In this document: piece by piece, positions 1-44,019 of the stretch | Numbering within the stretch: the first letter of the stretch is position 1 | Layout: each line of letters begins with the position of its first letter | Virus record (IMG/VR): IMGVR_UViG_3300037883_000021 | Span: 1-44,019 of that record | DNA: 44,019 bases | Direction: 5' to 3' (one strand) | From: a virus | The notes under the pieces: model-generated | Database searches by the model: none | What the model saw: the letters and a program-made list of their open reading frames with translations, nothing else | Told to the model about the DNA's origin: nothing | Program-made: the position numbers and the translations under genes

Positions 1-441
1 ATCATCACCAGCTTTCGCTGGCGCCCGCGCACCGACCAAATGTCAATGCTGCAGACCCAGGTGTCACTGAGCATGGGCGCACAAGGGCGCGAGGCGCTGC
101 TTGATGATGTCCGGGACGAGATGGGCCCATTGTTGGGATTGCTGATCATGCTGAATGCGCGCAACTGTGTAGCCCGCACGGTGGTGAGCGCGCCGCAACG
201 TCTCAACAAGGCCCGCATCAAGCGCGGCAAGCCGCCACTGCTGGACCACACCAGTGTTGACATACGTCTGTCGCCCAGCCAGGAGCGCGTTGCTCATGCG
301 CAAGGCCTGACCCAGGCCGAGCGCCGTCGCCACATTGTGCGGGGTCACTTCAAGATCCGCCGCACTGGCGTGTTCTGGTGGAGCGCCCATCTGGCCGGTA
401 AGGGCAAGCAGCTGCAGCACGACTACACGTTGCGCCCATGA
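1..441 (+). CDS. Conserved phage protein with VRGH motif, 5' end outside window
   Basis: The frame is open from the first base, so this is probably the C-terminal part of a longer protein; the first in-window ATG is at 40. The visible 146 residues are basic and end in a block containing RRHIVRGHFKIRRTG followed by a Trp-rich stretch (VFWW). I recognise the block as one that recurs in uncharacterised phage proteins but know no function. The same pattern (a hydrophobic helix, then basic residues, then VRGH) is found in the 421-residue protein at 2125-3390, so the two are probably paralogues. The stop overlaps the next start (ATGA). What it does is unknown. Confidence 0.7.
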   Translation: MITSFRWRPRTDQMSMLQTQVSLSMGAQGREALLDDVRDEMGPLLGLLIMLNARNCVARTVVSAPQRLNKARIKRGKPPLLDHTSVDIRLSPSQERVAHAQGLTQAERRRHIVRGHFKIRRTGVFWWSAHLAGKGKQLQHDYTLRP

Positions 442-557
442 TCAAGCGCGCCCTGGGAACCTTTGTTGGCTGGGTGCTGGTGGTGCTGCTCATACCGCCC
501 CTGTGGCTGGCGCTGCTGATTTGGGAGCATTGGCCGCAGCGGCTCAGGCGGAAGTGA
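438..557 (+). CDS. Small single-pass membrane protein (39 aa)
   Basis: The ATG overlaps the previous stop codon (ATGA), a sign of translational coupling. The product has a short basic start (MIKR), one long hydrophobic stretch rich in Val, Leu and Trp covering about residues 8-29, and a basic end (RLRRK). That makes one transmembrane helix with positive residues on both sides. No family is recognised. Support comes from the overlap, the open frame and the coherent membrane-protein composition. It is too short for a firm function. Confidence 0.5.
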   Translation: MIKRALGTFVGWVLVVLLIPPLWLALLIWEHWPQRLRRK

Positions 558-605
558 TTGAGGGAACTGCTGAACAATCTTCCATTTTTGATGAGATTTT
601 TGTTT

Positions 606-631
606 TCTTTTTGATCAAAAAGAGCTACAAT
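606..631 (+). promoter_or_regulatory. 18-nt perfect palindrome next to a TACAAT box
   Basis: The 100 bases between 558 and 657 hold no gene. Bases 606-623 form a perfect inverted repeat centred on TGATCA with A/T-rich arms, and a TACAAT hexamer follows directly at 626-631, 27 bases before the ATG at 658. The -35 region is poor (TTTTCT at 603-608 with 17-bp spacing). A palindrome overlapping the spacer and -10 element is typical of an operator. Promoter activity is inferred; the palindrome is seen. Confidence 0.45.
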
Positions 632-657
632 CTCTTTGTTGAAATGGAGATGCTCTG

Positions 658-912
658 ATGTCCGCTCTCACTGCCGAAAACGTCAAAAAAGCCATCATGG
701 AATGGCCGGGGTTGTATGAGACCGCCGAGGGTCGCCGCTTTCAGGGCATGCCCGTCAGCCAGATCCCCAGCCAGCTTGTTGCTTGCCGTTGGCGCAACGT
801 CAGCCGTCTTGATGAATTTGATCTGCGCGACATGGGCTTGGAAATTGTCACCGCCCGCTACGTTGGTGGGGCGCACGCCAAGAAGTTTTGCCGCGTTGTG
901 GTTGCCCTTTGA
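658..912 (+). CDS. Conserved hypothetical protein (84 aa)
   Basis: The ATG is preceded by a GGAG Shine-Dalgarno-like sequence at about 645-648. The product is soluble with mixed charge: an N-terminal amphipathic helix (AENVKKAIMEW) and a C-terminal half ending in hydrophobic VVVAL. No domain is recognised. It is the first gene after the palindrome/TACAAT element, so it may head a separately controlled part of the left operon. The next gene starts 10 bases later. Confidence 0.6.
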   Translation: MSALTAENVKKAIMEWPGLYETAEGRRFQGMPVSQIPSQLVACRWRNVSRLDEFDLRDMGLEIVTARYVGGAHAKKFCRVVVAL

Positions 913-922
913 GGAGAATGAG

Positions 923-1150
923 ATGAAAACCGGAACCTACATCCAGTCCAATTGGACAGGCAAGCTTTCCAAGGTTGAGCTCAAGATGGGCTTGGCCACC
1001 TGGAGGGAATCATTCCGCCGCCGCTCCATCGTGCTGGAGGAAGAGGCCCGCAAGGCCAAGGCCACTGGCAAGCCGCGCCCGCGCTGGATCAACGCTGAGT
1101 ACAAGCGTTGGGAACAGTTGCTGAAGCGCAGAGCAGAAGAGGCAAAGTGA
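923..1150 (+). CDS. Small basic helical protein (75 aa)
   Basis: The ATG at 923 follows a strong GAGGAG (911-916). The frame is also open upstream, but the ribosome site fixes this start. The protein is rich in Lys, Arg, Glu and Ala in its second half (RRRSIVLEEEARKAKATGK, then KRWEQLLKRRAEEAK) and should be mostly alpha-helical. No family is recognised; the charge would suit nucleic-acid or protein binding, but that is only inference. Confidence 0.6.
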   Translation: MKTGTYIQSNWTGKLSKVELKMGLATWRESFRRRSIVLEEEARKAKATGKPRPRWINAEYKRWEQLLKRRAEEAK

Positions 1151-1151
1151 C

Positions 1152-1388
1152 ATGAACACCAAGACTGTGACCTGGATGACCATCGCCAGCGATGTGCTGA
1201 TGAAGCATGATGCTGATCGTTGGTCTGCGGACCAGAGCGACCTGGGTATCCGGGCGGGCATGAGCTGCCCCAGCTACCTGATCGTTGATGGGCTCGGCAT
1301 CTTCAAGAAGCTGGGCCATGATGAGGTGGGCACCTGCCACTATCAGCAGGACGGTGGCACTAACGCCATCAGCCTTTGGAACGACTGA
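1152..1388 (+). CDS. Conserved hypothetical protein (78 aa)
   Basis: The ATG lies one base after the previous TGA. The product is soluble, with a His/Asp/Trp-rich middle (KHDADRWSADQSDLG) and a second His cluster (KLGHDEVGTCHYQQDGG). No domain is recognised. Its place in a tightly spaced same-strand run supports it as a real gene. Confidence 0.55.
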   Translation: MNTKTVTWMTIASDVLMKHDADRWSADQSDLGIRAGMSCPSYLIVDGLGIFKKLGHDEVGTCHYQQDGGTNAISLWND

Positions 1389-1404
1389 ACAGAAAGTGAC
1401 TTTA

Positions 1405-1815
1405 ATGTGGTTGTGTTTGAATGATGGCTTCATCTCTGTGGTGCAGGACAAAAACGATGCCAACCTGCTCATGGTGCGCGCCCGCCGCAAGGCTCACTTG
1501 AAGCGGCTGCTGGGCCATAAGACCCGCATCCACGAAACGCCGCAAGCTGACTACCGCTGGCGCGCCCTGGTGGGCCGCAAGCGCATGGTGGGTATCATCA
1601 CCAACCGGCTGCTGAGCCTTGACTACACCAACTTCAAGGACAGCGTCAAGGACGAGGACTTGCACCACATGTACCTGGGCTGGTGGTTCGATCATCACCG
1701 CTTCCAGCAGCAGGCAGGTCAGCAGCCAATGTTTGATGATATACCATATGAGGAAATTGCGCAGGCGCAACCGCAGCGGCTGATCCCTGGCCGCCGTTTG
1801 TTGGGAGAGGACTGA
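1405..1815 (+). CDS. Conserved hypothetical protein (136 aa)
   Basis: I chose the ATG at 1405 because a longer reading in this frame would run through the whole second half of the previous gene. The protein has an N-terminal beta-like stretch (LCLNDGFISVVQDK), a basic middle (VRARRKAHLKRLLG) and a W/H-rich segment (HHMYLGWWFDHHRFQQQ). It reads like other phage accessory proteins, but no family is recognised. The TGA overlaps the next ATG (TGATG). Confidence 0.6.
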   Translation: MWLCLNDGFISVVQDKNDANLLMVRARRKAHLKRLLGHKTRIHETPQADYRWRALVGRKRMVGIITNRLLSLDYTNFKDSVKDEDLHHMYLGWWFDHHRFQQQAGQQPMFDDIPYEEIAQAQPQRLIPGRRLLGED

Positions 1816-2123
1816 TGAAACGCCGCGATGGACCCAAGATGACGGCGCAGCCAGCCAGCTACTGGAAGCCTGGCATGACCAACAAACCTTGGGCCCAACA
1901 ATATGCTGATCTTCAGCGCGTCACAGCCGTTGAGCGCCAGATCAAAATTGAACAGGAAGCCTTGGAGGCGCAAATGCTGGCGCGCACTTGTCTGAACGCA
2001 GAAATTCGGCAGGCGCGCAAGGCGCTCGCAACGCTGCTTGAGACCAGAGATGAAATTGGCCCCGAGCTGCGCAAACGCCGTAACAAGTTGAAGGAGTTGC
2101 GCCACCAGCGCGAGCATATGTGA
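1815..2123 (+). CDS. Coiled-coil protein (102 aa)
   Basis: Coupled to the upstream gene by a TGATG overlap. The first 35 residues are basic and unstructured-looking. From about residue 40 to the end the protein is a continuous heptad-like helix rich in Glu, Gln, Ala, Leu and Arg (for example IKIEQEALEAQML and LRKRRNKLKELRHQRE). It is likely an oligomeric helical adaptor. No named family is recognised. Confidence 0.6.
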   Translation: MKRRDGPKMTAQPASYWKPGMTNKPWAQQYADLQRVTAVERQIKIEQEALEAQMLARTCLNAEIRQARKALATLLETRDEIGPELRKRRNKLKELRHQREHM

Positions 2124-2124
2124 G

Positions 2125-3390
2125 ATGACCAAGCACATTGACCTACCGCTCAGTGACCTGGTGCACGCCATGACTTTTCAGCGCAAGGCGGCAGGCCGGG
2201 TGTTGGATGAGGCCACGCAGCGGGTGCAGATGGTGTTCCGCCAAAAGCTACGCGCCGCACAACGCTTCATCGTTGGTGATGATTCAGTGCGACTGGTCTG
2301 CCACCTCAGCCATGAGCAGAACCGGCTTGAGGCCTGGAGCTTTCTGGCCCGCTTGCCCTACGACACGGTGTGGTTTGAGTTCAGCCTCCATGAGAAGGTC
2401 AAGGAGTTTGAGCGCATGGGCACACTGCGCCAACCCTTTGACCCCGCCAATGTGGCGCAGCGCATGGGCTTACTGCTCTGGAAGGACACCACCGATGAGC
2501 GCAACCCGCGCTGGGTGGCGCACACCTTTGTCAAGACCACAGATGGCATGATTAGCCCTGACATGTTGGCCTATGTGTTCCACCCCGAAGGCGACATGCG
2601 GTTCCCCACACGCGGCTCTGACTTCTGGCATGCCCCCACATTGAGCCTGATACCTGGGCTGCCCCGGCTGCCAGTCAGCATCTTTGCCGATGATGGTAAA
2701 AAGATCCAAACTGAGTGTGATCCTGAGATCGTGCTGGGTGGCCTGATCGGCACCGAAGGTGGCAGCTATCCGCTTTATGAGCACAACCACGGTTGGATGC
2801 ACTTGCAGGTGCCTGAAGACGATGACAAGGCCAGCATGATCACCGGTCCTGACTGGTTCACGCCGCGTATGGCGGCCATCGTCAACCCTTGGTGGGAGGC
2901 CCATCTGCGCCACCGCTTCAAGGACAACCGTGAACGCTGGAACAAGTTGATACTGCATGAAGTCCAGGAGAATGCGGGTCACCTACGCTGGCTGATCACC
3001 TTGCTGGCTTCCATCAATGGTATCCCCAAGACCATTCGCCCACTGCCAGCGCGCACCGGACGGCGCAGCTTGGGCATGTACCAGGTGCCCTACTTCAGCC
3101 ACAACATTGTGGACTTGACAATTCCCGCCGAGGACAAGGTGCTTTACGCACGCTCCAAGCTGAACAAGGCGGCCAGCAACGTCCACCGTGCGGCGCACCC
3201 GGTGCGCGGCCACTGGCGGGTGATCGAACGGGGCAAGCGGGCTTACATTTGCCGTCATGATCCAGTGATGGTGGAGCACGGGCTGGGAATGTGCGCTAAG
3301 TGCCAGTTGATGATACGCTGGATCACCGACTACCACACCGGCACTCCAATGGTGGGAGTGACCACTCACGAGTACCATGTCAAAACTTGA
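2125..3390 (+). CDS. Conserved phage protein of unknown function (421 aa), VRGH paralogue
   Basis: The largest gene of the left operon, starting two bases after the previous stop. I see no signal peptide, transmembrane helix or known enzymatic motif. Near residues 300-385 a helix (LRWLITLLASINGIP) is followed by a basic region and AHPVRGHWRVIERG, matching the layout of the partial gene at the window start (VRGHFKIRRTG). The C-terminus holds a CAKC motif (GMCAKCQLMIRW) with flanking His and Cys residues, possibly a small metal site. It resembles uncharacterised phage proteins and no function can be assigned. Confidence 0.65.
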   Translation: MTKHIDLPLSDLVHAMTFQRKAAGRVLDEATQRVQMVFRQKLRAAQRFIVGDDSVRLVCHLSHEQNRLEAWSFLARLPYDTVWFEFSLHEKVKEFERMGTLRQPFDPANVAQRMGLLLWKDTTDERNPRWVAHTFVKTTDGMISPDMLAYVFHPEGDMRFPTRGSDFWHAPTLSLIPGLPRLPVSIFADDGKKIQTECDPEIVLGGLIGTEGGSYPLYEHNHGWMHLQVPEDDDKASMITGPDWFTPRMAAIVNPWWEAHLRHRFKDNRERWNKLILHEVQENAGHLRWLITLLASINGIPKTIRPLPARTGRRSLGMYQVPYFSHNIVDLTIPAEDKVLYARSKLNKAASNVHRAAHPVRGHWRVIERGKRAYICRHDPVMVEHGLGMCAKCQLMIRWITDYHTGTPMVGVTTHEYHVKT

Positions 3391-3404
3391 AGGGAGCAGC
3401 AATC

Positions 3405-3653
3405 ATGTCAAAGTATGAAACAGCACGTCCACTCGATAAAGAACTTACCAATGCCTATACCTTTGCGACTGCTTTTCAACGCCGAGGTTATGGCACAAGA
3501 CGCCAAGGTGTGGCGCTTTTCTGGTTATCATTTATGACTGGTGTCGTCCAATCTCGTTATGGCAAAGGCGAGCTCAATGACGCTGCCATCATCAAACTGG
3601 CATGCAAGGCAAAGCTACCAGGCACCGGACCTTGGATCAGGGACAATGTTTGA
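3405..3653 (+). CDS. Hypothetical protein (82 aa)
   Basis: Start chosen at the ATG at 3405, behind AGGGAG at 3391-3396; a longer reading would run into the preceding gene. The product has a basic middle (QRRGYGTRRQG) followed by a short hydrophobic patch (VALFWLSFMTGVV) too short and interrupted to be a sure membrane helix. No family is recognised. The last 8 bases overlap the next gene. Confidence 0.55.
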   Translation: MSKYETARPLDKELTNAYTFATAFQRRGYGTRRQGVALFWLSFMTGVVQSRYGKGELNDAAIIKLACKAKLPGTGPWIRDNV

Positions 3654-3885
3654 AGTGATGAAGCGGCGCTGCGCCACTTGCATCTACCGCAAGGACTCAA
3701 GCCTTGATCTCAGCCGGTTGGAGGATCAGGTGCGGGACAAATACATGGGCTTCAAGGGCCACCGTATCTGCCACCATGCGCCGCGCGGTTCTAAGGCCTG
3801 TTGTCGCGGCTTTTGGGACCACCACAAGGATGAGTTTCAGATGGGCCAAATTGCCCAACGGCTCAAGCTGGTGAAGTTTGTTTGA
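3646..3885 (+). CDS. Small Cys/His-rich phage protein, possible zinc-binding
   Basis: Start at 3646; an ATG at 3658 is an alternative. The product (79 aa) has an N-terminal CATCIYRKDS block, a central HRICHH, then ACCRGFWDHHKDEF and a conserved-looking tail GQIAQRLKLVKFV. I recognise the CxxC-IYRKDS / CHH / CCRGFW pattern from small proteins in many tailed phages, where its function is unknown. The two CxxC-like pairs and several His residues suggest metal binding. It is the last gene of the plus-strand operon and is followed 41 bases later by a terminator. Confidence 0.75.
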   Translation: MFEVMKRRCATCIYRKDSSLDLSRLEDQVRDKYMGFKGHRICHHAPRGSKACCRGFWDHHKDEFQMGQIAQRLKLVKFV

Positions 3886-3925
3886 ACCCCGCGTGCCTTT
3901 TGTTCCATTCCGCACGCGGCAAACT

Positions 3926-3955
3926 GGCCCGGACTTCGGTTCGGGCCTCTTTTTT
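3926..3955 (+). terminator. Rho-independent terminator of the left operon
   Basis: A 9-bp stem (GGCCCGGAC at 3926-3934 with GTTCGGGCC at 3939-3947, one G-U pair) closes on a UUCG tetraloop and is followed by TCTTTTTT. This is a textbook intrinsic terminator for plus-strand transcripts. Confidence 0.9.
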
Positions 3956-3968
3956 GAGCCCATGGCAC

Positions 3969-3994
3969 AAAAAAGGGCGGCCAGCGCGCCGCCC
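3969..3994 (-). terminator. Rho-independent terminator of the long minus-strand operon
   Basis: Read on the minus strand, GGGCGGC (3994-3988) pairs with GCCGCCC (3981-3975) around a 6-nt loop and runs straight into six T residues (the A run at 3969-3974). It faces the plus-strand terminator 13 bases away, forming a convergent barrier between the two operons. Confidence 0.8.
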
Positions 3995-4029
3995 GTCGCC
4001 TGTTTTTAGAGCCCAGGGGAGTAGGGTTG

Positions 4030-4192
4030 TACTGCCCTGGCCCTAAATTCCCGCCCCGGTCGTCCCCCGGCACCGTTTCGCCACACTCTAAACCCAGTGC
4101 CCCGGCTCCCGCCGCCTGGTTCTAGGGCGAAAAAGGCCCCGGAATACTGCCCCGGCGCAAAACGCACGCCTCGGTCGTCCCCCGGCAGTGTT
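4030..4192. repeat. Two diverged copies of a 48-nt element in the convergent intergenic region
   Basis: The 308 bases between 3886 and 4193 contain no convincing gene. Besides the two terminators they hold copy A (4030-4077) and copy B (4145-4192): equal length, 39 of 48 positions identical by eye, with an unbroken CGGTCGTCCCCCGGCA core. The copies are 115 bases apart, not a multiple of three, so no single reading frame covers both. Copy B has complementary ends (ACTGCC and GGCAGT). An imperfect hairpin also lies at 4013-4040. On the minus strand this is the 3' untranslated tail of the late operon. Function unknown. Confidence 0.6.
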
Positions 4193-4193
4193 T

Positions 4194-4433
4194 CTAGCGG
4201 CGCGGTCCTGGCTTGTGGCCCGGTTGGCCCTGATCTGGTTGGGCTGGCTCCTCGGGAGCCTCACCAAAGTCCGGCAGTGACTGATCAGGGTGACCCTCAG
4301 TGTCCGGCGGCACTGGCTGACCAGGTCGCGCGTCGATTGGTTGTACCTTCACCAATATTGCCTTGCTGATGATGGTGGTGCCATCGCTGTGCTTCACTTG
4401 GCGCACACGCGCAAGAAAGGGAGGCTGGGCCAT
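4194..4433 (-). CDS. Small protein with proline-rich tail (79 aa)
   Basis: Last gene of the minus-strand operon. The ATG follows AGGAGC at good spacing. Residues 1-35 look folded (FLARVRQVKHSDGTTIISK); from about 36 the sequence is Pro/Gln/Gly-rich and disordered. The tail contains EGHPDQSLP, and the partial proline-rich protein at the far right end of the window contains EGHPDQELP, so the two tails look related. Function unknown. Confidence 0.65.
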   Translation of the reverse strand: MAQPPFLARVRQVKHSDGTTIISKAILVKVQPIDARPGQPVPPDTEGHPDQSLPDFGEAPEEPAQPDQGQPGHKPGPRR

Positions 4434-4493
4434 GATGTTTGCTCCTATTGCTCAAGAGAGGGAACGCGCTCAACACAACGCTCGTTTCTTGTT

Positions 4494-5123
4494 TCAGCGC
4501 CTTCTTCTGTAGGGAGGTGGTTGCACCTGCGGGCGCTGCTCCGGGCGCTCCGGAGCCGCCTCTGGTGCTTCCTCAACTGGCGGCACCACAGGCGCAATAA
4601 AGGTGAAGTCAACCGGGTCTGAAACCAACGCCCCAGTGCGCACCTTGACCGGCACCGTGTCTGGGTTGACAAACAGCGCTGGTTTCACAATGGTGGTGAG
4701 CTCAGTGTCAGACACAAAGGTGGTGGGCTCATCATAAGCGCCAAACACAATGACACTACCGCCAGTGAAGTTTGAGCCCTGGCAGTGCAACACCACCTCC
4801 GGCGCACTCCCAGCCTCAGCCTCGCTTGGTGTCAGTGAGCTCAACGTTGGCGCTGTCGTCACCAGCTCAATCTCAAACTCGCTACCCACTGGCAGACTCT
4901 TCAACATCAGCTTGCTGAAGCTGATTGAGCCCCCACTGATTAGGTTGCTGCCAGTGCTGATGGGGCTGGTCTGCACATGCATGTTGAACAGCACCCGCTC
5001 GTCATCCGTCAGACAGAAGTAGTCTTGCCCATAGTCAGTGGGTGCCTTGGTCATCATGATACTGTCAATGACCCCATCGGTAGCAATCTCAGTGCCCACC
5101 TCAGCCGCTGTGAGTGTAGTCAT
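4494..5123 (-). CDS. IPT/TIG-like immunoglobulin-fold virion protein
   Basis: 209 residues. The first 90 form an unassigned beta-rich domain. Residues about 93-175 match the IPT/TIG pattern: P-x-L-x-S-L-x-P followed by a hydrophobic strand, a GSNFTGGS turn and repeated strands with Val/Thr alternation. Such Ig-like domains in phages usually sit on virion surfaces and bind carbohydrate weakly. The C-terminus is a Pro/Glu-rich then Arg-rich tail (PPPYRRRR). An AAGGA ribosome site precedes the ATG. Its place after the S74 fibre gene suggests a fibre-associated or decoration protein, which is inference. Confidence 0.65.
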   Translation of the reverse strand: MTTLTAAEVGTEIATDGVIDSIMMTKAPTDYGQDYFCLTDDERVLFNMHVQTSPISTGSNLISGGSISFSKLMLKSLPVGSEFEIELVTTAPTLSSLTPSEAEAGSAPEVVLHCQGSNFTGGSVIVFGAYDEPTTFVSDTELTTIVKPALFVNPDTVPVKVRTGALVSDPVDFTFIAPVVPPVEEAPEAAPERPEQRPQVQPPPYRRRR

Positions 5124-5134
5124 GTGAATGATCC

Positions 5135-5446
5135 TTACGTTGCCGCCACCGCCACCTGCGGCGCGTTCTCCACTGCCTCCACCATCTCTGCGATGGCCTC
5201 GTGCGCAAACGGGAAACGGTTGTTGACCAAGCGTCCCACCAGATAGCGCCAGTCAGCCTCTTCCAACAGCACATGGTCTGCCCCGTTGGCCGCCTCCAGG
5301 CTGTGCTTGATGGTCAACGCTGGAATCATCTCCTTGGCTGTCATGCCCTCAGCGGGCGCATTGATAGCAATGGTGATGAAGGCGGTGCGGTAGTCAATCT
5401 CAGGCCGACCGTCAATCGGCACCGTGCGTAGTGGTACCTTGCGCAT
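5135..5446 (-). CDS. Conserved hypothetical protein downstream of tail fibre (103 aa)
   Basis: Two starts are possible: an ATG at 5464 overlapping the fibre stop (ATGA), and the ATG at 5446 with GGGAGAG at proper spacing. I chose 5446. The product begins RKVPLRTVPIDGRPEIDYR and continues as an alpha/beta protein with acidic helices. The pattern resembles small phage proteins next to tail fibres, but I know no function; a fibre assembly chaperone would fit the position. Confidence 0.6.
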   Translation of the reverse strand: MRKVPLRTVPIDGRPEIDYRTAFITIAINAPAEGMTAKEMIPALTIKHSLEAANGADHVLLEEADWRYLVGRLVNNRFPFAHEAIAEMVEAVENAPQVAVAAT

Positions 5447-5460
5447 CACGCTCTCTCCCT

Positions 5461-7782
5461 TCATGGTAACCTTGACTTGAGGTCAGCAAGCTCCTGCTTT
5501 AGCGACTGCAATTGCGACACTGTCACTGCCAGAATGGAGACTGGATCATAGGACAACAGGCCCTCACTGTCCTCATAAACAGCATCCGGCACAAACTCCT
5601 TGATTTCATCAGCGACGAAGCCCCAATAGTAACGGTCGGGATCCTTGAGGGGCATGATGCGCTTGCCACCTGGTGCGTCAGGATCATCAACCTCTGGTGG
5701 TTTCCACTTGAAGCGCACCGGGTTGAGCACATCAAAGGCCTCTGCTGAGGTGACAGGATCAACCGGCGTGATCTCATCCTTCAGGTCGCTGTCTGAGGAC
5801 AGCAACACGCCGCGCGCATAGACGTTACCATCGAATAACGTATCCGGCGGTGCATTGGTGTTTGTGCGGAACACCCGCTGACTGCTCCAGCCACCGTTGT
5901 TGGTCCACAGTTCAAAGATGCCCTGCGGGTTGAGGAAGTAACCACTCTGATAAGCCTGCATCCAAGCCAGCCATTCACCATTCGCCCTAGTCAAACCAAA
6001 CTGTGCAGCTGTGTTATCATTATTATTGATAGCTCGAAGCTGTATCTGCCCGTTGTTCGCAAACAAGGTGCCCGTCACTGTCTCATTGCCTTGCACGGTG
6101 AAGGTGCCGGCGTTCACTTGCAAATTGCCGGATGACGGCGCAAACAGCGCCACGCCTCCTGGCATGGTCAGGCCCTGGCCGAGATTGGGGTAGTTGATAT
6201 TGGTCATCACATTGGTGACGCCGTCAATGCGCAGCCGCTCGGTGCCACCGACTCGGAAGCTATGTGTGTTCGAAGCAGGAACGTTGTAATTCAGCGTACC
6301 ACCAGTGATGGAAAAGCCAAAGGTGCCCGAGGTGGCATTGCCACCCCAGAGCGAAATATGACGCGAGGTGTCTTGTGGATTGGCTTGCGCCACACTGCCA
6401 AAGTTCAATCCACCTGTCATCGCCCCGCCTGACACCAGCAGGAACGGCCCGCCAGCGCCCACTTGTGTATCCACATAAGCCTTGGTCGCTGCATGCAGGC
6501 CAGCAGTCGGTGGTCCAGAAAGCGTCAACAGCCCAGTCATTGTGTCGCCAGTCTTGCGCACTCCGGTCAATGCTGTCAGCACATCACGTGCATTGGTGCC
6601 ATTATTGTTCTCAATTGCAAGTTCCTGGTTGCCGCTCGACAGACGAATGATGACGCCTGTGCCACTCTTTTTGTAAAATAAGCCCCCACCATAGAAACCA
6701 TAACCTGAATCGTCAATAGGACAATTGAATCCATCGGCAGTCACTATATTGCTAACCGTCAGCGCGCCACTCATTGTGTCGCCAGCCTTGGCAACCTTGA
6801 GGCTATCGGCAGCGTCAACATACTGCTTGGTCGCAGCCTGCAGCGGTGCTGTTGGATCCCTGCCCAAGGTCGTAGTACCCGCAACACTGATATTATTGAG
6901 CACTGTCAACCCAATGTTGCCATTGATGCGCACATTGCCATTAACAGTCAAGTCACCAGGACCAGTGAGTGTGCCACCCGTCAGTGGCAGATAGAGCGCA
7001 TTTTGAGTATCCACATATTGCTTGGTCGCCGCATCGAATGCCTGGATGGGATCGTGATCCAAAATCAACTCGCCACCATTGGTGATCACCATGGTGCCGC
7101 CCGCCATGCCAAAATTGCCGCCGTTGATCATCAAGCCACCGTTGTTGACGATCAGGTCACCATTCAGGGTGCCACCATCCAGTGACAAGTAAAGGGTGTC
7201 TGCCAACATTTTGGTCAGCGAGCCACTGACGACCACCTGCCAGATGCCCAAGGCTTCATTCCAGATGATCTGGCTGGAGTTGGGGATTGATGTTCCACCA
7301 ATGCCAGGGATGCCCGGTGGCGCTGTCTCGTCCACCTGCGGGTCGACGGTGGAGGCCAGATACATGTAGCCATTCAGCTTTGGCACAGTGTTGAGGTCTG
7401 GAGTGTTGAGCGCAACTTCCCAGACGCCCTGGTAAAGCGCCAAGGTGGCAATACTTACGTCGACATAGAGCTTGGTGGCAGCCCCCAAGGGTGCTGTCGG
7501 GTCGCGACCCAATAGGGCATCACCAGCGATATTGATATCACCAGCCACATCAATATTGGTGTCGACAATCAGATCGCCCCGCAGCGTTCCTCCATCTAGC
7601 GAGAGGTAGAGGCTGTCATTGATGCTGCCAGTGCCGCTGATCGGCACTCCATTGACCTTCGGCATCTGGTCAAAGTCAAACAGCCCCTCAACAATGCCTT
7701 CTGGCCCCACGCGCAGTATGCCGCGCTTCTTGATGATGATCCGATCACCAAAGTGGTAAAGTTCTTCCTTACGCTGTGGCAT
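5461..7782 (-). CDS. Large tail fibre with C-terminal S74 intramolecular chaperone
   Basis: 773 residues. The body repeats two short motifs of phage fibres many times, GGTLxGDLxV and AATKxYVD (for example near residues 60-110, 200-265, 300-345 and 410-440), indicating a long trimeric beta-stalk. The final 111 residues form a peptidase S74 domain: Ser663 and Lys668 in SDSDLK are the canonical self-cleavage dyad, followed by VRFKWKPP, a GFVADEIKEFVPDAV block and a terminal coiled coil. In the family this domain folds the trimer and is then cut off. The ATG is preceded by GAAGGA. It is separated from the baseplate and other fibre genes by the lysis cassette. Confidence 0.9.
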   Translation of the reverse strand: MPQRKEELYHFGDRIIIKKRGILRVGPEGIVEGLFDFDQMPKVNGVPISGTGSINDSLYLSLDGGTLRGDLIVDTNIDVAGDINIAGDALLGRDPTAPLGAATKLYVDVSIATLALYQGVWEVALNTPDLNTVPKLNGYMYLASTVDPQVDETAPPGIPGIGGTSIPNSSQIIWNEALGIWQVVVSGSLTKMLADTLYLSLDGGTLNGDLIVNNGGLMINGGNFGMAGGTMVITNGGELILDHDPIQAFDAATKQYVDTQNALYLPLTGGTLTGPGDLTVNGNVRINGNIGLTVLNNISVAGTTTLGRDPTAPLQAATKQYVDAADSLKVAKAGDTMSGALTVSNIVTADGFNCPIDDSGYGFYGGGLFYKKSGTGVIIRLSSGNQELAIENNNGTNARDVLTALTGVRKTGDTMTGLLTLSGPPTAGLHAATKAYVDTQVGAGGPFLLVSGGAMTGGLNFGSVAQANPQDTSRHISLWGGNATSGTFGFSITGGTLNYNVPASNTHSFRVGGTERLRIDGVTNVMTNINYPNLGQGLTMPGGVALFAPSSGNLQVNAGTFTVQGNETVTGTLFANNGQIQLRAINNNDNTAAQFGLTRANGEWLAWMQAYQSGYFLNPQGIFELWTNNGGWSSQRVFRTNTNAPPDTLFDGNVYARGVLLSSDSDLKDEITPVDPVTSAEAFDVLNPVRFKWKPPEVDDPDAPGGKRIMPLKDPDRYYWGFVADEIKEFVPDAVYEDSEGLLSYDPVSILAVTVSQLQSLKQELADLKSRLP

Positions 7783-7793
7783 CTTTCATTCCT

Positions 7794-7928
7794 TCAAGCC
7801 CAGCGGAACACCGCCCAGGCAATAAAGACAGTGGCAGCCGCGCCCACCACAAAGCCCAGTCCGAAGCCCTGGCGGAAGCCCAGCTGCCAATCCAGCGGGA
7901 AGTGACGCATACGCAGCCGCTTAGCCAT
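7794..7928 (-). CDS. Small membrane protein (44 aa)
   Basis: The ATG at 7928 overlaps the end of the upstream small gene by 8 bases. The product begins basic (AKRLRMRHF) and has one long hydrophobic Gly/Ala/Val-rich helix from about residue 18 to 43, ending just before the C-terminus. It is the last of four tiny membrane-protein genes that follow the lysozyme gene. A role in lysis is plausible from position only. Confidence 0.55.
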   Translation of the reverse strand: MAKRLRMRHFPLDWQLGFRQGFGLGFVVGAAATVFIAWAVFRWA

Positions 7929-8073
7929 AGTAGTCGAGGAACTTCTTGCCCAGCCGTTCCGAGTTACCGAAGCTGTCTTTCTCCTTTTGCGCGGCCGCAA
8001 TCACTACTGCTGCCACCATCAGCCCCAAGGGCAAGGCCCCCATCACCATTACCACCATCACCCGCCACCACAT
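7921..8073 (-). CDS. Small membrane protein with N-terminal anchor (50 aa)
   Basis: Starts one base after the stop of the previous small gene. The N-terminal 27 residues are strongly hydrophobic (Val, Met, Ala and Leu after an initial WWR), followed by a polar tail (KEKDSFGNSERLGKK). This layout, an N-terminal anchor plus a short polar domain, is compatible with a spanin-like or pinholin-like protein, but neither can be proved here. Confidence 0.5.
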   Translation of the reverse strand: MWWRVMVVMVMGALPLGLMVAAVVIAAAQKEKDSFGNSERLGKKFLDYYG

Positions 8074-8074
8074 A

Positions 8075-8242
8075 TCAAAATCTCCCTGTCAGCAGCAGAA
8101 TGACCAGGATCAACACAATGAGCCCCAGGCCACCCCCATAGCCATAAGTGCCTCCAGGGAAGCCGGTGTGCCAGCCCCCATAATAGCCATAGCCACCCCC
8201 GAACAGTAGCAGCACGATCAGGATGAGGATGATCAGGTTCAT
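8075..8242 (-). CDS. DUF3309-like two-helix membrane protein (55 aa)
   Basis: The protein is two runs of Leu/Ile/Val (about residues 2-14 and 38-52) flanking a Gly/Tyr/Trp-rich loop (GGGYGYYGGWHTGFPGG). The arrangement matches my memory of DUF3309, small bacterial and phage proteins of unknown role. It starts 5 bases after the upstream stop. Two membrane helices with a glycine-rich hairpin could make a small holin, but this is inference. Confidence 0.6.
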   Translation of the reverse strand: MNLIILILIVLLLFGGGYGYYGGWHTGFPGGTYGYGGGLGLIVLILVILLLTGRF

Positions 8243-8247
8243 GATGC

Positions 8248-8424
8248 TCACCCACGAATGACAGGCCCAAACACTTGCCAGCCAAGCAACCCAAACAGGA
8301 TAAATTCGATCACACCACCACCAGCATAGTGGCTGAGATTGGTGCCCATGCCGCCAAAATTGACCCCGAGCCAGACCAGCACACAGATCACCCAGATGAC
8401 CCAGAAAAGTAATCCTCGTGTCAT
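8248..8424 (-). CDS. Small two-helix membrane protein, candidate holin (58 aa)
   Basis: Starts three bases after the lysozyme stop. The N-terminal segment (LLFWVIWVICVLVWLGV) is one helix; a second hydrophobic segment (VIEFILFGLLGWQVFG) follows a polar loop containing NLSHYAGGG. Small size, two transmembrane helices and direct linkage to an endolysin gene fit a class II holin. No sequence family is recognised, and other small membrane proteins nearby compete for the role. Confidence 0.55.
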   Translation of the reverse strand: MTRGLLFWVIWVICVLVWLGVNFGGMGTNLSHYAGGGVIEFILFGLLGWQVFGPVIRG

Positions 8425-8427
8425 GGC

Positions 8428-8901
8428 TCAATCTCCCAGTGTCTTGATGCGTGCGATGTAACCACTCAAGAACTGCACATACTCCCCTTGACGACGTGGG
8501 ATGATCTCGGGTGGCTTGTTCCACATCAGTATGGCCTCGGCACATCCCAAAACATCATTATTGTTGAAGCGCGCCGCAAAGGTTGAGTCACGGAATGCCC
8601 CTTGCCCAATGTTGAAGCAGATAGAGGTGAAGGCATCAAACTGGAATTGCGTCATTGGCTGGGTGATGATTTCGTTCACTACCGCTTCAAACTCATCCAA
8701 GTCGGCATCCAGTATCTCAGCAGCTTGCACCTCGGTAATCACCAACCCTGGGGTGACTTCAGGTGGGCCTGCGGCAGAAGTGTGCCCCACACCAATGGTC
8801 CATACGCCCACACTGTCCTGGTAGGCTTCACAACGTATGCCTTCACGCTCGATCAGCACATCAATACCAGCGTCAGAGATTTCCATGTCTGGAATGATCA
8901 T
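8428..8901 (-). CDS. Phage lysozyme (GH24 muramidase), endolysin
   Basis: T4-lysozyme-type muramidase that cuts the N-acetylmuramic acid to N-acetylglucosamine bond of peptidoglycan. The diagnostic block is LIEREGIRCEAYQD...WTIGVGHT. Counting from the ATG at 8901, Glu20, Asp29 and Thr35 reproduce the E-(8)-D-(5)-T spacing of the T4 catalytic triad. At about 157 residues it is a single catalytic domain. No SAR-type N-terminal membrane helix or signal peptide is visible, so it needs a holin. Starts at 8925 or 8886 are alternatives; 8901 was chosen because it sits just past the stop of the upstream M15 gene. Confidence 0.88.
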   Translation of the reverse strand: MIIPDMEISDAGIDVLIEREGIRCEAYQDSVGVWTIGVGHTSAAGPPEVTPGLVITEVQAAEILDADLDEFEAVVNEIITQPMTQFQFDAFTSICFNIGQGAFRDSTFAARFNNNDVLGCAEAILMWNKPPEIIPRRQGEYVQFLSGYIARIKTLGD

Positions 8902-8902
8902 T

Positions 8903-9265
8903 TCAAATCTCAAAATGTGGTCCATCAAAGAAGTTCTTGAAGTCACCACCCCAGGTGATGGCGATGCTGAGCTTCTTGGCTGCTGTCTTCATATGGCGCG
9001 CCATGGTGTGGAAGCTGGCCTTGTTGTTCCAGTCTAGCGGAATTGGGGTGGCATCAAAAGCCAGACTAGGTTTGTGGTTGTGCTTGGAGTTGGGCCACTT
9101 CACCTTGCTCTTCTTGCCAGCAAAAGCTTTGTCCTGCGCCGCCTTGCCACGGTGCCCACAGATCACCTGGAAGTTATAATGCTTGATGGCTTCCTTAGCC
9201 ACCTTCTGCAAGTCTGGGTGGCACTGAGCCAGATGGTCGAGCGAACGCTGACTGAAGTGGGGCAT
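8903..9265 (-). CDS. M15-family peptidase endolysin (VanY-like)
   Basis: 120 residues. The core motifs of phage M15 peptidases are present in order: CGHRGKAAQDKAF (about 36-48), SKHNHKPSLAFDATP (60-74) with the metal-binding His and Asp71, and the terminal DGPHFEI with the last metal ligand His117. These zinc enzymes cut peptide cross-links of peptidoglycan, often as L-alanyl-D-glutamate or D-Ala-D-Ala peptidases. The TAA of the upstream small gene abuts this ATG. Paired with the muramidase directly downstream, it gives two complementary wall-cutting activities. Confidence 0.85.
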   Translation of the reverse strand: MPHFSQRSLDHLAQCHPDLQKVAKEAIKHYNFQVICGHRGKAAQDKAFAGKKSKVKWPNSKHNHKPSLAFDATPIPLDWNNKASFHTMARHMKTAAKKLSIAITWGGDFKNFFDGPHFEI

Positions 9266-9442
9266 TTAGTTCCTCTTGGTGAGCACGACCATACCGGCTA
9301 TCATGGTGATCAGCCCCAATATGGAGGAGACGGCTTCATCCATGTCAGGCTGCAGAATGTTGGCCCCTTCATAGTTGGCCGCGTTCAAGGCGGTGATGAT
9401 GAGAGGCGTGCCGATCATCACAATCTTGGCAATCAGCTTCAT
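9266..9442 (-). CDS. Small two-helix membrane protein, candidate holin (58 aa)
   Basis: The ATG overlaps the upstream TGA (ATGA). The product has an N-terminal hydrophobic helix after a Lys (KLIAKIVMIGTPLIITAL), a polar loop (NYEGANILQPDMDEAV) and a second helix (SSILGLITMIAGMVVLTK) ending KRN. Two membrane segments, small size and placement just before the M15 endolysin gene fit a holin. No family name can be given. Confidence 0.6.
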   Translation of the reverse strand: MKLIAKIVMIGTPLIITALNAANYEGANILQPDMDEAVSSILGLITMIAGMVVLTKRN

Positions 9443-9657
9443 GTCGAGGTCTTCTCGGCTGCAGGCAAACAGCGTTCCAGAATGAACTTGCTCAACAGAT
9501 GGTCACGCTTGCGGCCCTCAGTTACCCCGAAATAGAGAAAGGCCATCACTAAAAACTGCATCACCACCAGTGCCAATAGCAGTGGCTGATTGCGCAGGCT
9601 CTCCACTACTGAGGTGGCAATGGCAGCGCCTTGTGCCTTTTGCTCTTCGTTGGTCAT
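9439..9657 (-). CDS. Small membrane protein with one helix, holin/spanin candidate (72 aa)
   Basis: The ATG overlaps the upstream stop (ATGA). A polar N-terminus (TNEEQKAQGAAIATSVVESL) precedes one strong transmembrane helix (LLLALVVMQFLVMAFLYFGV) and a basic, charged C-terminal tail (EGRKRDHLLSKFILERC). This is a typical small lysis-cassette membrane protein; a holin or i-spanin role is inferred from topology and neighbours. Confidence 0.6.
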   Translation of the reverse strand: MTNEEQKAQGAAIATSVVESLRNQPLLLALVVMQFLVMAFLYFGVTEGRKRDHLLSKFILERCLPAAEKTST

Positions 9658-9932
9658 TTGTGCGGCACAGCTTTCTTCTTCGCCAAGTGGCCAGCCATCG
9701 CCGGGTTGAATTGCTCTTGCAGTCCAGCAAACCTTTTCTCAACAGCCCTGGATACTGAGCGCGGGCGTGCACGTGGTGGTTGGATCACACCACCTGCTTC
9801 GACAAAGTCAGCAAGAGCCTTTTCAGTCTCCTCATCCCAGCCACCGTTGATGTGAAACTTACGCTCACCGCTGGTGGTAATCACAAAGGTATGCTCGGCG
9901 TCGATGACTTGGGCTTCTTGAATCTCAACCAT
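9654..9932 (-). CDS. Small conserved protein between fibre and lysis genes (92 aa)
   Basis: Starts directly after the fibre stop. Residues 1-50 look like a small folded domain (VITTSGERKFHINGGWDEETEKALADF); the rest is basic with PPRARPR and a Lys-rich end. It may help fibre assembly or be a minor virion protein. No family is recognised. Confidence 0.6.
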   Translation of the reverse strand: MVEIQEAQVIDAEHTFVITTSGERKFHINGGWDEETEKALADFVEAGGVIQPPRARPRSVSRAVEKRFAGLQEQFNPAMAGHLAKKKAVPHK

Positions 9933-11093
9933 CTAGGGTGCTCCTGCTTCCAATGTAGCAACACGGGCGCGCAAGGCTTTCAATTCAGCAACCAGATAGG
10001 GAATGAGCTTCACCGGGTCAACACCCCATGAGATAAAGCCTTCATCACCTTGATATTTGCGCGGATCAAGATCGCCAACATAGACAGCTTCAGGAACAGC
10101 ATGCACTAGATCTTGCGCGATGAAGCCCACACCAGGAAGGCTGTCAGGGGTGGTGGTCCATTCAAAGGCAACAGGCTCGATGGCATCAATAGTTGCGCCA
10201 ATGTCAAGCTCACCAGCAAGTGGACGCACATTTTCCTTCAATCGGATATCAGAACCATTGGCAAAGTAGACTGTGGCACTGTCGGTATAGACGTAGCCGA
10301 TCAAGCTGCTCACACCCCATTCCCAGCCGTGAAAATAAGTGTTAGTTGAGTCAGTGCGGTCGTAAGAAGCACCGCCCGCTGTGCTGGTGCCCCAAAATCC
10401 TGCTCCCCAGATCAAGCTCGGCGTCGCACCAAAGCTGTTGGGTGTCGCATACAATTGCCCCACATAATAGCTCGACCTAAGTGCAACGTTGTAGAGCTCA
10501 AGTGTCCCAGCAGGGTAGGTCATCCCGCCAGCAGAGTAGATCTGCACGCCAGCCTGGAGCGAAGTAAAGGCATAATTGGTCAATTGAGCATGGAATGCGC
10601 CACCACCATTGAAGGTCGCATAGCCAGTAGTCGTCAATGTGCCACTAACGCCCGCATTGCCTGTGACATTCAAAGTGGTGGCAGCAGTTACTGCTCCATT
10701 AACAGTCAACGCCCCCGTCACTGTGCCTCCAGCCAAAGGCAGCACTCTGCCCCAGGTTGCATTGACCCGCCCATAAGAGAAAGTGTCGCTAGGCGCATCA
10801 GTACCAATGGCGCCGCCTCCAGCAACCGGGTTCCATTCTGCCGCGTTCCATGGCCCAGGCGCCACAGGCCCCTTTGCAGTGTAGAGCTCGCCTTGGTAAT
10901 TCACAGCGTTGTTGAGCACATAACTGGCTGCGGGGTTGAACATCCCCACACCAATGAGGTCAATGGGCGCGCCACCTTGCATCACCCCGAATTGCCGGTC
11001 GGCAAAGTTGACATAAGGCTCACCGTCCAGCCGGGTGTTGGGTGGCCGATTGCCAGGGGTGGTGGAGCGTAACAGCTGAAGATTATTAGGCAT
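9933..11093 (-). CDS. Tail fibre with S74 chaperone domain
   Basis: 386 residues. The N-terminal 95 residues (LRSTTPGNRPP, then a YxLNNAVNYQGELYTAK block and WNPVAGG) resemble the N-terminus of the fibre at 39235-40314 and probably form a virion-attachment module with a carbohydrate-binding-like loop. A short stalk (LPLAGGTVTGALTV) leads to a domain ending in the S74 region: Ser281 and Lys286 in SDIRLKENV form the expected dyad, followed by VAFEW, GVGFIAQDLVHAVPEAV and a C-terminal coiled coil. The ATG overlaps the upstream TGA (TGATG). Confidence 0.88.
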   Translation of the reverse strand: MPNNLQLLRSTTPGNRPPNTRLDGEPYVNFADRQFGVMQGGAPIDLIGVGMFNPAASYVLNNAVNYQGELYTAKGPVAPGPWNAAEWNPVAGGGAIGTDAPSDTFSYGRVNATWGRVLPLAGGTVTGALTVNGAVTAATTLNVTGNAGVSGTLTTTGYATFNGGGAFHAQLTNYAFTSLQAGVQIYSAGGMTYPAGTLELYNVALRSSYYVGQLYATPNSFGATPSLIWGAGFWGTSTAGGASYDRTDSTNTYFHGWEWGVSSLIGYVYTDSATVYFANGSDIRLKENVRPLAGELDIGATIDAIEPVAFEWTTTPDSLPGVGFIAQDLVHAVPEAVYVGDLDPRKYQGDEGFISWGVDPVKLIPYLVAELKALRARVATLEAGAP

Positions 11094-11434
11094 CAGAAGG
11101 TCCCCATGTCAAGAGATTGGCTCCAGGCCCCATTGAGTCGTCCATAGAAGGTGCCGTTGCTTGGCGCATCGCCCCCAATTGTGGCCACCCAAGCAGCTGT
11201 GGCTCCATCACGCCCATAGACATTGCCATCGGTTGGCGCCTCCTGCCAGGGCAGCATCAACACCCCGTTGAGGTAATAGTTCACCGCATTGATGGTGCCT
11301 ACCCCGGTGTTGCCCGCAGCAGGGGTGCCCACCACCACACCGCCCCCATAGGACAGAAAGTCACCTTGGTTACGCCACTGCGACGAAGTGGGCAGCGGCC
11401 CGCCAATAGGCTGGAAAGGTGAAACGCCCGTCAT
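11093..11434 (-). CDS. Small fibre-associated virion protein (113 aa)
   Basis: I chose the ATG at 11434, which overlaps the upstream stop (ATGA); a GTG at 11446 is possible. The sequence repeats a fibre-like motif twice, APTDGNVYGRDGATAAWV and DAPSNGTFYGRLNGAW, and the same motif (DAPSDTFSYGRVNATWG) occurs in the neighbouring fibre at 9933-11093. It is Gly/Asn-rich and should be beta-structured. It probably attaches to or extends the fibre. Confidence 0.65.
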   Translation of the reverse strand: MTGVSPFQPIGGPLPTSSQWRNQGDFLSYGGGVVVGTPAAGNTGVGTINAVNYYLNGVLMLPWQEAPTDGNVYGRDGATAAWVATIGGDAPSNGTFYGRLNGAWSQSLDMGTF

Positions 11435-11742
11435 GGCGTTGGCCACATCACAGCGGTGAATTGATGGTTGGCCGAGGCCGAGGCCACACTCACTGTGGTG
11501 GTGGTGTTGGCGATGATGGCGTAGCTCTGCCCCGGCTCCAGCGCGATGGTGGTGCCATTGGCCACAGTGCCCGCCGCGCTCACCTGGTCAACATAGAGCG
11601 GCTCCGCAGCGGCTAAACCTTGGTCGGCAGCAGCCACCGGGTTGACAATGTAGCCACCTGCCTGATTGGGGCTGATAGCATCAGCTGCTTGTCCAGCGGT
11701 GCCGGGTGTTTGGCTGATTAGGCCAGCAACAGGAGTTGCCAT
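11431..11742 (-). CDS. Virion protein with shared DQGL/LEPGE domain (103 aa)
   Basis: A strong AAGGAG precedes the ATG. Nearly the whole protein is one domain: GGYIVNPVAAADQGLAAAE, then PLYVDQV, TIALEPGQSYAI and a C-terminal NHQFTAVMW. The same order of motifs occurs inside the proteins at 13208-14422 and 26311-27603. Function is unknown; the repeated use in tail proteins suggests a structural or surface-binding fold. Confidence 0.7.
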   Translation of the reverse strand: MATPVAGLISQTPGTAGQAADAISPNQAGGYIVNPVAAADQGLAAAEPLYVDQVSAAGTVANGTTIALEPGQSYAIIANTTTTVSVASASANHQFTAVMWPTP

Positions 11743-11754
11743 TGTAAGTTCTCC

Positions 11755-13197
11755 TTATGGAGGATCGGTCCAACCTGGTGAGGTCACGATACCTGGCGCG
11801 GTGCCAGGGAAGATATTCTTGTTGTTGTTCTCAAAGATGATGCCCGCACCAGACGAGACATTGTAGCGCGGCCCGGTAGGCACTGTGCCAGTGAAGCTGG
11901 TCACCCCGTCATAAATGCCAATGGTGCCGCCACCGTAAGCAAAGGCTGTGCCATTAGTGAAGGTGACAGTGCCCGTCAAGTTGAACACACAAGGCACGGT
12001 GCTGAAGGCATCCTGGTAGCCAATGCTGATGGTGCCCACAGCCACCCCAAACATGCAACCTGCTTGTTGCGAGCTAGCAGCATACTGGTTGGTGCCTGAG
12101 AGGCTAAGTACGCCGCCACTACTGGCCATTGGCTCCCAACCACCAGCGATCACTCCGCTAGTATAATTGCAATTCTTACATTGTAGGTTACCGCTGCCCC
12201 AAGTGCCAACATTCTCGTAGTAACTCTGGAAGCTGAAACCCTCCACAGTAATGTTGGCCTGACCACCAGCCCCGACACAGCTACCATTCATTGAGCCTGG
12301 TGGCGGTGTCAGCGAGGTGGCGTTGATGACAACATTCCCAGGATTAGCAGAATTACCGAGAATATACCAAGCGGCGATATAACTTTCTGTATCACCAAAG
12401 CCACCATTGTAGAAGCCATCAGCAACCCTGACTGTGATTGTGCCCTGCGAGATGTAACGGCTCTTGATGGCATTCATCGCCCCATAGACAGTGAGGAAGG
12501 CGGACTGTGGAGTGTTAGCAAAGCCACTATTGCTGTCATTGCCATCAGTTCGCACATAGAACACTGATTGTGGCGGTGTGGAGGGAATTGGTGAGATGCC
12601 TACTGCGGTGAAGGCTGTGCCATTGTAGATGAAGGCATACTCCTCACCATTCGTCAAGTTGCCACCCACCATCGGTGAACCATCAGTGCGTGTGGCTGGC
12701 ACGCTGGCCAAGCCGTTGAACTGGCAATTCACTGGGCCTGTGTTGGTGTTGGCCACCTTGATATTGAACTGCATGCCCACCGCATAGTTGGAAGGCACAG
12801 GGTTGGTGTTGGCCACAATCAGGTTGGGCGTCACTGAGGTGTCAGTGCCCGCATAGATCAGACTGGTATCAGCAGGTCCAGTGCCGGCCTGCACAAAGGC
12901 TTCCAGGGTGCCAGCCGTCACCAGGTTGGCAAATATGTCCCCCGCATTCCAGGCTTGCGCGCTAGTGCCTTCCTGCGCCCGCACAATGGTACAAACGTCC
13001 GCATTGCGACGCGTCACATGCACAATCTCGCTCACCGTCTTGGTGGCCTGATCATAGAAGGTGGCCACAAAGTAGTCGGCCCCAGTGGGGTTGGGAAATT
13101 CTGCCCCTGTGCCCGCTGCCAGTGTCACCACAGTGTCAGTCGCGGTGATACTGCCGGCCACTGTGGTCGAGGCATTATTTGACCAAAGAATTGTCAT
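11755..13197 (-). CDS. Tailspike/fibre with predicted beta-helix
   Basis: 480 residues. The first 200 are phage-binding domains with Thr/Val-rich strands. From about residue 215 the sequence FYVRTDGNDSNSGFANTP...AFLTVYGAM is the entry motif of right-handed beta-helix tailspikes, which often depolymerise or bind host surface polysaccharides. The following 200 residues are short Gly/Asn/Thr strands with stacked Asn and several Cys, as expected for a beta-helix. No catalytic residues can be assigned by eye. It lies just downstream of the baseplate genes. Confidence 0.75.
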   Translation of the reverse strand: MTILWSNNASTTVAGSITATDTVVTLAAGTGAEFPNPTGADYFVATFYDQATKTVSEIVHVTRRNADVCTIVRAQEGTSAQAWNAGDIFANLVTAGTLEAFVQAGTGPADTSLIYAGTDTSVTPNLIVANTNPVPSNYAVGMQFNIKVANTNTGPVNCQFNGLASVPATRTDGSPMVGGNLTNGEEYAFIYNGTAFTAVGISPIPSTPPQSVFYVRTDGNDSNSGFANTPQSAFLTVYGAMNAIKSRYISQGTITVRVADGFYNGGFGDTESYIAAWYILGNSANPGNVVINATSLTPPPGSMNGSCVGAGGQANITVEGFSFQSYYENVGTWGSGNLQCKNCNYTSGVIAGGWEPMASSGGVLSLSGTNQYAASSQQAGCMFGVAVGTISIGYQDAFSTVPCVFNLTGTVTFTNGTAFAYGGGTIGIYDGVTSFTGTVPTGPRYNVSSGAGIIFENNNKNIFPGTAPGIVTSPGWTDPP

Positions 13198-13207
13198 CTG
13201 TGGGTCC

Positions 13208-14422
13208 TCAGCCTATGGCAACCTTGAAGGTGAATTGATAGGGCATCTCTAACACCCCTGACTCCAACGCCTCCTTGAATATCTGCATATAAGGCAATGC
13301 TTGATAAGTTTCATAGGTGGTTTCCAGATCATCCAGCGGAATAGGCACATAAGGCTCACCCGCATCATCAAAGGGTGCCCCAAAGCCATTGGGACCAAAG
13401 GAATTCAGCATCGCCCCGCCTGTCACTGTACGATGCCCCATCACCAACCGGATGGTGGCGTTGCGTGTGGCCCCGATGGACACTGAGATCTGCTCCGTGT
13501 CAGCAATGGAGCTATCACCAGTGTAAGGCGGCACCGCGTTGGGGGCAGTACCATTGACCCCATAGAGAAAGCGCCAGACCCGCCGCTTCAGCCAACGCAC
13601 CCCGAAGTACTTGCCATCACCCTTGTAGAAGTGCCAGGTCAAACAGCGACGATAGGTGTCATCATCAGTGACGACCACGTCCCCTTGCAACAACTGCTTG
13701 AGCTCATTGAGCGGCACTGGTATGGCCGAAGGTGCCCAAGGGTTTGGTCCCCAAGTGTTGAGTGGGCCCAACTGTTGATACTTGCCTGAGGAGAGCGCAG
13801 GACGCGGATAGCCATAGACGCCTTGCCCCACCCAGTCCAGCAACTTACCAGCCACGAGTGGCCCAGTGTAGATCGGCAGGTTGAGCGCATTAAAGGTGTC
13901 GACATAATCCTGTTGCGCCTGAGTCTGTCCCTCTACCCAACCTTGCAGATCATCGTCATCGGTGTACTCCTGGTAGAGATAACCACCAATGGTGTTGATC
14001 AGCCCAGTGACGGTTGTTGGTGGAAACACTGTCTTGCCAGTGGGCCCTGTGTAGTCCGGGTTGCCTGGTACCGGCAGCGGTGGATCTGGCGTGTAGCTGG
14101 AGGCGAAAAAGGCTGAGAAATGGTGACCGTTGCTGGGGGCACTGACATTGACTACAGGCACTCCTGGTGGTATCAAAAAGCGTTCCCCTGGCGCAAGGCT
14201 CTCTGTTCCCGGCACGCTAGTGCTGGCTAGCCCACCAATAATGTTGATGAACAGCGGCTCAGAGATGCTCAGCCCTTGATCGTGCGGCCGAGCAGGATTG
14301 TAGATCATGCCACCCAGCAGGGTGGGCGCAGGCGGCACAATCTGTTGCGAATCAATGCCCGCAATAGAAGTCAGCGGCGCATACAGGGTGATTGGTGCGG
14401 CGGCAAATTGAGCTACGGTCAT
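13208..14422 (-). CDS. Baseplate protein downstream of J, gpI position (404 aa)
   Basis: Residues about 35-110 are the DQGL/LEPGE-type domain (MIYNPARPHDQGLSISEPL, then SLAPGERFLIPPG and GHHFSAFF). After a Pro-rich linker comes QAQQDYVDTFNALNLP...LLDWVGQGVYGYPRP, a signature I recognise from phage baseplate proteins that follow gpJ and link it to the fibres. The rest is alpha/beta with an Arg-rich stretch (RWLKRRVWRF). The ATG overlaps the J stop (ATGA). Confidence 0.7.
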   Translation of the reverse strand: MTVAQFAAAPITLYAPLTSIAGIDSQQIVPPAPTLLGGMIYNPARPHDQGLSISEPLFINIIGGLASTSVPGTESLAPGERFLIPPGVPVVNVSAPSNGHHFSAFFASSYTPDPPLPVPGNPDYTGPTGKTVFPPTTVTGLINTIGGYLYQEYTDDDDLQGWVEGQTQAQQDYVDTFNALNLPIYTGPLVAGKLLDWVGQGVYGYPRPALSSGKYQQLGPLNTWGPNPWAPSAIPVPLNELKQLLQGDVVVTDDDTYRRCLTWHFYKGDGKYFGVRWLKRRVWRFLYGVNGTAPNAVPPYTGDSSIADTEQISVSIGATRNATIRLVMGHRTVTGGAMLNSFGPNGFGAPFDDAGEPYVPIPLDDLETTYETYQALPYMQIFKEALESGVLEMPYQFTFKVAIG

Positions 14423-15837
14423 CCCTGCTGCACACTCACTTGAGTTGAGTCCGTATAGAAGTAGCTGTAAGGGTCTCCATAGATCACCTGGGTGCCTGGA
14501 TCAGGCAATGTGCCCACCCCATTGATGGAGAACACCCATTGAATGTCAATGATGCGCTCACCCGGCAGAATGTTCTTGACCGCATCCAGGAACAATGAGT
14601 CCAACACATTGAGGTTGATGGGCGCAATACCTGCCGGCAGCGAGTTGATGTAGTCGATGATGGCAGGCTGTGCTGCCTGCGCCATAGCGTTGGGACTGAC
14701 ATAGCTGCTGATGTCAGTCTCCCAATACACCACAATGCTAACATACTCCTGCGGCGGTGTAACAAAGTTGATGAGGTAGCTGTCTGGATAGTCGGTGACC
14801 ACTATGGCGTTGTTGATTGGGTTAGGAGTGATCACTCCACCATATTGATAAGTGCCCCACATGGTGCCATCAAGCGGAATGGTAAAGGTCTTAGGGCCAA
14901 GAACAGTGATCTGCAGCGGTGTGTCATTGACAAAGGGTATGCCCACCACCCCGCTGATCTCAATGACATCCCCGTCCTGCAAGTTGTGGTTGTTGGCTGT
15001 GGTCACCATGATGGGATCATCATTGTTAATGCCAGCCACCAGTATGTCCGCACCACTCAGCCCTTGGGTATAGAAGTCACTTTGCCAAATGGCATAGGCC
15101 ACCTGATAAGGATCACCACCCCCAACCAGCACCACAAAATTGTCGCCTTCAGGCTGCACTGCTACCAAGCGGCTTTGCACCCCTGGCACATTGCCAACCA
15201 GCGTCTTGAGATAGCGCCCCATGCCTGTGGAGGCTGCCAGCCCTGCAGTAAAGGCCCGCTCACGGAAGGTGGCAATGGACTCACCTGCCGTTGATGGCAC
15301 CCCGGCCACCGGATTAGTCACTGTTAAGGTGATACCGCTGGGCACCGAGGTCAGCAGCTGCGTCACCGTGCCTGGCGGGATTGCCCAGGCTCCACTGGTG
15401 GTGGCGACTGCATACATCGGTAAGGTTTGTCCATCCGCACCGCATATACCCCCATCCTGGCAGATATACTGATAGACGCTGTCTCCCACAGTGAAGCCTT
15501 GCGCAATGGAGTATCCAGGAGGGCCATTGAATACCACATAAACTGACGTGTTTGTAATTGGCTGCGGGTCAACGCCATAAAGGGTCCCCAGTTGATTGAG
15601 CAGAAAGGCATTGGCACCGAATGGTGTGATGGAGTTGACCAGATCAACCAGGAATGAATCTGACACCACCAGTGCATAGACATCAGTGGAGGCAATGTCC
15701 TCAACAAGTGTGCTGGGCAGATTGGAAGTATAATCAGGCACAATGGCTGCTACCATAGCCACCAAGCGCGCCCGCAAGTCGGCTGGCGAAGCTGGCTGTA
15801 AGCCTTGCTGAGTCATCACTAAGGGCAGAATGGCCAT
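14419..15837 (-). CDS. Baseplate J-like protein (wedge)
   Basis: 472 residues. The N-terminus (QQGLQPASPADLRARLVAMV), the SFLVDLVNSITPFGANAFLLNQLGTLYG helix and the GESIATFRERAF motif are typical of gpJ-type baseplate wedge proteins that join the hub to the fibre network. Residues about 265-340 are an insertion (TTANNHNLQDGDVIEISGV...TFTIPLDG...GG) of the FCCH/Ig-like type found as decoration in phage tail proteins. The C-terminus (INLNVLDSLFLDAVKNILPG) is again J-like. The start abuts the gp25 stop. Confidence 0.85.
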   Translation of the reverse strand: MAILPLVMTQQGLQPASPADLRARLVAMVAAIVPDYTSNLPSTLVEDIASTDVYALVVSDSFLVDLVNSITPFGANAFLLNQLGTLYGVDPQPITNTSVYVVFNGPPGYSIAQGFTVGDSVYQYICQDGGICGADGQTLPMYAVATTSGAWAIPPGTVTQLLTSVPSGITLTVTNPVAGVPSTAGESIATFRERAFTAGLAASTGMGRYLKTLVGNVPGVQSRLVAVQPEGDNFVVLVGGGDPYQVAYAIWQSDFYTQGLSGADILVAGINNDDPIMVTTANNHNLQDGDVIEISGVVGIPFVNDTPLQITVLGPKTFTIPLDGTMWGTYQYGGVITPNPINNAIVVTDYPDSYLINFVTPPQEYVSIVVYWETDISSYVSPNAMAQAAQPAIIDYINSLPAGIAPINLNVLDSLFLDAVKNILPGERIIDIQWVFSINGVGTLPDPGTQVIYGDPYSYFYTDSTQVSVQQG

Positions 15838-16229
15838 TAGGTGGGTTGCTCCGGTGGATAATCCGGCTTCAACTGGAAGCCAATGCGTGCCCCATAGTTG
15901 GTGAGCACACTAATTTGATAGTTGGGCGAAGGATTGCCTGAGTCATCAATGGCGTCCGGCAATCTCATCAGCAACACCGAGGCAAAGCGCGGCGCGAACT
16001 GTTGTTGGATGCGGTTCATGTAATAGTCAGGCGCCACCTGCGTCACCACACTCTCATGCGCCGGGATGCCCCAATCACCCCAGAACGGACTTTCCCCAAG
16101 GTTCAGCTTGCACACTTGTGCCAACCAGGTCAGACAGACACTGTCGTTGAAGCCATTGATGTCTGTGGTCACCATCTGCCAAGTTTTCTTGCCAGTGAGC
16201 ACATCGCGAGTGCGGCCCCAAACTCTCAT
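15837..16229 (-). CDS. gp25/GPW-like baseplate wedge protein
   Basis: 130 residues, the usual size of gp25-like proteins, which form the conserved lysozyme-fold wedge around the baseplate hub. It lies in the standard order spike, gp25, J. The central motif LTWLAQVCKLNLGESPFWGDWGIP and the C-terminal NYQISVLTNYG strand agree with the family. The ATG overlaps the spike stop (ATGA). Confidence 0.75.
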   Translation of the reverse strand: MRVWGRTRDVLTGKKTWQMVTTDINGFNDSVCLTWLAQVCKLNLGESPFWGDWGIPAHESVVTQVAPDYYMNRIQQQFAPRFASVLLMRLPDAIDDSGNPSPNYQISVLTNYGARIGFQLKPDYPPEQPT

Positions 16230-16831
16230 CCTATGCGCGCCTTCACATTGACAGAAGGTCCAGCGAGTGTCACCACTGGTGAATAGCTACCAGTCTTGCC
16301 ATCACCACCGAGGAATATCCAGTGCTTGCCATCAACTGGCACAATCACTGATATGCGATTGTTCTGAGTGTCCACGATGATCTGATGGGTCTTGTCCTTA
16401 GAAGTGATCATCACTCCATTGGGCCCACCAGTGACTGTATATTGGTCGTAGTCACGGCTTTCGGTGTCGGTGTGCGAAATTGGCTGGAAGGAAAGTGGTG
16501 TCAGGTTGCCGCGTGGATAGTAGTCAGTGGCACCGCCCGCATTGCCCGAGACCCCACTCATTGAGTAGTTGGAGGGCACCGCGTAACCCTTGTCACCAAC
16601 CTGGGTCGGGTCACGTGCATAAGGCGACATTGACTGCGGTATCTTCACTGTGGGTGGTGTGAATGTGTTGTCGTGGGTTTCAAAGGCCACCGTCACAAAG
16701 TCCTTGTCCACAGCAGTCACATGACAAGGAATGGGCTTAGAAATACGCTGCAACTGGTCGTTGATCTTCTTGTCCACCCAGACATCAATGTTGCGCTGGA
16801 AGGGATTTTTATGGCTGTCATAGCGGCCCAT
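16226..16831 (-). CDS. Baseplate spike protein (gp45/Gp138-like)
   Basis: 201 residues; the start at 16831 overlaps the hub stop (TGATG). The N-terminus (VDKKINDQLQRISKPIPCHVTAVD) is followed by an OB-like beta domain with PPTVKIPQSMSPYARDPTQVGD, then by strands ending in a beta-prism-like region (SKDKTHQIIVDTQNNRISV, then SVNVKARIG). This is the pattern of the central membrane-piercing spike of contractile tails. No terminal His-x-His iron site is visible. Confidence 0.8.
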   Translation of the reverse strand: MGRYDSHKNPFQRNIDVWVDKKINDQLQRISKPIPCHVTAVDKDFVTVAFETHDNTFTPPTVKIPQSMSPYARDPTQVGDKGYAVPSNYSMSGVSGNAGGATDYYPRGNLTPLSFQPISHTDTESRDYDQYTVTGGPNGVMITSKDKTHQIIVDTQNNRISVIVPVDGKHWIFLGGDGKTGSYSPVVTLAGPSVNVKARIG

Positions 16832-18252
16832 CAGTAATGCCTCACACTGCGTTGGCGCAGGCTCATTGTCTGAATGGGCACATTGCCCGCGCCCGCGCCC
16901 GCACCCAACCAGCTGAGGGGTTGTTGACCTTGCGGGTTTTGTGCCTGGTTGGCTTGGTCGGCCGTTTGCGCCGCCTGCTGCTGGTCTGTGTTGGAGGATT
17001 GCACCTGCGCATTGTAGATGGTGCACCAGGCATTGCCATCAGGATTTCTGAAGTCACCGATGTGTAACACCTTGTTGACATTGAAGGTGCCCTGGAAGGA
17101 CAAGTTGGTCTTCTGGTCAACTGCCTGGGCATTGGGAATGATTGATTCAGCTGTGGTGGTCATCATTGTGGGTGGCAGAGTGATGTTCTGGCCAGTGTGG
17201 ATGTCGCTGCGCTTCACTGTCTTGATCTGCACTGTCACTGAATCAATCCAGGTTGGCTGACCAATCAGATCCTGAGCCGCGATGGTGGTGCCCCCGCTAC
17301 CACTCTGCTGCTGGGTGCCATCCCAGACATCAATGGAGGTGCCATGAGTGGTGATGTGCACCCCGCTGTAGCCATTAGTGCCCAGTATGGAGTGCGACAG
17401 CTGCTTGATGTAGGCAGCGAATTGAGGCAGGCTTTGATACATGCCTGCATCCTGATAGGGCAGCTTGAGATTGGGCGAGATGTTGATGTTGAGCTGCGCC
17501 TGCGGAAACATGGTCGACAATGTGTTCTTGATTGATGTCGACAGCGGCATGTTGGGCTGCAGATTGTGGATCACATTGAGGGGCTGAGGGATGTTGCCAC
17601 CACCACCAAAGGCTTCTGCAAGTCCACCACCAATGGTGGCTTCGGCCGTAGAAAAGTCCCAACCAAGCGCCGAGGAAATGCCACTGTCAAAAGGCATTAC
17701 GTCAATCGAGCGCGCCCCTATGGAGCGGAAGCGCGGCAAACCGCTCTCAGCAAAGCTCAGTGCTGAGGGTAGCGCTCCCGCATCATCACGTGTGGTGCGC
17801 GCATCCAAGGTCTGCGCTGGCGTCAAGCTGCCTGCCTCATCCTTGCCACCTTGAAAGCCTCCACCTGTGATCACCATGCCCAACGACATCTCAGTGCCGA
17901 TCCAGTTGCCCCAGCATTGTGATATCTGACCTTGGATCAGCAACCCGGCTTGCGGTGCCTGCGCGGTGGCCAGTGGCAGCCCTGGCTTCATGCCGCCATA
18001 AATAGCAATAGCAACACCACTGAGATTGGCCGATTGCTTGATCTGCTCAAACGGAATGCCGTGGATAGTGAGAGTGCAATTGGCCCCTGGCTGCCAATAG
18101 TCAACCTCCTCCAGTGACCACTCAATCTCCAACGCCCCTGGGTCATTTTGACCATTCACCCAGCTGTCCCAGATGGCACCCGAGACTGAGGCTCCTGGCA
18201 TAGGGGTGAAGGGTGGTGGTGCACCTTTTAGCACAATGGCATACCACCTCAT
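16831..18252 (-). CDS. Baseplate hub protein
   Basis: 473 residues, between the plug-like protein and the spike, the usual site of the hub gene. The N-terminus (WYAIVLKGAPPPF) and the LEIEWSLEEVDYWQPGANCTLTI... block form the first beta-domain; QAGLLIQGQISQCWGNWIGTEM and VHITTHGTSIDVWDGT mark further hub-like strands. The C-terminus is a Gln-rich low-complexity stretch (DQQQAAQTADQANQAQ) before a Gly/Ala tail. The call rests on order and overall pattern rather than on a single motif. Confidence 0.75.
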   Translation of the reverse strand: MRWYAIVLKGAPPPFTPMPGASVSGAIWDSWVNGQNDPGALEIEWSLEEVDYWQPGANCTLTIHGIPFEQIKQSANLSGVAIAIYGGMKPGLPLATAQAPQAGLLIQGQISQCWGNWIGTEMSLGMVITGGGFQGGKDEAGSLTPAQTLDARTTRDDAGALPSALSFAESGLPRFRSIGARSIDVMPFDSGISSALGWDFSTAEATIGGGLAEAFGGGGNIPQPLNVIHNLQPNMPLSTSIKNTLSTMFPQAQLNINISPNLKLPYQDAGMYQSLPQFAAYIKQLSHSILGTNGYSGVHITTHGTSIDVWDGTQQQSGSGGTTIAAQDLIGQPTWIDSVTVQIKTVKRSDIHTGQNITLPPTMMTTTAESIIPNAQAVDQKTNLSFQGTFNVNKVLHIGDFRNPDGNAWCTIYNAQVQSSNTDQQQAAQTADQANQAQNPQGQQPLSWLGAGAGAGNVPIQTMSLRQRSVRHY

Positions 18253-18743
18253 GGATCAACCTCAAAGCAGCCATTGCGGAAGCATAGTGTGCTAGTGGTG
18301 AACAATCCTGCCACCATATTCAGTATGCGATGGACTGAGCCCATCACCACCACTTGCCCAGGGTCTGCTGCTGATGGGAAGCTGAAGTTGGAATTATCAA
18401 TGGTGAGGCAGCGTTGCTTACCATTGTAGGTTCCTGGCTGGAAATTGCTGAGTGTATAATCAACCATCTGCCCCGGCTTGCGCGGCAACCCAGGGACACT
18501 CTTGGTCATTGTCACTACACCCCGCAACGCATCATAGCTGATAGCATTGATGGCTTCCCCAACAGGTGAACCGAACAGTGGCACAGTGGTGACCCAGGTG
18601 CCATCCACAGCATAAACATTGACGTAGTAACGCTGTGCCGAGACATTCCAGGTCATCACCAGTTGGTAGGGTTGCCCATCAAGAGTGACAGCAATCTTAG
18701 GTGTCGCAAAGTTAGAAGGTATGAAAGGGATGATGGTCGCCAT
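18249..18743 (-). CDS. Baseplate plug/central tail protein (Pam3 gp18-like)
   Basis: 164 residues from the ATG at 18743 (TGATG overlap; a TTG lies one codon upstream). The motif AQRYYVNVYAVDGTWVTTVPL with the following beta-strands resembles the plug domain described for cyanophage Pam3 gp18 as I remember it. The segment GVVTMTKSVPG...LSNFQPGTYNG...FSFPSAADPG is an inserted domain that closely parallels one in the tail sheath (see findings). The end contains two Cys (TLCFRNGCF). Confidence 0.65.
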   Translation of the reverse strand: MATIIPFIPSNFATPKIAVTLDGQPYQLVMTWNVSAQRYYVNVYAVDGTWVTTVPLFGSPVGEAINAISYDALRGVVTMTKSVPGLPRKPGQMVDYTLSNFQPGTYNGKQRCLTIDNSNFSFPSAADPGQVVVMGSVHRILNMVAGLFTTSTLCFRNGCFEVDP

Positions 18744-19495
18744 CAAACTGACCCAACACCAAAGCCAGGATTACTTCCAGTGGTCGGCGTAACAGCAATT
18801 GCTGCCCCTGATGATTGTTGCGCACCAGCGAGGGTTGGCGCTGAGGGCATCTGGTTGGTCTGAGCTCCACTCCCTGGCATCACTCCCGAAAGGTTGCCTG
18901 AGGTCGGCAGTCCATTGGTGATCTTGCTCATCAACAGGTTCTGGTTGGCTTGCACATCAGCCAACGACACCAGTGGTTTCTCAAAGTCAAAGCGCCAGGC
19001 ATTCTGCGGCATATTGGTGGATGTAGCGCGCGAAGTGTCAGTGAGCCCCAGCATCACCAGGTTGTCGTACTGGAAGGCCGGAGTAGCTACAGTGTAGGTG
19101 CCGCCCGCATTGTTGTGCTGGTCAAGAGTGGCCTTGAGTGACGTAAACACTGCCAGCTTTAAGGCCCAGGCATTGGGCCCTCGCATTGGCGCATCCATGA
19201 TCACCGCAATGTTGAGCGGCTCCCGGATGACCGCATTGGCAGCCACCACCTGATTGGCCATTGGATACTTGCCGATTGACTGAGCGATCAGGTTGCCGCC
19301 CGCCAGCACATTGAAGGAGCCAAAGGCATCGTCAAGATCATCAATGTCGAAAGGCAACTGCAGCGCCGAGCCTCCATTGGTAAGTGAAAGCATTGGCAAC
19401 ATCCCCCCAGGGATAGCGCTGGTGATACCGCCGCCCGTCAGGATGATTGGGCATACCTGGAAGGAAAGCTGGATCTGGGTATTTGAAGCGGGCAT
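18743..19495 (-). CDS. Baseplate/tail protein after the tape measures (250 aa)
   Basis: The first 170 residues are folded beta/alpha (IQLSFQVCPIILTGGG, FDIDDLDDAFGSFNVLAGGNLI, WALKLAVFTSLKATLDQH) and end in WRFDFEKPLVSLADVQANQN. The remaining 75 are a Gly/Ser/Gln-rich linker. The position between tape measure and hub is that of Dit-like or gp53-like adaptors. I recognise the general pattern but cannot name the family with certainty. Confidence 0.6.
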   Translation of the reverse strand: MPASNTQIQLSFQVCPIILTGGGITSAIPGGMLPMLSLTNGGSALQLPFDIDDLDDAFGSFNVLAGGNLIAQSIGKYPMANQVVAANAVIREPLNIAVIMDAPMRGPNAWALKLAVFTSLKATLDQHNNAGGTYTVATPAFQYDNLVMLGLTDTSRATSTNMPQNAWRFDFEKPLVSLADVQANQNLLMSKITNGLPTSGNLSGVMPGSGAQTNQMPSAPTLAGAQQSSGAAIAVTPTTGSNPGFGVGSV

Positions 19496-21508
19496 CTAAG
19501 CCACTCCCACCCCGCCCGCCAAACTGGCGCCTGTGGCATAGACGTTGGCCCCTGGTACATTGCGCAGCGTGAGCGAGGCCTGCCGCGTAGAGCCTTGCCA
19601 TTGGCTGGTGCCTGCTGAAGCTTGTTTACCGTTGGCTGCTGGCGAGCTCGCTGTGTCATCCTTGGTGCGCTGTTCAGTCACACTTGGGGGTGCGGCCTTC
19701 TGCACTGCCGCCTTGGCATCTGGTTGCACATAAGGCCCGATATGGGGTGTGTCGTAAGGTCCATATGGCCCTTGCTTAATGATGCCTTTGCCATAGACAT
19801 TGCCCCCAATGTCAGGCGCATCGGGATGATGCTGACGCCATGGCCCGTGGTACCAGTCAGCACGGTACTCCATCGCGCCCTTGGTGATGTCAGAGACGCC
19901 ACCCGAGGCAATGGCACGAATGCGCTTGCGGATCATCTCAGCTTCAGCAGTGGTGGCCTTGCGGTGACCGGCATATTGTCCGCGCGCCATTGCCACTTCT
20001 TGAAGATTGCCGCTGGGACCATAGCCTCTTGAACCAACGCGGTTCATCATGTTGTCAATCACCGCGTCTACCGAGGCTGGATCCTTGGTACGTGCCTCAC
20101 CCGCAACAGTGTTGACCACATCATCAGAAAGGTCAGCATCGCTCAACTTGTAGACAGGACGATAGGTGCCTGCTTGTGTTGGTTCTACAGGCTGAGTGCC
20201 AACACCTGTATAGCCTCCACCAGCGCCGCCGCCGCGCGCCCGAATGCCAGCTGGAGCACCGCGTGTGTAGCTGGGGTTGCGGAAGCTGCCAGCACGCGTG
20301 TCCTGCCAGGTTCCCCCGCCGCCTTGACCACCACCAGCAATCCAATTCTGACGCGAAGCATCAGACTGTGAACCTGTTTGAGAGCCTATTTGCCACTGAC
20401 CCGCGAAACGACTGAGGATCCAACCCATCATATCGACAATAGGCTTCAACTTCTGGCCAAATTGGATCAAGGTATCAAAGAAGCCTTTCAGTTTTTCATA
20501 ATCGTCCTTCAAGTCAGCCAGAAAATTCTTGAAGTCATCCTTGAACTCAGGGCTCTTCAGGTAGGTGTCAAGGCTTCCCAGCGCGGTGTGTAAGCTAGCC
20601 AACATCTCGCTGACCAACGGGCTGTTGGCAAAGTCCTTGATGATTTTCACCAGGTCGTCGGAAAGCTGACCTAAGACAGGCCCCAGATCAGCCAACTTCT
20701 CACCAATGATGTTCTTGATGGTAGTGCCTGCGGCCGAGAATTGCACTGCCAAGTCAGACAGGCCCTTCTGCGCCTTCTCGGTGATGTCAAAATCCTTGGC
20801 GTGCTGCTCAACCTTCTTACGGATATCTTCCACTTCACCCTTGCGCGCCGCCTTAACATCAGAGAGAATGTCCTCCTCACCCATCAGGTTGGTGATGCCC
20901 ATTGCGCGTGCCTGACTGATCTCCTGCCCTGGCTTCAGTCGCTGCGGCAAACGCTCCATAACCTCCAGCGCTATCTCAGTTGGGTCCTTAGTCATCACCT
21001 CTTCACGGCTGATGCCCAACCCGCCCAGCGCCCGCAACCGGGTTGGATCACCTTGCGCCGCCAATGCGATGTTCTGCAACAGTCCAGTGGGATTGGAGAT
21101 GGCGCTGACAGCATAGTTCTGGAAGGCACCCGTCATGCCAAAGTTGCCACCAATGCCCATCACCTGGCGGCGTCGCTCCATGATGTTGCGCGACAACCTG
21201 TCGAGACCGAACAAGCCGCCACCAAGACCGATCAGTGCCGTCAACGCACCCATGATGGTAGAGATCTTGATCATGTGGGTCGCAGCTTCGGCCAAGTTCT
21301 TGGCGATGTTCTTGCTGTCAGTTGCCAAGCCCTTGAAGGCAGCAGACACACCACGTGACTGCTTGCCCATCTTATCGATGGCACTAGAGGTCTGTGTCCA
21401 GTAATTACTAGTCTGCTTCAGCTGTTCGCTGTATTGCTGCACCAGTTTCTGAAAGCGCAGAAACTCGTCAGTGTTGACTTCAACGTCCAGGATGGCTTTG
21501 TCGGCCAT
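19496..21508 (-). CDS. Second tape measure protein with cell-wall hydrolase domain
   Basis: 670 residues. An N-terminal helix bundle (VNTDEFLRFQKLVQQYSEQL), a hydrophobic segment (about 80-105, IMGALTALIGLGGGLFGL) and long helices up to about 365 are typical of tape measures. Residues about 235-320 (ITEKAQKGLSDLAVQF...LVKIIKDFANSPLV) are clearly related to the upstream tape measure. After a Gly-rich linker, residues about 456-575 (VNTVAGEARTKDPASVDAVIDNMMNRV...ARGQYAGH) resemble SleB/Hydrolase_2 cell-wall hydrolases, useful for local wall digestion during DNA entry. Starts two bases before the upstream stop is cleared, with no gap. Confidence 0.82.
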   Translation of the reverse strand: MADKAILDVEVNTDEFLRFQKLVQQYSEQLKQTSNYWTQTSSAIDKMGKQSRGVSAAFKGLATDSKNIAKNLAEAATHMIKISTIMGALTALIGLGGGLFGLDRLSRNIMERRRQVMGIGGNFGMTGAFQNYAVSAISNPTGLLQNIALAAQGDPTRLRALGGLGISREEVMTKDPTEIALEVMERLPQRLKPGQEISQARAMGITNLMGEEDILSDVKAARKGEVEDIRKKVEQHAKDFDITEKAQKGLSDLAVQFSAAGTTIKNIIGEKLADLGPVLGQLSDDLVKIIKDFANSPLVSEMLASLHTALGSLDTYLKSPEFKDDFKNFLADLKDDYEKLKGFFDTLIQFGQKLKPIVDMMGWILSRFAGQWQIGSQTGSQSDASRQNWIAGGGQGGGGTWQDTRAGSFRNPSYTRGAPAGIRARGGGAGGGYTGVGTQPVEPTQAGTYRPVYKLSDADLSDDVVNTVAGEARTKDPASVDAVIDNMMNRVGSRGYGPSGNLQEVAMARGQYAGHRKATTAEAEMIRKRIRAIASGGVSDITKGAMEYRADWYHGPWRQHHPDAPDIGGNVYGKGIIKQGPYGPYDTPHIGPYVQPDAKAAVQKAAPPSVTEQRTKDDTASSPAANGKQASAGTSQWQGSTRQASLTLRNVPGANVYATGASLAGGVGVA

Positions 21509-21509
21509 G

Positions 21510-23255
21510 TTAGAATGATACTCCTGCCATGCTACTTGTGTCCCAGGTTACATCCTGATCGCTCTTGTTGATCACCTTCAGCTTCTTGGGATTGATGGCT
21601 CCTTGACCCAACTCCTCATCTGGCAGCGCCCCTGCCTCATCGCGCTCCTTGCGCGGCTTGCTCAGTGCTAAACTTTCACCAAGTGGCCGATCACCAAAGG
21701 CCTGCGCCGCCTTTTCACGGGCAGCTGGATCGACGCCCCACCATTTGGCAGCGTCGTCCAACTCCTTACCGCGCGGCAGTGGCTTGTCCCCAAAATCCTT
21801 GGCCGCCTTGTCACGACTAGCTTTATCAACACCCCACCACTTTGCGGCATCATCAAGCTCCTTGCCTGGGAATGTCTTGTCGCCAAAGTCGCGCGCTATC
21901 TTCTCGCGACCTTTCTTATCCACACCCCACCATTTGGCTGCATCGTCCAGTTCCTTGCCGGTGGGCAATGGCTTGTCGCCCATCTCACGGCGGATCTTCT
22001 CACGGCTTGCTGGGTCTGTCAATTCCTTCTCAATAGTGGAAACAGGTGCTTGCAAAAATGCTGCTATCTTGTCCAGACGCTCCCAGAGCCACTTAAAGAT
22101 CTGGTAGAGTGCATCAACATCCTTCAGCCAACTCTTGACTGTGGTGGTGTATTCAGCCAAGGTCGCAGCTGTCTTGTTGATCCACTTTCTGACATCACCA
22201 TTTTCCAACTCACCAACAAACCACTCCAGCCACTTCTTGAACTTCTTGATCAGATCATCAATGAAAGGACTGTGGGTGGCAAAATCCTTGACCAATTTTA
22301 GAATTGTCTGGCTGAGTTGGTTCACATCATCAGTGATGCCTGTCTCTCCAAGCCTGTTGGCGATCACTGCCTCAGCGGTGCCCCAGAAACTGTGAATGGC
22401 GAGCGCGAACTCAATCAGCCCCTTCTGCGCCTTCTCGGTGACACGCATATCAGCCTTGTGGGCCTCATAAGCCTTAGCATGCTCCTCAAGTTCCTGCTGC
22501 GAGACCCGGCGCAACCTGATCAACTCTTCTGGGGAGAACAGTGCGGTAAGCCCGTAGGTCTCAGCTAGCTTCATCCAATTGCCAGCTGGCAGGGTCTTCA
22601 GGAAGGCTGCTGTAGCTGCCACCACTGCCACTGCTGTGGTCGCGGCATCAGGCCCCTTCTTGATGCCCAATGCGCGCAACGCAATAGCCTGTTTACTGCC
22701 CCAATCGGCCATACCAGTGGCGATGTTCCTCACTAGGTCTTGGGGATCATTCAGCAACCCTTGATATTCAGTGCCGAAGGCCCGCAAGCCGCCCAAGGTG
22801 GCTCCAGTGGCCATCACTGTGCGGTGATCGTCCATCATCTTGTCGCCCAACTCGACCATCTTGTCGAATATCCAACGACCCAGCGCCACCATGACACTGC
22901 CTGCCAACAGCGCGGTAGACAATCCCAAGGTGATTGGTGCTGCCAGCCCGCTGGCGAACATACGTGCCAATGGGCCCAACTCTGATGTCATGCGCACTGC
23001 CAACGCACTCATTCTTCTGGCCAGTACCATGGTCAAATTGTGCATGCGCTTGAAGGGTATTGCTGCCATCACCGTTTGGGATTGGGCCTTCTCAGCGCGC
23101 CGCCACTCCAGCATAAACTCACGCGCTGTCTTGGTGGCCTTGTCGAGCTCAGTCATGTCCTGCATCAGCCGCCGCATTTGGGCGCTGAGGTCTGGAACCT
23201 CGATGCGTTGGGTTGCTACGACTTCCATAGTGCGATCATGTAGCGTTGTTGCCAT
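21510..23255 (-). CDS. First tape measure protein with C-terminal WWGVD repeats
   Basis: 581 residues, helical. Residues about 103-125 form a hydrophobic stretch (LAAPITLGLSTALLAGSVMV), and the middle holds the TEKAQKGLIEFALAIH...LVKDFATHSPFIDDL region shared with the second tape measure. The C-terminal region carries three full copies and one partial copy of a 31-32 residue repeat ending GKELDDAAKWWGVD. The gene starts inside the frameshifted end of the tail-assembly chaperone, the usual arrangement. Two shorter tape measures (581 and 670) in place of one long protein is unusual. Confidence 0.82.
   Translation of the reverse strand: MATTLHDRTMEVVATQRIEVPDLSAQMRRLMQDMTELDKATKTAREFMLEWRRAEKAQSQTVMAAIPFKRMHNLTMVLARRMSALAVRMTSELGPLARMFASGLAAPITLGLSTALLAGSVMVALGRWIFDKMVELGDKMMDDHRTVMATGATLGGLRAFGTEYQGLLNDPQDLVRNIATGMADWGSKQAIALRALGIKKGPDAATTAVAVVAATAAFLKTLPAGNWMKLAETYGLTALFSPEELIRLRRVSQQELEEHAKAYEAHKADMRVTEKAQKGLIEFALAIHSFWGTAEAVIANRLGETGITDDVNQLSQTILKLVKDFATHSPFIDDLIKKFKKWLEWFVGELENGDVRKWINKTAATLAEYTTTVKSWLKDVDALYQIFKWLWERLDKIAAFLQAPVSTIEKELTDPASREKIRREMGDKPLPTGKELDDAAKWWGVDKKGREKIARDFGDKTFPGKELDDAAKWWGVDKASRDKAAKDFGDKPLPRGKELDDAAKWWGVDPAAREKAAQAFGDRPLGESLALSKPRKERDEAGALPDEELGQGAINPKKLKVINKSDQDVTWDTSSMAGVSF
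21660..22016 (-). repeat. Coding tandem repeat (about 95 bp unit) in the first tape measure
   Basis: Units begin at 22016, 21920 and 21827 with a truncated fourth at 21731. Each encodes D(P/K)xxR(E/D)K...GDK, then a Pro-containing turn, then GKELDDAAKWWGV. The unit is 31 or 32 codons. Such units can change tail length by slippage or recombination. Confidence 0.9.
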
Positions 23256-23362
23256 TGCAGCCGCGTCGAATGCGGCCAGGAGATCTCAAACTGATCAAAG
23301 AACTCAGCGAAGCCTTCTTCCATCAGCCAAGTCAGGCAGCTTTGAATGATGGTTTCTCCTCC
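23216..23362 (-). CDS. Frameshifted C-terminal part of the tail-assembly chaperone (GT-type)
   Basis: In the -1 frame relative to the chaperone gene, an open frame runs through its stop and continues to a TAG at 23216, inside the start of the first tape measure. The encoded segment (IIQSCLTWLMEEGFAEFFDQ, then FEISWPHSTRLQWQQRYM) has clear protein character and no good start codon of its own. This is the lambda G/GT arrangement. I find no canonical XXXYYYZ slippery heptamer in the overlap (23332-23362), so the slip site is unresolved and the upper boundary is approximate. Confidence 0.65.
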   Translation of the reverse strand, partial: GGETIIQSCLTWLMEEGFAEFFDQFEISWPHSTRLQWQQRYMIALWKS

Positions 23363-23916
23363 GAATTCGGCTTCTCGCCAGTAGTCTCTACCGGCATCGA
23401 TATCGGTAAGGAGCGCTGATATTCCGTAACATTGGACGATGTAGTTTGCGCGCCCCAGAGTGTGCGCATCCCGTCCATCACCGTTATGAACTGCTCCCTG
23501 GGATGCATCCACGAGGCGCAGGTAAAATATACCAATGAGTTTTCCACCTCCGCCACCTGGTCTTCGTCCAGCCAGCCACGTTTAATGGCCTCACCGTAAG
23601 GCAAGGTCTCCCAACCGCGCTCTGAAGGGACGATGACATTGGTAAGCCGCTTGATCTCTTGGAGCAGCGAATTCTGCACGCCTTCCCAGATGCCCATCTC
23701 CTTGGCCTCATCACGCAGGGCCAGGGCGGCCACACGTGGCCCCATCACCGGGCCAAGCTTGTTCATATAGGTGGCACTCAGGGTGCGCGAGATCACCAAC
23801 CAGTTGTCTTCAAACACACTGCGGCTGATTGGAACAGAATGCACATGAACACGCCCCTTCTCACCCTCAATGGAGAGTACTAGGTTGAGGCGTCGATTGA
23901 TCTTGACTTCGGCCAT
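23332..23916 (-). CDS. Tail assembly chaperone (G-like)
   Basis: 194 residues, between tail tube and tape measure, where tail-assembly chaperones lie in nearly all long-tailed phages. These bind the tape measure during tail assembly and are absent from mature virions. The N-terminal half is beta-rich (INRRLNLVLSIEGEKGRVHVHSVPI), the middle helical (IWEGVQNSLLQEIKRLTNVIVP), and the end is a disordered Glu/Pro-rich tail (GEKPNSEEKPSFKAA). The ATG follows AAGGGAG. A -1 frameshift probably yields a longer form. Confidence 0.78.
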   Translation of the reverse strand: MAEVKINRRLNLVLSIEGEKGRVHVHSVPISRSVFEDNWLVISRTLSATYMNKLGPVMGPRVAALALRDEAKEMGIWEGVQNSLLQEIKRLTNVIVPSERGWETLPYGEAIKRGWLDEDQVAEVENSLVYFTCASWMHPREQFITVMDGMRTLWGAQTTSSNVTEYQRSLPISMPVETTGEKPNSEEKPSFKAA

Positions 23917-23943
23917 TATATTCTCCCTTCATCGTAGTAAGCC

Positions 23944-24384
23944 TTAAGTCCCGAAGAAGCCTGTGTTGACGTTGTAGTAGCCGCGCGCCGTCACCACCAT
24001 CGCAGCTTCCATGCCCGCCATGGCCATCTCCCGCACACTCTCCAAGGCCACATTGTTGATGATGAATGGATTGAGCGCGTCAGTGTCCGGAAATATGGTC
24101 ACCAGCCCCACCAGCGTGGTGTTCTCGATCTGCTCCTTGTAAACTTCTGCCAAGGTTGAGGAACGCACGATGCTCATGGTGATGCTGGCCGAGAGATAAG
24201 GCGCTGGCGAGCTCACCAGGCTGACCATCGCTGGCAGCAGGTCTGTGGCATTGCCCTCAAGTGCCAGCCTGATGCCCTCAGTGGTCAGGTAGCCGCTGGT
24301 CATATTGAGCTGTGGAAAATCCTGATAGGTGACTGAGGCCCGGAGCCTATTCAGCACACCGGGAGGGGTGAATTGGTAGGCCAT
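23944..24384 (-). CDS. Tail tube protein
   Basis: 146 residues, directly after the sheath gene as in other contractile phages. The N-terminus (YQFTPPGVLNRLRASVTYQDFPQLN) and the strands ITMSIVRSSTLAEVYKEQIENTTLVGLVTIF match the pattern of small myovirus tube proteins, which polymerise into the inner tail channel. The C-terminus ends GYYNVNTGFFGT. Confidence 0.82.
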   Translation of the reverse strand: MAYQFTPPGVLNRLRASVTYQDFPQLNMTSGYLTTEGIRLALEGNATDLLPAMVSLVSSPAPYLSASITMSIVRSSTLAEVYKEQIENTTLVGLVTIFPDTDALNPFIINNVALESVREMAMAGMEAAMVVTARGYYNVNTGFFGT

Positions 24385-24398
24385 GGGCTAGCTCCCTT

Positions 24399-25856
24399 TT
24401 AGATCGACACGAGGTCTGTGGCGACGATGTTGACCAGAATGTGAATGAAGCCGCGCGCCGGGATGAACAAGGCGCTCAGACCATCGTATTCACCAATCTT
24501 GTAGTCACCCGGATTGGCAAGGGTGTAATTGAGGAATGGCACCGCGTTGACATCGCACTGGCCAGCAAAAGTGCCCGCATTGATGGCTTCCGACAGCGCC
24601 GGACCATCATACTGCGTCATGGTGATCTTGCCCAACACCATGCCAAAGGTCTGTGCGTCCTGCATGGTGCCATACAGCACTGTCTCCAGGTAGTTGATAC
24701 CATCCTGGTTGTAGTAAAGCGGCGACAGCGGGTTGTTGGAGCCATTGATGATGGCATTGCTAAGGTCAAGATTGACTTGGATCTGCACCCAGTCAATGGT
24801 GTACCACCAGTTGAAGTAATCATGCCCATCAGCCGTCACCCCTTCATAGATCATGGTGAAGGCAATGCCACCTTCTGCCCCGGTAGAGATGTAATTGGTG
24901 AATGCGCCCTTAAAGCTCACCAGTAGTGGCCCATTGTTCTTGGTGGGATAAGGCGTCACCCCATAGACATACTTGAAGGCCATTGGGCAAATGCGGTTGG
25001 TGTTGCTGGGCCGGTAAGCCAGCGCCTGGTAGAACATCGCAGCCATCGAGAACTCGCCATCGGTGGCAGCAATATTGTCCTGGGTCGGATCAGTAAGGCT
25101 GGGAGCCTCCACAAACTGGATGACGTTCTTGTAGGTGGGGCCAAGGGTAGCCATGGTGGCTGGCGTCACTGTCAGCCAGAAATACTCCATGGCCTCGGGA
25201 TTTTGATACTGCTTCAGCAGGTTCTCATAATCGGTCAGTGCGGCCGGATCGCTACCCACATGACGCGGCATCAAGAAGCCATAGATGGTTTTGGGATTTT
25301 GCTGCAGCCACTGTTCCAGCGCCGTAGCTTCATTGGCAGTGCTGTCCTGGTAGCCCAACTCCAGTATCCATGGGCCAGTCTGATTGCCCTGCGCAAAATA
25401 AGTGGTAGCCATCTGCTGCAATTCAATGGTGGTCTGCCACTGCACTGTGCCCACTGCGCTGGTGAGGCCCGGATTGGTGGTGAGCGGATAAGTGAAGGTA
25501 TCGGCCGCAGTGATAGTGGCCTGCACCAAGCCATTGTAGGCCGCAGGCGTAAAGCCACTGAGCACCAATGGCACCACATCGCCAACTGACACATTGGGGA
25601 TTTGGAAGGTGGTCGTCACTGTGACCACCCCCGCTGCCCAGATAGCATTGTTGACGGCAATTGGATCTGGCAGCCACTGGTCAATGTCCGAAAGTTGCGT
25701 CAGCAATTCGGTGTCATTGGGCACCATTGTGGTAGCACCAAAAGAGACCAAGGCTCCGGTGCGCTGATAGGTGTTGGGGGTAGGGGCTTCGATGATCGAG
25801 ACGTTGACCGTAACGATCGCGTTAGGGTCAGTGCTGAACTGAGTTTGGATCGTCAT
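24399..25856 (-). CDS. Contractile tail sheath protein
   Basis: 485 residues from the ATG at 25856 (GCGAGG upstream). The N-terminal handshake-like strand (IVTVNVSIIEAPTPN), the WILELGYQDS...ALEQWLQQNPKTIYGFLMPR region, and the C-terminal DYKIGEYDGLSALFIPARGF followed by hydrophobic strands fit phage sheath proteins. Residues about 66-137 are an insertion (GVVTVTTTFQIPN...LSGFTPAAYNG...FTYPLTTNPG) of FCCH/Ig-like type shared with other tail proteins here. The sheath makes this a contractile-tailed phage. Confidence 0.82.
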   Translation of the reverse strand: MTIQTQFSTDPNAIVTVNVSIIEAPTPNTYQRTGALVSFGATTMVPNDTELLTQLSDIDQWLPDPIAVNNAIWAAGVVTVTTTFQIPNVSVGDVVPLVLSGFTPAAYNGLVQATITAADTFTYPLTTNPGLTSAVGTVQWQTTIELQQMATTYFAQGNQTGPWILELGYQDSTANEATALEQWLQQNPKTIYGFLMPRHVGSDPAALTDYENLLKQYQNPEAMEYFWLTVTPATMATLGPTYKNVIQFVEAPSLTDPTQDNIAATDGEFSMAAMFYQALAYRPSNTNRICPMAFKYVYGVTPYPTKNNGPLLVSFKGAFTNYISTGAEGGIAFTMIYEGVTADGHDYFNWWYTIDWVQIQVNLDLSNAIINGSNNPLSPLYYNQDGINYLETVLYGTMQDAQTFGMVLGKITMTQYDGPALSEAINAGTFAGQCDVNAVPFLNYTLANPGDYKIGEYDGLSALFIPARGFIHILVNIVATDLVSI

Positions 25857-25889
25857 TTTCAAGCCTCGCAAACAGAGGTGATGGTGGGG

Positions 25890-26300
25890 TTACTTTTTCC
25901 TCGGATGATTATTCTTAGCTGCTTCGTCAATGTGCTCCTTGGCCTCACTAGCTTGCTCCTCAGCTTCACCCGCGTGTCGCTGGGCTCTTTCAGCGTGAGA
26001 CTTTGCCTGTTCAAGCTGGTTCCTGCGGGAATCATGCCCCCGCCTAGCAGCAGGGTGAGCAGGACGATAGTCTTCTTCCTCGTGCTCCACCTTCTCACGC
26101 TCCACAATTGTCCCAGGCTTGGCATCCGCAGCAGCTTGGATATCAACAGCCGATTGAATGGTCGGGGTGGCCCACATTGCTTTGTTGGGCATCGCGTTAG
26201 CAGCCAGCGTGGTAGCCACTGTCACCCCACCCGGCTTTTGTGCGGGCTGGAGGATTGGGAAGCCCGCGCGCCAAGCCGCATTCACTGTGTTCTGAGGCAT
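25890..26300 (-). CDS. Helical His/Glu/Ala-rich protein (136 aa)
   Basis: The ATG follows AAGGAGAG. Residues 1-60 are neutral with no clear motif. From about 65 the protein is a charged coiled coil (RNQLEQAKSHAERAQRHAGE, then AEEQASEAKEHIDEAAK) ending KNNHPRKK. It lies between a virion protein with the DQGL domain and the sheath. The function is unknown; an assembly factor or linker is possible. Confidence 0.6.
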   Translation of the reverse strand: MPQNTVNAAWRAGFPILQPAQKPGGVTVATTLAANAMPNKAMWATPTIQSAVDIQAAADAKPGTIVEREKVEHEEEDYRPAHPAARRGHDSRRNQLEQAKSHAERAQRHAGEAEEQASEAKEHIDEAAKNNHPRKK

Positions 26301-26310
26301 TTGACTCTCC

Positions 26311-27603
26311 TTATTGTCTTAGCCACTGCTCGGTGAACTGCACCTTGGCACCTTCAATGAACTGCCGCGCGATGTCACGGCTCACCGATTGCAGGTAGTT
26401 GACTTCAAACTCAATGTGCTTGCGCTGTGCCAATATCTTCATTTCTGGCTGCGGGTGCTTCTCATCCTGGATGGCCCCAACGCTAGCGATGCCGATGGTC
26501 ATCCAATCTGTTGAGTACTGCTCGACAAAATCCCTGAAGTCACTAGCCATAGCGTTGTCCGCACCATACATGGTGACGCGCACCTTCTCGCGGCACAATT
26601 GTGCGGCTTCCGAGTTGCGCCCAATCCAGGGGCGCTGCTCAAGTGCCAAAGTGTCATAGATGTGCACTGCGCCGAATGGCGGCTCAATATTGTCATCAAC
26701 CAGGAAGCTGGGATACAGCATCAGTGGGCAGGTGAAGCCAGGATAGGGCGGCACATAGCCAGGCATGCTCAACCAGATTGGCAATGAGTTGCTGACCACT
26801 AAGGATGGTTTAAAGTCCGCCGGATCGTCGACAATCTGCGTCTGATTGGTGCTGAACAGCGCCTTGCCAACGTAATGATAGAGGTCAGCCTGCTCATAAA
26901 GGAAACCGCGTGAGGAGAACGCGAACCGCAAATCATTGTAGGTGGCGATATAAAGATGATTAGCACTAATTTGATTGAAAGCTTGAACTTCGCTGAGACT
27001 AGAGAAGATAACTGTGTTAGAATCAACGGTAGCATCTTCCCGTTGATCGACGGCACTATCATAATGGAGACTGCCCTGCACGTCCACATGCGTGGGAAGT
27101 TTGACTGAATCCACTTGCTTTTGTAATACAGCGGTAAACTGATGGCCACCCGTAAACGCATTGACCCAGGCTATGCTCCCTGCTGGCAACACGATGTCTT
27201 CACCCGGCTCCAACTCTATCGTAGTGCCACTGGTTTCGGGATAACATGGACCAGTGAAATCGACAAACAGACTTTCTTCCGCTACCAGGCCCTGATCTTG
27301 GGCGAGCAACGGGTTGGTAATGTGACCACCCACGATGTCGAGCGCCACCAAGCCTCCAGGCGTCACCTGAATGCATTCCCCATCATTCACTGTGGCTGTG
27401 GCCAAGGCTGGACAAGGCTGCAACCCAGGTGTAGTGATGGTGCCGGTCGGCACCCGTATCCAATACACCATGCCATCCAGCGGAAACACATAGCGCTGGT
27501 AAAGATCAAAGCCAATCAGCTGGTGAGCAGACAGTGTCTGCACACCCTGGGCCAGTGTCTGGCCCAATGGCGGCTTGATGCTGTTGCTAAAGGCGTTGGC
27601 CAT
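26311..27603 (-). CDS. Tail or neck virion protein with DQGL/LEPGE domain (430 aa)
   Basis: Residues about 85-160 hold the shared domain (VGGHITNPLLAQDQGLVAEESLFVD, then IELEPGEDIVLPAGS and GHQFTAVL). The C-terminal half (PGFTCPLMLYPSFLVDDN, IGRNSEAAQLCREKVRVTMYG, then SRDIARQFIEGAKVQFTEQW) is alpha/beta and unassigned. The place just before sheath and tube and after tail-completion genes suggests a neck or tail-terminator role. No family name can be given. Confidence 0.6.
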   Translation of the reverse strand: MANAFSNSIKPPLGQTLAQGVQTLSAHQLIGFDLYQRYVFPLDGMVYWIRVPTGTITTPGLQPCPALATATVNDGECIQVTPGGLVALDIVGGHITNPLLAQDQGLVAEESLFVDFTGPCYPETSGTTIELEPGEDIVLPAGSIAWVNAFTGGHQFTAVLQKQVDSVKLPTHVDVQGSLHYDSAVDQREDATVDSNTVIFSSLSEVQAFNQISANHLYIATYNDLRFAFSSRGFLYEQADLYHYVGKALFSTNQTQIVDDPADFKPSLVVSNSLPIWLSMPGYVPPYPGFTCPLMLYPSFLVDDNIEPPFGAVHIYDTLALEQRPWIGRNSEAAQLCREKVRVTMYGADNAMASDFRDFVEQYSTDWMTIGIASVGAIQDEKHPQPEMKILAQRKHIEFEVNYLQSVSRDIARQFIEGAKVQFTEQWLRQ

Positions 27604-27735
27604 TTATTTCTTGCGGCCCAACGAGGGACTGGAACAGGCCCCAGGTGACTTGGGCTTAGCTGGCATCGGCATCTTGGTGGCCTTGCCTTGCGGGCCACCT
27701 GTCTTGTTGACTGGACTGCATGGTTCCTTGGCCAT
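27604..27735 (-). CDS. Small Lys/Pro/Ser-rich protein (43 aa)
   Basis: The ATG overlaps the upstream stop (TGATG) and the TAA abuts the next ATG. The product is basic and unstructured-looking (KEPCSPVNKTGGPQGKATK, then KPKSPGACSSPSLGRKK) with two Cys. Precise packing between two real genes supports translation; function is unknown. It resembles in style the 42-residue protein at 36893-37021. Confidence 0.5.
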   Translation of the reverse strand: MAKEPCSPVNKTGGPQGKATKMPMPAKPKSPGACSSPSLGRKK

Positions 27736-28220
27736 CACTTCTTCTCCATCCAAGATACAAATGAAGCTTGGTATTGACCAGTGTCGATGAAGCTCGGACG
27801 ACTGGCACGCTTGGCATAGGGCTTCTTGAAGCGGTGACTCACTCCGGCTTGTGCCGCCTTAGTAGGCACCCCCATGATCTTGCCATCGTAGGCGCGCTGT
27901 GACAGCATGTCCTTGAAGCGCCGCGCGATGCTGCTCATTGCCTGCTCATCCAACGCCACTACATAAGGCTGCCCAACCATGATGTTCTTGAGAGCGCCAG
28001 TGAATGACTTGTCCAATGAGCTGATGATGAAGCTCTTCTGCAATTCATAGAATTTGGCCATGATGCCGTAACGCTTTTCAAGTATCTCAGCAACATCGCC
28101 AGTGGTCCTGCCTGAGCCATAAGCCTTGCGTGCCTTGGCCATGGTGCCCTTCTTGGGCTTGCGCCCACCCGCGAATGGCGCAGTGTAGGCAATGTCGTGA
28201 ACGCCGAGATGAAGTATCAT
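27735..28220 (-). CDS. Tail completion/neck protein (HK97 gp10-like)
   Basis: 161 residues from the ATG at 28220 (ATGA overlap). The ending RASRPSFIDTGQYQASFVSW carries the IDTGxxxxS pattern typical of HK97 gp10-type and related tail-completion proteins. The body is helical and basic. Gene order (capsid, connectors, this, sheath) fits a protein that finishes the tail or joins it to the head. Confidence 0.6.
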   Translation of the reverse strand: MILHLGVHDIAYTAPFAGGRKPKKGTMAKARKAYGSGRTTGDVAEILEKRYGIMAKFYELQKSFIISSLDKSFTGALKNIMVGQPYVVALDEQAMSSIARRFKDMLSQRAYDGKIMGVPTKAAQAGVSHRFKKPYAKRASRPSFIDTGQYQASFVSWMEKK

Positions 28221-28705
28221 GATATCCCCCAAACGGTTCCCCAGCTGTCCGCATAGGCCAAGTAGCGCTGGCCCCAGGGTGTCTGCTTCAACATCAGATC
28301 ATCCATCAGCATTTTATTAACAAACTCAGGCACCTGTAAGCTTGTCGAAGTACCCTGGTCGCTGGCGCTGGTGGTGATGCCAATCGCAACAGTAGGCAAG
28401 CCGTACTGCTGGCGCAAGTCCGCCCAATAGGTGGGTGGATCCTGATTAGCCTCATCTGGAGCATACAACACCATCAGCGCCCCGCCATAGTTGTAGACTG
28501 CCAGGCTCCAAATGCTTATTGCACCTGGTGGGCCTGGCACGCTAGCAAACTCTGGCCAAAGCACCATGCTGTAGGCTTCATTGAAGCATTCCTCATAGGT
28601 CTGTTGGGTGATTGCTGTAAGCACCCCTTGTGGAATGCCCATCGCTGCTCCCACCCAGACCTGAAAGTCTGGTAGATTGGGGTAGTTAGGATGAGCCAGG
28701 ATCAT
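28217..28705 (-). CDS. Head-tail connector region protein (162 aa)
   Basis: Starts immediately after the previous stop. The N-terminus (AHPNYPNLPDFQVWVGAAMGIP) leads to a helix (YEECFNEAYSMVLWPEF), then SIWSLAVYNYGGALMVLYAP and a helix-rich end. The general size and place, after the major capsid gene and before tail completion, suit a connector or adaptor. The family is not recognised with certainty. Confidence 0.55.
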   Translation of the reverse strand: MILAHPNYPNLPDFQVWVGAAMGIPQGVLTAITQQTYEECFNEAYSMVLWPEFASVPGPPGAISIWSLAVYNYGGALMVLYAPDEANQDPPTYWADLRQQYGLPTVAIGITTSASDQGTSTSLQVPEFVNKMLMDDLMLKQTPWGQRYLAYADSWGTVWGIS

Positions 28706-29257
28706 TCAGGCACGCCTACGGCCACGAATGAAAGGCAAGGTGCCATCAGCTGGTGCCTCTCTTGTCACATGGAAGCCATCAGCAACAGGGGCATGATCAT
28801 CAATGTTATAGCCACCCCTGGGCTCCTGCTCCTCGATGCTCACTCGCAGGCCCTTGGGCAGTGTCTCACCAATTTCTTCCTCGATGCGCTGGTGGGCCGC
28901 CACTGCGGCCTCTTTGCGGATCTCCCTGCCCATTGCCTCCAACACTTCTTCATTGCGCTGCATGGCGCGCCGCAACCGCTCGGTGGTCAATGGCTTGCCG
29001 ATTGAGAAGCAGATGCCATTAAATCTAAAGTCTTTTGAATTGTCCAACTCCTCGATTGACACCAGGCCATACTTGCGGTTCTGGTTCAGAATGAAGTCAA
29101 TTTCCGGTGTGGTAAGATCAGTGTTGGTGCCGTTTGGAGCTATGGTGATCTGCCCACCAATAGGGATCGGCTGAATGATGACCCCGTTGCGCTCCAAGGC
29201 CCGATAAGCAAATTGATGAATCTGCTTACTAACATTGGCCACAAAAAGCTTAGGCAT
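28706..29257 (-). CDS. Conserved structural-region protein (183 aa)
   Basis: A GGAGGA ribosome site precedes the ATG. The N-terminus (PKLFVANVSKQIHQFAYR) and IPIGGQITIAPNGTN strand form a small beta-domain; ICFSIGKPLTTERLRRAMQRNEEVLEAMG is helical; the end is an Arg-rich tail (FIRGRRRA). I recognise the MPKLFVAN...GGQ opening as recurring in phage head-tail regions but know no function. It is the first gene after two large hairpins that follow the capsid gene. Confidence 0.55.
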   Translation of the reverse strand: MPKLFVANVSKQIHQFAYRALERNGVIIQPIPIGGQITIAPNGTNTDLTTPEIDFILNQNRKYGLVSIEELDNSKDFRFNGICFSIGKPLTTERLRRAMQRNEEVLEAMGREIRKEAAVAAHQRIEEEIGETLPKGLRVSIEEQEPRGGYNIDDHAPVADGFHVTREAPADGTLPFIRGRRRA

Positions 29258-29282
29258 GTGTTCCTCCAGGGTTGATCTTTCA

Positions 29283-29373
29283 CCCGCTGCCCCCGCCTGG
29301 GTGGGGGCTCCGACACAAGGGCAGCGGGCTTATTCGGGCTCTGGCCGAAGGGAGAGCAAGGCTGCGCCCGAAT
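29283..29373 (-). promoter_or_regulatory. Two large hairpins directly after the major capsid gene
   Basis: The gap 29258-29372 contains ATTCGGGC/GCCCGAAT arms (29332-29339 with 29366-29373, beginning at the capsid stop codon) and a perfect 10-bp stem CCCGCTGCCC/GGGCAGCGGG (29283-29292 with 29319-29328). No T-run follows either. They may stabilise capsid mRNA, mark a processing site or partly attenuate the downstream genes. Confidence 0.65.
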
Positions 29374-30395
29374 TACTGATACTGCATAGAGATGATGCTG
29401 AGTGCCTCAGGCCGCACTGCCCACCCTGAAGTGATACGCTGCTCGCTGAGCACATCCACTGCGCCGCCCGCCAACGGCACTGTGATCTCCTTCGGGGCTG
29501 CCATATCCTGCAGCATCAAGGTACAAGCCTCCAACGAAGGTGTCAGCTTGGCAAACTCGTTGGTGTTGACGCGGGTGCCCTTGGGCTGTTCAACCTCAGG
29601 CATGCAGACAATGACAGCATCATTGCCGCCCGCGCCCTTGCCGATCAGCGTGTCATCGTAGCCCCAAAGAATGTCATCGTCATTCATGGCGAGCACATCC
29701 TTGATCAATCCCGCGGTGCTGGTGGAGCCAGCCCCAACGCGCTGATAAGAAGTGAGCTGCACGATGTTCTGATATTCCATCGCGCCCAATGTGCGCTGCG
29801 GCCCCACAAACACAAACTTGCGGCCGATGCCGAGTTGGTTGGTGCGGGTCTTGATGGCTTGGACCTGACCAATCAGGAAGAAGGCCATCTGGCCGTTGTC
29901 GTAGGTCACCACTGTGTCATTGCCGCCACTATCAGCTGGCAGATTGATGGCTGTGGCACCTGCGGCATTGACCAGGCCCTCACCATTGGTGGGGTTCATG
30001 CCATAAAGCAAGGCATTGCGCATCAGCTGGAAGGTGGCCTGCCGCATGCCCAGCCGATAGGCATCAGTGATGGACAATCCCCAACGCGCCATTGCGGCGG
30101 TGTCGTGGTGGTCGTATTCAGCGCGCACCCTGATCAGGTAGCTGGGGGCGCTGATCTGGCTGAGGGCAAAGCCCACACCCGGCAGCTGGTTGTAGGCGCT
30201 CTGGCCCGCCGCCATGCGGGTGCGCAGGTCAATGCGCTTGATGTAGGCATAGAGGTCGCCGTCGCCCAACCTGACAAGTGGCCCACCATCCGCCAGCAAC
30301 TCAAAGGCCCCAGAGGCTTGAGTGTATGGCATCAAGGTTTCGGGCAAAGTGTAGGAAGGATGCACCTGGGCAAAGGCCGCTGAGATATTACCCAT
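29373..30395 (-). CDS. Major capsid protein (DUF2184-type)
   Basis: 340 residues, preceded by a strong TAGGAG site. The pattern (FELLADGGPLVRLGDGDLYAYIKRID, then AYRLGMRQATFQLMRNALLYG, then a long central region with FVGPQRTLGAMEYQN and the C-terminal PSLEACTLMLQDMAAP...ITSGWAVRPEAL) matches DUF2184 capsid proteins of myo- and siphophages. It is the main shell subunit. It lies after the protease, scaffold and decoration genes and is followed by strong hairpins, as expected of a highly expressed gene. Confidence 0.85.
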   Translation of the reverse strand: MGNISAAFAQVHPSYTLPETLMPYTQASGAFELLADGGPLVRLGDGDLYAYIKRIDLRTRMAAGQSAYNQLPGVGFALSQISAPSYLIRVRAEYDHHDTAAMARWGLSITDAYRLGMRQATFQLMRNALLYGMNPTNGEGLVNAAGATAINLPADSGGNDTVVTYDNGQMAFFLIGQVQAIKTRTNQLGIGRKFVFVGPQRTLGAMEYQNIVQLTSYQRVGAGSTSTAGLIKDVLAMNDDDILWGYDDTLIGKGAGGNDAVIVCMPEVEQPKGTRVNTNEFAKLTPSLEACTLMLQDMAAPKEITVPLAGGAVDVLSEQRITSGWAVRPEALSIISMQYQ

Positions 30396-30450
30396 TTTCG
30401 TCTCCTAATGAAAGGCCAGAGGTGGCCCCGGCCTCAGGTTTTGAACAAGG

Positions 30451-31080
30451 TTAGATTTGCACCAGCGCAGCTGCGCCGTTGTAGTTCCAAGTGGTGTAGT
30501 TGGTGGCCGGATTGTAGACAGGCACCATGCAGCCATGGGACTTGATCTGCAGGATCTTGATTGGCAACGCTGCTGTCGCAAAAGCAACGATCAGCTGGTT
30601 GGTGTAGTCCCAGGAGACCTGTGGGGTGATGATGCCACCCTCCAGCGTCACCAAGGTCGGATCAATGGCGAGCGCAATGCGTGCCCCTGACCCAAGCCGA
30701 TAGAAGTTCACCAACATGCCATTGCCAGAAACCGGCACTGGACCTTGCGGTGTGCTGACTGCTGCATAGTTCTGGTCAAACACACTGAAGCCAGTGAGGT
30801 GGGTCTCATCAACAGCACGCAATATGGTGCCGCCCAGCGAGTAGTCCGGCCTGGTGGGTGTTGCCGGTGCAGTGCTGCGCTCAGTCGAGATCAATTCCTC
30901 GATGGCCACCCCGCCAAACATTGGCAAGGTTTCCAAAGGCCCAAGGTAACCACCCGCAAGCGCGAAGCGGGTGGCCGGATCAGGCATTGCTTGCCCAACG
31001 ATGAAGCCATCAGATTCAATCGTGAACATGCCCGCAGCGTTGGTCTGCAGGACCGGGTTAAAAGAGACATTCGCAACCAT
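30451..31080 (-). CDS. Probable capsid decoration or head structural protein (209 aa)
   Basis: A strong AAGGAG precedes the ATG. The beta-rich sequence starts VSFNPVLQTNAAGMFTIESDGFIVGQAM and contains LTGFSVFDQNYAAV, NGMLVNFYRLGSGARIALAID, and GGIITPQVSWDYTNQ. I recognise the arrangement from proteins between scaffold and capsid genes in related phages. A head surface role is likely but not proved by motif. Confidence 0.6.
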   Translation of the reverse strand: MVANVSFNPVLQTNAAGMFTIESDGFIVGQAMPDPATRFALAGGYLGPLETLPMFGGVAIEELISTERSTAPATPTRPDYSLGGTILRAVDETHLTGFSVFDQNYAAVSTPQGPVPVSGNGMLVNFYRLGSGARIALAIDPTLVTLEGGIITPQVSWDYTNQLIVAFATAALPIKILQIKSHGCMVPVYNPATNYTTWNYNGAAALVQI

Positions 31081-31139
31081 GAGTTGAAGCTCCTTCTACT
31101 TCTAGGCTGACCAGCTCAATGGCTGGAACGTACTTCCAA

Positions 31140-32126
31140 TCAGGCGGAAGGCCGAGTATTGAAGACAGCCACACGCCGTGCCGGACGCCCAAAGCCCTTC
31201 ACAAAGCTGTCCTTGCCATAGAACACAGTGATGTTCTGGTTGGTATCCGGATTGTGCTTGCGCACCGCCCGCAGTTCACCTTCCCCAAGATCAGTGGGGC
31301 TGGCCGCCGCTGTGATCGCATCAGCATAGACCTGCCTCTCAGCGATGTTGAAGGCCTCCTCAGGCAACTTGGAGAACTTCACGCCCTTCCAGTGCTCAGA
31401 GTGCTTCTTCAGATGAGTGGCAAGCCGCTTGCGGTACGAAAGCAATGACTCACCCTCCAGCGGACGCGGTGCGCGCCCACCAAAGCCTGCAAACACTTCA
31501 TCTGCCCGCGCTTGCGCGTCAGCAAAGGCCGCATGCTCCTCGTCACTGCGTGGCTTCATCATTGAGCTCAACCGCGCGATCTCACGGCGTTGCTCCTCCA
31601 TCTGCCGCTTCAAGGCGCTGACACTGTCCGCCTTCTTAGACTTGTCATCACGACGATCATCATCGTCGTCATCGTCGTCGTCTTTCTTTTCCTCTTCTTC
31701 CTCATCGTCGTCGGACTTCTTGGCGTCCTTCTTGGCATCCTTCTTGTCCGACACCGGCGGGATTTTGCCCTTCTCCTCGGCGGCAGGAGGAGGCAGCTGG
31801 TCCTTGCGCGCGTCCTTCTTCTTGTCGGCGGCCATGGGAGGCGGCTTCTTACCTTCCTCCTCCTCACCATCGTCGTCGTCATCATCCTTCTTTTCAAGGA
31901 ATGCGGGCTTTTTGTCCTCACCCTCTTCCTCTTCATCATCCTTCTTCTTGTCATCATCATCATCATCGTCGTCGTCATCCTTGCGGCCCTTGTCGGCCTT
32001 CAAGGGGTTCTTGGAGCCACTGCCAACCTCAAGCGCATCCATGCGCTTGCCGAGAGAGTCAAGCTTCGACAACACTTTGTCGAGGGGCTCACCGCCTTCG
32101 GCGTCTGTCTTTACCTTATCAACCAT
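31140..32126 (-). CDS. Acidic scaffold-like protein with Asp/Glu/Lys blocks
   Basis: 328 residues from the ATG at 32126, which overlaps the protease gene by 8 bases. The middle (about 45-180) is extreme low complexity: several blocks of consecutive Asp or Glu alternating with Lys-rich blocks and PPP linkers. It is followed by a coiled coil (ALKRQMEEQRREIARLSSMM) and a folded C-terminal part ending FGRPARRVAVFNTRPSA. Position between the protease-like gene and the capsid, plus the helix and charge, fit a scaffold. The long acidic tracts may mimic DNA or bind the basic inner shell. Confidence 0.65.
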   Translation of the reverse strand: MVDKVKTDAEGGEPLDKVLSKLDSLGKRMDALEVGSGSKNPLKADKGRKDDDDDDDDDDKKKDDEEEEGEDKKPAFLEKKDDDDDDGEEEEGKKPPPMAADKKKDARKDQLPPPAAEEKGKIPPVSDKKDAKKDAKKSDDDEEEEEKKDDDDDDDDDRRDDKSKKADSVSALKRQMEEQRREIARLSSMMKPRSDEEHAAFADAQARADEVFAGFGGRAPRPLEGESLLSYRKRLATHLKKHSEHWKGVKFSKLPEEAFNIAERQVYADAITAAASPTDLGEGELRAVRKHNPDTNQNITVFYGKDSFVKGFGRPARRVAVFNTRPSA

Positions 32127-32850
32127 GTTTGGTCTCCATTTTCGTAATGCGCCGTTCCAAGCGCCCAACGGCTCGGGTTATCATATGGCGGGTGAGCCGC
32201 CTCTCTAGTCTATCCACACTGTCCGCAATTACGAGCAATCGCGGGTCGGCTTCAGGCAACGACACACTATCCACTCGGATACCACTTGGCGCTCCACCTT
32301 TGTCCCATACCCCTTTTTCGCATACAGCGAGATGGTCAACATAACTGGGAGATCCCTCAACCAGCATTGTAGAGCCGTCCTGGAGCTCAACTTCGTAGTT
32401 GACTTTAGGGTCTCTGAAGACAACAGAAGGGGAAGTGGATAGGTCTCCTTCCAGAATTTCCTTGCCGATAGTACGGTCGTAGATGCGTGCCACACCCCAG
32501 ACATCCTCGCCCTTGATATAGGGCAGTTGCATGGTACCGATCACTTGCTGCGCAAAGCTATCACTGTCCAGTGTGCTAGCTTCTGGGTGCTCATAGATGA
32601 TGGGCATGCCAGCAGCGCGCTTCAGAAAGTCATCCGTCAAGTAGTTCTCTGGACGGCGATACACCCACTCGTTGAGCTTGGGCCGGTAGCTGATGCCTGT
32701 GCCAGAGATGCGCATGTCCACCAGCAACGCATTCTCAAACATCTGCGGCGAAGCCAACTCTCCATCACGAATGGCCTCAGCCACCTCATACTCATTCATT
32801 CGCAGCCGACGTAGCGCGATAATGACGCCAGGATGGAGCTCAAACGTCAT
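32119..32850 (-). CDS. DUF2213 prohead protease-like protein
   Basis: 243 residues. The core RISGTGISYRPKLNEWVYR, then GMPIIYEHPEASTL, VIGTMQLPYIKGEDVWGVARIYD and EILEGDLSTSPSVVF is characteristic of DUF2213, a family regarded as phage capsid maturation proteases. Catalytic residues cannot be named with confidence. The C-terminus is helical and basic (LERRLTRHMITRAVGRLERR). The start overlaps the previous gene by 11 bases. It probably processes scaffold and capsid. Confidence 0.75.
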   Translation of the reverse strand: MTFELHPGVIIALRRLRMNEYEVAEAIRDGELASPQMFENALLVDMRISGTGISYRPKLNEWVYRRPENYLTDDFLKRAAGMPIIYEHPEASTLDSDSFAQQVIGTMQLPYIKGEDVWGVARIYDRTIGKEILEGDLSTSPSVVFRDPKVNYEVELQDGSTMLVEGSPSYVDHLAVCEKGVWDKGGAPSGIRVDSVSLPEADPRLLVIADSVDRLERRLTRHMITRAVGRLERRITKMETKHG

Positions 32851-33061
32851 ACCCCAACCCGCGCAGCATTTCGAGTTCCTCTTCCTCGGTCAAGCGTGCC
32901 GGTGCCGGCTCTGCTGACTGCTCCTTGAAGCTGTTCCGCAATGCCTCAAATTCAGGGTTTGGGTCCTGGGTCAACGCCTTTGGGTCCTCGGCCCACTTGG
33001 CTTCAAAGTAGGCTTGCTCCTCGGGAGTCAAGGTGTCATCTGCTTTTGGAGGCTTTGCCAT
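32840..33061 (-). CDS. Small acidic helical protein (73 aa)
   Basis: Start at the ATG overlapping the upstream stop (TGATG), with GAGGAGGTG at the right spacing; a GTG lies one codon upstream. The product is acidic and helical (TLTPEEQAYFEAKWAEDPKA, LTEEEELEMLRGLGYDV). No family is recognised. It sits between the ADP-ribosyltransferase fusion and the protease-like gene. Confidence 0.6.
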   Translation of the reverse strand: MAKPPKADDTLTPEEQAYFEAKWAEDPKALTQDPNPEFEALRNSFKEQSAEPAPARLTEEEELEMLRGLGYDV

Positions 33062-35598
33062 CACACCTCCTCCATATGAATCTCATTGCCCACTATCTTG
33101 GTGACCATGAAACTAGTACCATACTTGAACAATGCCTCTGACTCACCGTAGTGGGGCGACAAACCTTGCACATCCTTGCAGGCACTGTTCTGGGCCTTAG
33201 TCTTGATCACATAGTGATGGGTGCCGCTCCAGACACCTTTTTTCTTGGCACAGCTGGTGAAGCCTTGCTCCTTCTTAAGATGACCCACAATGTATTTCTT
33301 AAATTCCTTAGCTGGGAGTGATGCCTTACGATAAACGGTTTGGCCATTATGGCTCGGCATCTTGTCCATAGCAGCATTGGTTGATTCCGCGAACTCATAA
33401 GTCTCCTTGGTCATCACGCTATTGCGCAATGGTTGATTCAGCGAACGCGACATCGGCCCGCAATAAGCATAAATGTGCACCGCCTCCCGGCCACTCAGGC
33501 CATAAGCCTTGCCCATGCTCTTGGCTTTACTGAAATCAGCAATAGCACCCATCAATGCATGCTTACTATTGGTATACAAAGGCTGCCCGGCATGCTCATC
33601 ATAATCGCTGTAGCGTCGCAACCCGCTGAACATGCTGGCCAGTTCTGCCAGATCCTCTTGCTCGGTGATGCCAGCGGCGAGCATGCTTGATTGCATGGCA
33701 GGCTCGCTCAACATAGCGACATATGCCTCTTTGCTGGTGCCTGTAGCTACTGGGCCTGCGGGCGCAGCGGGTGCGGCTGGTGCTGCTGCTGCGGGCGCGG
33801 CCCCTGACTTGGCCTGACTGACTGCTGTCTGCAATTGCTGCTTGGCTGCCAATCCTGCTGCCTTGGCTGTCTTGATGGTGACAGGATCGCCGGCAGTGAT
33901 GGCCTTGGCAATGGTGTCCTTGCTGGTCAGAAAATCCATCAGCGCATTCACATAAGGCTGTTCATCCGGGGTAGTGCCTATGTGAGTTTGAAAATCACCA
34001 ATGGTCTTCAAATACTCATTAGCTGTCTTCTTCGCTGCCTCAAGCTTGGGCGCATAAGCTGCTGGGTCCTTGTTGTGCTCATAAGTAGCCTCAGCTGCCA
34101 GCAATGCCTCCATGGCAGCAATATTGGCCTTCTTGTGTTCATCAATGGCCTGCACCCAGCCCTTCTTGGCAGGTGCTACTGCCGTTGTTTTCCCCCACAC
34201 AGCATTCTTTTCTGCCTCGGTGAGCGGAGGAGCAGTTTGCTTTTTGAGCGGAGCAGTTGCTGATGCTGCGCCCGCAGCAGTGGGTGTGGGCACCTTGAGC
34301 TGCCAACTCTTAGCCATCTTGAACTTGGCGTCAAAGTACTCCTTGGAAACCTTCTTCTTGAGTAGCTCACGTGCCTTGACGTAGGTCTTCTCCATTGTCT
34401 TAGCAGCGGGAGTGCCCTTGGCAGACTCATAAGCCTTCTTAGCCTCAATGAACTGCTTCATGATGTGCAGCTGGCTGGGCGAGAATGTGTAGGTCTTGCC
34501 ATACATCTTTTCTTCAGCCCAACCTGGCGGCGGCCCTGCGGGTGGCGGTGGCGGTGAAGGTGTTACGGGTGGCGGCGGTGGAGATGGCGTTGCAGGCACC
34601 CATGGCTCATCCCATGGTTCGGCAGCCTTGCTTGTCTTGCCTGCCTTCTTGGCATCGTAGGCCAGCTGACCCTTCAGCAGATTGTATCTGTCTACAAACT
34701 TGTCATACAGATCTTTAGCGTTCTTCAAGCCAGACTGCTTGAAGGCCCACTGCACATTATCCAGGTTGAGATTGTCAAGCTTCTCCTTGACCTTGGTAAA
34801 CAACTCTGGGTTGTTGCCGAACAACTTGCTAAACACCTTGCCAGCAGGATATTGCGGATCCATCAACGAGAAATAGGAATCAATGTTGTCGCCATAATCC
34901 TTGGGTTGGCCTTGCGCTCGGAACTCAAAGGCCCCACCAAGATCCATCTGCACCAGCTTCTTAGTTTGATTGTCATAGGCAATATTGTCATAAACCAGCC
35001 CCACAGTGTCCCAATTGTTGGTGAGCACCGCAGCGCCGAACATGTCTGCCAATTGTTCCTTCTCTTCAACCGTCAAGTTGTCCTGAATTTGCAAGGTGTT
35101 TGAGACATTGTCCAAATTCTTATTCCATGGCACCGAAACGCCTTCCTTGCCATCCATGTCGATCACTTCTGGCTTGGTGGTCTCAATGCCTAGCTGCTTC
35201 AACACTTCACCAGCCAAGGCTTCTGTCTTGCCCTGCTGCTCATTTTTGTAAAACTTAACATAATGCTTGTTGTAATCAAGGTCCCTGTAAGTGCCACCAG
35301 GGTTGGAGCCCAATTGTTCACCAACCTTGGTCCAACCCTCAGCCTTATTGGGTTTGGCACCTGATGCTCCAATGCTGGCAAACTTGCCACCTTCGTCGCG
35401 CGGGTGCTTGGCTTCGTCCCAGGCTGCGTCTGCGCGCGCCGCATCATCCTCTGCTTCAAACGGATCAAAGCCCAACATCTCCTTGAGCCAGGCAGGCGCG
35501 ACTGTAGGCTCATCATCATTCGGCTCCTCGCTGGAGCGCCAGTCAGGCTCCTGCTCTTCCTTGATGGGGCCAATGGTGATGTCAGGAAGATCGTCCAC
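33061..35598 (-). CDS. Kinase-fold plus ADP-ribosyltransferase fusion protein (845 aa)
   Basis: A GTG start overlaps the upstream TAG. Domains in order: an acidic leader (1-60); linker KHPRDEGGKFASIGASGAK (64-82); a domain (about 100-300) with the layout of HipA/actin-fragmin-kinase-like phosphotransferases: Lys115 in YVKFYK, NNWDTVGLVYDN (194-205) as catalytic loop and MDLGGAF (Asp219) as the metal motif; a Pro-rich linker (335-358); long Ala/Lys helices (370-600); and a C-terminal ADP-ribosyltransferase (about 640-845) with Arg757 (VYRK), Ser782 (GFTSC) and Glu819-x-Glu821 (GESEALF), the R-S-E signature that moves ADP-ribose from NAD+ to a target. Position in the head module suggests a virion-carried effector; kinase activity is an inference, ART assignment is firmer. 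Confidence 0.78.
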   Translation of the reverse strand: MDDLPDITIGPIKEEQEPDWRSSEEPNDDEPTVAPAWLKEMLGFDPFEAEDDAARADAAWDEAKHPRDEGGKFASIGASGAKPNKAEGWTKVGEQLGSNPGGTYRDLDYNKHYVKFYKNEQQGKTEALAGEVLKQLGIETTKPEVIDMDGKEGVSVPWNKNLDNVSNTLQIQDNLTVEEKEQLADMFGAAVLTNNWDTVGLVYDNIAYDNQTKKLVQMDLGGAFEFRAQGQPKDYGDNIDSYFSLMDPQYPAGKVFSKLFGNNPELFTKVKEKLDNLNLDNVQWAFKQSGLKNAKDLYDKFVDRYNLLKGQLAYDAKKAGKTSKAAEPWDEPWVPATPSPPPPPVTPSPPPPPAGPPPGWAEEKMYGKTYTFSPSQLHIMKQFIEAKKAYESAKGTPAAKTMEKTYVKARELLKKKVSKEYFDAKFKMAKSWQLKVPTPTAAGAASATAPLKKQTAPPLTEAEKNAVWGKTTAVAPAKKGWVQAIDEHKKANIAAMEALLAAEATYEHNKDPAAYAPKLEAAKKTANEYLKTIGDFQTHIGTTPDEQPYVNALMDFLTSKDTIAKAITAGDPVTIKTAKAAGLAAKQQLQTAVSQAKSGAAPAAAAPAAPAAPAGPVATGTSKEAYVAMLSEPAMQSSMLAAGITEQEDLAELASMFSGLRRYSDYDEHAGQPLYTNSKHALMGAIADFSKAKSMGKAYGLSGREAVHIYAYCGPMSRSLNQPLRNSVMTKETYEFAESTNAAMDKMPSHNGQTVYRKASLPAKEFKKYIVGHLKKEQGFTSCAKKKGVWSGTHHYVIKTKAQNSACKDVQGLSPHYGESEALFKYGTSFMVTKIVGNEIHMEEV

Positions 35599-36896
35599 TA
35601 CACCGTCTCCAAGGCTGCTTTCCAGCCCATGAACACCCGTGGGTCAATGTAGGCTGTCAGTGCCACTGAAGGGGTGTTGCCCAACATTTGCGAAACCTGC
35701 TTGGCAACATCCATCACTGACTTCTTGAATGCCTTTGCTGAGGTAGGTGCTGACGCGGCTTTCACCAACTCCTGCGCCGTGGAAGTGCCCACCGCAGTGC
35801 GGAAGTCTTTCACCTTGAAGCCACCCCCGTCCAGCGAGTGAGTGTAGTCGCGCAATGCCGCATCATTGGTCTTGCTGAACAACTTGCCGCTGGCGCCCGC
35901 ACTCTGCGCCCGCTTCAACAACATGTTGGCGATGTCCTTGTCTTGGACTGGGATGTCGAGGTCAACTCCCTTTTTACCCACAAAACGCAGCCGCACGGCA
36001 TCACCATCTTGCACAATGTGTTGGCCTTGGAGGGTCGTGGCCCCATAGGCCAGCTTTTCCGCCTTATAACCACCTTCTTTTTCTTCAGCACCTGGACGCA
36101 CTCCTGTGCTCATGATGAGAGCCAAGCAATCTGCCGCGTCACGAGTGCGCGCATTGTCAGCCTTGCGACCCGCCTCGTTCTGCTTGGCAATGTCAGTGAA
36201 CTTGCCCAGCAGCTCATTGATACGCGCAAACTTCATCACTGCCTGCTTCTCATTGTGCAATGCTGAGTAGTGGTACTGCGTCTTGCCCTTGGCGCTCACT
36301 GAAGTGGCCACCAGCAATGCGGCCGGATCAGGATTGTATCTCACATTCTTGTAGCCAGGAGGTATCTTGATGGCCCGCACATGGATGGGGAGCTCGCCCC
36401 CTTCCGCCGTCTGCCACTGGCCATCGACATTCTTAGCGGCCACCAGTGGATTCTTGGCCCCGACACTGCCCCCTTCGGCAAACTTGCCTTCCTCATCACG
36501 CGGGTGATCGGTCTCACGGAACTCCTGGTCGGCGCGCTTACTGGGCTTTGGTCCCAGAGCCTTGCGCAGCGCCTCAACAGGCATGATCCAGCGCCAATCA
36601 TCATGTTCATCTCGAGCCAGCCTCGGCGAGAACTCATCATCCACATCATACAAGTAGGTAGTCGCGTCGACGCCATTCTTGACGCGCCGACAGAACCATT
36701 TACCAGCATGCCCAGCACGGTATTTGATTTCTTCCCAGACCTCACGCACTGCTGCCTGCTCAGAGGTCTCACCTTCCTCGACCTTGCCACCAGGCAGCGC
36801 CCACTCGCCACCATGATCGCCGCCTTCATGCGCGCGCCGCAATAAGAGCACCTTACCCTCTGGAGTGCGGAACATGATGAAGGCTGCATTGATCAT
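35598..36896 (-). CDS. Nudix hydrolase - topoisomerase IB fusion (432 aa)
   Basis: Residues 1-120 are a Nudix domain: the box runs from Gly37 to Tyr59 ([20 protein letters not shown], then EIKY), complete except Lys58 in place of the usual Gly. Linker [20 protein letters not shown] spans 129-148. Residues about 165-432 match topoisomerase [22 protein letters not shown] and KTQYHY in the N-terminal lobe; Arg267 (STGVRPG), Lys308/309 (VGKKG), Arg366 (KDFRTAVGT), Asn407 (LGNTP) and the nucleophile Tyr416 (AYIDP). Bacterial-type TopIB also has Asn at the place of the viral His. The ATG overlaps the upstream stop. Finding this pair fused in a head gene cluster is unusual. Confidence 0.85.
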
Positions 36897-37021
36897 TTCT
36901 TGGGCGGCACTGACTTGGGTGGCGGCAATGGTTTCTTGACAGCTGATTGCACTTGCGGAGCCTGTCTAATCACCGGCCCAGAAGGCGGAAATGGATTTGG
37001 TCTGTTGCCAATGCGTGGCAT
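36893..37021 (-). CDS. Small Pro/Lys-rich protein (42 aa)
   Basis: Its ATG follows GAGGAGCAATTAAA, a strong ribosome site, and its stop overlaps the next start (ATGA). The sequence is basic and proline-rich ([20 protein letters not shown], then [15 protein letters not shown]) with no predicted fold. Size, coupling and codon pattern support translation. Function unknown. Confidence 0.6.
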
Positions 37022-37022
37022 T

Positions 37023-37118
37023 TTAATTGCTCCTCATGTCAACGATCACCAACCAATTGAGCGCCCCCACCAACACAAGCGCAATGGCAATAATCAGCCA
37101 GGTGACAACACCCCTCAA
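37023..37118 (-). CDS. Tiny membrane protein, TTG start (31 aa)
   Basis: A TTG start overlaps the upstream TGA (TTGA), with GGGGGC 8-13 bases upstream. The product is one hydrophobic helix (VVTWLIIAIALVLVGALNWL) with a short polar end (VDMRSN); the GALNW motif recalls small DUF378-type membrane proteins. It sits in the head module, away from the lysis genes. Function unknown; the TTG start lowers confidence. Confidence 0.45.
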   Translation of the reverse strand: MRGVVTWLIIAIALVLVGALNWLVIVDMRSN

Positions 37119-37621
37119 CGCGCAACTGCCCCCGCATAATCCTTCTTCTCTTTCTCCTCAAAGGCATCCATGCGCTTGCTGAGCCCATCAACAGCGTCCT
37201 CGATGTGCTTGACAATCAAGTCGCTATCCTGCTTGGTCTCCAGCTCAGTGAGCGCATCAGCCTTCTTACCCAGCGCCTTGCGAGTCTGCGACCTGATTTC
37301 GTCGCGCAATGACCTGATCTGCTCCTTGGTGTCATCGATAGCGTTCTGGCGTTCTTGCCCTTCATCAACCTGCTCCTGTTCACGCTCCAGCGCCTCCAGC
37401 TGCTGCTCGGCGTCCTTCAGCTGAGTTGGAAGGTCTTGCGCTTCTTGCTCTTCATCTTCCTGCTTCTTTTCACCTGGCTCGGTCTCGGCATCAGCTTTGT
37501 CGACGCCCTTGATAGTGCCCTTGTTCTTGGAGGCATAGAAGACAGCTTCACCTTTTTCTTTGCCATAGTTCTGCTGCATCGCCCCCTTGATCTTCTCACC
37601 CTTTTCCGTCAGTGGCATCAT
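37115..37621 (-). CDS. Coiled-coil protein with GEKIKGAMQ...[15 protein letters not shown] head
   Basis: 168 residues; the ATG overlaps the fibre stop (ATGA). Residues 2-40 form a compact motif ([18 protein letters not shown], then [19 protein letters not shown]) that I recognise at the ends of various phage structural proteins. From about 45 to 160 it is a long acidic coiled coil ([20 protein letters not shown]). It could act in head assembly, possibly with the acidic scaffold-like protein. Function not established. Confidence 0.6.
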
Positions 37622-39231
37622 CTGCCTCCCTCTAGTTCAGCGACACGCTTGCGCAGCGATTGCAGCTCAGAGACCAAATAGGGCACCAGTTTGGAATAAT
37701 CTGCGCCCCACAAATGGGGTCCATGATCTGCGACTTTCCTGCCAGGTGGATCTGGCAACGGCGGAGTGACGGCCATCGGCGCCACCTCATAAAGCTCCTG
37801 GGCTACAAAGCCATGTCCAGTGTTTGACGGTGCTCTGGTCTGGGCTACAACGTCAAACGCTGGTGCTGGTGGTTTCCATTCAAAGGCCACAGGCCTCATG
37901 TTGTCAATTAGCTCACCTACATCGATATCGTCTTCAAGATCGCGGATATTGTCTTTGATGCTCCTGTCGCAGGTAGTGTTGTAGGATGTAGTTGAACCGT
38001 TGGTGTAGATATTGCCAACATTGTTGCCGCCAGCCGTATAATAAGTGAGATAGGCACTGGTGCTGTCAGAACGCGTCAGATTGGCATAACCAACGCCGGA
38101 TGCTGTCGCGATCTGGTAGGAAGATGCCGACCAACCTGCGGAGTTCCCTGAGGGATTGGAGGTTGATAGATTGCCACCATTGTTGGTGCTATTTGACAGA
38201 TAGAGGCCGCCAGTTCCCAAATTGATGGCAGCAGCACCGCCCATTGTCAGGCCACCCGTCATCGTGCCCCCAGCAAGTGGCAGGCGCGAAGTGTCGCTCG
38301 GATGGATGTGGTCGGCACGAGCATAGTTTAAAGAAGTGCCAATCGCTACCGCTCCATCCATCAATGGATTGGTAGTTGACGGTGCTGGTCCTCCTGATGC
38401 TGGAGTTGTCCATATGGTATCGTAGTTGGTCGCCGAGTTCTTGGTGAGCACCTGATTGGTGGTGCCACCTGTTGGAACACCTTGACCTGCGGCGCCAGTT
38501 GGTCCTGCTGGGCCTGTGGCACCTGTGAGCCCTGTGGCCCCTGTAGCGCCTGTTGGGCCTGCTGGGCCAGTGTTGCCGATTGGCCCTTGCGGCCCGGTAG
38601 CGCCCGTAAGCCCTATGGGTCCTTGCGGCCCAGTAGCGCCGGTATTGCCGATTGGCCCCTGTGGCCCTGTCGCGCCGGTGTTGCCTGGAACGCCTTGTGG
38701 ACCTGCTGCGCCTGTGGCGCCTGTCAGCCCTATTGGGCCTTGCGGACCAGTAGGACCTGCTGGTCCTGCCGCGCCAGTTGCTCCAGGTGGTCCAGCAGCG
38801 CCTGCCGATCCAGGAGGACCAGTTGGACCCGCAGGTCCGGTTGGTCCAGGCGGTCCTGGAGCTCCGCCTCCACCAGGGGCCGTAGTATCGACAGCAGCTT
38901 GTTCAAACCAACTTGCCTTGCCATCCCAATAATAGTTGCCTAAGCTCTTGTTGCTGATGATCCGGTTGACATTGCCCAACAAGTTGATGCTGGGCGGATT
39001 ATGCTTAATGGTGATGGTGCCACCACTCGGCTCAAACACCACATTCTTAGTGACAGGTATCCCAACTTCACCCTCACCGAACGAAGTGATAGTGCCTGTG
39101 CCATACAACACTACCCGATTGGTGTCGACGCTATTGTCGGGTGGTGCCAGCGGGTTGATACCAATGGACGAAACCTGGAAGCTCTCGCTAGGAGCTTCGC
39201 CTTGCGCATTACTGAAGGCTGATATCGCCAT
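37618..39231 (-). CDS. Collagen-like fibre with S74 domain, catalytic Ser replaced by Cys
   Basis: 537 residues. After a 115-residue N-terminal domain comes about 125 residues of Gly-x-y collagen repeats (121-250), then stalk motifs ([30 protein letters not shown]), a Gly/Ser/Asn-rich head and a C-terminal S74 domain ([30 protein letters not shown], coiled coil). Where other S74 domains in this genome have Ser five residues before the Lys, this one has Cys421 (CDRSIK; codon 37969-37971). It may cleave by Cys or not at all. Its place among head genes suggests a head fibre or whisker. Confidence 0.85.
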
Positions 39232-39234
39232 GTA

Positions 39235-40314
39235 TCAATAAGTGCCAGCATCCAGCGTCATGTTCTCTGCATATTGCAGGGTGACGGGTTGCATGGCTCC
39301 CACCGGATCAGCATCAAGGTTCAACGCACCAAACAACGTGCCACCGCCCAATGACAAGTAGAGCGTATCAGCTGCTGCCTGCGTCAGCCCCGCGCCAATG
39401 ATGACCTGGTAGATGGACAGATTGTCATTCCAGATAATCAAATCACCGTCTTCAAAGGTGGTGCCCAACGGGAACCCAGGCAGCGCCACTGTAGTGGTGC
39501 CAGCAGCAGACATGTAGTAATCACCTGCCGCGTTGCCTGCTACCACCGTCAGATCAGGGGTGTTGCTGGCCGGATCATAAGTGCCCTGGAACAACCGCAA
39601 GGCGGCCACTTGGGTGTCAACATAGTTCTTGTTGGCAGCCTCACCCGGATTGACTGGCGCAAGAGTGACCAGTGGCCCCGACATAGTGCCACCAGCCAGA
39701 TCAAGTTTAGCAGTATCGCTGACATGCTGGTGATCTTGACGGGCATAAGCCGTCGAAATGCCCACCGCGCCCGCGCCATCCATTGGAGACTGAATGACGG
39801 CTGGCGCTGGCACTACAATGCCAGCCAGACCAAAGGCTACTGCATTGTCAACATAAAATGTGCTAGCAATTTGATTGTCACTGCTACCAGCCAGGGCATT
39901 AGGCACCCTTGGTGTGCCCAGGAACAAGGGTGATAACAGCGGCGCATAAGGCAGCAGTTCTGTGGTAAGGTCAAGGTCAGTGATATCAGCCATCACCAAG
40001 GTGACAGTGCCAGTCTTGCCAGCGACGCTACTGACCGCACCGCCCGCTGGTGTCCAGCTGGCTGAGGGTGGAGGCTGGCCTGTGTTGGGAGCATTGGCTC
40101 TGTAAATGTTGCCGCCAGAGAGCACATGATCGCCAACCACATAATTGGCAACAGCACTCCAGAAGCGCACTGCCAGCAGTTGCTGTCCAGAAGTGCCATC
40201 ATGCACCCCAAACGCCATATCGCCCCAATTGACCCAGGGCGAGCCCGCAGTAGTGCCACCTGGAGGAACAGAACCAGGGGTGGAGGAGCGCAGGATGTTA
40301 AGGATATTTGCCAT
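39235..40314 (-). CDS. Fibre-like virion protein without S74 domain (359 aa)
   Basis: Start at the ATG at 40314 behind TAGGAA. The N-terminus (ILNILRSSTPGSVPPG...SPWVNWGDMAFGV, then YVVGDHVLSGGNIYRANAP and SWTPAGG) is the same module as in the S74 fibre at 9933-11093; the second half of it resembles a chitin-binding type 5/12 fold. Then come GKTGTVTL, ASTFYVDNAV, YARQDHQHVSDTAKLDLAGGTMSG and AANKNYVDTQV stalk motifs. It lacks a chaperone domain, so it may trimerise with a neighbour's help. Probably a head fibre. Confidence 0.75.
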   Translation of the reverse strand: MANILNILRSSTPGSVPPGGTTAGSPWVNWGDMAFGVHDGTSGQQLLAVRFWSAVANYVVGDHVLSGGNIYRANAPNTGQPPPSASWTPAGGAVSSVAGKTGTVTLVMADITDLDLTTELLPYAPLLSPLFLGTPRVPNALAGSSDNQIASTFYVDNAVAFGLAGIVVPAPAVIQSPMDGAGAVGISTAYARQDHQHVSDTAKLDLAGGTMSGPLVTLAPVNPGEAANKNYVDTQVAALRLFQGTYDPASNTPDLTVVAGNAAGDYYMSAAGTTTVALPGFPLGTTFEDGDLIIWNDNLSIYQVIIGAGLTQAAADTLYLSLGGGTLFGALNLDADPVGAMQPVTLQYAENMTLDAGTY

Positions 40315-40325
40315 GGTTCTTTTTC

Positions 40326-40616
40326 CTAATAAGGACCACAATCAACTGTGCCATCAGGGTCAATGCCACTACCACCACCACTGCCAGGTGGTCCTGGCGG
40401 ACCCGGCGGACCCGTAGGTCCTGGTGGCCCAGCAACTCCATCAAGACCTGGCGGCCCTTGAGCGCCCGGTGGACCTGGTTGTGGACCAGGACCCGCAGGT
40501 GGTGCGGCCTTGGTCGGAGCTGGACTGGTAAACTGAACAGGTCTAGCCCGTCCAACATAGCCTGCGCGCCCAACAACACCAGTACGGATCTGCCAGAGTG
40601 AGCGTGAGGTGGGCAT
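40326..40616 (-). CDS. Short collagen-like protein (96 aa)
   Basis: After about 40 basic residues ([20 protein letters not shown]) the protein has a Gly-x-Pro collagen stretch (about residues 42-78: [20 protein letters not shown] and on) and ends [13 protein letters not shown]. Starts one base after the head morphogenesis stop. It may form a triple helix with, or act as a cap for, the larger collagen-like fibre two genes downstream. Confidence 0.75.
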
Positions 40617-40617
40617 G

Positions 40618-41493
40618 TCACTCAGCCGCTGCTGCTAGCTCAACTTCATCAAGTGCCGCCAGCGCTGCCTGGCCCTTCTTGGTCAGCATCACCGCTGGCA
40701 GCGCATCCAGGTTGTAGATGTACTCATAATAGCAGCGGCAGTAAACCTCCTCAGCGGGCTGGGTGATCTCGTCAGTGTAGCCTGCCTTGGATGGCTTCAT
40801 CAGCCCTTGCTCCAGCGCCCAGTTGCCACGAATTGTATAGATGTTGAGATCACGCTCCTTGTGATCCTCACGATAGTTATAATTGCGTTGACGCCAGTTA
40901 GAATGCCAAATTCCTGCAATAGCTCCTGTTCCCAGCGCAAAAGTCGCGTTGAGGGAACTATTGAGCTTATGGCCCTGGTCGGTGTTGAGCCGGTTGGTCT
41001 CATAGCGCACCTTCCTGAAATCTTTGAGCAGCAGGTTGGTTTGCTTGGCAGGTGGGGTTGGGGTCCCGCCTGGAGGCACGGAGGACGCCCAACCCCGGAA
41101 CCGACGTAAGGTGGCGGCGAGGCTCTCCTCACGGCGGATCTTGATCAGATCGGCGCTGGCCGCTATGCGCCGATCAAGCTCATTGCGCATGATGCTGGCC
41201 AACTGTGGTAAGCTTTGGATGTGGCGGAAATACATCTCTGGGCCCATGCGCCGCGCAGTAACGGCTTGCAGTTTTGCCAGATGGGGTGGCAACTTGCGCG
41301 TAGCCCGTTGGTAGACGCTGCTCAGGTGACGCGCGATACGCTCACTGGCCTCAGTTGGTGAAATCAATGCACCTGTAGCTGCCGCCTCGATACGCTGGGC
41401 CCAAGTGTCAAGGGCTGACTCGGAAGTGTAGCCATTTTGCGCAAAGTACTTGACAGCATCACGGATCACTTGCTGAAAGTCGCGCAGGCTCAT
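40618..41493 (-). CDS. Head morphogenesis protein (SPP1 gp7 / Mu F-like)
   Basis: 291 residues from the ATG at 41493 (ATGA overlap). Helical and basic, with [55 protein letters not shown], then a C-terminal [20 protein letters not shown] and [13 protein letters not shown] motif, which is characteristic of minor head proteins of the SPP1 gp7/Mu gpF group. Its place just after the portal gene agrees. Such proteins enter the prohead with the portal and often go with the DNA into the host. Confidence 0.78.
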
Positions 41494-41852
41494 GCTGTGG
41501 TGACGTTGATGGTTACTCCGGCCGGACAACTCTTAAAATAGAGCCCCTGACTGAAGGGTATATTCATGTTGGGGCCACCAATGGTGCCGGGTGGCGACGC
41601 AGCTGGCGCGCCCGGAATGCCCGGAATGTTGGGCTTGGTGCCATAGATGAAATCCAGCGCCGACAATGGTGCAGAGAACAGGGTGCGAGATGAATAAGGA
41701 TCATAATTGGCCGAGGTAGCATCACAAAAGGTAATGGGTGTCACCCTGTCGGCCTGCGAAGGCGGCATCACCACACTGACACCAGTGAGGGTACCAGCTG
41801 CTTGCACCAAGGCTGTCCCCAGTTCTGATGAAGTGGCACTAAAATTCCCCAT
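41490..41852 (-). CDS. Small virion protein after portal (120 aa)
   Basis: A TAGGAG site precedes the ATG. The sequence is Ser/Thr/Pro-rich and beta-like ([51 protein letters not shown]). The last segment resembles the C-terminal strands of small head decoration or minor capsid proteins, but no family is certain. The stop overlaps the next start. Confidence 0.6.
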   Translation of the reverse strand: MGNFSATSSELGTALVQAAGTLTGVSVVMPPSQADRVTPITFCDATSANYDPYSSRTLFSAPLSALDFIYGTKPNIPGIPGAPAASPPGTIGGPNMNIPFSQGLYFKSCPAGVTINVTTA

Positions 41853-41861
41853 GATGATCTC

Positions 41862-43493
41862 CTAGGCCACCGCCCCGGCTTTCTTGTCAAGTATCTTGCG
41901 CAGCTTGTCGATGGGAATGACATCACGCGCCGCTGGCTCAATGGAGTCAAGCACCTGTGCCGCGTTGCTGAAGCGCGCCCGCAAGCTGTCAGCCTTGCCC
42001 ATCTTGATGGCAACTCGCCCGCCACCGTCGCCGCCGCCCGCGCTATCACCGTCCATGCCCCCATTCTTCAGCGCCTCGGTCTGCGCCTCTTGCTGCTCCT
42101 GCATCTGCTGTTCTTGTTCATCTAGATGTTCCTCCAGCGCCTCAAAATCAAGCTCAAGGGGCGCAGAGAAAATCACCTTGTTGGTGGAGATATTATCAGT
42201 GGCCCACTCATACAAGGACAGCTTGTTGGCTGTATCGAGGATTGGCTCAAACACCTGGATGAGCGCGATCACTGCCTTCAGACGCACGTCCTCAAGGCGT
42301 GCCAGCTCACTCTCCGGCTCCTCAAGCACGCTTGGCCATTCGGCCCGGTAGCTGTTGGCCCAGCGGTAGAAGGCGTCCTTGTATTGCATGCCACCATAGG
42401 TCTGCGGGAAATCCTTCTGCATGCCTTCAAAGAATGCCGGTGACCAGGCCCGATACATGCACACCCGATCAAAGAACTTGAACAGCGGCCCCATGCTCTT
42501 GCGGACCCGGTCAATGTAACGCGCGACAGCCCGCGCATCCTCGGTCCCCTCTCCAAAGCCCTCCACAAAGGCTTCTTGCGCCAGGATCTTGATGGGCATG
42601 TCGGCCGCTGTGGCAATGTTCTCCAGAATGTTGCGCCGCGCCAGCGTGTGAGGCGCGTCAATGTTGCTCAGGTTGAGCGACTCAATCTCTTCCTCAGGAG
42701 TGATGTTGATGACGTTGCCTGTCACAGCTTCCTGCACCACATTGCGCTTCCACCCGGCTGCGGCCTTCATGATGGAGTTGGCAATGGAGCCAGCCTGCTT
42801 GATCTTGGCGATCATCACCCCGACCTTGGTCTCAATCATGTCGTCGGTGATCATTGACTTGAGGTAGCTCTTCAGCGGGAAGAAGGCGCGCTGGTAGACG
42901 CTGCGCCCAACAAAGCCGAAGGCTGAGGGTGTCCAAGAAATGTAAACAGGAAATTCATTCTGCAGTGTGATGGCACGGCTGCGGTGAAACTGGCTGCCCT
43001 GCACGGTGATCTCTTGCACCTTCATGAAGTTCATTGCTGTGGGCACCTGGTTGAGCACCAAGCTGCCAGAAGTGTTGAGCGGATCATAGACGTTGAAGGC
43101 CATACTGGCATCTGGCAGCGACCAGGGATCAAGTGGCTCGGTGGGATCAATACCATCCAGCAACAACGCCACAGAGCTAATGCCGTAGACCCGGCTCATC
43201 GCGGCAGTCTGGAAGATGTAAGCGTCAGCGTTGATCTCCTCCCACTGCTCATTGAAGGCTTCCACGACGCGCTCGCCAGGGCTGTCCGGCACATTGAGCT
43301 CACGCCCTTCTGCCATTGCCAACTGCAGTGGCCCACACACCATCTTGAAGCCTAGCGGGTGCCAGAGAAAAATCTGCTTACAAATCTGATAGCTGACCTC
43401 ATCACCTGGTGTGATGTCATTTGCCAGGAATATGGCCTCCAGCGAGTTGCCAAGAGGCGTGGCATCCAGGAAGGAGCTACGGATTAAACTCAT
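41862..43493 (-). CDS. Portal protein (DUF1073-type)
   Basis: 543 residues from the ATG at 43493 (a TTG lies one codon upstream). DUF1073 portal motifs: FLATDITPGDE-like opening (FLANDITPGDEVSYQICKQI), VYGISSVALLLDGID, the long PLKSYLKSMITDDMIETKVG helix, LSNIDAPHTLARRNILENIA and AEDARAVARYIDRVRKS-like block (TEDARAVARYIDRVRKSMG). The C-terminus is Gln/Glu-rich (LDEQEQQMQEQQEAQTEALK) then Gly-rich. The portal forms the dodecameric DNA gate of the head. Automated tools may call this domain Acb1-like because of fused relatives; here it is the structural portal. Confidence 0.88.
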   Translation of the reverse strand: MSLIRSSFLDATPLGNSLEAIFLANDITPGDEVSYQICKQIFLWHPLGFKMVCGPLQLAMAEGRELNVPDSPGERVVEAFNEQWEEINADAYIFQTAAMSRVYGISSVALLLDGIDPTEPLDPWSLPDASMAFNVYDPLNTSGSLVLNQVPTAMNFMKVQEITVQGSQFHRSRAITLQNEFPVYISWTPSAFGFVGRSVYQRAFFPLKSYLKSMITDDMIETKVGVMIAKIKQAGSIANSIMKAAAGWKRNVVQEAVTGNVINITPEEEIESLNLSNIDAPHTLARRNILENIATAADMPIKILAQEAFVEGFGEGTEDARAVARYIDRVRKSMGPLFKFFDRVCMYRAWSPAFFEGMQKDFPQTYGGMQYKDAFYRWANSYRAEWPSVLEEPESELARLEDVRLKAVIALIQVFEPILDTANKLSLYEWATDNISTNKVIFSAPLELDFEALEEHLDEQEQQMQEQQEAQTEALKNGGMDGDSAGGGDGGGRVAIKMGKADSLRARFSNAAQVLDSIEPAARDVIPIDKLRKILDKKAGAVA

Positions 43494-43576
43494 CAATGAA
43501 AACTTTGCGCTGGAGGGAGGGCAGTGACCCCAGCTGGAGGGAGAAGGTCACCGCCCAAAGATGGACTGCCGCCCAT
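43493..43576 (-). CDS. Possible 27-aa leader ORF coupled to portal
   Basis: An ATG at 43576 opens a short frame whose TGA overlaps the portal ATG (TGATG), the coupling used throughout this operon. The peptide is Pro/Gly-rich (GGSPSLGGDLLPPAGVTALP). Ribosome site is weak, and other frames in the 43497-43744 gap are equally open, so this may be non-coding. The portal ATG itself lacks a clear ribosome site, which would fit coupling. Confidence 0.25.
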   Translation of the reverse strand: MGGSPSLGGDLLPPAGVTALPPAQSFH

Positions 43577-43644
43577 CTTCACACTACTGGGGGGAGCCGG
43601 GATCGAAGGCTCGGACTTGCCAGCAGCGAGTCAAGAAGCAAAAG

Positions 43645-43697
43645 GGCAGCAGTGAAGCGTTCCGAAGGTTCGTGGCCCAAGTCTCTTCACCGCTGCC
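43645..43697 (-). promoter_or_regulatory. 13-bp hairpin between proline-rich gene and portal
   Basis: Read on the minus strand, GGCAGCGGTGAAG (43697-43685) pairs over all 13 positions with CTTCACTGCTGCC (43657-43645), one being G-U, which works on this strand only; loop of 27 nt. A T-rich stretch CTTTTGCTTCTTG follows. Further inverted repeats follow downstream (AAGATGG/CCATCTT, GTGACC/GGTCAC). It could be a weak terminator, attenuator or processing site. The 248-nt gap 43497-43744 holds no other supported feature. Confidence 0.5.
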
Positions 43698-43744
43698 AGT
43701 TGATCCCGCGCGCCTGGAGGAAGCTGTTGCGCGGAATGTCACAA

Positions 43745-44019
43745 TCAGTGTGTCGGATCTACTTCTGGCTTCTCAGGTGGCTCCCAACCGTCAGGATCGA
43801 TCACGATGTAACGCCAGCCGTAGCCGGGGATGTGGCAGAGCGCGACGAAATAGCCACTGACGGGTCCGGGCGGACGCGGCCAGATTGAGCCCGGAGGTGC
43901 CGGCAATTCCTGATCGGGATGGCCTTCATCAGGCTGAACCGGCTTGGTCGGCCGACCCGGTTGACCAGGGAGACCTTGGCTGGGACGGTCAGGACGGTCA
44001 GGACGACCAGGTCGGGGTG
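43745..44019 (-). CDS. Proline/glycine-rich phage protein, N-terminus outside window
   Basis: The frame is open to the window edge, with 91 codons visible. The visible part starts with a repetitive Arg/Pro/Gly/Asp tract (PRPGRPDRPDRPSQGLPGQP) and EGHPDQELPAPPG, then a conserved-looking folded end (GYFVALCHIPGYGWRYIVID followed by PDGWEPP). I recognise this last block (YGWRYIVIDP) from uncharacterised phage proteins. It is upstream of the portal. The EGHPDQ tail motif recurs in the protein at 4194-4433. Function unknown. Confidence 0.65.
   Translation of the reverse strand, partial: PRPGRPDRPDRPSQGLPGQPGRPTKPVQPDEGHPDQELPAPPGSIWPRPPGPVSGYFVALCHIPGYGWRYIVIDPDGWEPPEKPEVDPTH

What the first reader, a model, noticed from the sequence alone, without database searches (positions are those of the whole stretch)
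33061..35598. Putative kinase-fold and ADP-ribosyltransferase joined in one 845-residue protein
Residues 100-300 carry a Lys, a WD..G...DN catalytic-loop-like segment and a DLGG metal motif like those of HipA/actin-fragmin-type kinases. Residues 640-845 carry the R-S-E signature of ADP-ribosyltransferases (Arg757, Ser782, Glu819-x-Glu821). Combining two modifying activities, with long helical spacers, looks like an injected multi-effector that reprograms or counters the host. This is the strongest candidate for an undescribed system in the window.
Basis: partly seen in the sequence, partly recalled or inferred. Interest (0 to 1): 0.88.

Follow-up and report, generated by a model that had tools for sequence, protein, structure and literature searches.

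The report
Phage head-cargo kinase fused to ADP-ribosyltransferase
A bacterial virus carries, among the genes that build its head, one protein that joins a protein-kinase-like enzyme of an unnamed family to an ADP-ribosylating enzyme, and related viruses suggest that such proteins are packed in the head and injected as exchangeable tools against the host cell.

Summary
The ORF (minus strand, 845 aa) has two enzyme domains. Residues 82-320 form a complete kinase fold (AlphaFold pLDDT 94.7; best PDB match the HipA-like kinase CtkA). Its catalytic residues K115, E126, N195, D197, N205, D219 are identical in 60/60 phage and 53/53 chromosomal relatives. No Pfam or PHROG family covers it, yet at least 471 IMG/VR loci encode it. 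Residues 640-845 form an R-S-ExE ADP-ribosyltransferase like Tre1.

The pairing recurs: ART PF03496 is in 27/50 kinase-bearing viral contigs and 0/50 random ones, fused or nearby. In T4-like relatives, separate kinase and ART genes both start like the capsid-targeting sequence of T4 internal head proteins. In the window's lineage, cargo sits between a NUDIX domain and the head protease, behind a WxExxHPRDxxGKF junction; sister phages carry other cargo or none there.

Small chromosomal relatives of the kinase are always paired with a PTP-type phosphatase (53/53), which argues for true phosphotransfer.

Best reading: a virion-packaged, injected two-enzyme effector. Packaging in this phage, activity and targets are inferred. 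New variant of a known kind.

The parts
33061..35598 (-). Kinase-ART gene, 845 aa, GTG start translationally coupled to the upstream gene
35422..35598 (-). Leader, residues 1-59 (MLGFDPF... type; same type of leader carries different cargo in sister phage L242)
35380..35421 (-). Junction motif WDEAKHPRDEGGKF, residues 60-73
34639..35355 (-). Kinase domain, residues 82-320; K115, E126, N195, D197, N205, D219
33682..34638 (-). Spacer, residues 321-639: polyproline runs at 340-358, otherwise alanine/lysine-rich and probably helical
   Evidence: helicity beyond the modelled ends is inferred
33064..33681 (-). ADP-ribosyltransferase domain, residues 640-845; R757, S782, E819, E821
35598..36896 (-). 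NUDIX-topoisomerase IB fusion, 432 aa, neighbouring cargo gene
36450..36557 (-). Second copy of the junction motif ([14 protein letters not shown]) between NUDIX and TopIB
32119..32850 (-). DUF2213/phrog_6216 head maturation protease, downstream border of the cargo slot
29373..30395 (-). Major capsid protein (context)
40618..41529 (-). Head morphogenesis protein, phrog_324 (context)
41862..43496 (-). Portal protein, phrog_146 (context; used to find sister phages)

Best explanation
It is a head-packaged phage effector with two enzymes on one chain: a HipA/CtkA-type kinase of an unnamed family and a Tre1-like, arginine-type ADP-ribosyltransferase. It is made late with the head proteins and enters the prohead through its leader and the WxExxHPRDxxGKF junction. 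It leaves with the DNA at the next infection, and in the new host it ADP-ribosylates and phosphorylates host proteins before phage genes are expressed. The gene occupies a slot between NUDIX and the head protease where cargo is exchanged. Shown by computation: both folds, intact catalytic residues, recurrent linkage, the slot and its exchange. Inferred: packaging and injection in this phage, enzyme activity, host targets, and the role of the junction.
For: Folds and residues. Recurrent kinase-ART linkage: 27/50 kinase contigs against 0/50 random contigs, with several ART families and neighbouring genes when split. T4-type capsid-targeting N-termini on separate kinases and ARTs only, among 12,328 ORFs (PMC3012670). 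Relative marked particle-associated. Head-operon position, and cargo present, absent or replaced in sister phages. Same junction before zeta toxin, RelA/SpoT, GNAT-ART and TopIB elsewhere.
Against: No virion proteomics and no activity data for this phage. The capsid-targeting peptide is not in the window protein itself, and the pattern was written after seeing the sequences. Random contigs are not matched for head modules. Only about 58% of viral kinase loci (50 of 86) show the ART by my profile. The kinase catalytic loop NWDxxGxxxDN is unusual.
Confidence: 0.72

Rival explanations
1. The two enzymes are coupled rather than independent: the kinase modifies the ART, the ART's target or the ADP-ribose mark, for example to keep the ART silent in the producing cell or to protect the mark from host hydrolases.
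For: The kinase is linked to ARTs of at least four families, fused or in neighbouring genes. In the window's sister phages both are present together or absent together. A kinase-fold protein acting on an ART has a precedent in Legionella SidJ and SidE (own knowledge).
Against: Not every kinase protein has a detectable ART. ART is common in phage head cargo anyway (PMC9503650). Other modules share the same junction.
Confidence: 0.3
2. The kinase fold is not a kinase: it transfers AMP, glutamate or another group, or only binds nucleotide.
For: The catalytic loop NWDxxGxxxDN lacks the HRD form and spaces D and N by 8 residues. Kinase folds have been repurposed elsewhere (SidJ, SelO; own knowledge).
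Against: All catalytic positions are invariant. All 53 small chromosomal copies are fused to or next to a PTP/DSP phosphatase with an HCxxGxGR signature, as expected for reversible phosphorylation. The nearest solved structure, CtkA, is described as a kinase.
Confidence: 0.2
3. The protein is not injected but acts late in the producing cell, for example to exclude superinfecting phages, as was proposed for a HipA-family kinase of Gratiaviridae phages.
For: The gene lies between portal and capsid genes, expected to be expressed late. PMC8008677 argued this for a kinase in the same position.
Against: Capsid-targeting-type N-termini in T4-like relatives, particle-associated annotation of a relative, and a shared junction with the NUDIX gene next to the head protease.
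Confidence: 0.15
4. The association is only the habit of phage polyvalent proteins to collect modules: kinase and ART sit together because both are common cargo.
For: Zeta toxin, RelA/SpoT, GNAT, TopIB, NUDIX and MuF share the junction. The random-contig control does not hold head modules constant.
Against: Separate kinase genes lie next to ART genes. The kinase is never linked to a phosphatase in phages but always is in its small chromosomal copies, so partners are selective.
Confidence: 0.3

Closest known systems
Polyvalent proteins of phages and conjugative elements (PMC5512222)
   Same: Large multidomain, head-linked proteins with ART and other effector domains, thought to be injected.
   Different: The kinases described there are HxD-type, lack the C-terminal lobe and have an insert between H and D; this one keeps the C-terminal lobe and has NxD in place of HxD.
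T4 Alt and T4 internal head proteins with capsid-targeting sequence (PMC3012670, PMC9503650)
   Same: Injected ART; T4-like relatives of this kinase and its ART start with a similar N-terminal peptide.
   Different: No kinase partner is described for Alt; the window protein uses another leader and junction.
MuF polymorphic toxins (PMC5576092)
   Same: A variable toxin domain attached to a head protein encoded near the portal; ARTs are among the toxins.
   Different: No MuF domain in the window's kinase-ART protein; the constant part is a leader or NUDIX plus the junction motif.
CtkA of Helicobacter pylori and HipA kinases (3akk, 4pu5)
   Same: Closest solved folds; weak profile matches to CtkA and HipA_C.
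   Different: Low identity (about 12%), no HipB-like antitoxin context, fused to ART, own catalytic-loop signature NWDxxGxxxDN.
HipA-family kinase of Gratiaviridae phages (PMC8008677)
   Same: HipA-type kinase encoded between portal and major capsid protein.
   Different: No ART is reported there; read as superinfection immunity; sequence not compared here.
Tre1 ART toxin (6dre, 6drh)
   Same: Best sequence and fold match of the C-terminal domain; R-S-ExE site.
   Different: Tre1 comes with an immunity protein in a toxin/immunity pair; no immunity gene was sought or identified here.

Membership tests
R-S-E class ADP-ribosyltransferase (PF03496) | Profile match above curated cut-off | tested here: met
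   28 bits against cut-off 23.4, residues 699-837
R-S-E class ADP-ribosyltransferase (PF03496) | R, S and ExE catalytic residues on an ART fold | tested here: met
   R757, S782, E819, E821; model matches Tre1 at rmsd 2.9
R-S-E class ADP-ribosyltransferase (PF03496) | NAD+-dependent transfer | not testable with these tools
   needs an assay
HipA/CtkA-type kinase fold | Two-lobed kinase fold with K, E, catalytic D and N, and DxG | tested here: met
HipA/CtkA-type kinase fold | Significant match to HipA_C or another named kinase profile by the window protein | tested here: not met
   no Pfam match for residues 82-320; only relatives reach HipA_C (best 7.3e-4)
HipA toxin of HipBA | Adjacent HipB antitoxin gene | tested here: not met
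   neighbours are the NUDIX-TopIB gene and the head protease
Polyvalent phage protein | Two or more effector domains on one chain encoded among virion genes | tested here: met
   kinase and ART in the head operon
Polyvalent-type kinase of PMC5512222 | Loss of C-terminal lobe, insert between catalytic H and D | tested here: not met
   C-terminal helices are present in the model and NxD replaces HxD
Phage virion-injected effector | Present in virions and delivered to the host | not testable with these tools
   indirect only:
Phage virion-injected effector | T4-type capsid-targeting N-terminus | tested here: not met
   absent from the window protein; present in separate kinases and ARTs of T4-like relatives
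MuF polymorphic toxin | MuF domain on the same chain | tested here: not met
   none in the window protein; some relatives have it

The most novel reading that the evidence does not exclude
Phages of several lineages use a dedicated kinase-plus-ART pair as a coupled two-mark system, related to a chromosomal kinase-phosphatase module but with an ART in place of the phosphatase. The WxExxHPRDxxGKF junction is a general head-cargo tag behind which many effectors (zeta toxin, RelA/SpoT, GNAT, TopIB, peptidase-like, kinase, ART) can be loaded into the head.
Probability: 0.3. Interest if true: 0.88.

Novelty: new variant of a known kind. Interest (0 to 1): 0.74.

Why it matters
It describes a widespread kinase-fold family that no searched library covers (at least 471 viral loci, 116 genome loci) and gives it two regular partners: ARTs in phages and a PTP-type phosphatase in chromosomes. 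It predicts an injected kinase that could act before any phage gene is expressed. The HPRDxxGKF junction gives a sequence handle to find head-linked effectors in unannotated phages, and makes it testable how non-T4 heads load cargo, a question for which the T4 capsid-targeting sequence is the best known answer.

Tried and rejected
Sequence searches for the kinase domain in Pfam, PHROGs and the PDB, and in NCBIfam with chromosomal relatives, found no family. A near-DNA search of phage records found no relative of the window phage. The idea that NUDIX is the ADP-ribose-cleaving partner of the ART was weakened: in sister phages NUDIX is fused to the head protease without any ART, so it may be a head part. 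The idea that the junction is a head-protease cut site ([FW]xE, as in T4-type hydrophobic-x-E sites) was not proved: DUF2213 protease is in 25/50 junction contigs against 1/50 random, but that may only mean that both belong to the same type of head operon. Membership in the published polyvalent kinase type was rejected on its described features. Paper searches for CtkA with HipA, HipA with tyrosine phosphatase, and fHe-Yen8-01 found nothing. tRNA and promoter scans were uninformative.

Full report
WHAT IS THERE. The finding lies on the minus strand: 35598 to 33061, 845 aa, with a GTG start that overlaps the stop of the upstream gene (TAGTG), so the two are probably translated together. The window is a 44-kb IMG/VR contig. 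In the direction of transcription the genes are portal (43496-41862), head morphogenesis protein, tail-fibre-like genes, a 168-aa gene, NUDIX-topoisomerase IB, kinase-ART, DUF2213-type head protease, a gene matching the C-terminal part of phrog_6216 (probably scaffold), and the major capsid protein. The gene is therefore embedded in the head operon.

ART DOMAIN. PF03496 is matched above its cut-off, and Tre1 chains are the best sequence hits in the PDB. An AlphaFold model from 52 aligned relatives has pLDDT 84.5; its best PDB matches are Tre1 (E 2e-11, rmsd 2.9), followed by many other ARTs of the same class. R757, S782, E819 and E821 are conserved in 48, 43, 51 and 52 of 52. ExE suggests arginine as acceptor (family knowledge, not tested).

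KINASE DOMAIN. No family in Pfam or PHROGs matches residues 82-320; Pfam and NCBIfam do not name the chromosomal copies either. tblastn finds the region in eight phages at 29-34% identity. An alignment of these finds 471 confirmed IMG/VR loci, and a larger one finds 116 genome loci. The AlphaFold model from 60 sequences has pLDDT 94.7 and pTM 0.91. Read against the sequence, its elements follow kinase order: glycine loop GSNPGG, beta3 with K115, alphaC with E126, hinge, catalytic loop 195-205, two strands, D219-L-G (inference from the secondary-structure string). Foldseek ranks CtkA first (E 3e-6, TM about 0.5-0.6), then PI3K, MK2, RIOK1 and HipA. A weak profile hit to CtkA (E 0.16) and HipA_C hits in two relatives (best 7e-4) agree. 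K115, E126, N195, D197, G200, N205, D219, G221, R227, G230 and K233 are identical in 60/60 phage and 53/53 chromosomal copies.

THE PAIR RECURS. PF03496 occurs in 27 of 50 kinase-bearing viral contigs, mostly in the same ORF or in a gene close by, and in 0 of 50 random IMG/VR contigs (Fisher p 1e-10). A profile grown from the window's own ART finds it fused to, or within 2.5 kb of, the kinase in 50 of 86 viral loci (redundant contigs and seven phage records included). Other kinase proteins carry PF01129, DRAT or Scabin-like ARTs, so the pairing is not one inherited fusion. When split, the genes stay neighbours: Gordonia phage Forza gp77 portal, gp78 kinase, gp80 ART; contig L076 portal, NUDIX-kinase, ART. 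The random control is not matched for head modules, which is its weak point.

PACKAGING EVIDENCE. In T4-like contigs the kinase is a separate protein of about 236-250 aa. Kinases of L014, L017 and L026, and the ART genes beside the kinase in L014, L016, L018 and L019, begin with MKTFKQF-like peptides. A pattern for this start matches, among 12,328 ORFs of 80 aa or more in all loci then held, only these and T4 ipII and ipIII; the L019 kinase has IKTFKQF at residue 6. T4 internal proteins are loaded by a capsid-targeting sequence (PMC3012670). The pattern was written after seeing the sequences, and L016, L018 and L019 are near-identical. The depositors of Yersinia phage fHe-Yen8-01 mark its kinase-ART protein as particle-associated.

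AN EXCHANGEABLE SLOT. Portal relatives of the window phage (65-76% identity) show what happens at this place. In L240/L241, L244 and L245 NUDIX runs straight into the protease with no cargo. L242 has NUDIX-TopIB and then a protein with the same type of leader (MLGFDPxD..RADxxWxExxHPRDxxGKF) followed by a different cargo with an HExxH motif and no Pfam match. L247 has NUDIX-junction-kinase-ART in one 909-aa ORF (NUDIX and ART confirmed by Pfam). The window has NUDIX-TopIB plus kinase-ART. In these sisters kinase and ART are present together or absent together.

THE JUNCTION. WxExxHPRDxxGKF lies before the kinase in the window, and a near copy lies before TopIB in the neighbouring gene. By unique ORF, 16 also carry the ART and 11 all or part of the kinase (some from overlapping contigs). 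Domains in others are zeta toxin, RelA/SpoT, GNAT with ART-PolyVal, TopIB (twice), NUDIX, MuF and a PI3/PI4-HipA_2-type kinase. DUF2213 protease is in 25/50 of these contigs against 1/50 random, and NUDIX in 20/50 kinase contigs against 1/50 random. The function of the junction is inferred only: a loading or processing signal for head cargo.

CHROMOSOMAL COUSINS. All 53 small (<500 aa) chromosomal copies (Methylomonas, purple bacteria, Rhodobacter and others) are fused to (11) or near (42) one family of PTP/DSP phosphatase; none is linked to an ART by the profile, and no viral copy is linked to that phosphatase. The 20 upstream phosphatases examined all have HCxxGxGRAG. These kinases form one clade in a midpoint-rooted tree (support 0.82). 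A phosphatase partner is what one expects of a true phosphotransferase.

HOW IT MOST LIKELY WORKS. Synthesis with head proteins, loading through leader and junction, ejection with the DNA, then immediate ADP-ribosylation and phosphorylation of host targets (confidence 0.72 for a packaged, injected dual effector). Whether the enzymes act independently or on one another is open (coupling about 0.3).

NOVELTY. Head-packaged ARTs, NUDIX fused to head proteins, and multidomain injected proteins are known (PMC5512222, PMC9503650, PMC5576092). A HipA-family kinase between portal and MCP has been noted in Gratiaviridae and read there as superinfection immunity (PMC8008677). I found no description of this kinase family, of its regular pairing with ARTs, of its forms with capsid-targeting N-termini, of its chromosomal phosphatase partner, or of the junction motif, within the papers searchable here; most subscription journals and all bioRxiv preprints were not searchable.

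Noticed in passing
35598-36896 (-): NUDIX fused to a topoisomerase IB core in a phage head operon; TopIB behind the same junction recurs in L282 and L285. A head-packaged type IB topoisomerase would be unusual.
   Followed up: partly
L104-L170, for example L133:7941-8627: Chromosomal members of the kinase family are always paired with, or fused to, a PTP/DSP phosphatase (53 of 53): an apparently unnamed kinase-phosphatase module.
   Followed up: partly
L242:14104-15459: Sister phage carries a 452-aa protein with an HExxH motif behind the same type of leader and junction; possible metallopeptidase cargo, no Pfam match.
   Followed up: partly
L263:955-5016: Protein with four copies of the junction motif, a GNAT-like and a ParB-like domain, and a PI3/PI4-HipA_2-type kinase above the PI3/PI4 cut-off.
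   Followed up: no
L314:1925-5767: Two tandem copies of the kinase domain followed by an ART on one chain.
   Followed up: no
37618-39231 and 39235-40341 (-): Tail-fibre-like genes (collagen repeats with a Peptidase_S74 chaperone; carbohydrate-binding-like) inserted between the head morphogenesis gene and the cargo genes of the window. The matching stretch between these genes in the sister loci is shorter.
   Followed up: no
NZ_CP091089.1 49037-49666 (hit H28): A Pseudomonas juntendi plasmid encodes a relative of the kinase in a gene annotated as NUDIX domain-containing protein, perhaps a phage-plasmid.
   Followed up: no
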